A stretch of DNA of 64,000 nt. Source: Thermococcus chitonophagus. Its GTDB lineage: Archaea > Methanobacteriota_B > Thermococci > Thermococcales > Thermococcaceae. Position 1 is the first letter of the stretch; each line of letters opens with the position of its first letter. The stretch is taken from the NCBI RefSeq assembly GCF_002214605.1, contig NZ_CP015193.1:786978-850977 (forward strand), written 5' to 3'. Below are positions 1 through 64,000 of the stretch, one piece after another. A model generated the notes under the pieces. That model had not been told where the DNA came from. It saw only the letters and a list, made by a program, of their open reading frames with translations, and ran no database searches. Both the position numbers and the translations under genes were made by a program.

Positions 1-1
1 G

Positions 2-67
2 AAGGCAAGGGAGGAAGGCATTGCAACGGGAAATTCTTTAATCCTCCTAACCGGCGTTAAGAGGTAA
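2..67 (+). CDS. C-terminal end of a gene cut by the window start
   Basis: An open frame entering from the left edge ends with TAA and gives 21 residues finishing in SLILLTGVKR. The composition looks like a real protein tail, and the following sequence (about 68-98) has an AT-rich stretch and then a ribosome binding site for the next gene. I do not recognise the family from so short a tail. Confidence 0.5.
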   Translation, partial: KAREEGIATGNSLILLTGVKR

Positions 68-107
68 TTCTATAAACCTTCCCTCCTAGCATTCTCTGGT
101 GGTGAGG

Positions 108-983
108 ATGATAAGGTATCCAGCCGTGGCAGGCCAATTTTATCCTACAGGTGATGAGCTAATAGAGATGCTCGAGAGGTTCTTCAGCGACCTTAGCGAG
201 GAGGGAAGCGAGAGAAGGATCACCGCGGGAGTTGCTCCTCACGCTGGCTACATATTCTCGGGCTATACTGCCTCGAGAACGTACAAGGCTATATACGAAG
301 ATGGCCTTCCGGAGACCTTCGTGATCCTGGGGCCAAATCACACGGGCATGGGCTCTCCAATAGCGGTTTACCCTGAGGGCGAGTGGGAAACTCCCTTGGG
401 GAGAGTTAAGGTTGACAGTGAGATTGCAAAAGCCATCGTTGAGCTTTCAAACATAGCAGATCTTGATGATCTAGCCCACCGCTACGAGCACTCGATTGAA
501 GTTCAACTACCCTTCCTCCAGTATCTCGCTGAGCTGGCTGGGAAGGACTTCACAATAGTTCCAATAACCCTGGGAATTCAAGATGAAGATGTCGCCGAAA
601 CTTTGGGTAAGGCTATTTATGAGGCATCGCAATCACTTGGAAGGGACGTTGTTGTTATAGCATCAACAGACTTCATGCACTACGGCTACTTCTACGGCTA
701 TGTTCCCTTTACTGGGAGGGCCGAAGAGCTACCAAACATGGTTAAGGAGTGGGACATGAGGGTAATACGGAGGATTCTAGACTTTGATGTCAAGGGGATG
801 TTCGAGGAGATTAGGGCCATGAACCACACCATGTGTGGCCCTGGGGGAGTTGGGGTTGGGATAGTGTACTCAAAGCTGATGGATGCAGTTGAAGCTGAGT
901 TACTCCACTACACCACTAGCTTTGAGGTCAGCAGGAGCACTGATGCCATAGTTGGGTACGCGAGCATAGTTATGAGGAGGTAG
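108..983 (+). CDS. MEMO1-family protein (AmmeMemoRadiSam system B type)
   Basis: Protein of 291 residues of the MEMO family, whose fold resembles extradiol dioxygenases; the archaeal role is unsettled. Visible family signatures are PHAGYIFSG near residue 44, GPNHTG near 75, HRYEHSIE near 125, STDFMHYG near 187 and a late CGPGG. These supply the His/Asp/Cys cluster that binds metal in this fold. I chose the ATG at 108 rather than the upstream GTG at 99, because GGTGGTG at 98-104 is the ribosome binding site and would otherwise be coding. The gene is followed after 5 bases by mevalonate kinase, so it is probably the first gene of an isoprenoid operon; whether it serves that pathway is inference. 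Confidence 0.85.
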
Positions 984-988
984 GGGAG

Positions 989-1986
989 TTGAGGGTTCTT
1001 GCCTCAGCTCCCGCTAAGATAATCTTATTCGGCGAGCACAGTGTCGTCTATGGGAAGCCCGCTATAGCCGCCGCTATAAATCTAAGGACGTACGTTGAGG
1101 CCGAGTTAAGGGATGATAAGAAAATAAGGATAGAGGCCCATGACATTAAGGTTCCTGGGCTTACGGTTTCCTTCTCGGAGAACGAGATATACTTCGAGAG
1201 CGATTACGGTAAAGCTGCCGAAGTCCTAAGCTACGTGAGGCAGGCCATAGAATTGGCAATGGAAGAAGCTGGGGTTAGGAGGGGAATTAACGTTTCGATA
1301 ACCTCTCAAATTCCTGTTGGCGCTGGCTTGGGTTCTTCAGCGGCCGTTGCCGTGGCAACCATAGGTGCAGTTTCGAAGCTTTTGGGCCTAGAACTCACGC
1401 GGGAGGAAGTGGCAAAGCTGGGCCACAAGGTTGAGCTCTTAGTTCAGGGGGCTTCCAGTGGAATTGATCCTACGGTTTCCGCGATAGGAGGTTTCCTGTA
1501 CTATGAGAAGGGCAACTTCGAGCATCTCCCCTTCATGGAGCTACCGATAGTTGTGGGATACACAGGTTCAAGCGGTTCAACTAAAGAGCTGGTGGCTATG
1601 GTCAGGAGGAGATACGAGAGCATGCCCGAGCTGATAGTCCCCATACTCAACGCGATGGGAAAGCTTGTGGAGAAGGCTAGGGAAGTAATAACATCGGAAC
1701 TCGACGAGGAGGAGAAGTTCGCCAAGCTTGGAGAGCTAATGAACATAAATCACGGCCTTCTGGATGCCTTAGGCGTTTCAACTAAAAAGCTCAGTGAGCT
1801 CGTTTACGCCGCAAGGACTGCCGGGGCACTCGGTGCCAAGATAACTGGAGCTGGAGGAGGAGGGTGTATGTACGCTCTGGCCCCAGGAAGGCAGAGGGAA
1901 GTTGCAACTGCAATCACGATAGCGGGAGGAACTCCGATGATAACAGAGATCAGCAGGGAAGGATTGAGGATAGAGGAGGTCATGAA

Positions 1987-1990
<4 letters not shown>
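989..1990 (+). CDS. mvk: mevalonate kinase
   Basis: Catalyses ATP-dependent phosphorylation of mevalonate to 5-phosphomevalonate, the entry to archaeal isoprenoid lipid synthesis. It is a GHMP kinase of 333 residues, the usual length in Pyrococcus. The N-terminal [19 protein letters not shown] block, the phosphate-binding [15 protein letters not shown] near residues 110-124, and the C-terminal TGAGGGGC near 285-292 are all present. The start is TTG at 989, with AGGAGG at 975-980 inside the end of the previous gene. The stop overlaps the start of the IPK gene (ATGA), so translation of the two kinases is probably coupled. Confidence 0.95.
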
Positions 1991-4906
<2,916 letters not shown>

Positions 4907-5052
4907 CCCTCATTTCCTCCTTTGTTTTATGTACTTAAAAGTCGTTTCTTAACTTTTCGTTCTTCACTGTAAGGTCTGTATCCATGAATACATTTTCGGA
5001 GTTGGCAAAAGACTTTTGAGATTATTGGATTGAAGATAGTGGGGGGATAAGT

Positions 5053-5334
5053 ATGAAGCTGATTGGAGAGCACAAGGCTAAGAAAGGCCTGATAAGGGTT
5101 GAAATTGATGAAGATCATGGAGTAGCTAAGAGCATCACGATTACGGGAGATTTCTTTATATATCCTGAAAGTGTCGTCGAAGACCTCGAGACATACCTAA
5201 TTGGGAAGAAGATCGAGCAACTTGAGAGTGCAATAGAGGACTTTTTCTCTCTGAGGCACGACGTTGAGATGCCTTACCTCAATGTTGAAGACTTTAAAAT
5301 AGCAGTCAGGAAGGCGCTGGAGGAGTACAAATGA
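5053..5334 (+). CDS. lipoate-protein ligase C-terminal-domain protein (LplB-like)
   Basis: Stand-alone small protein of 93 residues matching the C-terminal accessory domain of lipoate-protein ligase A: an early KGLIRVEIDED strand pair, SITITGDFFIYPE and then a helical EDLETYLIGKKIEQLE stretch. In some archaea this domain is a separate subunit needed by LplA for lipoate adenylation. GGGGGGATAAGT gives a ribosome binding site for the ATG. No LplA catalytic subunit is in this window, so the partner is not visible. The TGA overlaps the ATG of the downstream SpoIIM-like gene. Confidence 0.75.
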   Translation: MKLIGEHKAKKGLIRVEIDEDHGVAKSITITGDFFIYPESVVEDLETYLIGKKIEQLESAIEDFFSLRHDVEMPYLNVEDFKIAVRKALEEYK

Positions 5335-5888
5335 GGAGAAAGTTGAAGTTGTTTGGCCTGCTTATTGGGATTTTTTCTTTGGGGATTATTATTGGCGTGG
5401 GAGTAGCTAAGTCAAATCCTTCCGCGGCTGAATATCTCTTCAAGTTTCTTCGAAAAGTTCTTGGCGGTGGCGAGCTACCTACCGGATTTAAACTATTCCT
5501 CCTTATCTTCCTTAATAATACAAGGGTAGCTTTGATAATGGCCTTTGGTGGTTTAATATTCGGTGTTCTTCCTCTTATGATAATGTTCTTTAATGGTGCC
5601 GTCGTTGGCATGGTGACTTATCACGTATACTCAGCTGGAGAGCCTATAAGAAAAGTTCTCCTTTCAATAATTCCTCATGGAGTTCTTGAAATTCCTGCTT
5701 TAACGATAGCAGGTGTTGGAGGCATTAACTGGTTCCTTGAGCTAGTAACTGGGGAGGGTGATCTCCAGAAGAGATTCAGAAAAGGATTTAAAGAAATGCT
5801 AAAACTTCTGCTCGTGGCTGTATTCCTTCTCTTCGTAGCTGCGCTTGTAGAGGCTTTCATAACTCCTAAGATCGCTGGAATAAGCTAG
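5331..5888 (+). CDS. SpoIIM/DUF95-family integral membrane protein
   Basis: Membrane protein of 185 residues with about five hydrophobic segments. The family pattern is clear: FLNNTRVALIMAFGG near residue 61, PLMIMFFNGAVVGMV near 81 and IPHGVLEIPA near 113. The function of archaeal SpoIIM homologues is not established. It starts in an ATGA overlap with the small LplB-like gene, so the two are probably cotranscribed. Its last 90 bases overlap the 3' end of the convergent DUF354 gene. Confidence 0.85.
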   Translation: MRRKLKLFGLLIGIFSLGIIIGVGVAKSNPSAAEYLFKFLRKVLGGGELPTGFKLFLLIFLNNTRVALIMAFGGLIFGVLPLMIMFFNGAVVGMVTYHVYSAGEPIRKVLLSIIPHGVLEIPALTIAGVGGINWFLELVTGEGDLQKRFRKGFKEMLKLLLVAVFLLFVAALVEAFITPKIAGIS

Positions 5889-6911
5889 CCTCTCCACTTC
5901 TTCTATTATTACATCAACTGGATTTTCCATAGAGCTCATAATTAGCCTTATATGCTTCCTGTACATGCTGTTCTTCCTTATTATCTCCCAGGCTTTTGTT
6001 GCTACTTCTATTGGATTCGTCGAGTGGAACTTCACGCCAAGCTCGATTAGCCATTTCGTTACTGCAAGAAGCCTGCCTGGATAGGTAGAGATTGCTGGAG
6101 TTCCTAGGGCGAGGGCTTCCCTGTTCATAGTTCCTCCTGCACCTATCATGAGTTTTGCATAGAACAGCACGGACAAGGTGTCGATTACCTTTTCAGGTAT
6201 TATCACATTATCAAACTTTTCAAATACTTCTCTCTGTTCTTCTGTTCTCGGGAAAAGAACTATTGGTAGGTCCGGAAGGAGAGGGATTATATCCTCCAAT
6301 ATGCTCTTTTCTCTGTCTCCGTTGAAGTAATTAGCTTTTACTGGTTCTGGTCTCATGACAATGTAGGAGTACTCTTTAAGTCCGAGATCTTTGAGAACTT
6401 CCTTGTTTGGGGTAAATCCGTAGACATTTGCTATCTCTGCTATACCATCTATCCCTCTAAGTGCATTTGGATCTGCTCCACACTTCAATAACTCATAAGC
6501 ATCTATGACCCTGGGATATATGAGGCGGTTTGTAAATGGGAACATTAATTTATTTTGAGGTATCGCAGTTTCATTGTCAACAAAGCCTATTGATGGTATT
6601 CCTAAACCAAAGGCTATCCTAGGGGCTTCTGGATTGTTCTTGTATATTGCTATATCGGGTTTTTCTTCGATTATCAATTTTGATAGCTTATACACCCTTT
6701 CAGTGCTTGCTAGAAGCTTTCCTTCAAGTGTGGCTCCCCCATGTTTGCCTATGGATATGTACTCTATTCCGAGCATGTCGAGGACTTGGGTTAACCCATC
6801 AAATTCTCTTGTAGTAACTAACACCTCGAATCCACGCCTCTCGAGTTCCCTAATAACTCCTTTGAAAAAATGAGCATGAGGAGCATTTGTTATATCAATC
6901 CACACTTTCAT
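5799..6911 (-). CDS. DUF354 protein, predicted glycosyltransferase-like
   Basis: Protein of 370 residues with the UDP-GlcNAc 2-epimerase / GT-B-like fold predicted for DUF354. Seen: VWIDITNAPHAHFF at the N-terminus, PEAPRIAFGLGIPSIGFVDNE, IVMRPEP and a sugar-nucleotide-site-like IGAGGTMNREALALGTPAIS. The ATG at 6911 is preceded by GGTAGGTG, so I reject the GTG three codons upstream. Divergently transcribed from wecC and wecB, which points to surface or glycoprotein sugar assembly, but no reaction is proven. The last 35 or so residues lie within an antisense overlap with the SpoIIM gene. Confidence 0.8.
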   Translation of the reverse strand: MKVWIDITNAPHAHFFKGVIRELERRGFEVLVTTREFDGLTQVLDMLGIEYISIGKHGGATLEGKLLASTERVYKLSKLIIEEKPDIAIYKNNPEAPRIAFGLGIPSIGFVDNETAIPQNKLMFPFTNRLIYPRVIDAYELLKCGADPNALRGIDGIAEIANVYGFTPNKEVLKDLGLKEYSYIVMRPEPVKANYFNGDREKSILEDIIPLLPDLPIVLFPRTEEQREVFEKFDNVIIPEKVIDTLSVLFYAKLMIGAGGTMNREALALGTPAISTYPGRLLAVTKWLIELGVKFHSTNPIEVATKAWEIIRKNSMYRKHIRLIMSSMENPVDVIIEEVERLAYSSDLRSYESLYKRSYEEKEYSHEQKF

Positions 6912-7164
6912 AACTCGCACCTACCTTAACTTCCTTGTGGCATCAATATAAGGATTTTTTGAAGATAGCTTTCCTTGACGATTTACAACTATTTCCCATG
7001 CTTTCATAAGCGTTATAATCATGTATGATCTTTATTTTGTTTAATTATGGAAATCTTGAGGGCCATTTTTGGAAAATATATTGAATAGAGGGTTTTTAGT
7101 TTTTAGCATAATGCACTTAGGAACCCTTAAAATTCAAGCCATGGAAATGGAGGCTGGTGGTATT

Positions 7165-8421
7165 ATGAAGATAGGTGTTATTGGTCTTGGATATATTGGC
7201 CTTCCCACCGCAATAATGTTCGCTTCTTCTGGTCATAATGTAATTGGATTGGAAATAAGGAGAGACGTCGTTGAGAAGATAAACTCTGGGAGGGCTCATA
7301 TAATAGAGCCTGAGATAAATGAGAGGCTGAAAAAGGTTATCGCTGAAGAAAGGTTGAAAGCCACAACTCGACCCGAGGATCTAAGAGGTGCGGAAGCATT
7401 TATAGTATGTGTCCAGACTCCACTTTTAGATGATAGTCCTGATCTAAGCTACGTTGAGAACGCTATAAGGACAATTGCTGAGGTTATGGATAGAGGGGCT
7501 CTCATTGTTATAGAAAGCACAGTCCCTCCTGGAACAACCGTGAGAATGGCACGGCTTTTGGAAGATTTGACTGGGATGAGGGAAGGAATAGACTTCTACG
7601 TTGCTCATGCTCCAGAGCGTGTAATGCCTGGTAGAATTTTCAAGGAGCTTGTTTACAATTCAAGAATTATTGGTGGTGTGAGTCCAAAGGCCGCAGTCTT
7701 GGCTGAAAAATTGTACAGATCGTTCGTTAAGGGGAAAATTTATCTTACAACGGCAACAACAGCTGAAATGGTAAAATTAATGGAAAATACGTTCAGAGAT
7801 GTCAATATAGCACTAGCCAATGAATTTGCGATTCTAGCTCAGCAGTATGGAGTTAATGTATTTGAGGCAATAAGGTTGGCAAATACTCACCCACGGGTTA
7901 GAATACACATGCCTGGCATAGGAGTGGGAGGGCATTGCCTTCCTAAGGATCCATATCTGCTCCTATCGAGTGCCAAGAAGGAATTCGGCCTAATAAGATT
8001 AGCTAGGCAAGTAAATGAGAACATGCCAAAAATTGCCGTTAACCTGCTCTTTGAAGCATTTGAAAGGGCTGGAGTTGATCCTTCACGCGCAACCGTTGTA
8101 GTTCTTGGACTTGCATACAAAGGAGGCACTGACGATACTAGGAATTCCCCAGCATTAAAGCTAGTCAAACTACTAGAGACGAGAGTCGGGGAAGTTAGAA
8201 CTTACGACCCCTACGTTGGTGGCACACATAAAGACATTAAGGATGCATTGAGGGAAGCAGATGCAGCTATTATAGCGACGGATCATTTGGAATTCAAAAC
8301 GTTGCCCTGGGAAGAGCTTGGGTCGTTAATGAGGACAAGAATCTTAATTGATGGTAGGGGTATTATAGCCGAACCTCCGGCCGACTTTATATTCCTTGGA
8401 ATCGGGAGGGGTGACGTTTGA
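7165..8421 (+). CDS. wecC: UDP-N-acetyl-D-mannosamine dehydrogenase (WecC type)
   Basis: NAD-dependent oxidation of UDP-ManNAc to its uronic acid for glycan synthesis. Of 418 residues: Rossmann motif GVIGLGYIGLPTA at residues 4-16, AHAPERVMPG, and the catalytic Cys in GVGGHCLPKDPYLL (Cys about 258). The C-terminal domain has VLGLAYKGGTDDTRNSP. The ATG at 7165 is chosen because GGTGGT lies at 7156-7161; a longer frame extending upstream to 7069 has no such site. TTGA overlap with the next gene couples it to WecB, which makes its substrate. A TATA-like AAAATATATT lies near 7075. Confidence 0.93.
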   Translation: MKIGVIGLGYIGLPTAIMFASSGHNVIGLEIRRDVVEKINSGRAHIIEPEINERLKKVIAEERLKATTRPEDLRGAEAFIVCVQTPLLDDSPDLSYVENAIRTIAEVMDRGALIVIESTVPPGTTVRMARLLEDLTGMREGIDFYVAHAPERVMPGRIFKELVYNSRIIGGVSPKAAVLAEKLYRSFVKGKIYLTTATTAEMVKLMENTFRDVNIALANEFAILAQQYGVNVFEAIRLANTHPRVRIHMPGIGVGGHCLPKDPYLLLSSAKKEFGLIRLARQVNENMPKIAVNLLFEAFERAGVDPSRATVVVLGLAYKGGTDDTRNSPALKLVKLLETRVGEVRTYDPYVGGTHKDIKDALREADAAIIATDHLEFKTLPWEELGSLMRTRILIDGRGIIAEPPADFIFLGIGRGDV

Positions 8422-9554
8422 GGCCCGCAATAATCTTTGGTACTAGACCTGAGATAATAAAGTTGTCTCCAGTAATTAGGGCGTTTTTAGAGCGGGATAT
8501 TCAGCCAATTCTAATTCACACCGGCCAGCACTATGATTATGAAATGAGTCAGGTATTCTTAGAGGAACTTGAACTCCCGGAGATAGACTACCACCTTGAG
8601 GTCGGCTCTGGTACACAGGCGGAACAAACCGGAATTGCCATGATAAAGATTGAGAAAGTTCTAATGAATGAGCAACCTGATGTGAGTATAGTTCAGGGAG
8701 ATACAAACACCGTCTTAGCAGGTGCTCTAGCAAGTGTTAAGCTATTAATCCCAGTTGCACACGTTGAGGCAGGCTTAAGAAGCCATGATAGAACAATGCC
8801 GGAGGAAATAAACAGAATACTTGCTGATCATGCGAGTGAAGTCCTATTTGCCCCAACGCTCGAGGCTAAGGAAAACTTAGAGAGGGAGGGGATAAGAAGG
8901 AATGTCTACGTCGTTGGTAATACTATAGTTGATGCTGTTCTTCAGAACTCTGAAATTGCGGAGAAGAAAAGTAGAATTTTAGAGGAACTTGGTTTGTCTC
9001 CTAAGGAATACATTTTAGTAACTGCTCACAGAAAAGAGAATGTTGACAACAAAGATAGGCTCACAAAGCTTGTTGATATTCTGCTTTCTCTTCCAATTAC
9101 AGTCGTGTATCCTGTTCACCCCAGGGCTGAAGAGAGGCTAAAAGAGTATGGCCTTTGGCACAAATTGAAAACTGCACCTCACATAATCCTTACGAAGCCT
9201 CTTGGCTACTTAGATTTCTTAAAGCTGGAAAAAAATGCCAGAATAATAATGACCGACTCTGGAGGGATTCAAGAGGAGGCAATAATCTTGGGGGTTCCAT
9301 GCCTAACGCTTAGGTACAATACAGAGAGACCAGAAACAATAAAGGCTGGAGGTAATATTCTCGTGGGTGTTGAGAAGGATTTAGCTCTAAGATATGTGAT
9401 GAAGCTTTTAGAAGATGAAAAGTTTTATCAGAGGATGGCCTCAGCAAAAAATCCCTTTGGAGATGGGAGGGCCGGGGAGAGAATAGTGAACATACTGATT
9501 ACACTATGGGAAGAGGGCAACTTGAGAGTCCCTTCTTCAAACTTTATCTCTTAG
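8418..9554 (+). CDS. wecB: UDP-N-acetylglucosamine 2-epimerase (WecB type)
   Basis: Non-hydrolysing epimerase of 378 residues converting UDP-GlcNAc to UDP-ManNAc, the substrate of the preceding dehydrogenase. Visible motifs: FGTRPEIIKLSPVI at the N-terminus, HTGQHYD, VQGDTNTVLAG, HVEAGLRSHD, VTAHRKENVD and TDSGGIQEEA. Translation starts at TTG 8418, overlapping the wecC stop, with GGGAGGGGTGA just upstream. The 3' end overlaps the convergent small membrane protein gene by 11 bases. Confidence 0.95.
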   Translation: MRPAIIFGTRPEIIKLSPVIRAFLERDIQPILIHTGQHYDYEMSQVFLEELELPEIDYHLEVGSGTQAEQTGIAMIKIEKVLMNEQPDVSIVQGDTNTVLAGALASVKLLIPVAHVEAGLRSHDRTMPEEINRILADHASEVLFAPTLEAKENLEREGIRRNVYVVGNTIVDAVLQNSEIAEKKSRILEELGLSPKEYILVTAHRKENVDNKDRLTKLVDILLSLPITVVYPVHPRAEERLKEYGLWHKLKTAPHIILTKPLGYLDFLKLEKNARIIMTDSGGIQEEAIILGVPCLTLRYNTERPETIKAGGNILVGVEKDLALRYVMKLLEDEKFYQRMASAKNPFGDGRAGERIVNILITLWEEGNLRVPSSNFIS

Positions 9555-10002
9555 TCAAGTTTTCAAGTTTATTCATAATTTCGTCAACTTTTTCTTTTAT
9601 TCTTTCTGTATTTGGGAAGATTTCTAAAAACCTGTAGATGATTGATTTTGATTGCTCTGTGGAGTTCTTGACTATCTCCAGGGTTTCATTGTACATCTCT
9701 TCTGCATACTCATAACTTAGTGTCGTGTTCGTCACATACCACTCCGTTGGATCTAGGAGCTTTTTTCTAAGGCTCTCGTCTATACCAGAAACGTTGTATA
9801 CTCCCCTAGTTAAATTAAGACCATTGTCTGTTTCCTCCATTATTATGGTGTAGTTATGGGATTGGATTGATGTCATAGTAGGCATATTTGATCCAGTTAT
9901 TGGGAGATTTTGGGGAAGTACTTTCCTATATGTATCAACAACTGCCGAGATTATTAAACCGGCGAATATCAAGCTAATTATAGCTATCAACGCTTTTTTC
10001 AT
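9544..10002 (-). CDS. hypothetical secreted or anchored protein rich in N-glycosylation sequons
   Basis: Unrecognised protein of 152 residues. Residues 4-22 form a hydrophobic segment after MKK, consistent with a signal peptide or N-terminal anchor. The rest is hydrophilic, with helix-forming C-terminal residues (about 95-150). It contains seven N-X-S/T sequons (NYT, NLT, NVS, NTT, NET, NST, NLT), a density that suggests an extracytoplasmic glycoprotein. It sits tail-to-tail with wecB, a nucleotide-sugar gene. Function unknown. Confidence 0.65.
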   Translation of the reverse strand: MKKALIAIISLIFAGLIISAVVDTYRKVLPQNLPITGSNMPTMTSIQSHNYTIIMEETDNGLNLTRGVYNVSGIDESLRKKLLDPTEWYVTNTTLSYEYAEEMYNETLEIVKNSTEQSKSIIYRFLEIFPNTERIKEKVDEIMNKLENLTKR

Positions 10003-10134
10003 CTGTATTCCCCCTTAATTATTAATACCCTTCCCGGTATTAAGTTTTTGCGTTAATTAAATTATAATGTCTAAGCGTTCGCATAAGATTTTAGTGTAAT
10101 ATTCAAGATGATGGTAAAAATCTATAGAGTTTAG

Positions 10135-10170
10135 CAATTGCTGCCCTAGAGTTCAGGGAGGCAACAATTG
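10135..10170. repeat. imperfect inverted repeat between genes
   Basis: CAATTGCTGCC at 10135-10145 is matched by the reverse complement arm GGCAACAATTG at 10160-10170, ten of eleven positions pairing around a 14-base loop. It lies in the roughly 200-base gap between the 3' end of the phosphoesterase gene and the start of the sequon-rich gene, both on the minus strand. It may be a transcript-end hairpin or protein site; nothing decides between these. Confidence 0.35.
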
Positions 10171-10205
10171 ATTGATGTAGCAAGGTTATTATACTTTTCC
10201 AGTGA

Positions 10206-10898
10206 CTAGTATCCCTCAAAAAGCCTTTCCGCTAAAAATACGGGGAGACCTGCCTCTATAATTTTACTTGCTGCAGTTTCAACATCATATTCAACTCTAT
10301 AAAACTCTATCTTGCCATCCTTATACAGGAGAGCGTAGCTTGCCCTCCAATCTCCATCTCTAGGCTGTCCCACTGCCCCAGGATTTATTACTCTCCTCCC
10401 TTCTATCTCCTTTAGCATGGGAACGTGGGTGTGGCCCACGAGTAAGTCATCTTCTCTTATGTACCTAAGGCAATCGGCAAATTCCGAATCTGGAAGCCAT
10501 GGAAACAGGTACTCATCTAGGGGGGCCCTTGGTGATCCATGAACCATGTGGTATGACCTCTCTCCATATGTAAAGAACAGCCTAACTGGAAGTTGCCTCA
10601 GAAACTCTAAGTTTTCGGTTTTCATGACCCTTTGATGCCACCTCACAGCCTGTCTTGCATAGGGGTTGAAATGCCAATCTGCTCCAAATGCTATAGCGTT
10701 ATCGTGGTTTCCTCTAATGCACACCATTTTACCTTTTTCGACGTACTTTTGAACGAATTCGACTACTTCATTTGGACTGGCCCCATAACCCACTAAGTCC
10801 CCTAGACATACTATCATCTTTGAACTCTTTATTTCCTTCCATACTGCCTTTAATGCTTCATAGTTTGAGTGAATATCAGAAATTATTGCGATCACCAT
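10206..10898 (-). CDS. calcineurin-like metallophosphoesterase (MJ0936/YfcE type)
   Basis: Phosphoesterase of 230 residues with all metal ligands of the family: SDIHSNYEAL near residue 7, GDLVGYG near 34, GNHDNA near 63, MVHGSP near 115 and VGHTHVP near 152, followed by NPGAVGQPRDGD. Such enzymes hydrolyse phosphodiesters or phosphomonoesters with Mn or Ni; the physiological substrate is unknown. The ATG at 10898 is chosen because GGTGAT lies at 10903-10908. An sRNA candidate ends immediately upstream on the same strand. Confidence 0.87.
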   Translation of the reverse strand: MVIAIISDIHSNYEALKAVWKEIKSSKMIVCLGDLVGYGASPNEVVEFVQKYVEKGKMVCIRGNHDNAIAFGADWHFNPYARQAVRWHQRVMKTENLEFLRQLPVRLFFTYGERSYHMVHGSPRAPLDEYLFPWLPDSEFADCLRYIREDDLLVGHTHVPMLKEIEGRRVINPGAVGQPRDGDWRASYALLYKDGKIEFYRVEYDVETAASKIIEAGLPVFLAERLFEGY

Positions 10899-10909
10899 TT
10901 CCATCACCA

Positions 10910-10978
10910 AAAATCAGCCCTGGCTGTATTCCTCATCGCCCTACGGCTCAGGCCGTAGGGAAAGTTCATCATAAGCCC
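10910..10978 (-). ncRNA. box C/D sRNA candidate with guide to the 16S rRNA 3' end
   Basis: On the minus strand the order is C box ATGATGA (10966-10972), D' box CTGA (10948-10951), C' box CGATGA (10933-10938) and D box CTGA (10914-10917), 59 bases from C to D. The D' guide is TTTCCCTACGGC, which by my memory of archaeal 16S rRNA can pair over 12 positions (one G-U) with GCCGUAGGGGAA in helix 45. A TATA-like TTTTTAAATTC at about 11001-11010 is at the right distance for its own promoter. Oddities are a 9-base D'-C' spacer that is exactly complementary to the guide, forming a CTGA-capped hairpin, and guides of 14-15 bases. An IS605-type RNA scaffold is the alternative. Confidence 0.55.
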
Positions 10979-11017
10979 GCCAGTTGATAGTCTTTGTAAA
11001 GAATTTAAAAAAGTTAT

Positions 11018-11419
11018 TCAAAGTAGGGCAAATAACGAAAGCCCAAACAGTACTGCTAAGAAGAACGCGACTAGTATTGCAAGGATGAATGCAAAGATGG
11101 CCGTGATGAAGGCTTTTATCCAGCTGGTTGAAAATACCACCTTTATTATCCATAAACCTGCAAGGAACGTTAAGAGCAATGCAAGGATATGTCCAATTAT
11201 TGGGACAAATGCAAAGACTATCCCAAATATGAATCCAAAGATTGGCATTAAAATCAACAAAGCTAAAGCAGCTATAAAGGCTTTCCCAAAGCTTGCTCCC
11301 TCAATACCAGCGAGTTTCGCGCCTCCATAAATGAAAACTGCCTCGACTGCTAGGTACAAAATGAACGCCACTATAAAGGCAAATACTCCCAAACCAAAAA
11401 TTGCCATGTGCCCCATCAT
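11018..11419 (-). CDS. small integral membrane protein
   Basis: Hydrophobic protein of 133 residues with about four membrane spans (near residues 5-27, 45-70, 73-92 and 100-130) and no charged catalytic motif. I do not recognise a family beyond generic archaeal four-span proteins. The ATG at 11419 begins an ATGATG pair; an upstream GTG at 11428 is possible. No strong ribosome binding site is visible. It lies upstream of the sRNA candidate and phosphoesterase on the same strand. Confidence 0.65.
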   Translation of the reverse strand: MMGHMAIFGLGVFAFIVAFILYLAVEAVFIYGGAKLAGIEGASFGKAFIAALALLILMPIFGFIFGIVFAFVPIIGHILALLLTFLAGLWIIKVVFSTSWIKAFITAIFAFILAILVAFFLAVLFGLSLFALL

Positions 11420-11462
11420 GCTTACCACAGAATTTGGTATTAACTGAGCCTTATAAGTCTTT

Positions 11463-12722
11463 TTAGATCTTCGTTCCTACATATATTCCGTGCCTCGTTC
11501 TAACTATCTTCACTTTAATCTTATCCCCTATCTTTGCATCAGTATTTATTACCTGAATCAGCCTGTTTCTAGCTTTTGCTATCATTTCTCCCTCAATTCT
11601 TCCCGGAAGGACAACTTCAGCTCTAACAACCTCTCCTCGCTTAAACGCTAAGGGAATGAAGGGCCTGGGGTGCATGCCGAAATGGTGAGGCTTTAATATC
11701 AATGGTTTCATTCCGGTTTTTTCCTCAAGTTTTCTCAGCCATTCGTAAAATTCCTTGAAGGGAACTGGTTTCGCTATAACAGGGTTCCTTCCAAACTTGT
11801 AGGGAATGTAGTTCTGGAAACCCAAAGCGGGCCACCTTCTCCCTGCTCCTATCTTTCTCGCGAATTCTATGAAGGCCTCAGCCTCATTATCATTAACCCC
11901 AAAGATTATTACTGGGGCAATTAAAACGTCAATACCGGCGTTCACTAAAGCTTCAGCCATCTCGAGAACATGGTTTAGATCATAGTTCTTCATTCCCATT
12001 AACATCTTTGCCTTCTCAGGATCGAGGGAGTGAATTGACAAATTAACCCTATCAAGACCAGCCTCTGCAAGCTCCTCAACAAGCTTATCGTCGAGCAGAA
12101 CTCCATTGCTCTGCATTGAAATAACAGAAACGTGAGGATGATCCCTTAACGCTTGCACGAGCTCCACTATGTATGGGTAGAGTAGGGGTTCCCCCTGGGC
12201 ATCTAAGTGGGCTTCAAGTCCCTTTCCCTTCTGCTGGGCCACCCAATCGAACCACTTCATTAAATAGTCTATATCAATGACGAAGTCAAGTTTTCTTGTT
12301 CTTGAGTATGGCCCCTCGTCCACGGAGCAGAAGATGCAACTCAAGTTACATCCAGTTGAACCTCTTACCTGAATTAAATTCGTCCCTCTGTCTATGAGAC
12401 CGAAGGCGTTGTATCCTAGCAGGGGAATGCCCATCCCCTCATGGATGTACAAGATTTTTCTTCCTGTGTACCTGTTCCTCAGCCTCTCGCCGAGGTAGTT
12501 CTGAATGAAGAAGGCAACGAACCTTTCTACCTCTTCATTGTCCGTATTAATAACGAGAAAGCCGTCCTGAACGCTGACATCAACTGCCATGCGGAACTTT
12601 CTCTTTATTGCCCTTTCAATTTCCTTCTTTTCATAGTCCGCTATAAGGGTCCTCCTCCAGACTAACCTTATTGTATCTCCATGATCCTCAAAGTATGAGT
12701 GTGGCAACTTCAACTTTATCAT
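11463..12722 (-). CDS. radical SAM protein with C-terminal TRAM domain
   Basis: About 419 residues. The radical SAM cluster motif is CNLSCIFC, following VRGSTG near residue 125; GEPLLYP matches the downstream strand that follows the cluster in this superfamily. The last 60 residues (GRIEGEMIAKARNRLIQV onward) form a TRAM RNA-binding module, so an RNA- or ribosome-modifying role is a reasonable inference. There is also an N-terminal region of about 115 residues with no recognised motif. Start is uncertain: ATG 12722 is my choice, since TATA-like AAAAAGC sequence upstream would put transcription start near it; TTG at 12743 is also open. It is divergent from glyS. Confidence 0.8.
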   Translation of the reverse strand: MIKLKLPHSYFEDHGDTIRLVWRRTLIADYEKKEIERAIKRKFRMAVDVSVQDGFLVINTDNEEVERFVAFFIQNYLGERLRNRYTGRKILYIHEGMGIPLLGYNAFGLIDRGTNLIQVRGSTGCNLSCIFCSVDEGPYSRTRKLDFVIDIDYLMKWFDWVAQQKGKGLEAHLDAQGEPLLYPYIVELVQALRDHPHVSVISMQSNGVLLDDKLVEELAEAGLDRVNLSIHSLDPEKAKMLMGMKNYDLNHVLEMAEALVNAGIDVLIAPVIIFGVNDNEAEAFIEFARKIGAGRRWPALGFQNYIPYKFGRNPVIAKPVPFKEFYEWLRKLEEKTGMKPLILKPHHFGMHPRPFIPLAFKRGEVVRAEVVLPGRIEGEMIAKARNRLIQVINTDAKIGDKIKVKIVRTRHGIYVGTKI

Positions 12723-12785
12723 ATCGCCAACCTTTATAGACAAAGCTTTTTAGGTCTTAGCCTTCCTCAGTTAGGGGTTTGGGCT

Positions 12786-14498
12786 ATGGGTGAGAAGTTC
12801 GATAAGTACGAGTACCTTCAGGATTTAATGAGGAGGCGAGGCTTTGCTTGGGGAAGCTTTGAGATTTATGGTGGATCAAGGGGATTTTACGATTACGGTC
12901 CTCTTGGGGCTACAATAAAGAGGAAAATAGAAAGGAAGATAAGGGAAGCCTTCATTAGAGAAGGGTTCTTTGAGATTGAAACGCCAGATATAACCCCCGA
13001 GCAGGTTTTTATTGCCAGTGGTCACGTTGAAAAGTTTGTTGATCCCCTCGTTGAGTGTAAGAAGTGTGGGGCTAGGTTCAGAGCTGATCACCTAATAGAG
13101 GAAGCCTTAGGAATAGACGTTGAGGGCAAAAGCGCTGAAGAGATGACGAAGATAATCAGGGAACACAACCTGAGGTGTCCAGAGTGCGGCGGGGAGCTAA
13201 GCGATGTCTGGTACTTCAACCTAATGTTCGAAACATACATTGGGCCTTATAAGGACAAAAAGGCCTATTTAAGGCCAGAAACGGCCCAGGGAATCTTCGT
13301 GAACTTCAAGAGGTTGAATGCATTTGCAAGGAACAAGCTTCCATTTGGTGTGTTCCAGATAGGGAAAGCATACAGAAACGAGATATCCCCAAGGCAGGGA
13401 ATGATAAGGCTTAGAGAGTTCACACAGGCCGAGGTAGAGATATTCTTCAATCCAAATGAAACTGAGCATCCGCACTTTGATGAAGTCAAGGATGAGAATC
13501 TGAGGCTTTACCCAATAGAGCACCAGCTGAAGGATCTCGGCATGATAGAGGTTACCGCGGAAGAGGCAGTTAAGAAGGGCTATCTCATGAACACGTTCTT
13601 CGCTTACTATCTCGTCATGATCAAGAGGATTCTTTTGGATATAGGAATTCCAGAGGACAAGATAAGGTTTAGGCAGCAATTACCCGAGGAGAGAGCCCAC
13701 TACTCAGCTGACACATGGGATGCGGAGATTTATAGTGAGAGGTTTGGCTGGGTCGAGTGCGTTGGTCTGGCCTATAGAACGGACTATGACCTTAGCAGAC
13801 ACATGAAGATGAGCGGTGCCGACCTTACGGTGATGATACACTACGACAAGCCAAAGATTGTGAAAAAGTTGCAAGTTTCACTCAACATGAAAAGGGTTGG
13901 GCCCAAGCTTAAGGGGGATGCAAAGAAAATCAATGAGAATATCAAGTCAATGTCCCAGGAAGAGCTTAAAGCCCTGGTTAAAGAGTTGGAGGAGAAGGGT
14001 AAAGTCATCATTGATGGCTACGAGCTCGAAAAGGATGACTTCATAATAAAGGAAGTTGAAGAGAAGATCACGGGAGAGAAGATAGTGCCCCACGTTCTCG
14101 AGCCTAGCTTTGGTATAGACAGACCGTTCTACCTGTTGCTGGAGAACTCCCTGGCGGTAGATGAAGACGGAAGGGTTTATCTGAAGATAAAGAAGGACAT
14201 GGCTCCAATAGAGGTTGCCGTCCTGCCATTGGTTGCCAAAGAACCACTAACAAGCATAGCCTACGACATCTACAGGACACTTCAGAAGGAGGGCTTCATA
14301 GTAGTTTACGATGAGAAGGACAGCATTGGAAAGAGGTACATGCGCTATGACGAGATAGGAACGCCTTACTGCGTAACCATTGACAACCAAACCCCTGAGG
14401 ATGGTATGGTAACGATAAGGGACAGGGACACTAGGGAGCAGATAAGGGTTAAGATAGAGGAGTTGCCCAGGAAGCTTAGGGAGCTGATCTTTGGATAA
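12786..14498 (+). CDS. glyS: glycyl-tRNA synthetase (class II, archaeal type)
   Basis: Charges tRNA-Gly. The 570-residue length fits archaeal/eukaryotic-type GlyRS. Seen: RGFAWGSFEIYGGSRGFYDYGPLG at the N-terminus in two pieces, zinc-like CKKCGARF and CPECGGEL, class II motif 2 RNEISPRQGMIRLREFTQAE, motif 3 EPSFGIDRPFY, and the C-terminal anticodon-binding domain with VAVLPLV. The ATG at 12786 is preceded by GGGGTTTGGGC; the open frame extends upstream to 12699 but has no support. Confidence 0.96.
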   Translation: MGEKFDKYEYLQDLMRRRGFAWGSFEIYGGSRGFYDYGPLGATIKRKIERKIREAFIREGFFEIETPDITPEQVFIASGHVEKFVDPLVECKKCGARFRADHLIEEALGIDVEGKSAEEMTKIIREHNLRCPECGGELSDVWYFNLMFETYIGPYKDKKAYLRPETAQGIFVNFKRLNAFARNKLPFGVFQIGKAYRNEISPRQGMIRLREFTQAEVEIFFNPNETEHPHFDEVKDENLRLYPIEHQLKDLGMIEVTAEEAVKKGYLMNTFFAYYLVMIKRILLDIGIPEDKIRFRQQLPEERAHYSADTWDAEIYSERFGWVECVGLAYRTDYDLSRHMKMSGADLTVMIHYDKPKIVKKLQVSLNMKRVGPKLKGDAKKINENIKSMSQEELKALVKELEEKGKVIIDGYELEKDDFIIKEVEEKITGEKIVPHVLEPSFGIDRPFYLLLENSLAVDEDGRVYLKIKKDMAPIEVAVLPLVAKEPLTSIAYDIYRTLQKEGFIVVYDEKDSIGKRYMRYDEIGTPYCVTIDNQTPEDGMVTIRDRDTREQIRVKIEELPRKLRELIFG

Positions 14499-14521
14499 CC
14501 CCTAAATTTATTTTTGAGGGG
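14499..14521 (+). promoter_or_regulatory. hairpin over a ribosome binding site
   Basis: CCCCT at 14499-14503 can pair with AGGGG at 14517-14521 around an AT-rich 13-base loop. The 3' arm is the GAGGGG ribosome binding site of the gene starting at 14525. The pairing could mask it if the RNA begins upstream, for example by readthrough from glyS. Confidence 0.35.
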
Positions 14522-14524
14522 AAA

Positions 14525-15019
14525 ATGAGGATACACCTAATATATCGTCGCCTTCCAAACAGGGTTCTTGAGAGATATGATGAGCTAGTTGCTGACTTGA
14601 GTAGTGTGGTTATTGGCAGATCAAAGTTCGAAGGCATGCTTGTCCCTCTAAAAGTAAATGGGGTTGAGGTAATAAGGAATGGTTATGAAATGCTATACTT
14701 TGCATTCCCTGGGAAGGATTTTGACATTCTAAAGGTGTACAGTGAAGAGGGAAAATTCGTTGGGCTTTACGTTGACGTGCTTGACTACACGAAGTGGGAT
14801 GGGAAAACTTTGGAGATGTTAGATTTGTTCCTCGATATCTTCATATTTCCCTCTGGGAAAGCCTTTCTCTTGGATGAGGATGAGATAGAGATGGCCTTGA
14901 ACTATGGAATTATCTCTCGAGAGAAGTTCCTTAAGGCCTATAGAACCGCTAACAGGATCCTTGAGGAGATAAAAAGCGGAAAATTTCCTCCCAGAGTAGT
15001 CTGGGAGTACTCACTCTAA
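14525..15019 (+). CDS. DUF402-family protein
   Basis: Protein of 164 residues with the DUF402 core: YFAFPGKDFDILKVYSEEGKF in two parts, then YVDVLDYTKWDGKTLEMLDLFLDIFIFP and LLDEDEIEMALNYGIIS. DUF402 occurs at the C-terminus of the archaeal RNA-binding nuclease FAU-1 and in small phosphatase-like proteins. Without the S1-like N-terminal part the function here is open. It starts 26 bases after glyS and its last 9 bases overlap the convergent DUF356 gene. Confidence 0.7.
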   Translation: MRIHLIYRRLPNRVLERYDELVADLSSVVIGRSKFEGMLVPLKVNGVEVIRNGYEMLYFAFPGKDFDILKVYSEEGKFVGLYVDVLDYTKWDGKTLEMLDLFLDIFIFPSGKAFLLDEDEIEMALNYGIISREKFLKAYRTANRILEEIKSGKFPPRVVWEYSL

Positions 15020-15412
15020 CTCCTCAAATTCAACATCAGCGTTTTCCGGCCTCTTAACTTCTTTTGGAGGATGGAAACCCTTCAGCTCCTTAAAGCTCCC
15101 CCACATCCTTAGTATCTCTTTGTGAACATGGGTTCCTACGGGGATTACAACTATGTGGGCTGGAGGATGTATCTCCCTTATCCTTCCTATTGCTTTTGAG
15201 GCGGGAAGGTCTATTTGGGCGACAACGTGGGCTTTAACTTTCTTCCTAGGCTTCTCTCCAACTATCTGCTCAAAGACCCAGTCTGAAAGTGCAGGGGGAA
15301 GTATCCTGGGGGTTCCTCTTATCTTCATTCCCCCGTATCTTACGAGATCGGCCAATGCGATTAGCGCTTTTTCGAAGTTGTCCGTCCTTATCAAAACTAT
15401 CGTGTTTAGCAT
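15011..15412 (-). CDS. DUF356-family protein
   Basis: Archaeal protein of 133 residues. The N-terminal half (IVLIRTDNFEKALIALADL, then RYGGMKIRGTPRILPP) and the IREIHPPAHIVVI segment match my memory of DUF356. The C-terminal 30 residues are charged and rich in Pro. No function is known. The ATG at 15412 follows GGGGAT. Divergent from the arginine decarboxylase gene. Confidence 0.6.
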   Translation of the reverse strand: MLNTIVLIRTDNFEKALIALADLVRYGGMKIRGTPRILPPALSDWVFEQIVGEKPRKKVKAHVVAQIDLPASKAIGRIREIHPPAHIVVIPVGTHVHKEILRMWGSFKELKGFHPPKEVKRPENADVEFEELE

Positions 15413-15432
15413 TTCTATCCCCAGTTTCCATT

Positions 15433-15510
15433 AAATTAGCTCGGTTTAAAACTCTATGGTTTCGTTCTAAACTCTTCTAAGGCTTTCATTGCAAATTAGG
15501 CCGGATTAAA
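15433..15510. repeat. paired 18-base repeats in the DUF356/arginine decarboxylase intergenic region
   Basis: AAATTAGCTCGGTTTAAA (15433-15450) and AAATTAGGCCGGATTAAA (15493-15510) match at 15 of 18 positions and are 60 bases apart. They lie between the divergent starts of DUF356 and the arginine decarboxylase gene, where TATA-like elements are also found (ATTTAAAAG near 15521). They could be operator half-sites or parts of two promoters. Confidence 0.4.
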
Positions 15511-15580
15511 TTTGCGAAACATTTAAAAGACTACTTATAACTTACCCGTTTGGCGAGAGTTCTAAGGAGGTGTGTGGGAA

Positions 15581-16057
15581 ATGAGCTGGACAACTCCCAA
15601 GAAGGCCATAATGCTTTCAGCAGTTGCTGAGGGAGGAACGAAGCTCAACGCTTTTGACAATGCACTCCTTAAAATGGGAATAGGAAATGTTAACTTGGTT
15701 AAGCTCAGTAGTGTTATTCCAGCCCACATAGAATGGCTCGATGAACTGCCAAAGAACATTCCAATAGGAATGCTCCTTCCAACGGTTTACGCTCACATAG
15801 AGAGCGATGAACCGGGTTCAACTATAAGTGCCGCGTTGGGCGTTGGTATAAGCGAAGGCAATGAAGGAGGATTAATTTACGAATACGCTGGCTACTGCAC
15901 GAAGGAAGAGGCTGAGGAGATGGTAAAGAAGATGGTTGAAGAAGGGTTTAGGGTAAGGGGATGGAAGCTTAAAGAATTCAAAGTTGTCTCGGCGGAGATA
16001 ACGGTTAAGGATAAGCCAGCAGCTGCAGTTGCCGCAGTTATAATGTTCCCCTACTGA
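15581..16057 (+). CDS. pdaD: pyruvoyl-dependent arginine decarboxylase
   Basis: Converts arginine to agmatine, the first step of polyamine synthesis in Thermococcales. The 158-residue proenzyme self-cleaves between two serines to make a pyruvoyl group; the site is S43-S44 in KLSSVIPAHIEW. The beta chain would be residues 1-43. The ATG at 15581 lies 9 bases after GGAGGTG; the in-frame GTG at 15572 is too close to that site. Its end overlaps the convergent PP-loop gene by 20 bases. Confidence 0.94.
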   Translation: MSWTTPKKAIMLSAVAEGGTKLNAFDNALLKMGIGNVNLVKLSSVIPAHIEWLDELPKNIPIGMLLPTVYAHIESDEPGSTISAALGVGISEGNEGGLIYEYAGYCTKEEAEEMVKKMVEEGFRVRGWKLKEFKVVSAEITVKDKPAAAVAAVIMFPY

Positions 16058-16832
16058 AATTTTCTATAACCTCTTTGACTTCCCTAAGAACTTCCTCGGT
16101 GCAATTCCAACACATTATCTCAAAGCTCGGCACCCTTACGCTTACCCTCACCTTGTGTTTCCTCGCTATTTTGCTTACCTCGTAGTTTACCTTGAACGCG
16201 AGATCCATCAGCTTCTCCGTAATTCTCTCATCTTCATCTATGTACTGTAAAGGGCAACCTTCTCTCCACTGTCTCCTCCTTCCATGCTCGTACATCCTGT
16301 AGGGCCTGATTCCTGCTTCTTCAGCCAGCTTTTCAACTTCTGAAGCTTTGTACTTAATTAAAGGCCTGAAAATTGGAATTCCTATCTTTGGAATTTCGCA
16401 CAATCGAATGTCCCTAAGGCATTGATCGAGCAGGGTTCCCACTATTTTGTCGTTAGCGTTGTCCCCCTTCGCTATGTATGAAAAGCCGTTATTCAAAGCA
16501 AACCATTTGGCATTTTTTAACATGACCTTTTTGCAGTGCACACATATCGGTCCCTTCCTCCCAACGGCTTTTTTGAGCAAGCCCTCAGTTATGTCTATGA
16601 GGTAGTGCTCAACTCCAAGCTTCTTTGTGAACTTCATTCCCCACCTCAAAATCTCAGACCAGCTCCATTTGTGGAAGAACGTTAGAGCGGAAACGTTGAA
16701 TCCAGCTTCTTTTAATATGTACAGGGTTAGGCTTGAGTCTTTGCCTCCAGAGAACATGACAACTACCTTCTTTTCAATAATCCCTGTTTCCTCTCCGAAC
16801 TTTCTTATCTCCCTTATGACATCATCAAGCAT
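16038..16832 (-). CDS. PP-loop ATPase, TtcA/TtuA-like
   Basis: Adenine-nucleotide alpha-hydrolase of 264 residues. The pyrophosphatase loop is VMFSGGKDSS near residue 25-34. Cysteine pairs CVHC near 95 and CWNC near 240, and a GCPLQ cysteine near 192, recall tRNA thiolation enzymes that bind an Fe-S cluster or zinc. A tRNA sulfur-transfer role is therefore likely but not proven. The ATG at 16832 directly follows an oligo-T run (TTCTTTTTTC) and no clear ribosome binding site is present. The GC-rich RNA candidate lies just upstream on the same strand. Confidence 0.78.
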   Translation of the reverse strand: MLDDVIREIRKFGEETGIIEKKVVVMFSGGKDSSLTLYILKEAGFNVSALTFFHKWSWSEILRWGMKFTKKLGVEHYLIDITEGLLKKAVGRKGPICVHCKKVMLKNAKWFALNNGFSYIAKGDNANDKIVGTLLDQCLRDIRLCEIPKIGIPIFRPLIKYKASEVEKLAEEAGIRPYRMYEHGRRRQWREGCPLQYIDEDERITEKLMDLAFKVNYEVSKIARKHKVRVSVRVPSFEIMCWNCTEEVLREVKEVIENFSRGTL

Positions 16833-16854
16833 GAAAAAAGAACCGCCGGCGGGG

Positions 16855-16935
16855 TTAAAAGGGTTTGGGGGCCATTTATGTTCTGTCGGCCCCCTGGGGG
16901 TCCCGACGTCATCGCAACCCTCAGTACTCGTCGGG
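16855..16935 (-). ncRNA. GC-rich structured RNA candidate with kink-turn-like signature
   Basis: This stretch is far more GC-rich than its surroundings and has no open frame, the hallmark of structured RNA in AT-rich hyperthermophiles. On the minus strand CCCGACG pairs with CGTCGGG, enclosing CTGA, GGGTTG and CGATGA, a kink-turn/kink-loop pattern of the kind L7Ae binds. A second perfect stem is GGGGGCC with GGCCCCC around a 14-base loop holding two ACA triplets. TTTAAG near 16955 could be the TATA element, and the run TTCTTTTTTC past the 3' side could terminate it. An H/ACA-like or other Pyrococcus high-GC RNA is possible; I cannot assign a family. Confidence 0.55.
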
Positions 16936-16972
16936 CGATTAATAATACTCTTAAATCCTTATTTCCTTTTCG

Positions 16973-17722
16973 CTAAACATAAAAGACCATTCCATCGTAG
17001 GCAACCAGAACCTTATTGCCCCACCTCCCCTTTACGTACCTGACTAGCTGAAGGAAGGGTAGATTCTTATGGGAGATGTGGCTTAAAATTGTCCTTTCAG
17101 CTATTTTAATTCCAATATTGGCAGCCTCATCGACGTTATTGTGGTAGGGATCCTCAAAGCCGGGGGGATAAGTGGCATCAACTATCGCCAGTCTAATCGG
17201 TGCCTTCTCAGCTAGGAACTCCCAGGTTTCCTGGGGCAGTCCTTTTGTATCGTAGAGCAACGCTATTCCTTTTCCATCCTCCTCTATGTAGTAGCCAAAC
17301 GTCTCTATCTGGTGGTTGAGCTTTAGTGCAGTAACGCTTATCCTCCCGATCCTTATCTCTTTCCATGGCTCAATTATCTCGGGCTTTAAATTCTTAGGGT
17401 CGTTAAGGATCAGGGCGTCTGCATGCCCTTTGGGAGCGTACAGCTTAGTTTCCATTGCCGTCCATCTGAGTTTGTAGATCCCATAGATGTGGTCGTGGTG
17501 CCAGTGAGTCAGGAATATCGCGTTGAGAGGTGCATTGAGATGTTCTCTTATATCGGTTCCAACGTCAAACAGAATTATTTCCCCATTTTCCCCTATAACG
17601 GCTAGAGTTGAAGGTTTTCTCTGGGTAAAGCCGAATTTCCTAGCCTCAGAACATGTAGGACAGCTACAGAGGTGAACAGGAATGCCTTCGCTACCTCCGG
17701 TTCCGATGAAGTACACTATCAT
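16973..17722 (-). CDS. MBL-fold metal hydrolase, PhnP-like
   Basis: Metallo-beta-lactamase-fold enzyme of 249 residues. GTGGSEGIPV at the N-terminus and the zinc-hook-like LCSCPTC near residues 18-24 are typical of PhnP-type phosphodiesterases. The metal site is THWHHDH at 72-78 (H73, H75, D77, H78), with further His at NHQIETFGY and a late LSHISH. The substrate (cyclic phosphodiester or similar) is unknown. A short perfect hairpin, GCTGGG...CCCAGC at 17727-17744, fills the gap to the upstream gene, and no ribosome binding site precedes the ATG. Confidence 0.82.
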   Translation of the reverse strand: MIVYFIGTGGSEGIPVHLCSCPTCSEARKFGFTQRKPSTLAVIGENGEIILFDVGTDIREHLNAPLNAIFLTHWHHDHIYGIYKLRWTAMETKLYAPKGHADALILNDPKNLKPEIIEPWKEIRIGRISVTALKLNHQIETFGYYIEEDGKGIALLYDTKGLPQETWEFLAEKAPIRLAIVDATYPPGFEDPYHNNVDEAANIGIKIAERTILSHISHKNLPFLQLVRYVKGRWGNKVLVAYDGMVFYV

Positions 17723-17746
17723 GGATGCTGGGTAGTTCCCCAGCTC

Positions 17747-18046
17747 TTAAACTTTCCTCCACTTTTCCATTAACCTCTCAATTTCCTTTCTAACCCTCTC
17801 CCTGTCCTTTTTATCAACGACTAAGAACACATCTTGGACGCTCCCATCGCTTTTCGCTACAAGTTTTAGGCCAGAATAAGTCTCCCTTGAAACCTTTATC
17901 TCAAAACCTCGCGAGTCAGAAGAGTATATCCTCCCAGGGATGACTTTCTTAACCCCAGGGATTTTAGCTATCTCTTCTAAAGGCTTTTCCAACCCTTTCA
18001 AGAAGTGATGCTCTCTCTTTACTCCCCTCTTGAAGTGCTTAGGCAT
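17747..18046 (-). CDS. DUF2103-family predicted metal-binding protein
   Basis: Basic protein of 99 residues beginning MPKHFKRGVKREHHFLKGLE, the hallmark of the archaeal DUF2103 family, followed by PGRIYSSDSRGF and SGLKLVAKSDGSVQDVFLV. The His-rich start suggests metal or nucleic-acid contact, but no role is known. It is upstream of the MBL gene on the same strand, probably cotranscribed. Confidence 0.72.
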   Translation of the reverse strand: MPKHFKRGVKREHHFLKGLEKPLEEIAKIPGVKKVIPGRIYSSDSRGFEIKVSRETYSGLKLVAKSDGSVQDVFLVVDKKDRERVRKEIERLMEKWRKV

Positions 18047-18077
18047 GTGTTAAAATTAAAAGAGGGGTTTAAAAAGT

Positions 18078-19229
18078 TCAGAGGTACCTTGGAGGTAGGC
18101 CTGCCCACTGCCTGAGCTTCTCATATGCTATTATCCTTGGAATGTTCTTTGCATCTTTTGGTCCTGGGTTCTTCATGTAGAATGCGTTGACCTCGTAGAC
18201 TGTTCCAAAGACCTTCCTCTCAACGGCCATCTTACCAAGTCTTGCAAGATCAACTAGTAATCCTGCAAGCGCTGGGCTGTCATTGATCCTTCCGGTGATT
18301 ATCAGCTCATCGTGGGCTCCGTTGAAGCTTATGTACTCGATGTGCATAGCTATGAACTTCTTGTCACCAAGGGGCTCAAGGTACCCTGTGGGCTTAATGT
18401 AGTGTGGAGCATCGTATCCTAGGATGTCCTCAACTACGCTCGACTTTGTGTACTCCTTGCTCTTGTTCCTCTCCTTGTCGGTCAGTGCGAGGAAGTCCGT
18501 GTTACCTCCAATGTTGAACTGGGCTATGTCGAGGACATGCCTGTTTCTCTGAGCTAGGTGGCCAAGTATGTCTGCCGTTAGTGGAGTTGCTCCAGTAGCT
18601 CCATCGTCACCGAAGATAACGAGGTTGCTCTCCTTTGCAAGCTCAACGAAAGCTGGATCGTTGGCTATGAGGGTTGGTATAGCGTTCACGAATGCGGCCC
18701 CTCCAACCTCCCTAGCGTACTGGGCTGCGGCGTAGGCGTAAACCTGGGTTGCGGTTAGCCTGTCCTTGTTGTTCTCCTTTATCGCCTTCTCAAGCTCATC
18801 AAGCTTTCCGAATGGAACGAAGGCCTCCGTGGTGGGGACGTTAAGGAAGACTTCTACCTTGTACTTCTTCCACTCGTCAACCAAGTGGTCTACTGCCTCC
18901 TTTAGCGTCATCTCGTCCTCCAGTCCAGTCGCCTCTATTGGCAGGTTCCTTAGGCTCCTGAGGTGAACTCCCTTCCTCACATAGACTTCTTGGAGGCTTT
19001 CTGGCACGTTGCCCTTCCAGTATCTCTGCACGATCTCTGAAAGCGGCAGGCCAATTTTGGTCTTGTCAACATCGTACGAGACTACGATCTGTATGTCCTC
19101 GACCTTTATTGGTAGCTCATTTGCTAGTGGGACTCCATAATAGCCAAGCTCCCCAGCCTTTATCCTCTCGAGTCCCACGGCAAAAATGCTTGCAACGTAT
19201 CCTTGGCCTATAATAGCAACCCTCACCAT
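18078..19229 (-). CDS. ino1: myo-inositol-1-phosphate synthase
   Basis: NAD-dependent conversion of glucose-6-phosphate to L-myo-inositol-1-phosphate, the first step toward di-myo-inositol phosphate, the heat-stress solute of Thermococcales, and toward inositol lipids. The 383 residues include the Rossmann VAIIGQGYVASIFA, VPTTEAFVP, GDDGATGATPLTADILGHL and the catalytic FNIGGNTDFLAL and KEYTKSSVVEDIL segments. GGGAGGTGA precedes the ATG. A TATA element, TTTTTATAAATAA on the minus strand, is at 19298-19310, giving a leader of roughly 45 bases. Confidence 0.95.
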   Translation of the reverse strand: MVRVAIIGQGYVASIFAVGLERIKAGELGYYGVPLANELPIKVEDIQIVVSYDVDKTKIGLPLSEIVQRYWKGNVPESLQEVYVRKGVHLRSLRNLPIEATGLEDEMTLKEAVDHLVDEWKKYKVEVFLNVPTTEAFVPFGKLDELEKAIKENNKDRLTATQVYAYAAAQYAREVGGAAFVNAIPTLIANDPAFVELAKESNLVIFGDDGATGATPLTADILGHLAQRNRHVLDIAQFNIGGNTDFLALTDKERNKSKEYTKSSVVEDILGYDAPHYIKPTGYLEPLGDKKFIAMHIEYISFNGAHDELIITGRINDSPALAGLLVDLARLGKMAVERKVFGTVYEVNAFYMKNPGPKDAKNIPRIIAYEKLRQWAGLPPRYL

Positions 19230-19444
19230 CTTTCGTCACCTCCCCAAATTTTTAGAAAAATGCCCAGATATTGAAAGATCTAAAACTAGAAACCACTTAT
19301 TTATAAAAATCTATTGCTTATAAGCCTTTCGCTTTAGATTTTTGCCATTTACATTTCCAAATTCAAGATTCTGATTGATTATACTAACTTATTCGTGTTT
19401 ATGGAAATAGTAACGTTTGCTTAATTTTTCGGTATTAAATATGT

Positions 19445-19460
19445 TACACAAAATTGTGTA
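19445..19460. promoter_or_regulatory. operator-like palindrome upstream of rtcB
   Basis: TACACAA-AA-TTGTGTA is a perfect 7-base dyad about 16 bases upstream of the rtcB TATA box (CTTTTAAAG, 19477-19485). The position suits an activator or regulator. It continues into TGTGTATCTTCCAATCG, which resembles sequence at the gdh transcription start region. Confidence 0.45.
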
Positions 19461-19476
19461 TCTTCCAATCGCTTAA

Positions 19477-19485
19477 CTTTTAAAG
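19477..19485 (+). promoter_or_regulatory. TATA box of rtcB
   Basis: CTTTTAAAG lies 34 bases upstream of the rtcB ATG, so transcription should start near 19510 with a very short leader containing GGTGGGAG. Confidence 0.55.
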
Positions 19486-19518
19486 TGCGGTTAGGGAATT
19501 CTAATCTGGTGGGAGAAG

Positions 19519-22395
19519 ATGGTAGTGCCATTAAAGAGAATTGATAAGATCAGGTGGGAAATTCCAAAGTTCGATAGAAGGATGCGCGTTCCTGGGAGAG
19601 TTTATGCTGATGAAGTTCTCCTTGAGAAAATGAAGAGTGATAGGACGCTTGAACAGGCAGCGAACGTTGCAATGCTTCCGGGCATATACAAGTATTCAAT
19701 AGTAATGCCTGATGGTCATCAGGGCTATGGTTTCCCTATTGGAGGAGTTGCGGCTTTTGACGTCAGAGAAGGTGTAATAAGCCCCGGAGGCATAGGTTAC
19801 GATATCAATTGCCTTTCCCCAGGAACCAAGGTTCTCACGGAACATGGCTACTGGGTAAAAATTGAGGCCATGCCTTCAACATTTAAGCTTCAGGGGCTTA
19901 AGGTATATAACATAGACGAGGGGCACAATGACAGCTCACCCGTGGTGTTCGTGGCTGAAAGAAAAGTTGAGGAGAATGAAGTTGCAGTTAGGATAGTCAC
20001 CGAGACCGGAAGAACAATAGAGGGCAGTGAAGACCATCCCGTACTGACTCCCTCCGGCTATATATACATGGGCAACATAAGGGAGGGCGATTACATTATA
20101 GTGTACCCATTCGAGGGAGTTGAATTCGAGAAGAAGGAAGGTGTTATACTGTCAGAGGACGACTTCAAAGACGTTGATCCCCAGATACTGAAGTTCCTTA
20201 AAGAGAGAGGATTAATCCCCCTCAGATGGAACGATCCAAAGGTTGGAATTCTGGCAAGGATCCTGGGCTTTGCATTTGGTGATGGCCATTTAGGCTACAT
20301 GGGTGACAGAATATACATCTCGTTCTATGGAACTGAAGAGGCAATGAATGAGCTCAAAAAAGACCTAGAGAAGCTGGGAATAAATGCCACCCTCTACGTG
20401 AGGGAGAGAGAGTACGAGATTGGAAAGTACAGGGGGATCTCTAAGTCCGCAGAGCTTAGGGTAACCTCTAGGGCATTTGTTGTGTTGCTAATGAAGCTTG
20501 GAATGCCTATAGGGAAGAAGGTTGAGGTTGAATATTCTCTCCCAGGATGGATAAAAGAGGCTCCCCTGTGGATAAAGAGGAATTTCCTCGCAGGCCTCTT
20601 CGGTGCTGACGGTAGCGTCGTTGAGTTCAAGAGGTACACTCCAATCTCAATTAACCTGACCCAATCCAAGGTTCCAGATCTCAGGGACAACCTTGAGGCG
20701 TTTCTAAGTGAAGTCGCAGACCTTCTCAGAGAATTTGGTGTTAACTCAATGATTTATGAAGTTTCTTCTGACAAAACCGTTACTCTGAGACTTGCCATAG
20801 TTGAAGAGGACAGCATAAAGAACTTCCTTGGCAGGATAAACTATGAATATGCTCCAGAGAAGAAAGTAAGAGGTTTGCTTGGATATGCATACTTAGTTAG
20901 GAAGCAGCTCGTAAAGGAGGAAAGAAAGGAAGCAGCAAGGATCGCACGTAAAGTCTATGAAAAGACAGGTAGCTTAAAAGCTGCTTATGAGGCCGTTGCT
21001 GACAAAGTCAACAAGAGATTCGTTGAGAGGGTAATATACTCAGGAACAGAAGAGGGTAGAGTTCCGCAGAACTTCCCGACGTTTGAAGAATTCGTCCGAG
21101 AGTTTGGCTATGAGGGAGGCTTTGTGGCTGAGAGAGTAGTTAAGGTCGAGAAGATAAGGCCCACTTACGACAAATTCTATGACATCGGAGTCTATCACGA
21201 GGCCCACAACTTCATAGCAAATGGTGCTGTTGTTCACAACTGCGGTGTCAGACTGATTAGAACGAATTTAACGGAAAAAGAAGTGAGACCAAAGATAAAG
21301 CAACTCGTAGATACCTTGTTTAAGAACGTTCCTTCTGGTGTTGGTAGTCAAGGTAGGATAAGACTTCACTGGACGGAAATAGATGATGTTCTAGTGGATG
21401 GTGCAAAGTGGGCAGTTGATCATGGTTACGGATGGGGGAGGGATTTAGAGAGGCTTGAAGAAGGAGGAAGAATGGAAGGGGCTGATCCTAACGCGGTGAG
21501 TCAGAGGGCAAAGCAGAGAGGTGCTCCCCAATTAGGTTCCCTAGGTTCAGGAAATCATTTCCTCGAGGTTCAAGTGGTAGACAAGATATTTGATCCCGAA
21601 ATAGCTAAGGTTTATGGCCTCTTTGAGGGCCAAGTCGTGGTTATGGTTCACACGGGTTCAAGAGGTCTTGGGCATCAGGTTGCTAGTGATTACCTCAGGA
21701 TAATGGAGAGGGCTATTAGAAAGTACAGGATACCATGGCCAGACAGGGAACTCGTCAGCGTTCCATTCCAGAGTGAGGAGGGACAAAGGTACTTCTCCGC
21801 AATGAAAGCGGCAGCAAACTTCGCCTGGGCTAACAGGCAGATGATAACCCACTGGGTTAGGGAGAGTTTCCAGGAAGTCTTTAGGCAAGACCCTGAAGGA
21901 GACCTTGGAATGGACATAGTTTACGATGTTGCCCACAACATAGGTAAGGTTGAAGAGCATGAGGTTGATGGCAAGAAGGTTAAGGTGATAGTTCACAGGA
22001 AGGGCGCAACAAGGGCATTCCCACCAGGACACGAAGCCGTTCCGAGGATTTACAGAGATGTTGGTCAGCCTGTCCTTATCCCAGGATCCATGGGTACCGC
22101 GAGCTATGTCTTAGCCGGAACTGAGGGTGCAATGAAGGAAACCTTCGGCTCAACATGCCACGGCGCTGGAAGGGTACTCAGCAGAAAGGCCGCAACAAGG
22201 CAGTACAGGGGAGACAGAATAAGGAACGAGTTACTCCAGAGGGGAATTTACGTGAGAGCTGCCTCGATGAGGGTAGTTGCGGAGGAGGCCCCAGGAGCTT
22301 ACAAGAACGTGGACAACGTTGTTAAAGTAGTTAGCGAGGCAGGAATTGCAAAGCTCGTTGCTAGATTGAGGCCTATAGGAGTTGCCAAGGGCTGA
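19519..22395 (+). CDS. rtcB: tRNA-splicing ligase RtcB with intein
   Basis: Mn/GTP-dependent RNA ligase that joins 2',3'-cyclic phosphate and 5'-OH ends of tRNA halves after intron removal. The frame of 958 codons holds a 97-residue N-extein, a 477-residue intein and a 384-residue C-extein; the spliced enzyme is 481 residues, the length known for Pyrococcus. Seen in exteins: [18 protein letters not shown], the insertion point [40 protein letters not shown] and the guanylylated His in [10 protein letters not shown] near the C-terminus. The +1 Cys regenerated by splicing is Cys98, a catalytic metal ligand, so no active enzyme forms without splicing. Confidence 0.95.
19810..21240 (+). mobile_element. 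intein with LAGLIDADG homing endonuclease inside rtcB
   Basis: In-frame protein intron of 477 residues. It begins with Cys ([15 protein letters not shown], block A), has [13 protein letters not shown] as block B, and ends [15 protein letters not shown] (blocks F and G with the terminal His-Asn), followed by extein Cys. Two dodecapeptide motifs of a homing endonuclease are intact: [11 protein letters not shown] and [11 protein letters not shown], each with its acidic residue, so the element may still be mobile. It occupies the codon before Cys98 of the mature enzyme, the most conserved part of the active site, as is usual for inteins. Confidence 0.95.
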
Positions 22396-22423
22396 TCCCC
22401 TTTCACTTTTTATGGTGTTTAAA

Positions 22424-22768
22424 TTGCCCAAGAGGGATTGGGAGAAGAGAGAGAAGAAGAGGATTGCTCTTGAAAGAATTGATACCCTTTTTACGTTAGC
22501 TGAAAAAGTCTTCCCATATTCTCCTGAACTTGCGAAGAGGTATGTTGAACTTGCACTTAGCGTCCAGCAGAAAGCGAAAGTCAAAACCCCTCGGAAGTGG
22601 AAGAGGAGGTACTGCAAAAAGTGTCACGCTTTTCTTGTTCCTGGGGTTAATGCTCGAGTGAGGCTAAGGACAAAGAGAATGCCTCATGTCGTGATTACAT
22701 GCCTTGAGTGCGGCCACATAATGCGGTACCCATATCTGCGGGAAGTTAAGAGAAAGAGAAAGGAATAA
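22424..22768 (+). CDS. rnp4: RNase P protein component Rpp21 (Rnp4)
   Basis: Zinc-ribbon subunit of archaeal RNase P, which binds the specificity domain with Rpp29. Helical N-terminal half (EKREKKRIALERIDTLF, then SPELAKRYVELALSVQQKAK), then RRYCKKCHAFLVPG and VITCLECGHIMRYPY provide the four zinc cysteines. TTG at 22424 is my preferred start (114 residues) since GGTG lies 6-7 bases before it and the length fits; an ATG at 22412 would add four residues. Confidence 0.9.
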   Translation: MPKRDWEKREKKRIALERIDTLFTLAEKVFPYSPELAKRYVELALSVQQKAKVKTPRKWKRRYCKKCHAFLVPGVNARVRLRTKRMPHVVITCLECGHIMRYPYLREVKRKRKE

Positions 22769-22825
22769 TATGACCAAAAGGTTAAAACCCCTATTCTACT
22801 ATTATAGTTAATGGAGGTGACTAAA

Positions 22826-23065
22826 ATGAAGATCAGGCTAGCATACCCTGACAAGTTAGTTGTAGTGGAGGGGGATAAGGTCCTAGTCTTTGATGGGAAG
22901 CTAGTCGAGGGGGAGTTAAGCGAGGTTATGGCCTATGCAGAGGGTAGCCAGGCAATCCTGCCTGAAGAATTGAAAAAAGTTGCTATGGATATAAAGAGGG
23001 CAATTGAGGCAATGAGAATACCAATAGAAGTAAGAAGTAGAGAGATTGGAGTTGAGGCTTACTAA
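22826..23065 (+). CDS. small hypothetical protein
   Basis: Protein of 79 residues with no recognised family: a beta-rich N-terminal half (KLVVVEGDKVLVFDGKLVEG) and a helical C-terminal half. The ATG at 22826 follows GGAGGTGA at a good distance, and codon use looks like its neighbours, so I believe it is expressed. Its stop overlaps the stop of the convergent small membrane protein gene. Confidence 0.65.
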   Translation: MKIRLAYPDKLVVVEGDKVLVFDGKLVEGELSEVMAYAEGSQAILPEELKKVAMDIKRAIEAMRIPIEVRSREIGVEAY

Positions 23066-23304
23066 ATACCTTTAATTTCCTCCTCTAGGGATTTCTCTAG
23101 TTGCTTTTCCCATTCGCTGACGTCAAATTCTTCGAGCTCTGACTCGAGGTCCTCTTTCAAGTGGAGGACACGCCTCTTAAGCTGGCTCTTTGTTTCCTCG
23201 TCATAGACTACATAGTAGGGATTCCTCTTGGCTGAAAAGTATAGCATGCCTATGATGATATTCAACAGTACCGATACAAGCAAAACCACTAGAAGGACGT
23301 TCAT
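23062..23304 (-). CDS. small single-span membrane protein with coiled-coil-like tail
   Basis: Protein of 80 residues: a hydrophobic segment at about 3-23 and then a charged helical tail (KEDLESELEEFDVSEWEKQL). No family recognised. Its ATG overlaps the stop region of the minD gene, so it is cotranscribed with and possibly functionally linked to that ATPase. Confidence 0.6.
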   Translation of the reverse strand: MNVLLVVLLVSVLLNIIIGMLYFSAKRNPYYVVYDEETKSQLKRRVLHLKEDLESELEEFDVSEWEKQLEKSLEEEIKGI

Positions 23305-24083
23305 TTCTTCCTCCCCCCGAAGAGAGCCTTGAATATCCTTTTAACTGGGCTTTCTGGTTCTGGAGGCTTCCACCTTATGCCTGCGAGCTTTGCCGCTATC
23401 TGCTTGTATGCTATAGCTGCTGGACTTGTGGGATTCTTTATAACGAGGGGAACTCCATATGCTGAGGCCCTCTTGACTTCCGGGTCCTCGGGGACTATGC
23501 CCATTACCGGAACCTCAAGGAGAGCCTCAATTTCCTCCTTGCTCAGTTCGGTTTTTTCGCTAGTAACCCTGTTGAGGATTGCACCGAGGGGTAGTGTTCC
23601 AAGCTTTTCTGCCACCAGTTTAGTCTTTAGTGAATCCGTTATTGCGGCAATTTCGGGGTTTGTCACAATTATCAGCTCCTTACCTATCAGCAACGCAGTT
23701 ACTGAGGTCAGCTCAAGACCAGCTGGAGCATCTATGAGAATAAAATCTCCCATCTGTCCTATTTCTCTTATTAGTTCCCTGAGTCTCTCTGGCCTTGCTT
23801 TTTTGACTTTCTCAAGGCTTAGTCCTCCGGGAATAACCTTTACGCCAGCGGGCCCTTCGTAAATTGCATCTTTTAGATCTGCTTCTCCAGCAAGAACGTC
23901 GTGTAGTGTTACTGGAATGTCCTCCATTCCTAGAATAAGGCTCAGGTTTGCCATTGTTATATCTGCATCTATAAGTATGACCTCTTTTCCAAATTGAGCC
24001 AACGCGACACCAATATTAGCAACTGTCGTGGTTTTACCTGTACCACCTTTTCCGGAGGCGAAGACTATTGAGCGACCCTCCAC
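23301..24083 (-). CDS. minD: MinD/ParA-family ATPase
   Basis: P-loop ATPase of 260 residues that dimerises on ATP and usually binds membrane to position partner proteins. Deviant Walker A GKGGTGKTTT near residues 11-20, switch I DADITMANLSLILG and Walker B FILIDAPAG are intact. The C-terminal segment SPVKRIFKALFGG has the amphipathic, basic character of the MinD membrane-targeting helix. Start is GTG at 24083 after GGGGGGATTAAC. No MinE or MinC is seen in the window; the adjacent single-span protein is the only local candidate partner. Confidence 0.88.
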   Translation of the reverse strand: MEGRSIVFASGKGGTGKTTTVANIGVALAQFGKEVILIDADITMANLSLILGMEDIPVTLHDVLAGEADLKDAIYEGPAGVKVIPGGLSLEKVKKARPERLRELIREIGQMGDFILIDAPAGLELTSVTALLIGKELIIVTNPEIAAITDSLKTKLVAEKLGTLPLGAILNRVTSEKTELSKEEIEALLEVPVMGIVPEDPEVKRASAYGVPLVIKNPTSPAAIAYKQIAAKLAGIRWKPPEPESPVKRIFKALFGGRKK

Positions 24084-24216
24084 GTTAATCCCCCCTACAA
24101 CAAGCTAGAGTATCTTACCAGTCTTTTGCACCTTCAAGTTAAATATCTTTCTCTCTTCTTTTAATTTGGGGATAGGAAAAAGTATATGAAGCCTATTAGG
24201 GCATAATCTGATTAAG

Positions 24217-24606
24217 ATGAAGGGTAAGAAAAAACCTATTGAGGAACTTCCATGGCAAGAATATGACATTGAGGAGTTCAGAGAGAAGTTTCCAGCACTA
24301 GCTAAGGAGCTTGAGGGAAGAGAGGGCATAGAGATCTCTGGAATAAGACTAGATGAGTATCAGGTTCTGGAGGAGGAAGAGGAAGACAAGATAGACTTTT
24401 CAGGATATAACCCAACGATAATAGATTTCTTGAGAAGGTGCGAAACTGATGAAGAAGCGTTAGAAATAATAAACTGGATGGAAAAGCAGGGGGAGATAAC
24501 ACCGGAGATGGCCAAACAACTGAGGGTTACATTAGTTCATAAGGGTGTAAGGGCCTTTGGCCCTAAAAAAGAGTGGGGTTGGTACGAGAGGCACGGAAAA
24601 CACTAG
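24217..24606 (+). CDS. DUF2095-family protein
   Basis: Acidic protein of 129 residues. The C-terminal half ([22 protein letters not shown]... and [20 protein letters not shown]) matches my memory of the Thermococcales DUF2095 family. No function is assigned. It runs convergent to the AMP phosphorylase gene with a 4-base overlap. Confidence 0.65.
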
Positions 24607-26114
24607 AGGTTCCCAACGACTTGGAGAACCATTCCCTCTATTTTTATTGGTTCAAGTCTCCTGGCGAGAACTATTGCCTTATCTAGCTTTCCTTCACTTT
24701 CGGCGTGTATTGTAAACAGGGGATCACCTTCCTTTACCTTTTCCCCAACTTTGACATGTAACATGATCCCCGCACCTTTATCCTCTGGGGCTCCTGCCTC
24801 CCTTGCTATAGCTGTTATCGCCTTGTTGTCTATTGCCGTTACGTATCCGCTTGACTGGGCATGAATAGTGTATGTCTTATCTCCTATTGGAATGTCCTCT
24901 GGCTTTATATCTGGATTTCCGCCTTGCTCTTCTATTATCTCTCTCATCTTTTGGTATGCCTTTCCGCTCTCTAGGATTTCCCTGGCAACTTTTCTTCCCA
25001 TACCCTTAGGAGCAACACCTCCCATTTCAAGCAAAATTCCGGCTAGTCCAATGGCTTTCTCAACTAAGCTTCCTGGGCCTTTTCCCGTCATCAGAGTTTC
25101 AAGAGCTTCTTTTGCCTCTAATGCAGGCCCAATTGTGTGGCCTATTGGTTGTCCACCATAGGTAATCGCGACTTCCACGTACTGTCCAAGTCTTTTGCCT
25201 AACTCAATGAAATCTTTCGCGAGGGATCTTGCCTCCTCCATAGTTTCCACTTTTACTCCTTTTCCAGTTGGGATGTCGATAAGTATATACTGGCTTCCTA
25301 TCGCATACTTTTTGGACATTATGCTCGCTAGCATTAATCCCCTGGGGTCTAAGCTGAGTCTTCTTTCAACGTGGATAGTTAAATCATCAGCTGGTGCTAG
25401 ATTGAGAGCTCCACCCCACACCAGGCATGCTCCTATCTTCTCAACGATTCTCTTTATCTCGTCCAAACTCAGCGTCACATTCGTCAGGACTTCAACAACG
25501 TCCGCAGTTCCAGCGGCACTTGTGATTGCCCTAGAACTTGTTTTTGGTATCGTTAGCCCAGCTGCAGCAACTATTGGAACAACAATAACGTTTGTTTTAT
25601 TCCCAGGCACGCCGCCTATGCTGTGAACATCCATAATCGGCTTCCTGTCGATGTCGAGCATATCCCCAGTTTCTGCCATCGCTATTGTCAGTGCCGCGAT
25701 TTCATCCATATCTAACCCATTTATTTCCAATGCCGTTACAAAGGCACTAATTTCGGTGTTCCTAAGTTTTCTATCAACGATATCTTTAACTATTGTCTCT
25801 ATTTCAACTTTCCTTAGTTTTTCTCCCCTCATTTTCTTCTTTATGTACCTGACACTCTCTGGAGTGCCTGCTGGCGATAGAGCTACAACTTCCCCTTCGG
25901 AGAACTGATGACTCTCTAGGATATCTTCAGAAAGTCCAACTTCGCCCACTCCAACGAAGTCGCTTATTGCGGCGCTTCCGTATACGGATCTTTTTCCACT
26001 TTCAATTCTGATTAAGTCATTTGGATGTATCTTCCACTCTTGGGCGTCTTTTGGATTTATGAATATGGTAAATCCTCCGGTCTTTACTTTAAGGATTCTA
26101 ACTTTGGCCCTCAT
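24603..26114 (-). CDS. deoA: AMP phosphorylase
   Basis: Phosphorolysis of AMP and other NMPs to free base and ribose-1,5-bisphosphate, feeding the type III Rubisco nucleotide-salvage pathway. Exactly 503 residues from ATG 26114, the known length in Thermococcus. Thymidine-phosphorylase family features: an N-terminal beta-barrel extension of about 80 residues, [32 protein letters not shown], and the C-terminal biotinyl-like domain. GGTGAAGG precedes the chosen ATG. Confidence 0.93.
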
Positions 26115-26160
26115 TGCCTTCACCTGTACTTTAAATTTGTTGAGGAATAGAGATAAAGTT

Positions 26161-26808
26161 TTAGGATTTAATAAGCGCTTTTAAGAACCTAATAATGTCT
26201 ATGAATTTGAAGTGTCCAGTCTCAACGTCATACCTAGTTGATATCGGAACCTCTATAATTCTCGCTCCTAACCTCTTAGCTTTTATCAGGACTTCAGTTT
26301 CAACTTCGTATCTATTACTCGTAATTTCGGGAATGAACCCTCTCTTTATAGCCCTAAATCCGCTTTGAGAATCTTCTATCATTTCTCCAACTTTTAGGGA
26401 TATGAGAGTTGAAGTTATCCAGTTGCTTAATTTCCTTATAAGTGGCCTTTTTCCCTTTTTTATTATTCTCTTTCCAATGACAAAATCTGCTTTTCCCTGA
26501 ATAATTGGCTCCAAAAGTTTTGGTATCTCTCTTGGATCGTGCTGGCCGTCCGCGTCCATAAGAACTATTATGTCGCCATTTGCTTTTTTCACTCCTTCCC
26601 TTAAGGCTGCACCTTTTCCAGAGTTTCTTTCTAGCCGGACAACCGTTGCTCCAAACGACTTTGCTACTTCCGAGGTATTGTCTGTTGACCCATCGTCTAC
26701 CACAATCACTTCATCTACGAAATCTGGGATTTTTGAGAGGACTTCTCCTATTCTCTTTCCTTCATTGTATGCTGGGATGACTATGGTAATCTTGAAACCC
26801 CTGAACAT
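26161..26808 (-). CDS. family 2 glycosyltransferase, dolichyl-phosphate-sugar synthase-like
   Basis: GT2 enzyme of 215 residues that probably transfers a hexose from a nucleotide sugar to dolichyl phosphate for N-glycan assembly. Motifs: [42 protein letters not shown] and DSQSGFRAI. There is no C-terminal membrane domain. A TATA-like TATTTAACT on the minus strand near 26832 is 25-27 bases before the ATG, so the mRNA may be leaderless, matching the lack of a ribosome binding site. Confidence 0.85.
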
Positions 26809-26855
26809 GAAAAAACATTTAATGATGTGAGTTAAATACGTTGTGGGTGGTGAGC

Positions 26856-27083
26856 ATGATTATAAGGCTCATGGGCCTATTTTCTCACTTAGCTGGGGCC
26901 AAGGAAGTTGAAATAAAAATTAATGGTAGGAAAAGAGTGGGAGACGTTCTTAGGGAGGTTATACCTAGGTTTGATGAAATAAAAGAGAAGATAATAATTA
27001 TTAATGGTAAAGTGGCAAGTGAGGATGCTGAAGTTACGGATAGTGATGTAGTTAAGGTTATGCCAGTGCTCAGTGGGGGGTAA
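26856..27083 (+). CDS. ubiquitin-like MoaD/SAMP-family protein
   Basis: Beta-grasp protein of 75 residues ending in Gly-Gly, the feature that is adenylated by an E1-like enzyme for sulfur transfer or protein conjugation. Seen: RLMGLFSHLAGAKEVEI at the start, IIINGKVASED in the middle and VVKVMPVLSGG at the end. ATG at 26856 follows GGTGGTGAGC. It is only 47 bases from the divergent GT2 start and 3 bases from the following CBS gene. Confidence 0.85.
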   Translation: MIIRLMGLFSHLAGAKEVEIKINGRKRVGDVLREVIPRFDEIKEKIIIINGKVASEDAEVTDSDVVKVMPVLSGG

Positions 27084-27086
27084 AAG

Positions 27087-27605
27087 ATGGATCTCGAAAG
27101 AGCCCTGAATGCTTTCCATTCAATGAGAGTAAAGCAGATAACGCCTCCTCTAGCTCAGATGCCCGTTGTTGAGGAGAATTCAGCGATAATTGATGTTATG
27201 AAGATACTAAGGACAAGGCACCATGTATGGGTTGTAAATAATAAGGAAGATATGAAGCTTGTTGGTGTGATAAGATATCTCGACGTGATAGATATTCTGC
27301 TCCCCCCTAGGAGGGCAAGGCTGGGCACGATAAGTTCGCTGTTTAAGTCAATAATGGGAGGTGCTGAGAAGGCTAGGGATGTCATGGAGAGGAACGTTTT
27401 AACTATTGAAGAAGATGCCACCGTGCTTGAAGCTCTTGAAAAAATGAAGAAGTATAGAGTTGGTATACTGGCTTTAGTTGATTGTGAAGGCAGATTGAAG
27501 GGAGAAATAAGCCTTAGGCTGTTAATAACTGAGTTTCTTAGGTTAATAAGGATGGGGGGTGAAGAATGGAGGCAGCAACATGGATCCTCTTTACAATCGG
27601 ATTAG
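27087..27605 (+). CDS. CBS-domain protein
   Basis: Protein of 172 residues with a Bateman module: CBS 1 from about residue 14 (VKQITPPLAQMPVVEENSA) and CBS 2 from about 92 (ARDVMERNVLTIEEDATVLE). Such pairs bind adenosine nucleotides. The last 40 bases overlap the start of the downstream antiporter gene, which suggests it regulates that transporter; this is inference from the operon. Confidence 0.85.
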   Translation: MDLERALNAFHSMRVKQITPPLAQMPVVEENSAIIDVMKILRTRHHVWVVNNKEDMKLVGVIRYLDVIDILLPPRRARLGTISSLFKSIMGGAEKARDVMERNVLTIEEDATVLEALEKMKKYRVGILALVDCEGRLKGEISLRLLITEFLRLIRMGGEEWRQQHGSSLQSD

Positions 27606-28846
27606 CTGTAATATTGGCGAAGATTGGGGATTCAATAATCGAGAGATTTGAACTTCCTGGGGTGTTGGGTGAGCTTTTAATGGGCATGTTTCTAGGAAAT
27701 CTAGTTTACTTTGGCATCGTAAGTAAAGACTATCTTCCAATAACCATGGGATCTAGCGAGGTGATAGACTTCTTAGCGAAGCTTGGAATAATATTCCTCC
27801 TATTCTTAGGTGCCCTTGATACTGATATAGAACAGCTGAAGAGAACGGGAATTACTGCTACAGTCTCTACCCTCCTTGGAGTCTTTGTTCCCCTTGTGAT
27901 GGGGTATTATGCCCTTAGGTTTATGGGATATGAACACAGGGAAGCCTTTGCCGGTGGTGTCTTGCTAACGGCAACTAGCATAGGTCTAACCGTTAGGGTG
28001 ATGATGGATCTTGGCGTTTTGAGGAGTGAAGTTGGTGCAGCATCTTTAAGTGCAAGTGTTATGGATGACTTCCTGGGGATTGCCCTCGTAATATTCGCCG
28101 TTGGGAGTGGTTCCCTCTTGGGACTTGGCATCAAGATCCTCATATTCTTCATAATTACTGGAGTCCTTGGATGGTACTTCATAGACTACTACGTTAAATT
28201 TGCCGAGAAGTTGCATGTTGAGAAGGGTATTCTAGGCTTGATGATTGGCATGATGTTTCTCTTTGCGGCTTTAGCTGAGGGATGGTTTGCCGCTGCAATA
28301 GAAGGTGCCTTCATGATGGGTCTAATCCTATCGAAGCTTCCCGAAGGTAAAAGGATAATGGAAGAGGTAAAGAGCATTGGTTATGGTCTTTTAATTCCGA
28401 TATTCTTCATTCATACGGGGGCAATGCTTAATCTTAGGGTTTTTGAAAATGCTGATGCTTTAAAATTAGCCTTCGTCTTGAGTGTTATTGCAATAGTAGG
28501 AAAGATTGCAGGGAGAGGATTTGGAGCATGGATTACTGCTTGGGGTAGGGGAAAGGAGTTTCTGTTCACCCATGAGAACTTTAAGATGTCACTTCAAATG
28601 GGTATAGGGTCTGTCCCCAGGACAGAAGTTGCCTTAGTAGACTTGATGGTTGCCATCCATGGGGGAGCAATTTCTCCTGACGATGTTCCGAAGTTTATAG
28701 CTGCCACCATAATATTCATAACTGTCTCGGTTCTCGTTACTCCGCCCCTCTTGAAATGGGCGTTTAGGGAGGAAGTTGAAAGGCAGAAAAGAGTAAAGCT
28801 TGAAACTAGAAAAGAAAGGATTGAGAAGAAAAAGCGGGCCCGATGA
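27566..28846 (+). CDS. CPA2-family cation:proton antiporter
   Basis: Polytopic membrane protein of 426 residues with about 12 hydrophobic segments, similar to NapA/KefB-type Na+ or K+/H+ antiporters. The family signature is GVLGELLMGMFLGN near residue 32, LLTATSIGLTVRVMMDLG near 133 and SASVMDDFLGIALVIFAVG near 155, where the Asp pair would bind ions. A basic tail (RKERIEKKKRAR) closes the protein. The ATG follows GGGGTGAAGA inside the CBS gene. Its last codons and stop lie within the sRNA candidate at 28834. Confidence 0.88.
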   Translation: MEAATWILFTIGLAVILAKIGDSIIERFELPGVLGELLMGMFLGNLVYFGIVSKDYLPITMGSSEVIDFLAKLGIIFLLFLGALDTDIEQLKRTGITATVSTLLGVFVPLVMGYYALRFMGYEHREAFAGGVLLTATSIGLTVRVMMDLGVLRSEVGAASLSASVMDDFLGIALVIFAVGSGSLLGLGIKILIFFIITGVLGWYFIDYYVKFAEKLHVEKGILGLMIGMMFLFAALAEGWFAAAIEGAFMMGLILSKLPEGKRIMEEVKSIGYGLLIPIFFIHTGAMLNLRVFENADALKLAFVLSVIAIVGKIAGRGFGAWITAWGRGKEFLFTHENFKMSLQMGIGSVPRTEVALVDLMVAIHGGAISPDDVPKFIAATIIFITVSVLVTPPLLKWAFREEVERQKRVKLETRKERIEKKKRAR

Positions 28847-28898
28847 TTGGAAAAGGAGTGATCTGATTCGTGATGACCGACTTCCCGCTGAGGGCTTC
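28834..28898 (+). ncRNA. box C/D sRNA candidate overlapping the antiporter stop
   Basis: Box order on the plus strand is C-like GATGA (28842-28846), D' CTGA (28863-28866), C' GTGATGA (28870-28876, perfect) and D CTGA (28888-28891). Guides are 16 and 11 bases, with a 3-base D'-C' spacer, typical for archaeal guides. GCCC before the C box pairs with GGGC after the D box as a terminal stem, followed by TTCTTTTTT. The antiporter TGA is part of the C box. No separate promoter is seen, so it may be processed from the antiporter mRNA. The C box has one deviation from RTGATGA. Confidence 0.62.
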
Positions 28899-29090
28899 TT
28901 TTTTATTCTTGCAAAATTTTATGACTAACAAATTTACGAACATTAAAGTTCTTATATGTTCATTGGTGTATGTAAAATTCGAGATTTTATAACTTCTTTT
29001 GCCAAAATGTTTGCTGAACTTTGGATTCTACACCGAAATGAATTTTATATCCGAGAACTCCATGAACAAAAGGATTTCCACCGTTATTTA
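28899..29090. other. non-coding stretch upstream of the gdh promoter
   Basis: AT-rich, without a credible gene. It holds one dyad, GAACAT (28939-28944) with ATGTTC (28956-28961), and just after it CTTATATGTTCATTGGTGTATG, which looks like a degraded copy of the real gdh promoter region. Otherwise nothing is seen. Confidence 0.4.
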
Positions 29091-29106
29091 CCGAAAGTTT
29101 TATATA
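29091..29106 (+). promoter_or_regulatory. gdh promoter (BRE and TATA box)
   Basis: CCGAAA (29091-29096) followed by TTTTATATA (29098-29106) matches the well-studied gdh promoter of P. furiosus as I recall it. The ATG is 51 bases downstream of the TATA end, so a leader of about 25-30 bases is expected, containing CCAAT...ATTGG and TGGGGTGAT. Confidence 0.85.
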
Positions 29107-29156
29107 GTTCATTGCCCAAATGTGTATCGCCAATCGACTAAATTGGGGTGATGAAC

Positions 29157-30419
29157 ATGGTTGAGCAGGATCCATTTGAGATTGCTGTTAAGCAGTTAGA
29201 GAGGGCTGCTCAGTATATGAAGATAAGTGAGGAAGCCCTCGAATTCTTAAAGAGGCCTCAGAGGATTGTAGAGGTCACAATTCCCGTTGAGATGGATGAT
29301 GGCACCGTCAAAGTCTTCACAGGATTTAGAGTCCAGTACAACTGGGCTAGGGGTCCAACCAAGGGTGGAATTAGGTGGCACCCAGAGGAGACCCTCAGCA
29401 CAGTTAAGGCTCTCGCTGCTTGGATGACTTGGAAGACCGCTGTTATGGATCTCCCATACGGTGGAGGTAAGGGTGGAATTATCGTTGATCCCAAGAAGCT
29501 CTCAGACAGGGAGAAGGAGAGGCTCGCTAGGGGGTACATAAGGGCAATTTACGATGTTATAAGCCCATATGAGGACATTCCAGCTCCTGATGTTTACACC
29601 AACCCACAGATCATGGCATGGATGATGGATGAGTACGAGACCATAAGCAGGAGGAAGACTCCCGCATTCGGTATCATCACTGGAAAGCCACTCAGCATTG
29701 GAGGTTCACTTGGAAGGAACGAGGCTACCGCAAGAGGTGCATCCTATACCATAAGGGAGGCCGCAAAGGTTCTCGGATGGGATGACCTTAAGGGCAAGAC
29801 CATCGCAATCCAGGGTTACGGTAACGCCGGTTACTACTTAGCCAAGATAATGAGCGAGGACTACGGAATGAAGGTCGTTGCAGTTAGTGACAGTAAGGGT
29901 GGAATCTACAACCCAGATGGCCTCAACGCTGACGAAGTACTCAAGTGGAAGCAGGAACACGGTAGCGTTAAGGACTTCCCAGGAGCAACCAACATAACCA
30001 ACGAGGAGCTCCTCGAGCTTGAGGTTGACGTCCTAGCCCCGGCTGCAATTGAGGAGGTTATTACCAAGAAGAACGCCGACAACATAAAGGCCAAGATCGT
30101 CGCTGAGGTTGCAAACGGTCCAGTTACACCAGAGGCCGACGAGATACTCTTCGAGAAGGGAGTCCTACAGATACCTGACTTCCTCTGTAACGCAGGTGGA
30201 GTTACGGTCAGCTACTTCGAGTGGGTTCAGAACATAACTGGCTACTACTGGACGCTCGAAGAGGTCAGGGAGAAGCTCGACAAGAAGATGACCAAGGCAT
30301 TCTATGACGTCTACAACGTGGCGAAGGAGAAGAACATCCACATGAGAGACGCAGCCTACGTCGTTGCAGTTCAGAGAGTCTACCAGGCAATGCTTGACCG
30401 CGGTTGGGTTAAGCACTGA
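29157..30419 (+). CDS. gdhA: glutamate dehydrogenase
   Basis: Hexameric NADP-dependent enzyme interconverting glutamate and 2-oxoglutarate plus ammonia, very abundant in Pyrococcus. 420 residues from the known start [11 protein letters not shown]. Seen: [10 protein letters not shown], the catalytic Lys in [18 protein letters not shown], the nucleotide loop [13 protein letters not shown], and [18 protein letters not shown]. Codon use is strongly biased, in keeping with high expression. It is followed by a T-rich stretch (30420-30450) that would end transcription and then by lrpA. Confidence 0.98.
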
Positions 30420-30503
30420 TTTCTCTTCTTTCGATTTTCTAATAAATTCTTGTATTTCTGATAATTTTCCCTACCTAATTCTGCAATTATCGCAAACTTT
30501 AAA

Positions 30504-30528
30504 AACCAATACTTTATATACTTTGGTT
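30504..30528 (+). promoter_or_regulatory. lrpA promoter with dyad around the TATA box
   Basis: TTTATATA (30513-30520) is the TATA box, flanked symmetrically by AACCAA (30504-30509) and TTGGTT (30523-30528). Lrp proteins bind dyads and LrpA of P. furiosus is known to repress its own gene, so this is a plausible part of the autoregulatory site. Confidence 0.6.
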
Positions 30529-30556
30529 CTGAATTTATACTAAGGTGGTTCGAAAA

Positions 30557-30982
30557 ATGATAGATGAGAGGGATAAGATAATACTGGATATACTGGTAAA
30601 GGATGCGAGAACACCGTTCACGGAGATAGCTAAAAGACTGGGCATCAGCGAGACCGCTGTGAGGAAGAGGGTTAAAGCACTAGAGGAGAAGGGGATCATA
30701 GAGGGATATACAATAAGACTCAACCCAAAGAAACTCGGGTACTCCCTAGTGACGATCACTGGGGTTGATACTAGACCTGAAAAGCTCTTTGAAGTTGCAG
30801 AAAAGCTAAAGGAGTTTGACTTTGTAAGGGAACTCTACTTGTCCAGTGGAGACCACATGATAATGGCCATTATATGGGCAAGAGATGGGGAAGATCTTGC
30901 GGACATAATTTCAAACAAGATAGGAAAGATTGAGGGGGTAACAAAAGTTTGTCCAGCGATAATTCTTGAAAGGCTGAAGTAG
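30557..30982 (+). CDS. lrpA: transcription regulator LrpA (Lrp/AsnC family)
   Basis: DNA-binding protein of 141 residues. N-terminal helix-turn-helix ([20 protein letters not shown], residues about 20-39), then an RAM/ACT-like effector domain ([16 protein letters not shown] to the end). It is very close to P. furiosus LrpA, an autorepressor whose promoter has been mapped. The ATG at 30557 gives the known length and has GGTGG 10 bases upstream; the GTG four codons earlier is rejected. Its 3' end abuts an antisense-oriented sRNA candidate. Confidence 0.96.
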
Positions 30983-31037
30983 GCTCGGTTGCGAGGGTAG
31001 TCATCATCTCTCAGCTAGCGAAATTTTCCTCATTGCC
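30981..31037 (-). ncRNA. box C/D sRNA candidate with guide to 23S rRNA
   Basis: Minus strand: C box ATGAGGA (31027-31033, one mismatch), D' CTGA (31011-31014), C' ATGATGA (31001-31007, perfect), D box CCGA (30985-30988, one mismatch). Guides are 12 and 12 bases with a 3-base spacer, the canonical archaeal symmetry, and AGGC/GCCT form the terminal stem. The D' guide AAATTTCGCTAG is complementary over 10 bases to UAGCGAAAUU in domain IV of 23S rRNA (from memory), predicting methylation at the C equivalent to E. coli C1934. CTTTTAAGG near 31058-31066 is a fitting TATA box. Confidence 0.68.
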
Positions 31038-31100
31038 TTTACATTTTCAATAGTTAAACCTTAAAAGCGCATGGGTTAGCTTATTCTGAGGTGGGTTTTA

Positions 31101-31622
31101 ATGGTGGTGTATGAGCTTAACGGTAAAAGGCCTAAAATTCATCCAACGGCATTCGTGGACGAGAATGCTGTTGTAATTGGGGATGTAGTTCTTGAAGAGA
31201 AGACAAGCGTCTGGCCCTCAGCCGTTTTGAGGGGAGATATAGAGCAGATATACGTAGGGAAGTACTCAAACATCCAAGATAACGTTAGCATTCATACCTC
31301 TCATGGTTTACCGACTGAAATAGGGGAATACGTTACAATAGGTCACAATGCTGTTGTTCACGGTGCTAAAGTTGGCAATTACGTTATAATAGGAATGGGT
31401 GCGGTAATTCTCGATGGAGCGAAGATTGGGGATCACGTGATAATAGGCGCAGGTGCTCTCGTACCTCCAAACAAGGAGATCCCTGATTATAGCCTCGTAA
31501 TAGGTATTCCAGGAAAAGTCGTGAGGCAGTTAACTGAGGAAGAGATTGAGTGGACGAAGAAGAATGCCGAGATCTATATGGAGCTTGCCGAGAAACACAT
31601 GAAGGGGAGAAAGAGAATATGA
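31101..31622 (+). CDS. gamma-class carbonic anhydrase-like protein
   Basis: Left-handed beta-helix protein of 173 residues with hexapeptide repeats (VVIGDVVLEEKTSVWPSAVL onward) and the zinc histidines in SIHTSHG, IGHNAVVHG; three such His come from adjacent subunits in the trimer. Structures from Pyrococcus show metal and a carbonic anhydrase-like site. The shared AT-rich block CCTTAAAAG at 31058-31066 could drive both this gene and the sRNA on the opposite strand. Confidence 0.9.
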   Translation: MVVYELNGKRPKIHPTAFVDENAVVIGDVVLEEKTSVWPSAVLRGDIEQIYVGKYSNIQDNVSIHTSHGLPTEIGEYVTIGHNAVVHGAKVGNYVIIGMGAVILDGAKIGDHVIIGAGALVPPNKEIPDYSLVIGIPGKVVRQLTEEEIEWTKKNAEIYMELAEKHMKGRKRI

Positions 31623-32413
31623 TCTACAGACTTATATCCCATGTTCCTCACATAATTTTTAAGCCGGCATACGACTTATACGAGAGGTACCTGCTAGAGA
31701 AAGTTAAAAGTGGAAATTTGCCAAGACATGTAGCTATAATAATGGATGGAAACAGAAGATGGGCTAGAAAGCTTGAAAAGCCTCCATGGTATGGCCACTT
31801 ATTTGGTTCTAGAAAGCTTGAGGAAATACTTGAATGGTGCCGCGAGCTGGGCATAAGGATACTCACCGTTTACGCATTTTCAACTGAGAACTTTAAGAGA
31901 TCAAGAGAGGAGGTAAACAGATTAATGCAACTTTTTGAGGAAAAGTTCAGAGAGCTTGTTAAAGACAGGAGGGTTCATGAATATGGGATAAGGGTTAATG
32001 TCATCGGACGAAAAGAACTTCTCCCAAAAAACGTTAGAGAGGCTGCTGAAGAAGCGGAGAGGGTAACTCGAAAGTACAACAACTACGTCCTTAACATAGC
32101 CTTGGCTTATGGTGGAAGGAGCGAGATAGTTGATGCCGTTAAGGAAATAGTTAAGGATGTTATGAGCGGGAAGCTTGACGTTAATGATATAGATGAAGAC
32201 CTCCTAAAAAAGTACTTGTACGTGCCAAATATGCCTGATCCGGACATTGTAATTAGAACAGGAGGGGAGGTAAGGATAAGCAATTTTCTGCTCTATCAGA
32301 TAGCATACAGTGAACTATTCTTCGTTGATGTGTACTTTCCCGAGTTTAGGAAGATAGATTTCTTGAGGATAATAAGGGAGTATCAGAAAAGGGAAAGGAG
32401 ATTCGGCCGCTAA
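31619..32413 (+). CDS. uppS: cis-prenyltransferase (undecaprenyl/dolichyl diphosphate synthase type)
   Basis: Builds long-chain polyprenyl diphosphate by cis addition of IPP, the precursor of the dolichol carrier for N-glycosylation. 264 residues from ATG 31619, which overlaps the preceding stop (ATGA). Motifs: HVAIIMDGNRRWAR, GHLFGSRKLEEIL, TVYAFSTENFKRS, ALAYGGRSEI and PDPDIVIRTGGEVRISNFL. It links functionally to the mevalonate genes at the window start and the glycosyltransferases. Confidence 0.93.
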   Translation: MIYRLISHVPHIIFKPAYDLYERYLLEKVKSGNLPRHVAIIMDGNRRWARKLEKPPWYGHLFGSRKLEEILEWCRELGIRILTVYAFSTENFKRSREEVNRLMQLFEEKFRELVKDRRVHEYGIRVNVIGRKELLPKNVREAAEEAERVTRKYNNYVLNIALAYGGRSEIVDAVKEIVKDVMSGKLDVNDIDEDLLKKYLYVPNMPDPDIVIRTGGEVRISNFLLYQIAYSELFFVDVYFPEFRKIDFLRIIREYQKRERRFGR

Positions 32414-32958
32414 TCTTCGCATCCACCACAGAATTCTGGGAATAGTTCTTCTAAGAACTGCCTGACCCTCTCCTTTGAGAGTTTAAACTGTCTTATCTTT
32501 ATTATCCCCTTCTCCTGGGCTTCTTTGAGCAACATTTCGGTAACCTTATTTGGATACATCTCTTCGTATACTATTTCCTTTATCCCCGCGTTTATCAGGA
32601 GCTTGAAGCAGGTGTCACAGGGAAAGTGTGTGACATAGAGGGTCGCCCCTTCTAAACTTATTCCCTTTCTGGCGGCCATGGCTATTACATTCTGCTCTGC
32701 ATGGACTGCTCTATGACAGTGCCCGTCGACTAGAATGCACCCAACGTCAATACAGTGATCCATATTCCTGGGGGCCCCATTGTAACCTGTTGCGAGGATA
32801 TAGCCGTCTTTAACTGCTACTGCCCCGACTCTCAACCGCGGACACGTTGCCCTTAAAGAAACTAGCTTTGCTATAAGCATAAAGTATTCATCCTTAGTCG
32901 GCCGGATCTTCTTTATCCTCTCGGCCTTTTCCTTATCTAAGAATATCTCAATGCTCAT
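32410..32958 (-). CDS. deoxycytidylate (dCMP) deaminase
   Basis: Zinc deaminase of 182 residues that makes dUMP from dCMP for thymidylate synthesis. Active-site motifs HAE (86-88) and PCDTC (113-117) are intact, along with GYNGAPRNMDHC, characteristic of dCMP rather than cytidine deaminase. The additional Cys/His cluster (residues 68-82) is typical of the second zinc site. A TATA element on the minus strand (TTTTTATAAAC, about 32979-32988) is close, so the leader is very short. Confidence 0.9.
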   Translation of the reverse strand: MSIEIFLDKEKAERIKKIRPTKDEYFMLIAKLVSLRATCPRLRVGAVAVKDGYILATGYNGAPRNMDHCIDVGCILVDGHCHRAVHAEQNVIAMAARKGISLEGATLYVTHFPCDTCFKLLINAGIKEIVYEEMYPNKVTEMLLKEAQEKGIIKIRQFKLSKERVRQFLEELFPEFCGGCED

Positions 32959-32990
32959 GATTTTTGGTCATGAGAATAAGTTTATAAAAA

Positions 32991-33525
32991 TTAGTTGAGC
33001 TCGTATATCCTGTACATATCAACTATCGCCATTATCCTTGCAATTCTCTCGTCATAAGAGGGATGAGTGCTGACAAGGGTTGTTATATAGAACCTCTCTT
33101 CTTTCTTCCTCTCGAGTTGAGGTTGTATAGTTGGTAAGGGAATATCATTTGATCTCAATATTGTCTCGTAGTACTTTAACTCCTCAAGAGCATTCTTTAA
33201 TGCATACGGGACTTCTGCTATCCTAAGGGCCACATTATCTGCCCTAAATTCCCGCTTTCTTAAGAATCTATGGAGATAGAAGTAATATGCTATTAAGTTA
33301 AACAAGGAGAGAATCCTTGCCATAGGAGATTCCCCTAATGCGATTATGGCTATTGTTATCTTCCCACGTAAGCTTTGAAAATCTATTTTTAGGAAGTTTC
33401 AATTTCAACGAGACTCTATACAGAAAGACTAATCCTACTAGAACGAAGAGAGAAATAACCAAACCCACTCTTCCTAGTGTTATGATTGCTAGCATCAATT
33501 GGAAAAGGAATATCCAATAGAGCAT
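32991..33525 (-). pseudogene. decayed M48-family membrane metallopeptidase
   Basis: Two overlapping frames together look like an HtpX/M48 protease that has been broken. The first (from ATG 33525, after GTGATCAGGG) gives two membrane spans, then must shift frame around 33385 into a second frame reading ITIAIIALGESPMARIL, two more spans, and RKREFRADNVAL, the downstream zinc-ligand region of M48 enzymes. The HExxH motif that should lie between the span pairs is absent in every frame, so a segment of some tens of codons is also missing. The C-terminal STHPSYDERI, typical of M48, is preserved. It lies immediately behind the BlaI-like gene. Confidence 0.65.
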
Positions 33526-33898
33526 CCCTGATCACTTTTTTAATTTTTGACAAGTAAGCGTATGTTGCCTCTCTAAAGTTTGCCATCAGTGATTCTATTA
33601 TCTTCTCCACCACTTTCCTCTCAAACTCTTCTCTCGTCGTTGTTATTGTATATACATATCTAATTCCTCCTCTCCCTCTTTCCATTCTCCTTTTTAGCAA
33701 TCCTTTCTCACAGAGTCTGTTCATCAATATGCTGACTGTGGATCTCCTAAGCTCGGGATATTTCTTCTTCATGTGCTCATAAACTTCCCCTGCGGTGGCC
33801 TCCTGAATATCCCACATATATTCCATGATCTCGGCTTCCAACGCTGGAAGAACAGCCTTTATACCCTTTTGATTAAGCTTGAATTCACTAGGTTCCAT
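33416..33898 (-). CDS. BlaI/MecI-family transcription repressor, probably with frameshifted tail
   Basis: Winged-helix regulator. Residues 1-125 fit the family: ALEAEIMEYMWDIQEATAGE, YPELRRSTVSILMNRLCEKG and RRMERGRGGIRYVYTI. The last 35 residues, beyond LSKIKK, read through the start of the protease gene in the wrong frame and have no family character. An A-run (33536-33541, complement strand) sits exactly where one base fewer would give a TGA immediately after KIKK, nine bases before the protease ATG. BlaI proteins usually pair with a membrane metallopeptidase sensor; here that partner is degenerate. GGGGGGAT precedes the ATG. Confidence 0.78.
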   Translation of the reverse strand: MEPSEFKLNQKGIKAVLPALEAEIMEYMWDIQEATAGEVYEHMKKKYPELRRSTVSILMNRLCEKGLLKRRMERGRGGIRYVYTITTTREEFERKVVEKIIESLMANFREATYAYLSKIKKVIRDALLDIPFPIDASNHNTRKSGFGYFSLRSSRISLSV

Positions 33899-33941
33899 GA
33901 GGTATCCCCCCAGTATATTGGGTATTATTGCTCTTTGGAAA

Positions 33942-34298
33942 TTAAGGTTTTCGCTTTACCATGTCTTCAATTTCCTTCAACTTAATTCCAACTTCCCTTG
34001 TTAGCTCTGTTATCTCCCTCTCTATCCTATCTATGTCAAGGTATAGTTTAAAGAGAAGCAAGTAGGCAAGGCCTATCATGGAAGCAAAGAGTGCATCTAA
34101 ACCTCTTCTTAACCCAAGTATCTTCTGGATTTCCGTTGATATCCTAACGGGAGCTAGCGAGATTATCAGAAGTACAATAAAGAAAAGTTCCCATGTTATC
34201 AGGTCCGAGAGCTCTAGCTTCTGATCCCTGAACTTCAAGAATACATATATCATTAGCCCTCCAATAATTACCAAGGCTATGTACTGGATTGTGTACAT
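33942..34298 (-). CDS. DUF2304-family membrane protein
   Basis: Protein of 118 residues with three hydrophobic segments (about 3-20, 35-53 and 63-83) and a charged helical tail. DUF2304 proteins usually lie beside GT2 glycosyltransferases, as here. ATG at 34298 follows GGAGGTG at 34306-34312, which is inside the end of the GT2 gene; the two genes are translationally linked. Role in sugar transfer or flipping is inferred. Confidence 0.75.
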   Translation of the reverse strand: MYTIQYIALVIIGGLMIYVFLKFRDQKLELSDLITWELFFIVLLIISLAPVRISTEIQKILGLRRGLDALFASMIGLAYLLLFKLYLDIDRIEREITELTREVGIKLKEIEDMVKRKP

Positions 34299-34303
34299 GA
34301 GCA

Positions 34304-35158
34304 TCACCTCCTAAATACATCCAATAGCAGATTAATGGCAATTCTAATGCCTTCAATGACGTTCGTTCCTTTTTTCATGGAGTACTCTGTGTAGACTGCT
34401 TTTATAGGGACTTCCTTTATTCTGCACTTATTTCTTGCTGCCTTCATTATTATCTCGCTCGAAACAGCGTACCTATCACACGTTATCTTGATTTTCCTTG
34501 CACACTCGGCAGAGATTGCTCTTAATCCGCTTTGAGTGTCAGAGATATATTTCATTGAGAATATGGCAGTAATTAAATCTAATCCAATATTACCTATCCT
34601 CTTTATTATGGGCATCTGAGATACGTCTCCCTTTAACCTACTTCCAATTGCCATATCGGCTTTTCCTTCAACAACAGGCTTCATAACTCTCAGGGCGTCC
34701 TCAACAAGGTGCTGGCCATCTGCATCAAACGTCACAATTATTCTTGCACCTTTCTTTAATGCATATGCTATCCCAGTCCCAAGGGCTCCTCCCAATCCCC
34801 TGTTTATTAAGTGAGTAACGACGTTGACACCTTTAGATTTCGCTATTTCCTCTGTTCTATCCGAGCTTCCGTCGTTCACAACTATTATTCTCTCAGGAGG
34901 AAAGACTGCAAGAAGGGAATCCAGAACTTGTCCTATGGTTTTTTCCTCATTATATGCGGGAACCACTACATAGGTTCCCCTTAGCCTGAGTAGTATGTCT
35001 CGAAGGGAAGATATGGATGTGCCCTCATATTTCACTCCCCTAACTTCAACGAAATACTTGCCAACGAATGGTAAGTCATCTTTATCTTCAACTTTTATGC
35101 CGAGGGATTCAAGAAACCCGGAAAGCTCTCTCTCGGCTCTTACATTCTCCAGCCTCAC
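34304..35158 (-). CDS. family 2 glycosyltransferase with N-terminal extension
   Basis: Protein of 284 residues. GT2 domain from about residue 61: VVVPAYNEEKTIGQVLDSLL, IVVNDGSSDRTEEIA, FDADGQHLVEDAL and SDTQSGLRAI, so it probably makes a dolichyl-phosphate sugar. Ahead of it is an unrecognised domain of about 60 residues. I start at GTG 35158 (GGTGAAGGGAAC before it), because the longer TTG frame to 35197 would contain the TATA box TTTATAAA (about 35182-35190). Confidence 0.82.
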   Translation of the reverse strand: MRLENVRAERELSGFLESLGIKVEDKDDLPFVGKYFVEVRGVKYEGTSISSLRDILLRLRGTYVVVPAYNEEKTIGQVLDSLLAVFPPERIIVVNDGSSDRTEEIAKSKGVNVVTHLINRGLGGALGTGIAYALKKGARIIVTFDADGQHLVEDALRVMKPVVEGKADMAIGSRLKGDVSQMPIIKRIGNIGLDLITAIFSMKYISDTQSGLRAISAECARKIKITCDRYAVSSEIIMKAARNKCRIKEVPIKAVYTEYSMKKGTNVIEGIRIAINLLLDVFRR

Positions 35159-35230
35159 GTTCCCTTCACCATGCCAAACCTTTATAAATTGGCCCAATTT
35201 TTAAACCTTTGTACGTGAGAGGTGAGGAAA

Positions 35231-36475
35231 ATGACCCAGCGTGACGCTCAACTTTATGAATTAAAGAAGAAGATTGACGAGCTCAAGAAGATCAGGGGGA
35301 GAGGAACGGAGTTAATCTCACTCTATATTCCTGCCGGTTACGACATAAGCAAGGTTATGCAGCAACTTAGGGAGGAGTATAGTACAGCACAGAACATAAA
35401 ATCAAAGACCACGCGAAAGAACGTGCTTGGAGCCCTTGAAAGGGCAATGCAGCACCTTAAGCTTTACAAACAAACGCCGGAGAATGGATTAGCTTTATTC
35501 GTGGGTAACGTTAGTGAGATGGAGGGAGTCACGGACATAAGACTTTGGGCAATAATTCCGCCAGAGCCCCTGAACGTTAGGTTGTATCGATGTGATCAAA
35601 CATTTGTTACTGAGCCCCTTGAAGAGATGCTTAGGGTCAAGGATGCTTACGGCTTAATTACTGTTGAGAAGAATGAGGCAACTATAGGGCTTCTCAGGGG
35701 CAAGAGAATTGAGGTTCTTGATGAGTTAACCTCTAATGTCCCAGGAAAGACAAGAGCTGGAGGTCAGTCGGCTCGAAGATACGAGAGGATTAGGGAACAA
35801 GAAACCCATGAGTTCATGAAGAGAATTGGGGAGCATGCAAACAGGGCCTTTCTTCCACTCCTTGAGAAAGGCGAGCTCAAGGGCATAATAATTGGAGGTC
35901 CTGGGCCAACGAAAGAGGAATTCGTTGAAGGGGACTACCTGCACCACGAGCTTAAGAAGAAGATAATTGGAGTTGTAGATATTAGTTACCATGGCGAGTA
36001 TGGGCTCAGGGAGCTAGTGGCCAAGGCCGCCGACATACTCAGGGATCATGAAGTTATAAGGGAGAGAAACCTCGTCAATGAATTCCTCAAGCACGTCGTT
36101 AAGGACACGGGCCTTGCGACCTACGGTGAGAGGGAAGTCAGGAAAGCATTAGAGATAGGGGCCGTAGATACCCTACTGATAAGCGAAGGCTACAACAAGG
36201 TCAGGGTTAGAGCCAAGTGCAACAACTGCGGCTGGGAAGAGCTTAAGACCATGAGTGAGGAGGACTTTGAGGTTTACAAAAGAAAGCTGAACAGGTGCCC
36301 CAAGTGCGGAAGCCAGAACCTAAGCTTCGAGAAGTGGGATGTGGCTGAGGAATTAATAAAAATGGCAGAGGAATCGGGAGCAAATGTTGAAATTATCTCC
36401 CTTGACACTGAGGAAGGTCAGCAGTTCTACAGGGCGTTCGGTGGACTTGGGGCTATATTGAGATTCAAGATTTAG
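35231..36475 (+). CDS. prf1: peptide chain release factor aRF1
   Basis: Recognises all three stop codons and triggers peptidyl-tRNA hydrolysis. 414 residues. NIKS, the stop-recognition motif, is at about residues 57-60; GGQ for hydrolysis lies in [13 protein letters not shown] near 180; the C-terminal domain carries a CNNCGW and CPKCGS zinc ribbon. The ATG at 35231 follows GAGGTGAGG. TATA-like TTTTTAAACC is at about 35197-35206. Convergent with trpB2 with an 11-base overlap. Confidence 0.97.
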
Positions 36476-37796
36476 CGCTCAGGATTGGGAATTCTTCTGG
36501 CTCATAATCCTCCAATTTTCCATCTAAGAAGTCTTCGTAACCCTTTAGGTCTAAAAGACCATGTCCGCTGAGGTTGAACAATATGACGATTTCTTTGCCT
36601 TCTTTTTTCGCTTCTAATGCCTTATCTATTGCAGCTTTTACGGCATGTGCGCTTTCTGGGGCCGGAACTATCCCCTCGGCCTTTGCAAAGAGCACGGCTG
36701 CTTCAAAGACCTCAGTCTGGTGGTAGGCTATTGGCTTGACTATTCCGTGGTTAAGTAGAATGCTCAGGGTTGGTGCCAGTCCGTGATACCTCAATCCTCC
36801 AGCATGAATTGGGGGAACATAATAGGTGTGCCCTAAGGTGTGCATTTTCATCTTTGGCGTCAGCCTTCCGGAGTCTCCATAATCGTAGGTGTAAACTCCT
36901 CTCGTCATGCTGGGGGCTGCTCTTGGTTCCACCGCTATGAATTCGTAATCTGCCTTTCCATCGAGTACATCCTTCACGAAGGGATACGCTAGGCCAGCAA
37001 AGTTGCTTCCTCCTCCTACACATCCGATTATAACGTCGGGCTCCTCGAACTCCTTCATCTGCTCTTTAGCCTCGAGCCCAATAACCGTTTGGTGCAGTAG
37101 GACGTGATTTAAGACACTACCAAGGGAGTACCTAGCCTTTTCGTCCTTGAGAACGTCCTCAATTGCCTCACTTATTGCAATCCCCAAGCTACCCGGATGA
37201 TCAGGATTCTCTTTCAAGAACTTCCTCCCAATCTCCGTATTTTCGCTTGGACTTGGGAATATTTCCGCACCGTAAACCCTCATGAGTGTCTTCCTGTATG
37301 GTTTCTGGTAATAGCTGGCCCTAGCCATATAGACCCTAACTTTCAGACCCATTAGAGCCCCGGCAAGGCTTAGTGCAGTTCCCCACTGGCCTGCACCGGT
37401 CTCTGTAACCAGCCTTTCTATCCCCTGCTTCTTCGCGTAGTAGGCTTGGGCTAAGGCGGTGTTTATCTTGTGGCTTCCGGTAACGGTTGCGCCTTCGTAC
37501 TTGAAGTATATCCTCGCTGGAGTGCCCAATATTTTCTCAAGGTTTGTTGCCCTGAAAAGGGGCGTTGGCCTGCCTATCTTTGAGTACATCTCCCTAACTT
37601 TCTTTGGTATCTCAATGTATCTTTCTTGGCTCATCTCTTGTTTTACGAGCTCCTCTGCAAAGATTCTCTTTAACTTTTCTGGGTTTATTGGTTCGTTGGT
37701 TTCTGGATCTAGAGGAGGTGCTAGGGGTTCTGGTAGATCTGGCAGTATATTATACCATTTCCTGGGTATTTTACCATCTGGGAGAACTACTTTCAT
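36465..37796 (-). CDS. trpB2: tryptophan synthase beta chain 2 (TrpB2)
   Basis: PLP enzyme of 443 residues that makes tryptophan from indole and serine without strict need for TrpA; the B2 subfamily has a longer N-terminal region, as here. PLP Lys is in [29 protein letters not shown] and [13 protein letters not shown] are the substrate and phosphate loops. GGAGGTGATTTC precedes the ATG. No other trp genes lie nearby, in line with TrpB2 acting alone or in salvage. Confidence 0.95.
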
Positions 37797-37944
37797 GAAA
37801 TCACCTCCGGGAGAATAGCCTCTACTCTAATGGGAGCTCCAAAAACAAGCCCCCCTATTCAAGCCAAAAACGATCACTCCTGCATGTCATGGAGCATCGA
37901 AGAAAAGGAAAAGTAAACATTAAAAAATGTTTGGACAGGTAAAG

Positions 37945-38781
37945 CTACCTAGAGGTTATGTAGGAAACACCAGCTGCGGCAAATATTAAGACCTCTAAGA
38001 TCTTGTACGCATTTTCCATAGTTTCTGCTGTGAACTCTACCTCTTTCCCGCTCTTTCTGTGGACAAATGGTAGCAACTCTGCAACCTCAGCATAGGCACT
38101 GTTCAAGAACCTGACCTCAACCTTTACAGGCCTTTCAAGGGTAAATGGTTTTAGCTCTTTCTTCTCAAGCTTTTCAACTACTATTCTTGTTTTCTCCCTG
38201 AGCTCATCCTCAATTTTTTTCAATGATGGGCTTATCGCTGAATACCTTCCTGAGGCCCTCTTTAAGGTCACAAATTCTGCCCATGGTAAAAGTTCGAGAT
38301 CTTTCTTCAGGGCCTCATCACCGGCAACGAGGCCTACTGGAACTTCCCACTCTCCAAGTAGCATTGCATTCATTAGACACTCGCTTATTTCTATTCCGTT
38401 TATGGTTATCCTGTCTATCGTCGCTCCGCTGTACGTGTGATCGAACGTTGCATAGCTTGTTCCGGCCTTAGCATGGTACCCCAGGAATATTGCTAAGTCA
38501 CTCCCCCTGGCAAATGCAACCATGCTGAGCGGTCTTGGAAATCCCCTAACTAGCGAAACGAAGTCTGGCATCTCCTCGGGAATCACGTTGACCATTGGGC
38601 CGTGTGAGTCTGCAACAACTACTTCCTCGAACCCTTGAGCATGGAGCTCTTCTGCCACCGTCCTTACTATCCTAGTTGCCACCTTCCTTGCCTCATTGTA
38701 CAGGGCTCCCTTTACAAAAAGGTGCTCCCTGCTGACTATATATGGCAACCCCTCAAGGTCAACTGATATGAAGGCCCTCAT
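37945..38781 (-). CDS. M55-family D-aminopeptidase (DppA-like)
   Basis: Zinc peptidase of 278 residues. The SVDLEG motif at residues 6-11 and VVADSHGPM near 57 supply metal ligands; FLGYHAKAG and FDHTYSG add further His. Family members cleave D-amino-acid or ordinary short peptides and form decamers. ATG 38781 follows GGTGGTT. The 150 bases between this gene and trpB2 show no gene. Confidence 0.87.
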   Translation of the reverse strand: MRAFISVDLEGLPYIVSREHLFVKGALYNEARKVATRIVRTVAEELHAQGFEEVVVADSHGPMVNVIPEEMPDFVSLVRGFPRPLSMVAFARGSDLAIFLGYHAKAGTSYATFDHTYSGATIDRITINGIEISECLMNAMLLGEWEVPVGLVAGDEALKKDLELLPWAEFVTLKRASGRYSAISPSLKKIEDELREKTRIVVEKLEKKELKPFTLERPVKVEVRFLNSAYAEVAELLPFVHRKSGKEVEFTAETMENAYKILEVLIFAAAGVSYITSR

Positions 38782-38915
38782 ATGAACCACCAATAGTATT
38801 TAGATCGATGAGATATAAATATTACCAATATTATCAGTATCTTAACGTAAGAAACCCTTGGTTGAGAACTTCCCAATTTATAAGGTGTGCTACTGAAGTC
38901 TAGTTTGGTGATAAC

Positions 38916-39332
38916 ATGCACGAGTGGGCCTTGGCGGATGCCATAGTTAGAACAGTCCTTGATTATGCTCAAAAGGAGGGAGCCTCGAAAGTCCTTGCAG
39001 TTAAAGTTATCCTTGGAGAATTGCAGGATGTGAACGCTGATATCGTTGGATTTGCAATGAGAGAGCTTTTCAAAGGCACGATAGCAGAGAACGCAGAGAT
39101 AATATTCGAAGAGGAAGAGGCAGTATTCAAGTGTCGTGCATGTGGACATGAGTGGAGGCTTAAGGATGTAAGGGACAAGCTAGACGACAGGATAAGAGAG
39201 GACATTCACTTCATTCCAGAGGTTGTTCATGCTTTTGTTTCATGTCCCAAGTGTGGAAGTCACGATTTTGAGGTGGTAAAGGGGAGGGGTGTTTATATAG
39301 GGGGAATAAAAATCGAAAAGGAGAGTGAGTGA
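38916..39332 (+). CDS. hypA: [NiFe]-hydrogenase maturation nickel chaperone HypA
   Basis: Delivers nickel to hydrogenase precursors. The protein has 138 residues. The N-terminal Met-His-Glu (MHEWALADAI) is the nickel site; zinc is held by CRACGHE near 73-79 and CPKCGSHD near 110-117. The insertion between the zinc pairs is the archaeal form. GGTGATAAC precedes the ATG. Its end overlaps the ribosome binding site of the next gene. Confidence 0.95.
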   Translation: MHEWALADAIVRTVLDYAQKEGASKVLAVKVILGELQDVNADIVGFAMRELFKGTIAENAEIIFEEEEAVFKCRACGHEWRLKDVRDKLDDRIREDIHFIPEVVHAFVSCPKCGSHDFEVVKGRGVYIGGIKIEKESE

Positions 39333-39333
39333 A

Positions 39334-40059
39334 ATGATAGACCCAAGGGAAATTGCGATTTCGGCAAGACTTGAAAAAGTTAAAAGGGTAATTCCGGTTG
39401 TCAGCGGAAAGGGGGGAGTTGGTAAATCCCTAGTATCTACTGTTTTAGCTCTGTCTTTAGCTGAAGCTGGCAATAAAGTTGGTCTTTTGGATCTAGACTT
39501 CCATGGAGCAAGTGACCATCTTATCTTGGGTTTTGAGCCCAAAGACTTTCCTGAGGAAGATAAAGGGGTTGTCCCTCCTGTGGTTCATGGAATAAAGTTC
39601 ATGAGCATAATCTACTACACCGAGAATAGGCCGACTCCCCTTAGGGGCAAGGAGATAAGCGATGCCCTCATAGAACTCCTGACGATAACAAGGTGGGACG
39701 AGCTTGACTACCTGATAATAGACATGCCTCCTGGGCTTGGTGATCAGTTCTTGGACGTGCTAAGGTTCCTCAAGCGTGGGGAATTTCTAATAGTTGCAAC
39801 ACCCTCAAAATTAGCCTTAAATGTCGTTGAAAAGCTAATTCAATTGTTAAAAGAGGAGAACAGGGAGATACTTGGCATAATCGAGAACATGAAGCTTGAT
39901 GAGGAGAAGGATGTTAGGGAGCTCGCGGAGAAGTATGGAGTTAGGTACCTCGCCGGCATTAAGTTCTATCCAGACCTTGAGCTGAAGATAGGGAACGTTG
40001 ATGAGCTCATGAAAACGGAGTTTGCAGAAGAGATAAAGAGGGTTGCTACCTCAATCTGA
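39334..40059 (+). CDS. hypB: Mrp/MinD-type ATPase partner of HypA (HypB function)
   Basis: P-loop ATPase of 241 residues. Walker [10 protein letters not shown] at about 24-32, [13 protein letters not shown] and Walker [13 protein letters not shown]. In Thermococcus kodakarensis an ATPase of this Mrp/MinD type takes the role of the classical GTPase HypB and enhances nickel binding by HypA. The ATG at 39334 is preferred over the GTG at 39325, with GGAGAGTGAG upstream. The symbol reflects role, not homology to GTPase HypB. Confidence 0.88.
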
Positions 40060-40555
40060 GGGCATCCTCTATTATTTTTGCATGGTCGAAGGCAAGTTTT
40101 TCCTTTACCTCTTCTATTTCTTTGATTGGGATGACAGTTACATCCCCTGCGTCATCTCCAGCCTTAAGTTCCCCGCTTCCAACGGCAAGAAATGCTATTG
40201 TAATCGTGTGACCTCTTGGATCTCTGTTTGGATCGGAGTAAACTCCAACTATCCTTAAGAGCTTAACATCGAGTCCTGTTTCTTCCTTTGCTTCTCTTAT
40301 TGCTGCTTCCTCTACTCTTTCGCCGTATTCGACAAAGCCCCCAGGGAGAGCTAGATAACCCTTATAGGGTTCATTCTTTCTCCTTATCAGGACGATCCCG
40401 TTGTTGTATATTATAACAAGGTCAACCGTCACTCCAATACATCTGTGCATCTCAGCCATTAACCCGTGCTCATCGGCAATTCTCTTGACTTTCTCTCGAA
40501 ATTCCGTGATATCGTAGCCTTTAGGGGCCTTTATCAAAAGGACGTAGCGATCCAT
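40046..40555 (-). CDS. Nudix hydrolase (ADP-ribose pyrophosphatase-like)
   Basis: Hydrolase of 169 residues with a complete Nudix box, [18 protein letters not shown] followed by KEETGLDV. An N-terminal domain of about 55 residues ([20 protein letters not shown]) precedes it. ADP-ribose is the likely substrate in archaea, but this is inference. ATG at 40555 follows GGTGGTGAAG. It converges on hypB with 14 bases of overlap and lies just downstream of an sRNA candidate. Confidence 0.85.
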
Positions 40556-40562
40556 CTTCACC

Positions 40563-40626
40563 ACCCGCTCAGGGAAGTCCCTCCCAATCATCGCGATTCA
40601 GCCAATCGAGGCTTCATCATCGCGGT
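40563..40626 (-). ncRNA. box C/D sRNA candidate sharing its D' box with a stop codon
   Basis: Minus strand: C box ATGATGA (40614-40620, perfect), D' CTGA (40598-40601), C' GCGATGA (40588-40594, one mismatch) and D CTGA (40569-40572). Guides are 12 and 15 bases with a 3-base D'-C' spacer. CCGC before C and GCGG after D can form the terminal stem. The CTGA of D' contains the TGA that ends the PfkB gene, and the D side reaches to the Nudix leader. No independent promoter is evident. Targets of AGCCTCGATTGG and the D guide were not identified. Confidence 0.72.
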
Positions 40627-41362
40627 TCAAGTATTCCTTCAACCCTAGGTTCAAGAACTTTGCCGTCTCCTCAAGTGCAAACTCTAGTCCTCTTCTGATG
40701 CCAAACTTCCCAACTCCATAAGTCAACAAGGCTAAAAATGCATCCCCGGCCCCCGTTGGGTCTCTAACGCTAATCTTTTTTGGCCTAAACTTAATTGTTT
40801 CCTCAGCTATTAAAACTCCTTCTCTGCTCCCATTTGTTATCGCAAGTATCTCTGGCTTTCCTGGGTTTATTATCTTCTGATACTCTTCGAGGGAAGTATG
40901 AACTACTTTACAGTTGGAGAGGAACCAACCGTCAATTTCTTTCAGGCCGACGTACTCTTTTAGCTCTCTTACAAATCCTTGGACGTCAAGGGAAGGCTTC
41001 CTAAATAGCGAAACCTGGTTGGGAGTAATCTCGTTGGCCACTGGGTTTATTATGACTTCTCCTCGGGTCTCTAGGAGTTCATGATCTTTAAATGGATCTC
41101 CCTTGGATAGAACCTTGATGGCCCTCTCTTCCCCTCTGTAAATGAGTTCGTAAACTACGCTTGATTTCCCCTCTATGGGGACCAGCTCAACGTATTCCTC
41201 AACTTCCTTCAGCCATTCCCTTGGGTAATCCTGCCCCACCTTCGTAATAACCCTCACATCGGCAAACTTTGACAAAACTAGGGAGGAATAATAAGCTCCT
41301 CCGCCCGGTCTTTTCTTTCCTCCTATGATATCGATGGTGAAGTTTCCAATGACGGTGAACAT
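40598..41362 (-). CDS. PfkB-family sugar/nucleoside kinase
   Basis: Kinase of 254 residues. The N-terminal glycine motif is reduced to RPGGGAYYSSLVL, and the ATP-site DPTGAGDAFLALL with catalytic Asp is intact. It is shorter than ribokinases (about 300). Substrate unknown. ATG 41362, or the adjoining ATG 41365, lies about 24 bases past a TATA box (41386-41394), so the message is likely leaderless. The last 10 codons are inside the sRNA candidate. Confidence 0.85.
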   Translation of the reverse strand: MFTVIGNFTIDIIGGKKRPGGGAYYSSLVLSKFADVRVITKVGQDYPREWLKEVEEYVELVPIEGKSSVVYELIYRGEERAIKVLSKGDPFKDHELLETRGEVIINPVANEITPNQVSLFRKPSLDVQGFVRELKEYVGLKEIDGWFLSNCKVVHTSLEEYQKIINPGKPEILAITNGSREGVLIAEETIKFRPKKISVRDPTGAGDAFLALLTYGVGKFGIRRGLEFALEETAKFLNLGLKEYLNRDDEASIG

Positions 41363-41385
41363 CATGAACTTCCGTACGCGCCATG

Positions 41386-41394
41386 TTTTTAAAT
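41386..41394. promoter_or_regulatory. shared bidirectional TATA box
   Basis: TTTTTAAAT lies about 21-24 bases from the start codons of the two divergent genes (41365/41362 minus and 41415 plus). Read from either strand it can act as TATA, and both mRNAs would begin at or within a few bases of their start codons. Neither has a ribosome binding site, in line with leaderless translation. Confidence 0.55.
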
Positions 41395-41414
41395 CCTCTC
41401 CGGAACCTTGCATC

Positions 41415-42041
41415 ATGCCGTACCTAGTAATTGAACACCTAGAGGAGATAAGCGAGTGGTTGCTGTTGGAGTACAAGCATGTTGCCCACTGGTGGGGGGA
41501 TAAGTTGATCTTCACAAACGTAAGGCCAGAAGAGCGGAAGATTCTCTCGGAAATCGGTAGCGTGATAACTGAAAGTATAACAAGGTTGCCCTTCGATAAG
41601 TCGAAGATCATAATCTTGGATCTTCAAGCTGAAGAAGAATTAAAGCCAGAGGATATAGAGGATGACACTATAATAGTCGTGGGGGGAATCTTGGGCGATG
41701 CAATTCCAAGGGGCAGGACGAAGGAGTTTATAACATCTAAGATGCCGGGGGTTAGGGTCAGGCACATAGGGAAGCCCCAGTTCTCGATTGATGGCGCTTC
41801 AATAGTTGCAAAGCTTATCGCCGACGGAAGAAGGCTGGAAGAAATTGAATATGAGGAGAATCCGACGATAAAGCTTGATGACTTCAGTGAGATAACCCTC
41901 CACTATGCACTTCCAAAGCTTGACGGAAAGCTACTTTTAACTCCGGGCCTAATTGAGTTTCAGAAAAGGGAACTTGGATACGAGGAGGATGTTAGTGACG
42001 AGGAATTAGTAGAGTATTTTGAGGGGAAGAAAGAGCTCTAG
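41415..42041 (+). CDS. SPOUT methyltransferase, SFM1-like
   Basis: Protein of 208 residues starting MPYLVIEHLEEISEWLLLEY, which resembles the yeast SFM1 family (a SPOUT enzyme that methylates an arginine of ribosomal protein S3). The VVGGILGDAIPRGRTKEF segment fits the SAM-binding knot. In archaea its substrate, protein or RNA, is not known. Its stop overlaps the DUF89 stop by 4 bases. Confidence 0.75.
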   Translation: MPYLVIEHLEEISEWLLLEYKHVAHWWGDKLIFTNVRPEERKILSEIGSVITESITRLPFDKSKIIILDLQAEEELKPEDIEDDTIIVVGGILGDAIPRGRTKEFITSKMPGVRVRHIGKPQFSIDGASIVAKLIADGRRLEEIEYEENPTIKLDDFSEITLHYALPKLDGKLLLTPGLIEFQKRELGYEEDVSDEELVEYFEGKKEL

Positions 42042-42892
42042 ATGTTCCTCTTGCATACCAGAGCTCCCTGTGGCACTCCAAGACCTCTAGCCACCGCGGG
42101 ACATTTTGCCTTCAAGAGGAAGAACACCCTCTCATCCTTTATTTCGCTCAGGGTTTCAAAGTTCCCTTGGCCCTTCGCTATTATGACGTCCGCTTTCTCA
42201 AATATTTCCCTAAATTCTTCACTGATTTCATCAAGGGGAACTCCCACAACTCTAGTTCCTGTTGAGATTATCTTGCCAAACCTCTCGAAGCCATCCCTCT
42301 TCAGGTCTTCCACGGTGACATCGTTTATTATCGGGCCCTCTTTTCCTGCTATGTATATTTCAGCTTTTGATATCTCTCTGATTTTCTCCAGAAGGATGGA
42401 GTCAAAATAGTGCTCTCCAACGTTGTCCGTGAGGTACAGAATTACCTCTGCTTCTTTTATTCTTTCAGTCAGCTCATTACTCTCATCCACGTACAAGTCT
42501 TCCTTGAGCATTTCCTCAACCTGCCTCTCAAGGTCTTCGGGAGAGAATCCCACGGAGAAGTCGATTATATTTCCAATTATGGAGAGCTTTATGGCTGTTT
42601 TTACATCTATTTCGAGTCTGTTCCTTAATAGCGAGACAACTTTCTTCGCTACTTCCCTCGACTTTTCCTTGTATTCCCTGAAAGGATCGTCATTTTTAAG
42701 GAATTTATAAAGCTCAAGGAAAACTTTGCTACCGGCTATTGCTGGTATAGCATCTTCATGATACTCCCTTGCTATTGCTTTTGCTGCTAAGAACATTGCA
42801 TTTCTCCTCTTTTCTAGATCCTCTGTTGCCATCTCAACGATCTTCTTGCACTGATTGGCCATGCACGTGAAACATTCATAGTGAACCTTCAT
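42038..42892 (-). CDS. DUF89-family metal-dependent phosphatase
   Basis: Protein of 284 residues. DUF89 signatures: YECFTCMANQC at the N-terminus, GNIIDFSVGF, LYLTDNVGEHYFDSILLEKI and KGQGNFETLSE, with FFLLKAKCPAVARGLGV near the end. Family members hydrolyse damaged sugar phosphates with Mn, Co or Ni; a Pyrococcus member has a structure. ATG at 42892 follows GGTGGTGAA. Its actual substrate is not known. Confidence 0.85.
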   Translation of the reverse strand: MKVHYECFTCMANQCKKIVEMATEDLEKRRNAMFLAAKAIAREYHEDAIPAIAGSKVFLELYKFLKNDDPFREYKEKSREVAKKVVSLLRNRLEIDVKTAIKLSIIGNIIDFSVGFSPEDLERQVEEMLKEDLYVDESNELTERIKEAEVILYLTDNVGEHYFDSILLEKIREISKAEIYIAGKEGPIINDVTVEDLKRDGFERFGKIISTGTRVVGVPLDEISEEFREIFEKADVIIAKGQGNFETLSEIKDERVFFLLKAKCPAVARGLGVPQGALVCKRNI

Positions 42893-42962
42893 TTCACCAC
42901 CCTCGAATGGGTTGTGGGATAGGTTAATAACCGTTCGCATTCTTCGTTATGGGGGGAATAAA

Positions 42963-43940
42963 ATGCTGGTAGGGAAAGTTCCTCCTGAAATATTGAAAGA
43001 TGTTATATTCAGAGGCTTAAAGCATGGTGACAGGGTTATAGTTGGTCCTGGGGTTGGAATAGATGCTACCGCCATAGATTTTGGTGACTATGTTCTCGTT
43101 GCATCCACAGATCCAATAACTGGGGCTGAAGAGCGGATTGGATTCTATGCGGTTCACGTTAATGCGAACGATGTTGCAACCTTTGGGGCAGTGCCTAAGT
43201 GGTTTTTGATTACTGTTCTCCTGCCTGAAGGGGCTGATGCAGAGTTAGTTAAGGAGATCATGGAGGAGATGAAGAAAGTAGCCCAGGAAATGGGTATAGC
43301 TATTGTTGGTGGGCATACGGAAGTTACCCCTGGGTTAAAGAAGCCTATAGTCGTTGGAACTATGCTTGGAGAAGTTGAAAAAGAGATGCTGGTTGTTCCA
43401 AAGCCTAGGCCTGGTGATGCTATAATCCTAACAAAGGGAGCTGGGATCGAAGGAACGTCAATAATTGCACACGAGAGGGAGGATGAGCTCAGGTCAGTCT
43501 TTGGCAAGGATTTCGTCGAAAGGGCGAAGGCCTACATATATGAAATCAGCGTGGTTAGGGAGGCCTTGATGGCTAGAGAATTTGCCACAGCAATGCACGA
43601 TCCTACCGAGGGAGGAGTTGCGAACGGCCTGCATGAGATGGCGGATGTTGGCGACTTGGGCTTCAGGATTTTTGCCAATAAAGTCATAGTTAGGGAGGAA
43701 ACTAGGAAGATATGCGCATTTTATGATCTCGATCCCTTAGCATTAATAAGTTCTGGCTCTCTCTTGATTTCAGTACCTAGAGATCACGCCAAGGTTCTAG
43801 TGGAGAGGTTGCTGGCTAAGGGAATAAATGCCAGCATAATTGGTGAGTTCTTGGCTGAAAAGAAGAGGGTTATTATAGAGGACGGAGTTGAGAGACCTCT
43901 CAGGCGTCCTGAGACTGATGAGCTTTGGAAGGTTGTTTAG
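42963..43940 (+). CDS. HypE/AIR-synthase-related protein
   Basis: Protein of 325 residues with the PurM-like ATP fold: [49 protein letters not shown] and [15 protein letters not shown]. It resembles HypE but lacks the C-terminal Cys used for thiocyanate in true HypE; it ends ETDELWKVV. So it is a paralogue with a different, unknown substrate. ATG 42963 follows GGGGGAATAAA. Its 3' end overlaps the convergent permease gene by 41 bases. Confidence 0.82.
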
Positions 43941-44925
43941 TCTCGTACTCCTTCCAAACCTCTATCAACGCAAAGAGGAGTCCTATTGCTATAGGCCCCA
44001 GGATTATTCCAACTGCCCCAAAAGCCATTATTCCTCCAAATATTCCTACTAAAGCTACCACAGAGCTTACCTTTGCCCTGTGTTTGGTTAGCTTTGGCTT
44101 TATGGTGTAGTCTGGCAGGGGGGATATCATGATGAACCCGTAAATTGCAAATAGAACAGCTACTCCTGGAGATCTATTCCAGAGCAACATCGCCCCTATC
44201 AGCCACATTATCCATCCGCCCATGAAAGGTAGCAATTCAAGAATTATGCAGAGAATACCTGCCGCTATGGAGCCAGCCGCATTGCTGAGTTTGAAGACGT
44301 AAAATCCTATTGAAAGGAAGAAGCCTTTGGTTACGCTGAAGAACAGCCATGTTTTGAGTATTGCATCGACGGTGTCTTTTACCTTCGTTAACATTCTCTC
44401 ACTTATCTCCCTGTTTGTGGATGGGAGTAGCTCGTAAACCTCTCTAGCCAAGAAGTCAGCATTTGCAAGGGTTGCGTAGAATACAGCCAGGAACACTATT
44501 AGTTGGAGGGCCAGTTTTGGCAGGGAAAGGGTGTACTGAAGGAGCATCCCTCTTAACTTTTCGGGGAAGCTCGTTGCCATGGCATCAAACAAGGATGAGA
44601 GGGCCCCAGGAACTTTGAGCGTTCCAAGCCAAGAGAAGAAAGCGTCGAGGTATGTGTATAGATTTTTCAGGGTGTCGGTTATCCATAGTGCAACCCCTAT
44701 TAGGAACAAAATTGAGAGAAGTGAAACTATGGCAGAAACGATAATCAGACTCCATTTCTTTCCAACTTTATTGCCAAGCTTTACGTAGAAGGGGTAAGCT
44801 ATGTAGGTTGCGGCTATCCCAAAGACTATGGGGGTTATCAACTCCTTTAAGGTCTTCCAGACAAGGAAAAGTATTATGGCAACTAAAGCAGCCCAAACTA
44901 TCTTTTCTCTCTCCAACCCTACCAC
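43900..44925 (-). CDS. AI-2E/PerM-family transporter
   Basis: Membrane protein of 341 residues with about eight spans: two N-terminal pairs, a soluble segment (about 90-150), and the family-typical C-terminal half with [19 protein letters not shown] and [21 protein letters not shown]. Such proteins export small molecules or ions; Thermococcales homologues are not characterised. The GTG start overlaps the stop of the preceding gene. Confidence 0.85.
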
Positions 44926-45371
44926 TTCCAGATATATCTCAGTATCTGCTTCGCTAGGGAGGGCTTGTTGAATACGAACAGCCTCCCTCTCGGGTCGAGG
45001 ATGAAGTTTTTGCCCACAACTAGATAGCCCTCTTTGGTCTTGTACACCTCTGCATCCTTTATATCAACATCAACGTTCAGCTTTTCAATCATGTTCTCTA
45101 TCTTCTGTCTCACTTGATCAGTCATGAATTTTATTTGCTTTAAGTTAACTTTCTCCCCCTCTATTTCTGAGGGATCCATGTAGATTTCCCAGAACTCCTT
45201 TGCACATTCAAAGGGATACACGTATTCTGATCCGTATTCCGGGTAGTACATCTCATAAATTAGGGCCAGCAGTACCTTCCTTCCGTCTCCCCCAAACACC
45301 TTTACCTCTACGTTAAACTTATCGTCCTTGAATCCGTTCTCAAAAACCTCGAGCTTCTCCTCACACTGCAT
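44919..45371 (-). CDS. hypothetical protein, Thermococcales type
   Basis: Soluble acidic protein of 150 residues with no motif I can name. Aromatic-rich patch [20 protein letters not shown] near residues 40-59, then a long helix (about 75-100) and a beta-rich end. It starts with ATG after GGGGTGAGAGC and lies between SppA and the permease in the same direction. Confidence 0.6.
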
Positions 45372-45375
45372 GCTC

Positions 45376-46368
45376 TCACCCCTTTATGTAGGGGTATACA
45401 TAATTCGCCGGCATGTACAGAGCCGCACTCTCCGATATCTCGAATTCCTGGGGCTTTGAATCGAACATTATGACCTTTGCTGAGGTCACGTTCATCAGCT
45501 TAAGCAGTGTCCTTATCGCTGAGTCAAGGTCTCCAGTTTCATCAACTAGTGTTCCTTTCACGTCTTTCGCAAACCATACCCTTCCATCCGCGTATTTCTT
45601 GGTTTCATTTAGTGTCATGTTTCTTCCTTCGCTGACGACGTTTAGGAATTCATTAAAGTACATCTCTATCTGATCCTTAATCATTTTTCTTTCTTCTGGA
45701 GTTAAATCTCTCCAGTCGGCTCCCATATCCTTGTATGGTCCCGTCTTAAACACCTCAACTTTTATTCCGTTCATCTCGTAGTATTTCTCAGCGTTAAAGT
45801 GAACGTATATTACCCCTATGCTCCCAACCTCTGCCAGTGGGTCAGCAACTATCTTATTGGCAGCACACGCAATGTAGTACGCTCCCGAATCCATGTACCC
45901 TCCAGAGTATGCAACTATAGGCTTAAGGTAGCTTAACTTTTTCAGCTCTTCGTATATTATCCTGACGGGTCCTGCCATTCCTCCCGGGCTCTCTATCCAG
46001 AGAAGAACTCCTCCGATTGAAGAGTTTTCGCGGATTTCCCTTATGATCTTTACAACGTGCAGGGCGAGCTGGTCATCTATGGGCCCAAAAATGGGAACTA
46101 TTGCAATGCTAACGTTGCCTTTCCCCTTTTCCTGGGATAATAGAGATTTTAAGTACTCAATTTCGTTCTTCATATCCTCTATCTTCAACTTCAGGAGAAG
46201 GGTTTCGTTTGTTGTTTGATTTAAGCTACTAACTTGAACTTGGGGAATCGTTTGATTGTACGATTTAAGGGCCCCAATTTGCATGTAAAGCAGAACGTTT
46301 GCTATTGCCGAGAACCCGAGTATTAAGAGTAGGATGAATGTAATATATTTCCAGACTCCATTTGTCAT
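45376..46368 (-). CDS. sppA: signal peptide peptidase SppA
   Basis: Membrane-anchored serine protease of 330 residues that degrades cleaved signal peptides. TM anchor at about 7-29; catalytic Ser161 in GGYMDSGAYYIA and Lys213 in TGPYKDMGADWR, one position off from the Ser162/Lys214 dyad of T. kodakarensis SppA. Several NQT/NET/NST-like sequons follow the anchor. ATG 46368 follows GGAGGTGCAAAA; the TATA box GGTATATAAAG (minus strand, 46402-46412) is well placed. Confidence 0.93.
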   Translation of the reverse strand: MTNGVWKYITFILLLILGFSAIANVLLYMQIGALKSYNQTIPQVQVSSLNQTTNETLLLKLKIEDMKNEIEYLKSLLSQEKGKGNVSIAIVPIFGPIDDQLALHVVKIIREIRENSSIGGVLLWIESPGGMAGPVRIIYEELKKLSYLKPIVAYSGGYMDSGAYYIACAANKIVADPLAEVGSIGVIYVHFNAEKYYEMNGIKVEVFKTGPYKDMGADWRDLTPEERKMIKDQIEMYFNEFLNVVSEGRNMTLNETKKYADGRVWFAKDVKGTLVDETGDLDSAIRTLLKLMNVTSAKVIMFDSKPQEFEISESAALYMPANYVYPYIKG

Positions 46369-46424
46369 TTTTGCACCTCCCACTTTTTATCGCGGTTCCT
46401 CCTTTATATACCTTCCAAACCTTA

Positions 46425-46476
46425 TGCAAAAATTTTTAAAGTTGCCATTTAAGGTGTATGTGGAAAAATTTTTGCA
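46425..46476. repeat. perfect 13-base inverted repeat at the aIF1A promoter/leader
   Basis: TGCAAAAATTTTT (46425-46437) and AAAAATTTTTGCA (46464-46476) are exact reverse complements with 26 bases between. The first arm runs into the TATA box of the aIF1A gene (AATTTTTAAAG, 46431-46441). The second lies in the leader 9 bases before GGAGGTG. It may be a DNA site for a dimeric regulator that blocks the TATA box. Confidence 0.6.
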
Positions 46477-46496
46477 AAAATCAGGAGGTGATGCTC

Positions 46497-46838
46497 ATGC
46501 CTAAGAAGGAGAGGAAGGTTGAGGGTGAAGAGGTTATAAGAGTTCCGCTTCCAGAAGGAAACCAGCTGTTCGGTGTCGTTGAGCAGGCACTGGGTGCAGG
46601 GTGGATGGATGTTAGATGTGAAGATGGGAAGGTCAGAAGGTGCAGGATCCCAGGAAGGCTCAGGAGGAGGGTCTGGATCAAGGTCGGTGACCTTGTGATA
46701 GTTCAGCCGTGGCCAGTTCAAAGTGATAAGAGAGGGGATATAGTCTACAGGTACACGCAGACCCAAGTAGATTGGTTGCTTAGAAAGGGCAAGATAAGCC
46801 AGGAATTCCTGACTGGTGGCTCCCTGCTATTAGAGTGA
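46497..46838 (+). CDS. eif1A: translation initiation factor aIF1A
   Basis: OB-fold factor of 113 residues that binds the 30S A site during initiation. [20 protein letters not shown] at the start, [21 protein letters not shown] and [15 protein letters not shown] are family-typical. The ATG at 46497 follows GGAGGTGATGCTC; the frame upstream to 46458 is leader. First gene of a dense plus-strand operon running to DUF1699. Confidence 0.96.
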
Positions 46839-46844
46839 TGAACT

Positions 46845-47645
46845 ATGGAGAGACTTGACAGGGAAATTGCAGAGGTTCTTGGTCTTACAGAAAAGAGGGA
46901 GAAGGATAGTGAGCTCTTTAAAGTTTTCAGCGAGGTATTCGACAGGACAACAGTTGAAACGATAAGTTACTTTTACAGGAGAGGCAAGATAGAAAGGTTA
47001 TATGGCGTCTTAAGCACGGGCAAAGAAGCTAATGTGTTTGCAGGCTACGATGCCAAGGGAAACAGGATCGCCGTGAAGATATACAGGACGTACACAACGG
47101 AATTCAGGAGGATATGGGAGTATCTCGCTGCTGATCCTAGGGTTGGATACCTTCCTAAAGACATTAGAAAGCTTGTGTTTGTCTGGACGAGAAGGGAGTT
47201 CAAGAACCTGCAGAGGGCTATGAAGTACGCCGTTAGAGCTCCAGAACCAATAGCCTTCCGCAATAACATCTTGATTATGGAATATATAGGTGATGAAATG
47301 CCAGCTCCAAGATTAAAAGATGTTGAGAAGGATCTGGAGCTTAAAGACTTTGAGGAGCTTTATGACTTCGCAATGGGGGCTATAGAAAGGTTGTGGAAAA
47401 GGGGAGACATGGTTCATGGAGACCTAAGCGAGTACAATATACTCATTTGGAATGAGCCCGTGATAATAGACTGGTCCCAGGCCACAGTTAAAAGGAACAG
47501 AATGAGTCTAACTCTCCTTTACAGGGATATAAGGAATATAATCAACTACTTCGGCAAAAAAGGTGTGAGCGTTGAAGATCCTGAGGAAAAGTTCCGCGAG
47601 TTGGCGGGTGATGAATTATGGGAGAGGAATTTGAGGAGCTTATGA
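46845..47645 (+). CDS. rio1: Rio1 serine kinase/ATPase
   Basis: Atypical kinase required for late maturation of the small ribosomal subunit. 266 residues. STGKEANVFAG replaces the protein-kinase P-loop; VKIYRTYTTEFRR has the Lys; catalytic HGDLSEYNILIW and metal loop IIDWSQA are intact. N-terminal winged-helix-like region of about 45 residues. GTGATGAACT precedes the ATG. Its end overlaps the KH gene by 28 bases; the pairing with Dim2 reflects joint action on pre-40S/30S. Confidence 0.95.
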   Translation: MERLDREIAEVLGLTEKREKDSELFKVFSEVFDRTTVETISYFYRRGKIERLYGVLSTGKEANVFAGYDAKGNRIAVKIYRTYTTEFRRIWEYLAADPRVGYLPKDIRKLVFVWTRREFKNLQRAMKYAVRAPEPIAFRNNILIMEYIGDEMPAPRLKDVEKDLELKDFEELYDFAMGAIERLWKRGDMVHGDLSEYNILIWNEPVIIDWSQATVKRNRMSLTLLYRDIRNIINYFGKKGVSVEDPEEKFRELAGDELWERNLRSL

Positions 47646-48286
47646 AGAAGTATGAGAAGGTAACTAAGGACGGCGAGATAGTTAGGGATGAAGAAGATGA
47701 TGAAGAATGGGAAGAATTCTTCAAGCAGGAAGAGTACGTTAAAATACCCAAGGAGAGGATCGCCGTCCTTATAGGAAAGAAGGGTAGCACTAAAAAAGAA
47801 ATTGAGAGGAGAACCAAGACCAAGATAGAGGTAGATAGCGAGACTGGGGAGGTTTGGATAACCTCAACAAAAGAAACTGACGATCCTCTTGCCGTTTGGA
47901 AGGCGAGGGATATAGTTTTGGCTATAGGGAGAGGTTTCTCTCCAGAGAGGGCCTTTAGGCTACTCAACGAGGGAGAGTATCTCGAAATAATAAACCTCCC
48001 CGATATAATTATTGGCAATGAGAAAAACGCCCTACCCAGGGTTAGGGGTAGGATAATTGGCAGGAAGGGTAGGACAAGGCAGATAATTGAGGAAATGAGT
48101 GGAGCGAGCGTAAGCGTTTACGGAAAGACTGTGGCAATAATTGGCAACCCAATTCAGATAGAGATTGCAAAAACGGCGATAGAGAAGCTCGCTAGGGGCT
48201 CACCTCATGGGACGGTCTACAGATACCTAGAGAGGAGGAAGAAAGATCTCGAACTTGAGGGCTCGATGTATTATGAAAACCTGTGA
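47618..48286 (+). CDS. KH-domain ribosome-assembly protein (Dim2/Pno1-like)
   Basis: Protein of 222 residues with two KH domains (about 38-105: IPKERIAVLIGKKGSTKKEI; and 125-200: RVRGRIIGRKGRTRQIIEEM with GxxG loops) after an acidic N-terminal tail. It is the archaeal Dim2p, which binds the 16S rRNA 3' end and affects aIF2alpha interactions. GGTGATGAATT precedes the ATG. Confidence 0.92.
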   Translation: MGEEFEELMKKYEKVTKDGEIVRDEEDDEEWEEFFKQEEYVKIPKERIAVLIGKKGSTKKEIERRTKTKIEVDSETGEVWITSTKETDDPLAVWKARDIVLAIGRGFSPERAFRLLNEGEYLEIINLPDIIIGNEKNALPRVRGRIIGRKGRTRQIIEEMSGASVSVYGKTVAIIGNPIQIEIAKTAIEKLARGSPHGTVYRYLERRKKDLELEGSMYYENL

Positions 48287-48295
48287 GGTGTTGTT

Positions 48296-49990
48296 ATGGC
48301 CGAAGCAAGGGATCTATTTAAGGAGTTTAAGGTTCAGAGTGTAAGTGAGTTCTTCAGAAGGAACGCGGCAATGCTTGGTTACACTGGGAAGGTTAGATCA
48401 CTGACAACAATAATCCACGAGGCGGTAACGAATTCTTTAGATGCATGTGAAGAGGCTGGGATACTTCCCTATATTAGGGTTGAAATTGAGGAGCTCGGAA
48501 AGGAGCACTACAAGGTGATAGTTGAGGACAACGGTCCTGGGATTCCTGAGGATTACATTCCACACGTCTTCGGTAAGATGCTCGCTGGAACTAAGGCTCA
48601 CAGGAACATACAGAGCAGGGGACAGCAAGGTATAGGCATATCAGGAGCGGTAATGTTTGCTCAAATAACAAGCGGTAAAGCTACTCGCGTTATCACATCC
48701 ACTGGTGGGGACATAGTTGAGGCCTGGGTTAAGATAGACGTTCAGAAAAACGAGGGCAAAATTGTGAAGAAGATCAAGCATCCAAATCCCAAAGGCTGGA
48801 GAGGTACGAGGATAGAGCTCGAGGTTAAGGAAGTAAAATACGTTCGGTCAAAGCAGGGTGTTTACTGGTACCTGAAGCTCACGGCAATTGCTAATCCTCA
48901 CGCTCATATAGAGTTAATTGAACCGGATGGAAAGCTGATTGTATTTCCAAGGTCGAGCGATGAGATTCCTGAACCGCCTGTAGAGATGAAGCCCCATCCA
49001 AAGGGAGTAATGACGGACGACGTTTACACCATGGCCCACAGGAGCAAGAGGAGTAGCGTTAGGAGGTTCCTAGTTTCTGAGTTCTCGAGGATCAGCGACA
49101 AGAAAATTGATGAGCTCATAGAGTACATAGCCGCTCTCAGGCTGATAAAATCAGAGGAGAGAAAGGAGATCAGAGAGCAACTATACGAAAGGCTGGCCAA
49201 GGGAGAGGTAGATGCCGTCCTCAAGTCCTTTGGCAGGAAGTGGAAGAAGGTCGTGGAACAGGTAGCCAAGATCATGGAGAAGCCCCCCGAGAAGTTAACT
49301 TGGCACGAGGCGGAGGAGATAGTTGAAGCCTTTAAGCTGATGAAGTTTTTAGCACCACCAACTCACGGCCTAAGGCCCATTGGGGAGGAAAACATCGAGA
49401 AGGGTCTCAAGGCAATTCTGAGGCCTGAGTTTGTAACGGCAATAACTAGGCCTCCAAAGGTGTACGCTGGAGGTATACCGTTCCAGGTGGAGGTTGGGCT
49501 GGCCTATGGAGGACACATAACAAGTTCTGAAGTTTTAAGGTACGCTAATAGGGTTCCACTTCTCTTTGATGCAGGTTCATGTGTAATAACTTCGGCAGTG
49601 AGGAGCATAGACTGGAAGAGATATAGAATAGATTCGTTTGACACCGCTCCCCTAGTCGTTTTGGTCAACGTTATCAGCGTTCACGTTCCCTACACGAGCA
49701 CTGGCAAGCAGAGTATTGCTGACATCGATGAGATATACAACGAGATAAGGCTCGCTTTGATGGATACTGCAAGGAAGCTGGCCTTCTACCTTGGAGGTAA
49801 GTTCAGGAGGTTGTATCAGGTTAAGAGAAGGAAGACTCTTGAGAAGTACCTTCCTGAGATTGCTAGAGCCTTGCACATTCTAACCGGGGAGCCAGAGGAG
49901 AAGATCAAGGAGTACTTCCTGAATCTTATAGAGAGCAAAATTGAGGTTGAGGAGGTGAGTGAGGTTGAAGCTGAAGCGACAGAAGCCTAG
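48296..49990 (+). CDS. top6B: DNA topoisomerase VI subunit B
   Basis: ATPase subunit of the type IIB topoisomerase. 564 residues with a GHKL fold: N-box [15 protein letters not shown] near residue 42, VEDNGPGIP near 79, and [15 protein letters not shown] near 108. A transducer domain follows and the acidic tail overlaps Top6A. GAGGTGTTGTT precedes the ATG. Confidence 0.97.
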
Positions 49991-51113
49991 GGAGAAGTTT
50001 TCTTACGATCCTCAAAAGGTTCTCAAAAAGCTTGAGGAGGTAGCTCAAAAGATACTGGAAGAGGTTAAGGCCGGTAAGAATCCCTACTTTGACGTTCCGA
50101 CGAGGGGATTAAATAACGTATACTTTGACGAAGAGGCGAGACTAATAAGGATGGGTGATAAGCTCTCGAGGAGGTACTTCCTCAACGTGGCTCATGCAAG
50201 AAAGTTCATGCAGACCCTAATCTTAATGGCCTACGTTAAGAGACTGGTGAGTGAGGGGAAGCACGCGAGCTTAAGAGAAGCGTACTATGCCAACAAGCAC
50301 ACCATCCCAGGGACTAAGGAAAACACATTCGAAGATCAGAGCGAGAGCGATCCGATAATAGAGGATCTTGAAAGGATGCTTGGTGTTCTGAGAGAGGAGA
50401 TGCACATTACGGCGGATAGAAGAGGGTACATCTATGGAGATATAGTCATTAAGGATGGCGAAGATGAGTTCAATGCATCTAAGCTCGGTACGGGCGGCTG
50501 GGCCGTCCCTGGGACGGTTGAGCACATTCAGTTTCCGGAGGTAAATGTTGACTACGTTCTCGTCGTCGAGACAGCTGCAATGGCCGATAGGCTGATCGAG
50601 GAGAAATATCCGAAGAGGGAGAACTGTTTAATCGTGGCAACCCAGGGTCAGGCTTCGAGAGGTGTTAGGAGGCTAATCCACAGGCTCCACTATGAAGAGG
50701 GCCTCCCGATAATAGTATTCACGGATGGAGATCCATACGGTTGGTACATTTACTCTACGATAAAACAGGGATCAATTAACCTCGCCTATCTAAGCGAGAA
50801 GCTTGCAACCCCCGATGCGAAGTTCGTGGGAATGACTATGGATGACATAAAGGAGTACGGTCTTGAAAACGTTACCGAGAAGCTCAAGGGTATTCCTCCA
50901 GATAAGAAGGGAGGGCCAACCGGGGACTACAAGAGGATAATCGAAGAGCTCAACTACCCATGGTTCCAGAACAAGGAGTGGCAGAGGCAGCTGAAGCTCG
51001 CACTCAAGTGGGGAGTGAGGATTGAACAGCAGGCTCTGGCAAACAAGAGTTTGGAGTTTGTGGCGAAGGAGTATTTGCCCGAGAAAATAAGGGAGGGTAA
51101 GCTTCTTCCGTGA
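49965..51113 (+). CDS. top6A: DNA topoisomerase VI subunit A
   Basis: Cleavage subunit (Spo11 relative), 382 residues. Catalytic Tyr in [11 protein letters not shown] near residue 145, Toprim acid pair in [14 protein letters not shown] start at TTG 49965 because GGAGGTGA is 6 bases upstream; a GTG at 49959 is too near. The frame overlaps Top6B by 26 bases, giving coupled translation. Confidence 0.96.
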
Positions 51114-51119
51114 TGAGCC

Positions 51120-52367
51120 ATGCCGACTACTGAGGAGCTAATAGCTAGGATAAACAAAACATTGGACGATATAGCAATAGACACCCCAGGGTTATTTGAT
51201 GATCTCGATGTTCCTAAACTATTTTTTGTATTTAAGAACCGGCTGGAAGTTTTGAAAGATCTAGAAGAAGAGCTGGAAAGAAGGGTTGGCGAACTTGGTC
51301 CTGCTCCAATATTCAAGGACAAAAAATCAAAAGATCCTCACCTGTCTTGGATATACAGAAAGAGGCACTACAGGTCATTAACCCTCGAAAGGCTGAGAGC
51401 CGCGATAACCGCTCACAGAATGGCCCTTGCAATTCTCGATGCAAACTATGTACTAAGGAAGGGAAAGGTGGACATTCCCCCAGATGCCCTAAAGAGAAGC
51501 GATCTCCAAAAGGTAAAAGCTGTTGAAAGACCTGTAAAGCTCGGTAGGATAGATATACTACCATATCTGGCCTACTCTGGGGATGTCCTAAGATTGCTTG
51601 GTCAGAGGGGTATTGAGATAAGAGAACACTTCAAGCTAATAAAGGGCAAGCTCAGGGAAGAAGGTACGGTAAGAAAGGAGAAGTTTAGGATAGAGGTTGA
51701 GTACTGGGAAAATGGAAAGTTAAAGAAGGAGAAGCTTGATCTGCCCGTAGATGCTGACATAGAAGGGGAACTCAGGAAAAAGTATGGGAAAAGGTTTAGA
51801 TGGAGGGTTTTGAGCTACGTGAAGACTGTCGGTGTTTTAATAAATAACCATTACACCGTTGATAACCTTGCGCTTGCTTATTCTACTCTGAACCCAAAAG
51901 AGGGCGTTAGATTGCTGGCTCTCGATATTTTCAGGTACTACTTCTTAACATCTGAAAAAGAGAGGGAGAATGTCTCCATATACCCTGGGATAAGGTCGTG
52001 TATAGACTGCCACTACTCCCTGTTTGATATTCCATTCAAGGAGAGAGCAGACTTCAAGGTTGGATTTGGTAGTCTGCTCCTGATAAGGAAGTGCGAAATA
52101 GAGAAGATGCTGGTTAGGAGAAGGAGTGACATAACTAGATTGCCCAACTACGTATTGGGCGGGGTAATATTGTATGGCATTTCAAGCTTTACGGAAGAGG
52201 AAGTTGCAAACCTACTTGAGATAGACATTGGAGAGCTTAGGGAAGGCATTAGGAAGTTCGTTGTCTCGGGCCTTCACAAAGTCGTGTTCTCGGATGTAAG
52301 CAAGTTTGAGAAGTTTATGCCGAAGAGCGAGAAGGCGAAGAAGTTCCTTGAGCTCCTCCAGGGGTGA
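51120..52367 (+). CDS. DUF530-family protein
   Basis: Protein of 415 residues found in methanogens and Thermococcales. The region from about 275 (IYPGIRSCIDCHYSLFD) has a Cys pair, and the C-terminal part has a helix-turn-helix-like stretch (SFTEEEVANLLEIDIGELRE). An N-terminal helical region covers 1-110. No function is known. It starts 6 bases after Top6A, so it belongs to the Top6 operon. Confidence 0.72.
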   Translation: MPTTEELIARINKTLDDIAIDTPGLFDDLDVPKLFFVFKNRLEVLKDLEEELERRVGELGPAPIFKDKKSKDPHLSWIYRKRHYRSLTLERLRAAITAHRMALAILDANYVLRKGKVDIPPDALKRSDLQKVKAVERPVKLGRIDILPYLAYSGDVLRLLGQRGIEIREHFKLIKGKLREEGTVRKEKFRIEVEYWENGKLKKEKLDLPVDADIEGELRKKYGKRFRWRVLSYVKTVGVLINNHYTVDNLALAYSTLNPKEGVRLLALDIFRYYFLTSEKERENVSIYPGIRSCIDCHYSLFDIPFKERADFKVGFGSLLLIRKCEIEKMLVRRRSDITRLPNYVLGGVILYGISSFTEEEVANLLEIDIGELREGIRKFVVSGLHKVVFSDVSKFEKFMPKSEKAKKFLELLQG

Positions 52368-52373
52368 TATTTT

Positions 52374-52799
52374 ATGAGAGTTGAGATAACTGCGAGAAAC
52401 GTGAGAGAGTTGCTGAGGAAGATAGATGAGAATCTTAATGAGGATGTAACTGAAGTTTACATTAACTTAAGGCCCACAAAGGAGGTTGTAGTTAGGATAC
52501 TCGAGAATGCTCCTAACGTTAAGGTGATAGGGTGCCCTCCTAGCCTTTATCCGAAGGTGTCTAAGAAAGTAATTAATGCCCTTGAGAGGATGGGGATAAA
52601 GGTTATCCCGATAGCCAAAGGAAGAGGTAGGCCTAGAAAGTACTCGGAGAAAACGGTAAATTTAATTCAGGAGATGCTCAGCCGAGGTAAGAGCCCCAGG
52701 GAGATAAGTAGATCCCTGGGAATACCTTTAAGAACCCTGTACTACCTTATCTCCCTCTACAACTTAAAGCCTCTAGTTGTTGAAGATGAAGAGGATTGA
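52374..52799 (+). CDS. DUF1699-family putative DNA-binding protein
   Basis: Protein of 141 residues. N-terminal alpha/beta domain (1-80) matches DUF1699, then a basic GRGRPRKYS, AT-hook-like, and a helix-turn-helix (SPREISRSLGIPLRTLYYLI, about 105-124). A DNA-binding role is plausible. It starts 6 bases after DUF530 and closes the operon. The 166 bases downstream carry no gene. Confidence 0.7.
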   Translation: MRVEITARNVRELLRKIDENLNEDVTEVYINLRPTKEVVVRILENAPNVKVIGCPPSLYPKVSKKVINALERMGIKVIPIAKGRGRPRKYSEKTVNLIQEMLSRGKSPREISRSLGIPLRTLYYLISLYNLKPLVVEDEED

Positions 52800-52965
52800 A
52801 AAAATTTTGAGTTGTAGAATAAGAGGTAGGAGTACCTTTTGTTTTTATGACAAACTTCCTAAGAAGCAATCTGAATGCAGAAGCTGTTGCTAGTTCTTAT
52901 CAAAATTCCTGCTTACAAATATATTATAAAGCAAATAACATGAAATAAAAGCTGAGGGATTTAAT

Positions 52966-53553
52966 TTGGGTAAGAACGAAAGAATTATAATAGTGACCTC
53001 AATTTTTGTGGTTCTTGTAGGCCTTCTGACCGCCCTCTACTATGGGAGGAGTGATCACATATACAGATGCTCTGTTGCATTGTTCGGCCTATCAATTCCC
53101 CTCTGGTTGCCAGAGGTTTACACTCCTAAGGGCACGTTAAAGAAGCTCTTAGCTCCTGTGTATGATACTGAGGTCATGGCCTTCTTGGGAGTCTTCATAG
53201 CGGTTCACGTTTCCCTGGTTAATGTTCCCTTCACGACTGTCGATCTGTTCCACAAGGAGTGGAGAGATGCTGACATGATAAGCCACTTTCTTGGTGGTTT
53301 GGTGCTCTGGCTCATGATCGCGAGGATCTTAGTGGAGTTTAACATTCCATGGCGTGACATTTTAAAGTACTCGGTGGTTGCTTTTTACATTTTGGCAATT
53401 GGCTGGGAGGTTGCTGAAAAGGTAAGCGAATCAGAGATATCATTCATCACAGAAACCGTTGGCAACAAAATGAGGGATCTCATTATGGACTCCCTGGGAA
53501 TGATAAGTGGAATAAAAATAAGAAAGAAAATCACTTCTTTCCGGCGATCTTGA
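52966..53553 (+). CDS. multi-span membrane protein of unknown function
   Basis: Protein of 195 residues with five or so hydrophobic segments. DADMISHFLGGLVLWLMIAR followed by GWEVAEK is similar in layout to DUF2238/VanZ-like proteins, but I cannot assign it. Start is TTG 52966 with GAGGGAT 7 bases upstream; TATA-like ATATATTATAAAG lies near 52918-52930. It converges on TldE with a 23-base overlap. Confidence 0.65.
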   Translation: MGKNERIIIVTSIFVVLVGLLTALYYGRSDHIYRCSVALFGLSIPLWLPEVYTPKGTLKKLLAPVYDTEVMAFLGVFIAVHVSLVNVPFTTVDLFHKEWRDADMISHFLGGLVLWLMIARILVEFNIPWRDILKYSVVAFYILAIGWEVAEKVSESEISFITETVGNKMRDLIMDSLGMISGIKIRKKITSFRRS

Positions 53554-54859
53554 CGTTCTCAAACTTTATGTATGGTGTTATCACAGTGTACATTGCTGGT
53601 AATGCCCTCTGTTCCTTGCTGACTTCCGTGGCCTGCTTCAATAGCTCGTAAATGTTCCCGGCAATTAGGAAGACGCTTGATCCAACGATCTCTCCGTCCT
53701 CTATTAGGTAAGCTGGATTTGCCGTCACGGCAAAGTTACCGTTGTCGGGGTTACTTGAGTGTGCACCCTGAACGCCATCGACGAAGTAGCCGTGCTTGAT
53801 TTCCCCAATTATATCCTCGAGTGACCTCTTGCCCTCTTCAATGACGACTGTGTTGAGACCTATGCTGACACCTCCGCCCCTCCAGTCTCTTTGCCCGTGC
53901 CCCGTGCTCTCCGTGCCGTATATCTTTGCCCAGTAGTTGTCCCATACGAACCCCTTGAATATTCCTTTCTCTATGAGCATCGTCTTTCTCGTTGGAACCC
54001 CTTCCCCATCGAAGACAGCCTTTGCTATGCTGAGCTCGTGGAACGTGTCATCGTACATCGTTATAACCTCACTCGCGATGCTCTCTCCAACCTTATCAGC
54101 TAGTGGCGTGGTCTTCTTCACTAACCTCTCACCGCTGAAGGCCGGGAAGAGCGTGTAGAATAGTAAGCCTGAGGTAGCCCAGGGGCCAAAGATTATTGGT
54201 ACTTCTTCGTTCTTTGCCTCCTTGACCTTATAGGCCCACTGAACCTTCTGCACGCCTTTCTCAACTACTCCCTCAACGTCCAAGTTAAGATTATCTTTAG
54301 CATCGAATTCGAATATTCCTGGGGTGACTACACCCTCCTTCTTCCCAACGAATTCAAAGAACAGGTGTGAGTAGCCGAACTCTTGGGTCACGTTTATCCC
54401 TTGGGAGTTGTAAATTCCTACCTCAACCCATGAAGCTCCTGCAGATCCTCCAGCTACAGTTATGTGCTCATCCTTCTCTCTTGCGAGCTTTATTCCTTCA
54501 AGGACGAAGTTAACGAGCCTATCTGGTGAGACCTCCTTTAGCTCTTCATTGACCTTTGGCTTTTCCCTGTACTTTCCTGGGCTTGGGAGGGAGTGCCACT
54601 TTTCATCTGGGTTATTTAGTTTGGCCATCTTTGCGGCCGACTCTATGGCCTTCTTCACTTCTTCCTTATCGGCGGTGTCTATTATGGCAATTCCGATCCT
54701 CTTGTCTTTAATTCCTCTGATTATCGTGACGACGTTCGTTCTCGTTGAGGCCATTGATATTTCGTTAAGCTCAACGTCGACGCTTACGTCCCTTCCCCTC
54801 TGGACGACTATCTCAAGCTCGTCAAAAAACTTCTCACCGTACTTAATCAGCTCCTCCAT
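53531..54859 (-). CDS. tldE: TldE/PmbA, non-catalytic partner of TldD
   Basis: 442 residues of the TldD/PmbA family without the HExxxH motif, as expected for TldE. Seen: TNVVTIIRGIKDKRIGIAI, SSNPDNGNFAVTANPAYLIEDG and GNIYELLKQATEVS. With TldD it forms a heterodimeric metalloprotease that digests unfolded peptides; in E. coli the pair also processes microcin B17. The ATG at 54859 follows GGTGAT; the TldD stop lies within that site. Confidence 0.93.
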   Translation of the reverse strand: MEELIKYGEKFFDELEIVVQRGRDVSVDVELNEISMASTRTNVVTIIRGIKDKRIGIAIIDTADKEEVKKAIESAAKMAKLNNPDEKWHSLPSPGKYREKPKVNEELKEVSPDRLVNFVLEGIKLAREKDEHITVAGGSAGASWVEVGIYNSQGINVTQEFGYSHLFFEFVGKKEGVVTPGIFEFDAKDNLNLDVEGVVEKGVQKVQWAYKVKEAKNEEVPIIFGPWATSGLLFYTLFPAFSGERLVKKTTPLADKVGESIASEVITMYDDTFHELSIAKAVFDGEGVPTRKTMLIEKGIFKGFVWDNYWAKIYGTESTGHGQRDWRGGGVSIGLNTVVIEEGKRSLEDIIGEIKHGYFVDGVQGAHSSNPDNGNFAVTANPAYLIEDGEIVGSSVFLIAGNIYELLKQATEVSKEQRALPAMYTVITPYIKFENVKIAGKK

Positions 54860-54864
54860 CTCCA

Positions 54865-56232
54865 TCACCCGATGAGAATTCCTCCATCGAACCTCATGTG
54901 GGGTCCACCTGAGCTAACAAATGCCGTCTGTCCCTTTCCACAGAATCCAACCTCAAGCCCGAAGTCCTTACCTACTGCTGTTATCTTCTTCAGGGCCTCA
55001 ATTGCAACTCCCGTGATTGAAGTATCCCTTATCGGTTCTGCAATCTCTCCGTTCCTTATCACATAGCCCTCCTGAATTCCCACTTGGAACGCAGAGTTGA
55101 GCTGGGCCTGTCCTCCCCTGAAGTCTACAACGTAGTAGCCGAACTTGATGTCCTCTATCATCTCCTCAAATGACCAGTCTCTCGGCTCGAAGATCGTGTT
55201 CCTCATCCTTATTATCGGTGGGTACCTGTAGTCTTGGGCCCTTGCATGTCCATTTGGCTCCATGCCCCACTTTGCAGCGTACTCCCTGTTCAGCATTATC
55301 TCCTTCAGTATTCCGTTCTCGATGATGTGTATGTCCTTGACTGGGACCCCCTCATCGTCGTACTTGTCGTTTCCAAAGCCTCCCTCGACGTACCTCTCGC
55401 TCATCGTTACGAACTCTGGGGCAATCTGCTTGCCCATGAGATCCTTGAACGGTGAGTTTATGGTGAGGTCGGCCTCAGCTAGGTGGCCGAGTGCCTCATG
55501 GGCTATGATCCCGACGACTATCGGGCCGGCAACTATTGGCCACTCTCCCCTCTTTGGAGCAACTCCATTGAGCTGTGAGTGTAACTTCCTCAAGAGTCTG
55601 TCCTTTACCTTCTCATTGGGCTCTTTCTCCGTCATGAGCTCCCAGCCGTAGTCAACGGCCCCGATGCTGTCCCTTGCCATAGCCAATCTTCCCTCTTTCT
55701 TTCCGGTGACATAGACCCCTTGGTAGAGGTAGTTGTAGTCCCACTCTATTCTCGTTCCCTCGTTAGTTAGGAGTATTTTCTGGCCGCCTCCGTCTTCGTA
55801 CCTTATGTTAACGCTCTTTACTGCTTCATCCTCCTTGAGGAGCTTCTCAAGTTCCCTGAGGTGGTTAACTTTCTCTTCTATGTCGACTTCCTTGGGCTTG
55901 ACTTTCATCTTGCTCTTAACAAAGTCCTCCACGGGCTTTATCTCCGCGAGCTTTATCTTCTCTTTCTTTGTCTCTGCTGCGGCCTTTGCGAGCTTGTATG
56001 CCTCTTTGATAGCTTCCTCTAACCTGCTGAGATCGCTCGTGGAAGAGAAGCCCCACGCTCCATTTGCGAGAACCCTAATTGCTACTCCCCTGTTCAGCTT
56101 TTCAGTAAAGCTCACGAAAACTCCGTCTTTGAGGTTTAGCGTTGTTTTCTTGAGGTTTTCGTACCTCAGCTCGATGTACTCTGCCTTAATATTTTCCTCG
56201 GCCCAGCGAAGGGCTTTTTCCAAGGTCTCCAT
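54865..56232 (-). CDS. tldD: TldD zinc metalloprotease
   Basis: Catalytic subunit of 455 residues. Zinc motif HEALGH near residue 245; a Cys in GFCGKGQTAFVSSGGPHMRFD near the C-terminus is usual. The ATG 56232 (METLEKALRW) follows GGTGGTTCTT; the frame upstream contains the promoter (CTTTTATACAC on the minus strand near 56275-56285) and is not coding. It is divergent from the Cys-rich gene. Confidence 0.94.
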   Translation of the reverse strand: METLEKALRWAEENIKAEYIELRYENLKKTTLNLKDGVFVSFTEKLNRGVAIRVLANGAWGFSSTSDLSRLEEAIKEAYKLAKAAAETKKEKIKLAEIKPVEDFVKSKMKVKPKEVDIEEKVNHLRELEKLLKEDEAVKSVNIRYEDGGGQKILLTNEGTRIEWDYNYLYQGVYVTGKKEGRLAMARDSIGAVDYGWELMTEKEPNEKVKDRLLRKLHSQLNGVAPKRGEWPIVAGPIVVGIIAHEALGHLAEADLTINSPFKDLMGKQIAPEFVTMSERYVEGGFGNDKYDDEGVPVKDIHIIENGILKEIMLNREYAAKWGMEPNGHARAQDYRYPPIIRMRNTIFEPRDWSFEEMIEDIKFGYYVVDFRGGQAQLNSAFQVGIQEGYVIRNGEIAEPIRDTSITGVAIEALKKITAVGKDFGLEVGFCGKGQTAFVSSGGPHMRFDGGILIG

Positions 56233-56378
56233 AAGAACCACCATTGACATTTGTACAGTAGGTGTATAACGTGTTGTGTATAAAAGGCTTTTGAACATTT
56301 CGATATAGATCGAAGATAATTACTACTTAAAAGAGTTTTTATTCACTATTATCAATATTTTGCCAATTTTTAAGCAAA

Positions 56379-56390
56379 AAGGTTATATAT
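56379..56390 (+). promoter_or_regulatory. TATA box of the Cys-rich gene
   Basis: AGGTTATATATC sits about 25 bases before the expected transcription start, which lies in the leader of the gene starting at 56437. It rules out the in-frame ATG at 56392 as start. Confidence 0.6.
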
Positions 56391-56436
56391 CATGAAGTTC
56401 ATGAAATTAATTGCAAGAATATTATGGGGGGGTGAT

Positions 56437-57150
56437 ATGAGGAAGGCAATTTTAGGGGCTATAGTAGCCCTCCTCCTTGTTGGGGCGTACGCCTCTTATG
56501 TTATAAGTTATCCCAAGTATCCAAAGGTTGAAGGTTGTGTAAACCCATTTGCCGTAGTGAAGCCAGTAAGTAGAGTTCAAGAAAATTGGTCAAAGATTAA
56601 TGTATTCTTCAAACTTGCTACCAGTAGGGATTTTTGGAAGTTAGCTAAACCCTGGAACGTTGACTACTCCCATGTAACGGTCGTTAAGCATACCCTTGAG
56701 TACAAGGGCAAAAATATAACTATGCTCGCTATAGGAGCCTTACTGAGAGATAAGAAGCATGTTGTTGTATATTATGAGTTCTCAGAACCAGTGAGAGGAA
56801 TGGTAACAGCCTCTAAAATGTTTAGTATAAACAATAGCTCTAAACTAAAGTTAGTTGCTATGATGATTAACGGCCGATATAAACAGGTAGAAGATTGTAC
56901 GAGGGAATGTGAATCTGACGATGAATGTGGAGAATTTTGGAGCTGTTCTTCATATTGCTGTGACACCAACATCAGGTGTTTTATAGGATGTTGTGGATCG
57001 TGTGGTCTTGCATGTTTTTCCTGTCTTGTAGGTGAAGCCTCTTCGTGTTCGGAATGTGTTTTATGTGTTGGGACTTGGTGTCCCACGTGTGGAGTTCTGT
57101 GCTGTGATAAGGAAGGTACAGTATGCTTAGACTGGGGGAATATGCCATGA
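56437..57150 (+). CDS. secreted precursor with C-terminal 20-cysteine domain (bacteriocin-like)
   Basis: Precursor of 237 residues in three parts. Residues 1-25 are a Sec-type signal or anchor (MRKAILGAIVALLLVGAYAS). Residues about 26-150 form a soluble domain with one Cys. From about 153 to the end, 85 residues hold 20 cysteines in CxxC, CC and CxxxC spacings, with many Gly and Ser, and the sequence ends LDWGNMP. The layout (signal, pro/immunity domain, Cys-rich C-terminal peptide) is like halocin C8 precursors, but I see no clear sequence match. GGGGTGAT precedes the ATG. It overlaps the next gene by ATGA. A metal- or electron-handling secreted protein is the alternative. Confidence 0.75.
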   Translation: MRKAILGAIVALLLVGAYASYVISYPKYPKVEGCVNPFAVVKPVSRVQENWSKINVFFKLATSRDFWKLAKPWNVDYSHVTVVKHTLEYKGKNITMLAIGALLRDKKHVVVYYEFSEPVRGMVTASKMFSINNSSKLKLVAMMINGRYKQVEDCTRECESDDECGEFWSCSSYCCDTNIRCFIGCCGSCGLACFSCLVGEASSCSECVLCVGTWCPTCGVLCCDKEGTVCLDWGNMP

Positions 57151-57497
57151 AGAAGATAAACTCCCGGTTAGTTTTTTCCGTGCTTCTTTTAGTATTCTTA
57201 TTAATACTATCATTGCAATTTAAATTTATACTTTTTACAGCACTTCTCTCCGTCATAGTGTTGTTACTATTTGAGTATAAAGGAGAACACCTAAAAGCAA
57301 TAATCTATAGTGCGATATTATGGCTTGCTACGAATTCTGTTGTAGCGTATTTGATAATTGGTGAAGTTGAAATAAAACATCTAGTGGGGGCTATTGGAGG
57401 TAGCATATTCCTGATAGCTATAAGTTTACTTACTTGGAAAGTTTCGAGACCAAAGGACAACTTACAAAGAGGGAATAAAGAGATTAATGGTCAATAA
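57147..57497 (+). CDS. small membrane protein coupled to the Cys-rich precursor
   Basis: Protein of 116 residues with four hydrophobic segments (about 8-25, 28-43, 53-73 and 80-100) and a polar tail. No family recognised. The ATGA overlap with the upstream stop, and GGGGGA in its 3' end, show coupled expression. Size and topology suit an immunity or export helper for the Cys-rich product; this is inference. The last 7 bases overlap the convergent ACT gene. Confidence 0.65.
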   Translation: MKKINSRLVFSVLLLVFLLILSLQFKFILFTALLSVIVLLLFEYKGEHLKAIIYSAILWLATNSVVAYLIIGEVEIKHLVGAIGGSIFLIAISLLTWKVSRPKDNLQRGNKEINGQ

Positions 57498-57991
57498 ATC
57501 GAGATCCTCTTAACCCCCTCAAGCTTTGATAACTCATTTATTAGGTCCCCAGGAATTGGCTTCTCGGTGATTATCGTTAGCGTTGCCTCCGGATAGAGTT
57601 CAGGATCCTCCGCTATTGCCTGCACGATATTTATTCCCCTATCTGAGATTTTCTGGGCAACTTTCGCTAGAATTCCAATGGCCCGTGGTTCTGGTTCGAT
57701 TTCAATGACTCCGTAACCTACGTGCTTTCCAACGTACTTCATGTGCACCGTAGGCTCTAAGTTCATGTATATCTCCCTAAGCTCTGGGGTTTTGAGAATC
57801 ATTGCAACTGTTTCCTTGACTACCCTTCTGTCAACATTTAGTGCCTTTGCAATCTTTGTATATGGGACTTCAATTTCTCCTGCCTTTATCTTCATGTCTT
57901 CAGAGACTTTTAAACCATATCTCAGCAAGGTTTTTGCGATGAGTTTCCTAACTGGGTACTCGTCGAAATGATGTTCAATTCTTCCCCACAT
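57491..57991 (-). CDS. ACT-domain regulatory protein with N-terminal HTH
   Basis: Protein of 166 residues: helix-turn-helix-like segment (VPYTKIAKALNVDRRVVKETV, in the 40s to 60s) and a C-terminal ACT domain (GVIEIEPEPRAIGILAKVA to VKRISIY) that probably binds an amino acid. The role is probably transcriptional regulation of amino acid metabolism. GGTGATGGAGC precedes the ATG. Confidence 0.78.
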   Translation of the reverse strand: MWGRIEHHFDEYPVRKLIAKTLLRYGLKVSEDMKIKAGEIEVPYTKIAKALNVDRRVVKETVAMILKTPELREIYMNLEPTVHMKYVGKHVGYGVIEIEPEPRAIGILAKVAQKISDRGINIVQAIAEDPELYPEATLTIITEKPIPGDLINELSKLEGVKRISIY

Positions 57992-58111
57992 GCTCCATCA
58001 CCGCCATTAAAGTTCAGCATTCCACTATTGGGTTCATTGGTATTAAAATGTTTCCATGTCCTCAAATATACCTTAGACAATAAAAGATAAAAGCTGTGAA
58101 AACGCGGAAGG

Positions 58112-58120
58112 TATATAAAA
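58112..58120 (+). promoter_or_regulatory. TATA box of psmA and the exosome superoperon
   Basis: TATATAAAA preceded by GCGGAAGG (BRE-like) is 33 bases upstream of the psmA ATG; transcription should start near 58141-58145. Confidence 0.7.
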
Positions 58121-58152
58121 TCCCTTCCCGAGTATCAGTGGGGGGTGAAGAG

Positions 58153-58935
58153 ATGGCGTTTGTACCACCTCAAGCAGGATACGATAGGGCGATCACAGTT
58201 TTCAGCCCTGATGGAAGACTGTTCCAAGTGAACTATGCAAGAGAAGCAGTTAAAAGAGGAGCAACAGCAGTTGGGGTTAAATGCAACGAGGGTGTTGTTC
58301 TTGCTGTAGAAAAAAGGATAACAAGCAGATTAATTGAACCTGAGAGTTATGAGAAGATTTTCCAAATTGATGATCACATTGCAGCAGCATCGAGTGGGAT
58401 AATTGCAGATGCGAGAGTTCTCGTAAATAGAGCAAGGCTCGAGGCTCAAATTCACAGACTAACATATGGTGAGCCTGCTCCCCTCTCGGTAATAGTCAAG
58501 AAGATATGTGACTTAAAGCAGATGCACACCCAGTATGGCGGTGTAAGACCATTTGGCGCCGCTCTGTTAATGGCTGGCGTTAATGACAGGCCAGAGCTTT
58601 ATGAAACAGATCCCAGCGGTGCATACTTTGCTTGGAAAGCTGTAGCGATCGGAAGTGGTAGGAATACAGCAATGGCTATCTTTGAAGAAAAGTACAGGGA
58701 TGATATGACGCTTGAAGATGCAATAAAGCTTGCAATATTAGCCTTGGCCAAGACTATGGAAAATCCGACCGCTGATAACATTGAGGTTGCCGTAATAACT
58801 GTGCAAGACAAGAAGTTTAGGAAGCTCTCAAAGGATGAGATAGCGAAGTACCTCGAGGAAGTTATGAAGGAGGTCGAGCAAGAGGAGGTTAAGGAGAAAG
58901 AGGAGGATTATTCCGAGCTTGACAGCCACTACTAA
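58153..58935 (+). CDS. psmA: 20S proteasome alpha subunit
   Basis: Forms the outer rings and gate of the proteasome. 260 residues; N-terminal gate [31 protein letters not shown] and [17 protein letters not shown]; acidic tail ending [19 protein letters not shown] precedes the ATG. First gene of the conserved proteasome-exosome superoperon. Confidence 0.97.
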
Positions 58936-58965
58936 CTTTATTTCTCTTTTCTGGAGGTGATGTCT

Positions 58966-59508
58966 ATGCCGATTAGTGTGGACAAGGCCGTGATTGCTAG
59001 ATTGAAAGTTCACGGTGAGACTTTTGAAATTCTTGTTGATCCTTATTTGGCCAGGGATTTCAAAGAGGGCAAAGATGTTCCAATTGAGGAAATTCTTGCA
59101 ACTCCTTATGTGTTTAAAGATGCACACAAGGGTGATAAGGCAAGCGAGCATGAGATGGAGAAAATCTTTGGCACGAGTGACCCCTACGAAGTTGCTAAGA
59201 TAATTCTAAGGAAAGGAGAAGTCCAACTTACTGCCCAACAAAGAAGACAAATGCTGGAAGAGAAGAAGAGGCAGATAGCGACTATAATCCATAGGCATGC
59301 GGTAGATCCAAGAACGGGCTATCCCCATCCAGTAGATAGAATATTGAAGGCAATGGAGGAAGTTGGTGTTAGGGTTGATATATTCAAAGATGCCGAGGCT
59401 CAAGTTCAGGATGTCATAAAGGCACTAAGGAGGGTTCTCCCACTGAAGATTGAGGTCAAGATAATAGCAGTGAAGGATGTTCCTGATCGAAATCCCTGGG
59501 GGAGTTGA
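58966..59508 (+). CDS. sdo1: ribosome maturation protein SBDS, truncated by deletion and frameshift
   Basis: SBDS helps release the anti-association factor aIF6 from the large subunit. The first 174 or so residues are normal ([50 protein letters not shown]), but the frame then ends with DRNPWGS at 180 residues, whereas family members have about 232-235. The usual C-terminal end ([20 protein letters not shown] and on to IERKGL) is present downstream at 59486-59587 in the +1 frame. Thus about 28 codons are missing, of length 3n+2. Domain III is lost. GGAGGTGATGTCT precedes the ATG. Whether the truncated protein works is unknown. Confidence 0.9.
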
Positions 59509-59587
59509 GGAAGAGTTTTATGAAAAGTTGAACGCCCTTACAAAGGGCAATGTCCAGACTAAACTTATAGAGAGGAAGGGCTTATGA
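59486..59587 (+). pseudogene. orphaned C-terminal segment of SBDS
   Basis: Reads [20 protein letters not shown], then [13 protein letters not shown] and TGA, the known end of Thermococcales SBDS, but out of frame with the upstream part and without a start codon of its own. Its TGA overlaps the rrp4 ATG (ATGA), showing where the intact gene once ended. Confidence 0.85.
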
Positions 59588-60369
59588 AGAGGATATTTGT
59601 TCAGAATAGGGAATTAGTTGTTCCAGGAACCTTACTAGCCCAAGGTCCATATAAGAACGGAAGGGGAACATTTAAGGAAGGCTCGAGAATTTACTCGACC
59701 GTTATAGGCCTCGTTGACATTAAAGGGAATACTATTAGAGTCATCCCTCTTGAGGGCCCATATATTCCTGAGGTTGGGGATAACGTTATTGGGAAAATAG
59801 TTGATGTCAAGTTCTCTAGCTGGGTTGTCGACATAGGAGCTCCCTATCCAGCAACTCTTAAAATACAGGACTATACAGATGAGAAGATTGACCTCATAAG
59901 GACGGATCTGAGGAAGTTCTTTGACATTGGGGATATAATCTATGCAAAGGTCAAGGCGATAAATGAAGTCAACAATATCGACCTTACAACGAAAGGCATG
60001 CCCTTCAATGGTGGGCCCCTTAGGGGGGGTCAAATTGTAAAGATAACTCCCTCAAAGGTTCCTAGGGTTATAGGAAAGGGGGGCTCAATGATAAACATGA
60101 TAAAGAAGCTTACAATGAGCAGGATAATAGTAGGGCAGAATGGCTGGATATGGGTCAACAGCAAGAACGATGCCCTAGAGAAACTTGCTATTGAGGCGAT
60201 ATTGAAGATAGACCGGGAGAGCCATACAAGGGGATTAACTGACAGGATAAAGTCCCTTCTTCTCTCGAGGCTTGAAGAGCTAAAGGAGCAGGGGATTATT
60301 GAGGAGATACCAAAGCTTGAGGAAGAGCAGGAAGAGGAGAAGGTGGGGGAAAATGATGGAGAAACCTGA
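59584..60369 (+). CDS. rrp4: exosome subunit Rrp4
   Basis: RNA-binding cap of the archaeal exosome, 261 residues: N-terminal domain, S1 domain (about 62-130: [20 protein letters not shown]), KH domain (about 148-215: [15 protein letters not shown]) and an acidic tail. Its ATG overlaps the ancestral SBDS stop; with SBDS now ending at 59508, ribosomes must initiate here after a 75-base gap, possibly lowering coupling. No strong ribosome binding site, only GGAAGGG, precedes it. Confidence 0.95.
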
Positions 60370-61102
60370 AGATATCAAGCTGATTGATGAAAATGGTAGA
60401 AGAATTGATGGGAGAAAGAAGTACGAGTTGAGACCAATAAAGATGAAAGTTGGCGTTTTGAAGAATGCAAATGGTTCCGCGTATATTGAATGGGGTAAGA
60501 ACAAAATAATAGCTGCTGTTTATGGTCCTAGAGAGATACACCCCAAACACCTTCAGAGACCAGATAGAGCTATTCTGAGAGTCCGTTATAACATGGCCCC
60601 CTTCAGCGTTGAGGAAAGGAAGAAGCCTGGGCCTGATAGGAGGAGCATAGAGATAAGCAAGGTAATAAAGGGTGCCCTTGAGCCTGCTTTAATCTTGGAG
60701 ATGTTCCCTAGGACCGCAATAGACATCTTTATAGAGGTCCTTCAGGCGGATGCAGGTACTAGGGTTGCTGGAATTACTGCTGCATCACTTGCATTGGCTG
60801 ATGCCGGAATCCCAATGAGGGACTTAGTTGCAGCATGTGCCGCTGGTAAGATTGAGGGTCAAATAGTCCTCGACCTAAATAAAGAGGAAGACAACTATGG
60901 AGAGGCCGATGTTCCCGTTGCAATAATGCCCCTCAAGAATGACATAACACTGCTCCAGATGGATGGTTATCTGACTAAGGATGAGTTCATTGAAGCAGTT
61001 AAGCTGGCCATAAAGGGAGCAAAGGCCGTTTACCAGAAGCAGAGAGAAGCCCTGAAAGAGAAGTACGTTAAGATAGCCCAGGAGGTTGAGGGAAGTGAGT
61101 GA
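60353..61102 (+). CDS. rrp41: exosome catalytic subunit Rrp41
   Basis: RNase PH-fold subunit with the phosphorolytic site, 249 residues, the length known in P. abyssi. [19 protein letters not shown], catalytic-side [16 protein letters not shown] (the RNA-binding Args) and [22 protein letters not shown] carrying the Asp. GGTGGGGGAAA precedes the ATG, inside the end of rrp4. Confidence 0.96.
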
Positions 61103-61925
61103 TAATGAAATTATTGCCGGTATAATGAGAGATCATATCGTTAACCTGCTCAAGGAAGGCAAGAGAATTGATGATAGAGGATTTGAAGATTACAGACCAA
61201 TCGAGATTGAAGTAGGATTAATTGAGAAGGCTGAAGGCTCAGCCTTAGTTAAGCTGGGAAGTACTCAAGTTTTAGTGGGAATAAAGACTACCCTTGGTGA
61301 GCCCTTTCCTGATACCCCCAACATGGGCGTAATGACTACCAACGTTGAACTTGTACCATTAGCTTCACCGACATTTGAACCCGGTCCACCGGATGAGAGG
61401 GCAATAGAGCTCGCTAGAGTCATAGACAGGGGAATTAGAGAAAGTAGGGCCCTTAATCTAGAGAAAATGGCTATAGTCCCAGGCAAGATAGTTAGGGTGG
61501 TCTTCATAGATGTCCACGTTCTTGATCATGACGGGAATTTGATGGATGCAATTGGAATAGCTGCAATAGCAGCTCTAATGAATGCAAAGGTTCCAAAAGT
61601 TAGGTACAATGAAGAGACCGAGGATGTTGAAATTCTAGAGGAGACTGAGCCTCTTCCAGTAGAAAAGATACCAGTTCCAGTTACCTTTGCTAAGATAGGG
61701 AATGCTCTTGTCGTTGACCCTAACCTAGAGGAAGAGCAGGTCATGGATGGGAGACTAACTATAACTACCGATGAAACTGGACACATCTCTGCAGTCCAAA
61801 AAAGCGAGGGAGGGGCTTTTAAGCTTGAAGAAGTAATGTATGCTGTTGAAACTGCGTTTAAGAAGGCCGAACACATAAGAAAACTGATCATAGAGGCCGT
61901 AGAGAAAGGACATGCAAAAGGGTAA
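61095..61925 (+). CDS. rrp42: exosome subunit Rrp42
   Basis: RNase PH-fold partner of Rrp41 in the hexameric ring, without its own active site. 276 residues from GTG 61095 ([10 protein letters not shown]), overlapping the Rrp41 stop by 8 bases. [38 protein letters not shown] and [18 protein letters not shown] are characteristic. Confidence 0.96.
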
Positions 61926-61965
61926 ATTTTATAAACTAATCTTCTTCCCTTTATTTCGGCCCCAA

Positions 61966-62042
61966 GCCCCGGTAGCCTAGCCTGGTGGGGCGGGGGACTT
62001 GTAATCCCCAGGTCGCGGGTTCAAATCCCGCCCGGGGCTCCA
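61966..62042 (+). tRNA. tRNA-Thr (anticodon TGT)
   Basis: Acceptor GCCCCGG pairs with CCGGGGC; anticodon stem GGGGG... with loop CTTGTAA gives TGT; T arm GCGGG-TTCAAAT-CCCGC. Discriminator base T, as in archaeal Thr tRNAs, and CCA is encoded. A TATA element (TTTTATAAAC, about 61927-61936) lies upstream at the right distance. Two bases separate it from the next tRNA. Confidence 0.97.
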
Positions 62043-62044
62043 GT

Positions 62045-62122
62045 GGGGCCGTAGGGTAGCTTGGTCTATCCTGCGGGCTTTGGGAGCCCGTGACCCGGGT
62101 TCAAATCCCGGCGGCCCCACCA
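62045..62122 (+). tRNA. tRNA-Pro (anticodon TGG)
   Basis: Acceptor GGGGCCG with CGGCCCC, anticodon stem CGGGC/GCCCG with loop TTTGGGA, anticodon TGG; T arm CCGGG-TTCAAAT-CCCGG. CCA is encoded. Probably transcribed in tandem with tRNA-Thr. Confidence 0.97.
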
Positions 62123-62199
62123 TTATTTTTTGCCATGAACCTTTACTACATTGTAAAAGTTTTTAAGGATATATTGAAAAGTGAACTTGGTGGGTGGCC

Positions 62200-62820
62200 G
62201 TGTATTATGAACATGCTCCGGCCCTTGGCTCTTACCTGATCTTGTACTTCTTCTACCTGATTCCCCTACCAGTGACGATCATATTAATATTGCTTTCTAG
62301 GAGAGTCTATATACAGAAGAGACAATGGATGAAAGTTGTGAAACCACTAGTTGCATGGAGCATTTTATGGATGTTTATAAGTTCGATAGCTCAGTTTTAC
62401 TTAACTCACCAGTACCTGTACCTGTATTCCCTAACAGCCACCGGTACGTGCTTTACGTCCTCGTGCTTAAAAGAAAGCATGGCACGAGATGAACTTTACA
62501 AATTCAACATTACAGGAATGGAAGAGTATGGCATGCCGAACTTTGGAATAATGAGGGCATACAGGGTTACTGATTCAAGACTGGTCATGGGAATACATCC
62601 ACATATCGAGCGCGTAAACGCGGTTATCATAGCAAGATCTATGTTTCCGTTGCCAGTTGTCGAAATATGGGATTACAAAGTAGATCCGAGGGATCCTCAT
62701 AGAATTATTGGACTTGAAAGGTTTTACATTGTATATCCTAGCAATCCTGGGGAGGTCCTAACAGAGCACTTTGACTTTAAGTTTGAGATGTTTTCATGGG
62801 GGAAGAGGTATAGTGGATGA
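62200..62820 (+). CDS. hypothetical two-span membrane protein between tRNA genes
   Basis: Protein of 206 residues. Hydrophobic segments at about 10-32 and 48-65, then a soluble region of about 140 residues with two Cys (TCFTSSC). No family recognised. GTG 62200 is my choice because GGTGG lies 7 bases upstream; GTG 62194 is an alternative. TATA-like GTTTTTAAGG is near 62159. It is inserted between tRNA-Pro and tRNA-Thr(GGT). Confidence 0.6.
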   Translation: MYYEHAPALGSYLILYFFYLIPLPVTIILILLSRRVYIQKRQWMKVVKPLVAWSILWMFISSIAQFYLTHQYLYLYSLTATGTCFTSSCLKESMARDELYKFNITGMEEYGMPNFGIMRAYRVTDSRLVMGIHPHIERVNAVIIARSMFPLPVVEIWDYKVDPRDPHRIIGLERFYIVYPSNPGEVLTEHFDFKFEMFSWGKRYSG

Positions 62821-62870
62821 ATAACCGAAAACCTTATATATCATCTTTATTGGAGCATTTTTCGGCAGGC

Positions 62871-62947
62871 GCCCCGGTGGCTCAGCCTGGTAGAGCGGCC
62901 GCTTGGTAAGCGGCAGGTCCCGGGTTCAAAGCCCGGCCGGGGCTCCA
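62871..62947 (+). tRNA. tRNA-Thr (anticodon GGT)
   Basis: Acceptor GCCCCGG with CCGGGGC, anticodon stem GCCGC/GCGGC with loop TTGGTAA, anticodon GGT; T arm CCGGG-TTCAAAG-CCCGG, discriminator T, encoded CCA. TATA box CCTTATATATC at about 62832-62842. Confidence 0.97.
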
Positions 62948-63059
62948 CCTTCTAATAAGCTTTTCGCAATGGATATAAAATCTTAGTAAAGCTTATATAT
63001 CAGAACCTAAAGGCGGAGTGTGGATGACATTCGTAAAAACTTCTGGGGGGCAATTTTCC

Positions 63060-63308
63060 GTGGCGGGGAGAAAAGAGTTTAACATATTTGATCACGTATT
63101 AGTGCCTGAGCATAGAGTACTCAGTGAGGAAGAAAAGAAGGCACTATTTGAGAAGTACAAAATAACTCCTGCTCAGCTACCTCAAATTAAGGCTAGTGAT
63201 CCTGCTGTTAAAGCCCTTGGCGCTAAGCCTGGAGATGTTATTGAAATCAAGAGAAAAAGTCCTACAGCTGGAGTCTACTATTATTATAGGATAGTGGTTG
63301 AAGATTAA
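63060..63308 (+). CDS. rpoH: RNA polymerase subunit H
   Basis: Homologue of the C-terminal domain of eukaryotic RPB5. From GTG 63060 it is 82 residues ([20 protein letters not shown]), the length known in Pyrococcus, ending [16 protein letters not shown] lies 9 bases upstream. The frame is open to an ATG at 63024, which would add 12 residues; the TATA box CTTATATATC (about 62990-63001) puts transcription start near 63022, so this is possible but less likely. Confidence 0.93.
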
Positions 63309-63327
63309 AGCTTCTTGAGGTGAGAAT

Positions 63328-64000
63328 ATGAGAGGTCCGACGGTTGTAGAGGTTACTCCCGACGATCTTTGGATTGTTATGGAGAGTTACTGGCAGGAAA
63401 AGGGTCTTGTAAGACAGCATCTCGATTCTTACAACGCCTTCATTGAGAGAGGTCTTCAGGAGGTTGTTGACGAGTTCGGTGGAATAAAGCCGGACATTCC
63501 AGATTTCGAGGTAAAATTTGGAAAAATCAGAGTTGGTCAACCAGAATTCCAGGAGCCCCATGGTCAGAGAAAGCCTTTATATCCAATGGACGCGAGGATA
63601 AGGAATCTTACATATTCTGCCCCGCTCTACCTTGAAATGATTCCAGTGATTAGGGGAATAGAACAGGAGCCCGTTGAGGTTAGAATAGGTGAGCTTCCAA
63701 TAATGCTAAAGTCTAAGGTCTGTAGGCTTTATGGCCTAAGCGATGAAGAACTTATCAAGCTCGGTGAAGATCCAAAGGATCCTGGGGGTTACTTCATAAT
63801 TAACGGTTCTGAGAGAGTTATAGTATCTATTGAAGATATAGCTCCTAATAGGACGCTTGTTGAGAGAGACGAGAGGCAGGATAGGTACGTAGCAAAGGTA
63901 TTCTCATATAGACATGGATATAGAGCATTGATCACCGTAGAGAGGAAGAAAGATGGAATTCTCTATGTCGGGATTCCGAATGTTCCTAAGCCCATTAAGT
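63328..64000 (+). CDS. rpoB: RNA polymerase subunit B (N-terminal part)
   Basis: Second-largest polymerase subunit, cut by the window end after 224 codons. The start MRGPTVVEVTPDDLWIVMES and the segments LVRQHLDSYNAFIERGLQ, KPLYPMDARIRNLTYSAPLY and PGGYFIINGSERVIVSIED are diagnostic for archaeal RpoB. GAGGTGAGAAT precedes the ATG, 19 bases after rpoH. Confidence 0.97.
   Translation, partial: MRGPTVVEVTPDDLWIVMESYWQEKGLVRQHLDSYNAFIERGLQEVVDEFGGIKPDIPDFEVKFGKIRVGQPEFQEPHGQRKPLYPMDARIRNLTYSAPLYLEMIPVIRGIEQEPVEVRIGELPIMLKSKVCRLYGLSDEELIKLGEDPKDPGGYFIINGSERVIVSIEDIAPNRTLVERDERQDRYVAKVFSYRHGYRALITVERKKDGILYVGIPNVPKPIK

Follow-up and report, generated by a model that had tools for sequence, protein, structure and literature searches.

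A candidate polymorphic bacteriocin–immunity locus in Thermococcales

In the literature that we found, archaeal antimicrobial peptides are described almost only from haloarchaea and Sulfolobales, and a survey of archaeal toxins with a list of candidates was reportedly published by Makarova et al. in mBio in 2019. For halocin C8, a C-terminal active fragment is released from the precursor by a protease not yet identified (PMC12893001) and immunity is assigned to the N-terminal part, in agreement with the title of a 2005 paper cited in PMC12893001. The gallocin A peptides are helical hairpins whose inter-helix disulfide is needed for activity (PMC10100652), and the immunity proteins of pore-forming colicins sit in the cytoplasmic membrane (PMC9558359). 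Here we analyse two adjoining genes, ORF1 and ORF2, in a 64,000-nucleotide stretch of Thermococcus chitonophagus DNA (the window), which a preliminary description had proposed to encode a secreted cysteine-rich precursor and its membrane immunity or export factor, possibly a Thermococcales counterpart of halocin C8. The main point that goes beyond that description is cassette polymorphism, with the cysteine-rich tail and the membrane gene exchanged together.

The precursor gene, its partner and their distribution

ORF1 runs on the forward strand from an ATG at 56437 to a TGA stop at 57148–57150 and encodes a bacteriocin-like precursor of 237 aa (56437–57150), and ORF2, on the same strand, runs from an ATG at 57147 to a TAA stop at 57495–57497 (57147–57497, 116 aa), the end of the one overlapping the start of the other in ATGA. 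A TATA-box-like promoter element (TTATATAT, 56383–56390, forward strand) lies upstream, and intact relatives also carry one approximately 45–55 nt 5′ of the ATG; directly 5′ of the ATG is a G-rich ribosome-binding site (GGGGGGGTGAT, 56426–56436, forward strand), with a G-run at the same place in all listed relatives. A longer frame opens at 56392, no later than the expected transcription start; for this reason, and because the downstream ATG has a G-rich ribosome-binding site in every relative, we place the start of ORF1 at 56437. ORF1 is a real gene, since intact relatives occur at approximately 30 other loci, the dN/dS of the tail within types is 0.04–0.47 (where dS was estimable and not tiny) and the AlphaFold model has a mean pLDDT of 84 (pTM 0.76). 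A Kyte–Doolittle scan gave four hydrophobic spans in ORF2, the proposed immunity protein. The layout first described for this locus (signal-like N-terminus, middle domain, 20-cysteine tail, overlapping four-span protein, TATA box and ribosome-binding site) is thus present, as judged from the ORF coordinates, the hydropathy scan and the conserved upstream elements.

The precursor begins with a hydrophobic helix (residues 2–23, 56440–56505, forward strand), evident in the sequence and the AlphaFold model and conserved in the family, which may be a signal peptide or a signal anchor. It is followed by a conserved N-terminal (carrier) domain (residues 24–125, 56506–56811, forward strand) with a lone conserved cysteine, Cys34, and the other 20 cysteines, among them CxxC and CC motifs, all lie in the 84-residue tail (residues 154–237). 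At 8.3%, the cysteine fraction of ORF1 is the highest of any ORF in the window that reaches 150 aa, a set of 61 that takes in non-coding frames and has a median of 0.35%.

Head-to-head with the precursor gene on the reverse strand stands a TldD/PmbA metallopeptidase pair (53531–54868 and 54865–56298; Pfam PF01523, PF19289 and PF19290). The E. coli homologues of this pair mature microcin B17. The tldD gene stands head-to-head with the precursor at approximately half of the family loci, the window included. This arrangement belongs to a single site, occupied in Pyrococcus and Thermococcus, and the remaining loci lie elsewhere on the chromosome, without it. We therefore rejected TldD/TldE as a dedicated protease of the system, the adjacency being conserved at only one of several sites and so not general, and no dedicated protease or exporter gene linked to the precursor at every family site was found.

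Intact or decayed members of the family are carried by 40 of the 94 Thermococcales genomes (31 of the 74 good ones), across five of six genera and several chromosomal sites. Presence of the pair in every Thermococcales genome, named in the preliminary description as a result that would count against a toxin, is therefore not what was seen; the distribution is patchy. All matches in named genome contigs were to Thermococci. A search of the phylum beyond Thermococcales gave no credible relative, its only two matches (E 0.004–0.009) containing stops and being judged noise, and a second match in the genome of T. chitonophagus itself (E=0.037) was judged to be due to chance. Carriage on mobile elements was rejected, as neither the plasmid search nor the viral contig search returned a relative of the family.

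Cassette exchange and one-sided loss

Comparison of the precursors revealed two halves of very different conservation. Mean pairwise identity in ten-column alignment windows is 0.54–0.85 up to approximately residue 125 and falls beyond this junction to 17–56%, mostly 0.2–0.5, so that approximately 16 types of cysteine-rich tail are found on conserved first 125 residues. In three pairs of loci (L005/L025, L019/L030 and L012/L016) the DNA is approximately 83–100% identical from the ATG to nucleotide ~360 and then unalignable, and in L005/L025 and L019/L030 the high identity begins already 300 nt upstream of the gene. This sharp drop shows that a C-terminal cassette is swapped onto a conserved N-terminal half.

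A small membrane-protein gene adjoins every intact precursor, starting between −40 and +140 nt from the precursor stop, and BLAST sorts these adjacent membrane proteins into 16 groups. The distance between C-domains correlates strongly with that between the adjacent membrane proteins (Mantel r=0.80, p=1e-4; r=0.79 when controlling for the N-domain), in a test from which shared ancestry is not fully removed, whereas the N-domain does not track the membrane protein (r=0.11; −0.03 when controlling for the C-domain, p=0.69). Coupling of tail and membrane gene is near one-to-one. The exception is L012, whose core type is that of L029 and L032, yet whose neighbour is an unrelated 75-aa protein of a type that is often a distal orphan at other loci. 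In addition, the two parts share a divergence time: for L006/L008, dS is 2.72 in the N-domain and 0.43 in both C-domain and membrane gene, and for L029/L032 the corresponding values are 2.47, 0.34 and 0.54. As dS is similar in tail and membrane gene and far higher in the N-domain, the two move as a single cassette.

At L010, L023, L026 and L029 the cognate membrane gene is followed in tandem by further ones of other types, and at no fewer than ten loci (L003, L036 with four types, L037, L041, L044, L045, L071–L073 and L077) one to four largely full-length membrane genes accompany a precursor that is broken or truncated or has an internal deletion. In genome G012 a membrane gene is present with no precursor match, and among the loci examined there was no intact precursor without a membrane partner. 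Loss is one-sided, the precursor decaying while the membrane genes stay, and this is therefore the pattern of a toxin with its immunity gene; the surplus of putative immunity genes also fits the ‘poly-immunity’ loci of polymorphic toxins (PMC3482391). Polymorphism, exchange, coupling and asymmetry of loss were all computed directly.

Several decayed loci have features of their own. L071, L072 and L073, from three genomes, have the same internal deletion joining residues ~1–20 to the last ~27 of the precursor, which leaves, in front of the immunity arrays, a short cysteine-bearing frame that may be a relic or may encode a minimal peptide. In G014 one decayed locus, a truncated core with immunity fragments, is present twice (L075 and L076, approximately 0.7 Mb apart, with near-identical predicted proteins). 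The precursor of L033 (G005) lacks approximately its first 38 residues, and hence the export helix, beside an intact membrane gene, and at the tldD site of G021 (L074, 1507–2322, reverse complement) the family signal segment continues into an unrelated secreted domain (~250 residues), for which Pfam gave no match.

The cysteine-rich core

The tail opens with a conserved six-cysteine module (residues 154–175, 56896–56961, forward strand; Cx3Cx5Cx5Cx3CC), whose cysteine columns are invariant or near-invariant and for which hmmsearch against PDB chains gave a weak, non-significant similarity to omwaprin, a WAP protein (E=0.27). Behind it lies a variable hydrophobic segment (residues 181–223, 56977–57105, forward strand) with a charge near neutral or slightly negative. 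In all intact tails, across 16 partner types, the number of cysteines is even (14, 16, 18 or 20), and variable cysteine columns disappear in pairs: 181 with 222 at nine loci, 174 with 223 in L015 and L018, 186 with 215 in L016, L021 and L035, 185 with 218 in L032, 196 with 204 and, less perfectly, 193 with 207. These counts and losses were likewise computed directly. For the losses, a fully nested arrangement ranks highest among the 10,395 possible pairings of the 12 variable positions, with three mismatches against nine for the next best when two cysteine columns and one L015 residue are merged by hand, and with ten against 14 and an unchanged optimum when they are not. The invariant pair 189–210 fits inside the same ladder. 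From these data we infer nested disulfides 174–223, 181–222, 185–218, 186–215, 189–210, 193–207 and 196–204, and the six cysteines that remain (154, 158, 164, 170, 175 and 230) could form another three, for a total of ten.

Even counts together with paired, nested losses suggest that the core contains a disulfide-stapled helical hairpin. Independently of the cysteine losses, AlphaFold places helices at residues 179–185, 187–197, 201–214 and 218–221, and the model of a divergent second core type gives the same hairpin (helices 181–196 and 204–217) at lower confidence. The extensive disulfides anticipated when the tail was first described are thus supported by the cysteine pattern.

ORF1 and ORF2 had no family match in Pfam, NCBIfam, PHROGs or PADLOC, 27 homologous precursors had none in Pfam or NCBIfam, and the AlphaFold model of ORF1 matched no fold in the PDB or among viral models with E below 0.001. 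No enzymatic domain was recognized in ORF1 or its relatives with Pfam and NCBIfam, and no class IIb or other bacteriocin family in Pfam matched family members. The CGP-CTERM heavy-cysteine model TIGR04292 hit a single one of the 27 members, at E=3.2, which is not a match. The predicted scaffold would be new relative to the families and folds in Pfam, NCBIfam, PHROGs, PADLOC and the PDB.

Proposed system, alternatives and known relatives

Taken together, we consider ORF1/ORF2, with a probability of roughly three in four, to be one allele of a polymorphic Thermococcales bacteriocin–immunity locus with a membrane-targeting core and cognate membrane immunity. This reading is well supported by comparative evidence, namely cassette exchange, type coupling and one-sided loss, which favour the earlier suggestion that the precursor is bacteriocin-like and that the membrane protein serves as its immunity factor, and also because no family or fold match points to another role. 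For the two proteins we infer export, cleavage, toxicity, a membrane target and immunity, as follows. ORF1 would be made as a precursor and exported by means of its N-terminal hydrophobic helix, and outside the cell it would fold oxidatively into the common carrier domain and a C-terminal core of ~84 residues with ten disulfides, comprising the six-cysteine module and the stapled hairpin. The core would be released by proteolysis, probably between residues ~125 and 153, and its hairpin would insert into or attack the membranes of related strains, with ORF2 in the producer membrane recognizing and blocking its own core type. Core and immunity gene would be exchanged as a single cassette onto the conserved N-terminal half, and strains that lose the toxin would keep immunity genes, often of several types.

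Much of the same pattern could also be produced by a hypervariable ligand–receptor or self-recognition pair, in which the variable tail acts as a ligand on the cell surface and the membrane protein as the receptor or anchor matched to it, serving recognition or adhesion with no killing. Patchiness, cassette exchange and co-evolution all fit such a pair, and similar roles have been proposed for VARTIG, a hypervariable module of Thermococcales (PMC8416519). However, it would be odd for receptors of several unrelated types to persist in arrays lacking their ligands as the ligand gene decays, whereas immunity genes are expected to do so. The partners are minimal membrane proteins, and the core, as a compact and hydrophobic hairpin, does not resemble an adhesin, so that we regard this explanation as unlikely. 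We judge far less probable still a cell-surface metal-binding or redox protein of the metallothionein, ferredoxin or rubredoxin kind, which the high cysteine content and the CxxC and CC motifs might suggest. No match to a ferredoxin, metallothionein or other characterized family was found, cysteines are gained and lost in nesting pairs, more than half of the genomes lack the gene, and extreme polymorphism with matched exchange of a membrane gene is foreign to metal-binding housekeeping proteins; membership of a metal-binding family was rejected on the missing family match and the nested losses.

A further alternative is that ORF1 belongs to the halocin C8 family as a diverged member, processed in the same manner and carrying immunity in its N-terminal part. 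The plan of an export signal, a conserved N-domain and a C-terminal hydrophobic cysteine-rich peptide is shared, and Thermococcales halocin-C8-like cores contain i,i+4 cysteine runs (in A3, Cys272, 276 and 280, and Cys294, 298 and 302) that could staple a helical hairpin too. We nevertheless find this improbable. The halocin C8 model TIGR04449 matched nothing in the T. chitonophagus genome and none of the 27 members at E≤10, although it finds true members, encoded by other genes, in six other genomes of the order; profile comparison by hhalign against the Thermococcales halocin-C8-like precursors gave a probability of 1.5% (E=0.035) on a cysteine-driven match of 42 columns, and the N-domains did not align. 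The preliminary proposal of a Thermococcales counterpart of halocin C8 is thus not upheld as a statement of homology, including in the HMM comparison that it had put forward. In addition, the core is tracked by a separate membrane gene and not by the N-domain; because the N-domain scarcely co-varies with the core (r=0.16), type-specific immunity conferred by it is unlikely, though it might confer a general one. The best reading of the bacteriocin–immunity proposal is that the locus works like halocin C8 without detectably belonging to its family.

The halocin-C8-like precursors of Thermococcales (L047–L053) themselves appear polymorphic, with N-domains similar in six of seven, differing cysteine-rich ends and differing small downstream genes, and their conserved Cx3Cx3C runs suggest a stapled hairpin here too. 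Behind one of these genes (L049, 2216–2710, reverse complement) lies a truncated second copy with part of the N-domain and another cysteine-rich end, possibly a spare cassette.

If the bacteriocin–immunity reading is true, Thermococcales possess a widespread, many-typed bacteriocin-like system, and the nested disulfide ladder would be a peptide scaffold stable near 100°C. The approximately 16 core/immunity pairs would be natural specificity variants of the recognition of a membrane-active peptide by a membrane protein, and as genetic tools exist for Thermococcales, toxicity, immunity and cross-immunity are directly testable. By a narrow balance we further favour a new class of archaeal bacteriocin, in which one small, hydrophobic two-helix hairpin scaffold with up to seven nested disulfides comes in many mutually non-immune types, its cassettes traded among hyperthermophiles on a common export half and serving peptide-based kin discrimination.

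Compared with halocin C8 and its relatives, with which there is no detectable sequence homology, the present family has approximately 16 swappable types, 14–20 core cysteines as against ~10–12 in the Thermococcales members, and a separate candidate membrane immunity protein that tracks the core, in contrast with an immunity located in the N-terminal part; small genes, several with hydrophobic stretches, follow the Thermococcales halocin C8 relatives too. VARTIG, an Ig module, likewise belongs to a Thermococcales locus that is hypervariable and exchangeable and encodes secreted and membrane proteins, but it is found in large Ig-domain proteins of over 500 aa (PMC8416519), of which there is none in this locus. 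With polymorphic toxin systems the family shares the recombinational exchange of C-terminal cassettes behind a conserved N-terminal part, an adjacent small immunity gene, poly-immunity arrays and strains with surplus immunity genes (PMC3482391). We found exchangeable cassettes, a type-matched adjacent gene (L012 excepted), and putative poly-immunity and immunity without toxin; however, the precursor is merely ~237 aa, its variable part is a predicted disulfide-rich hairpin and not an enzyme domain, and the immunity candidates are multi-span membrane proteins, whereas most known immunity proteins of polymorphic toxins are cytoplasmic and globular. Colicins are large, receptor-dependent and not disulfide-rich, and no sequence or fold relation to them was found. 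Pore-forming colicins (PMC9558359) nevertheless resemble the system proposed here in that the toxin acts on the membrane and its cognate immunity protein resides in the cytoplasmic membrane, and together with gallocin A they would be the closest working analogues of the proposed mechanism. The gallocin A-like class IIb bacteriocins (PMC10100652) share α-helical hairpins stabilized by inter-helix disulfides, here predicted, and an adjacent dedicated immunity gene; they are streptococcal and consist of two peptides with one disulfide each and a double-glycine leader, whereas the Thermococcales system would use a single peptide bearing a six-cysteine module and as many as seven nested disulfides.
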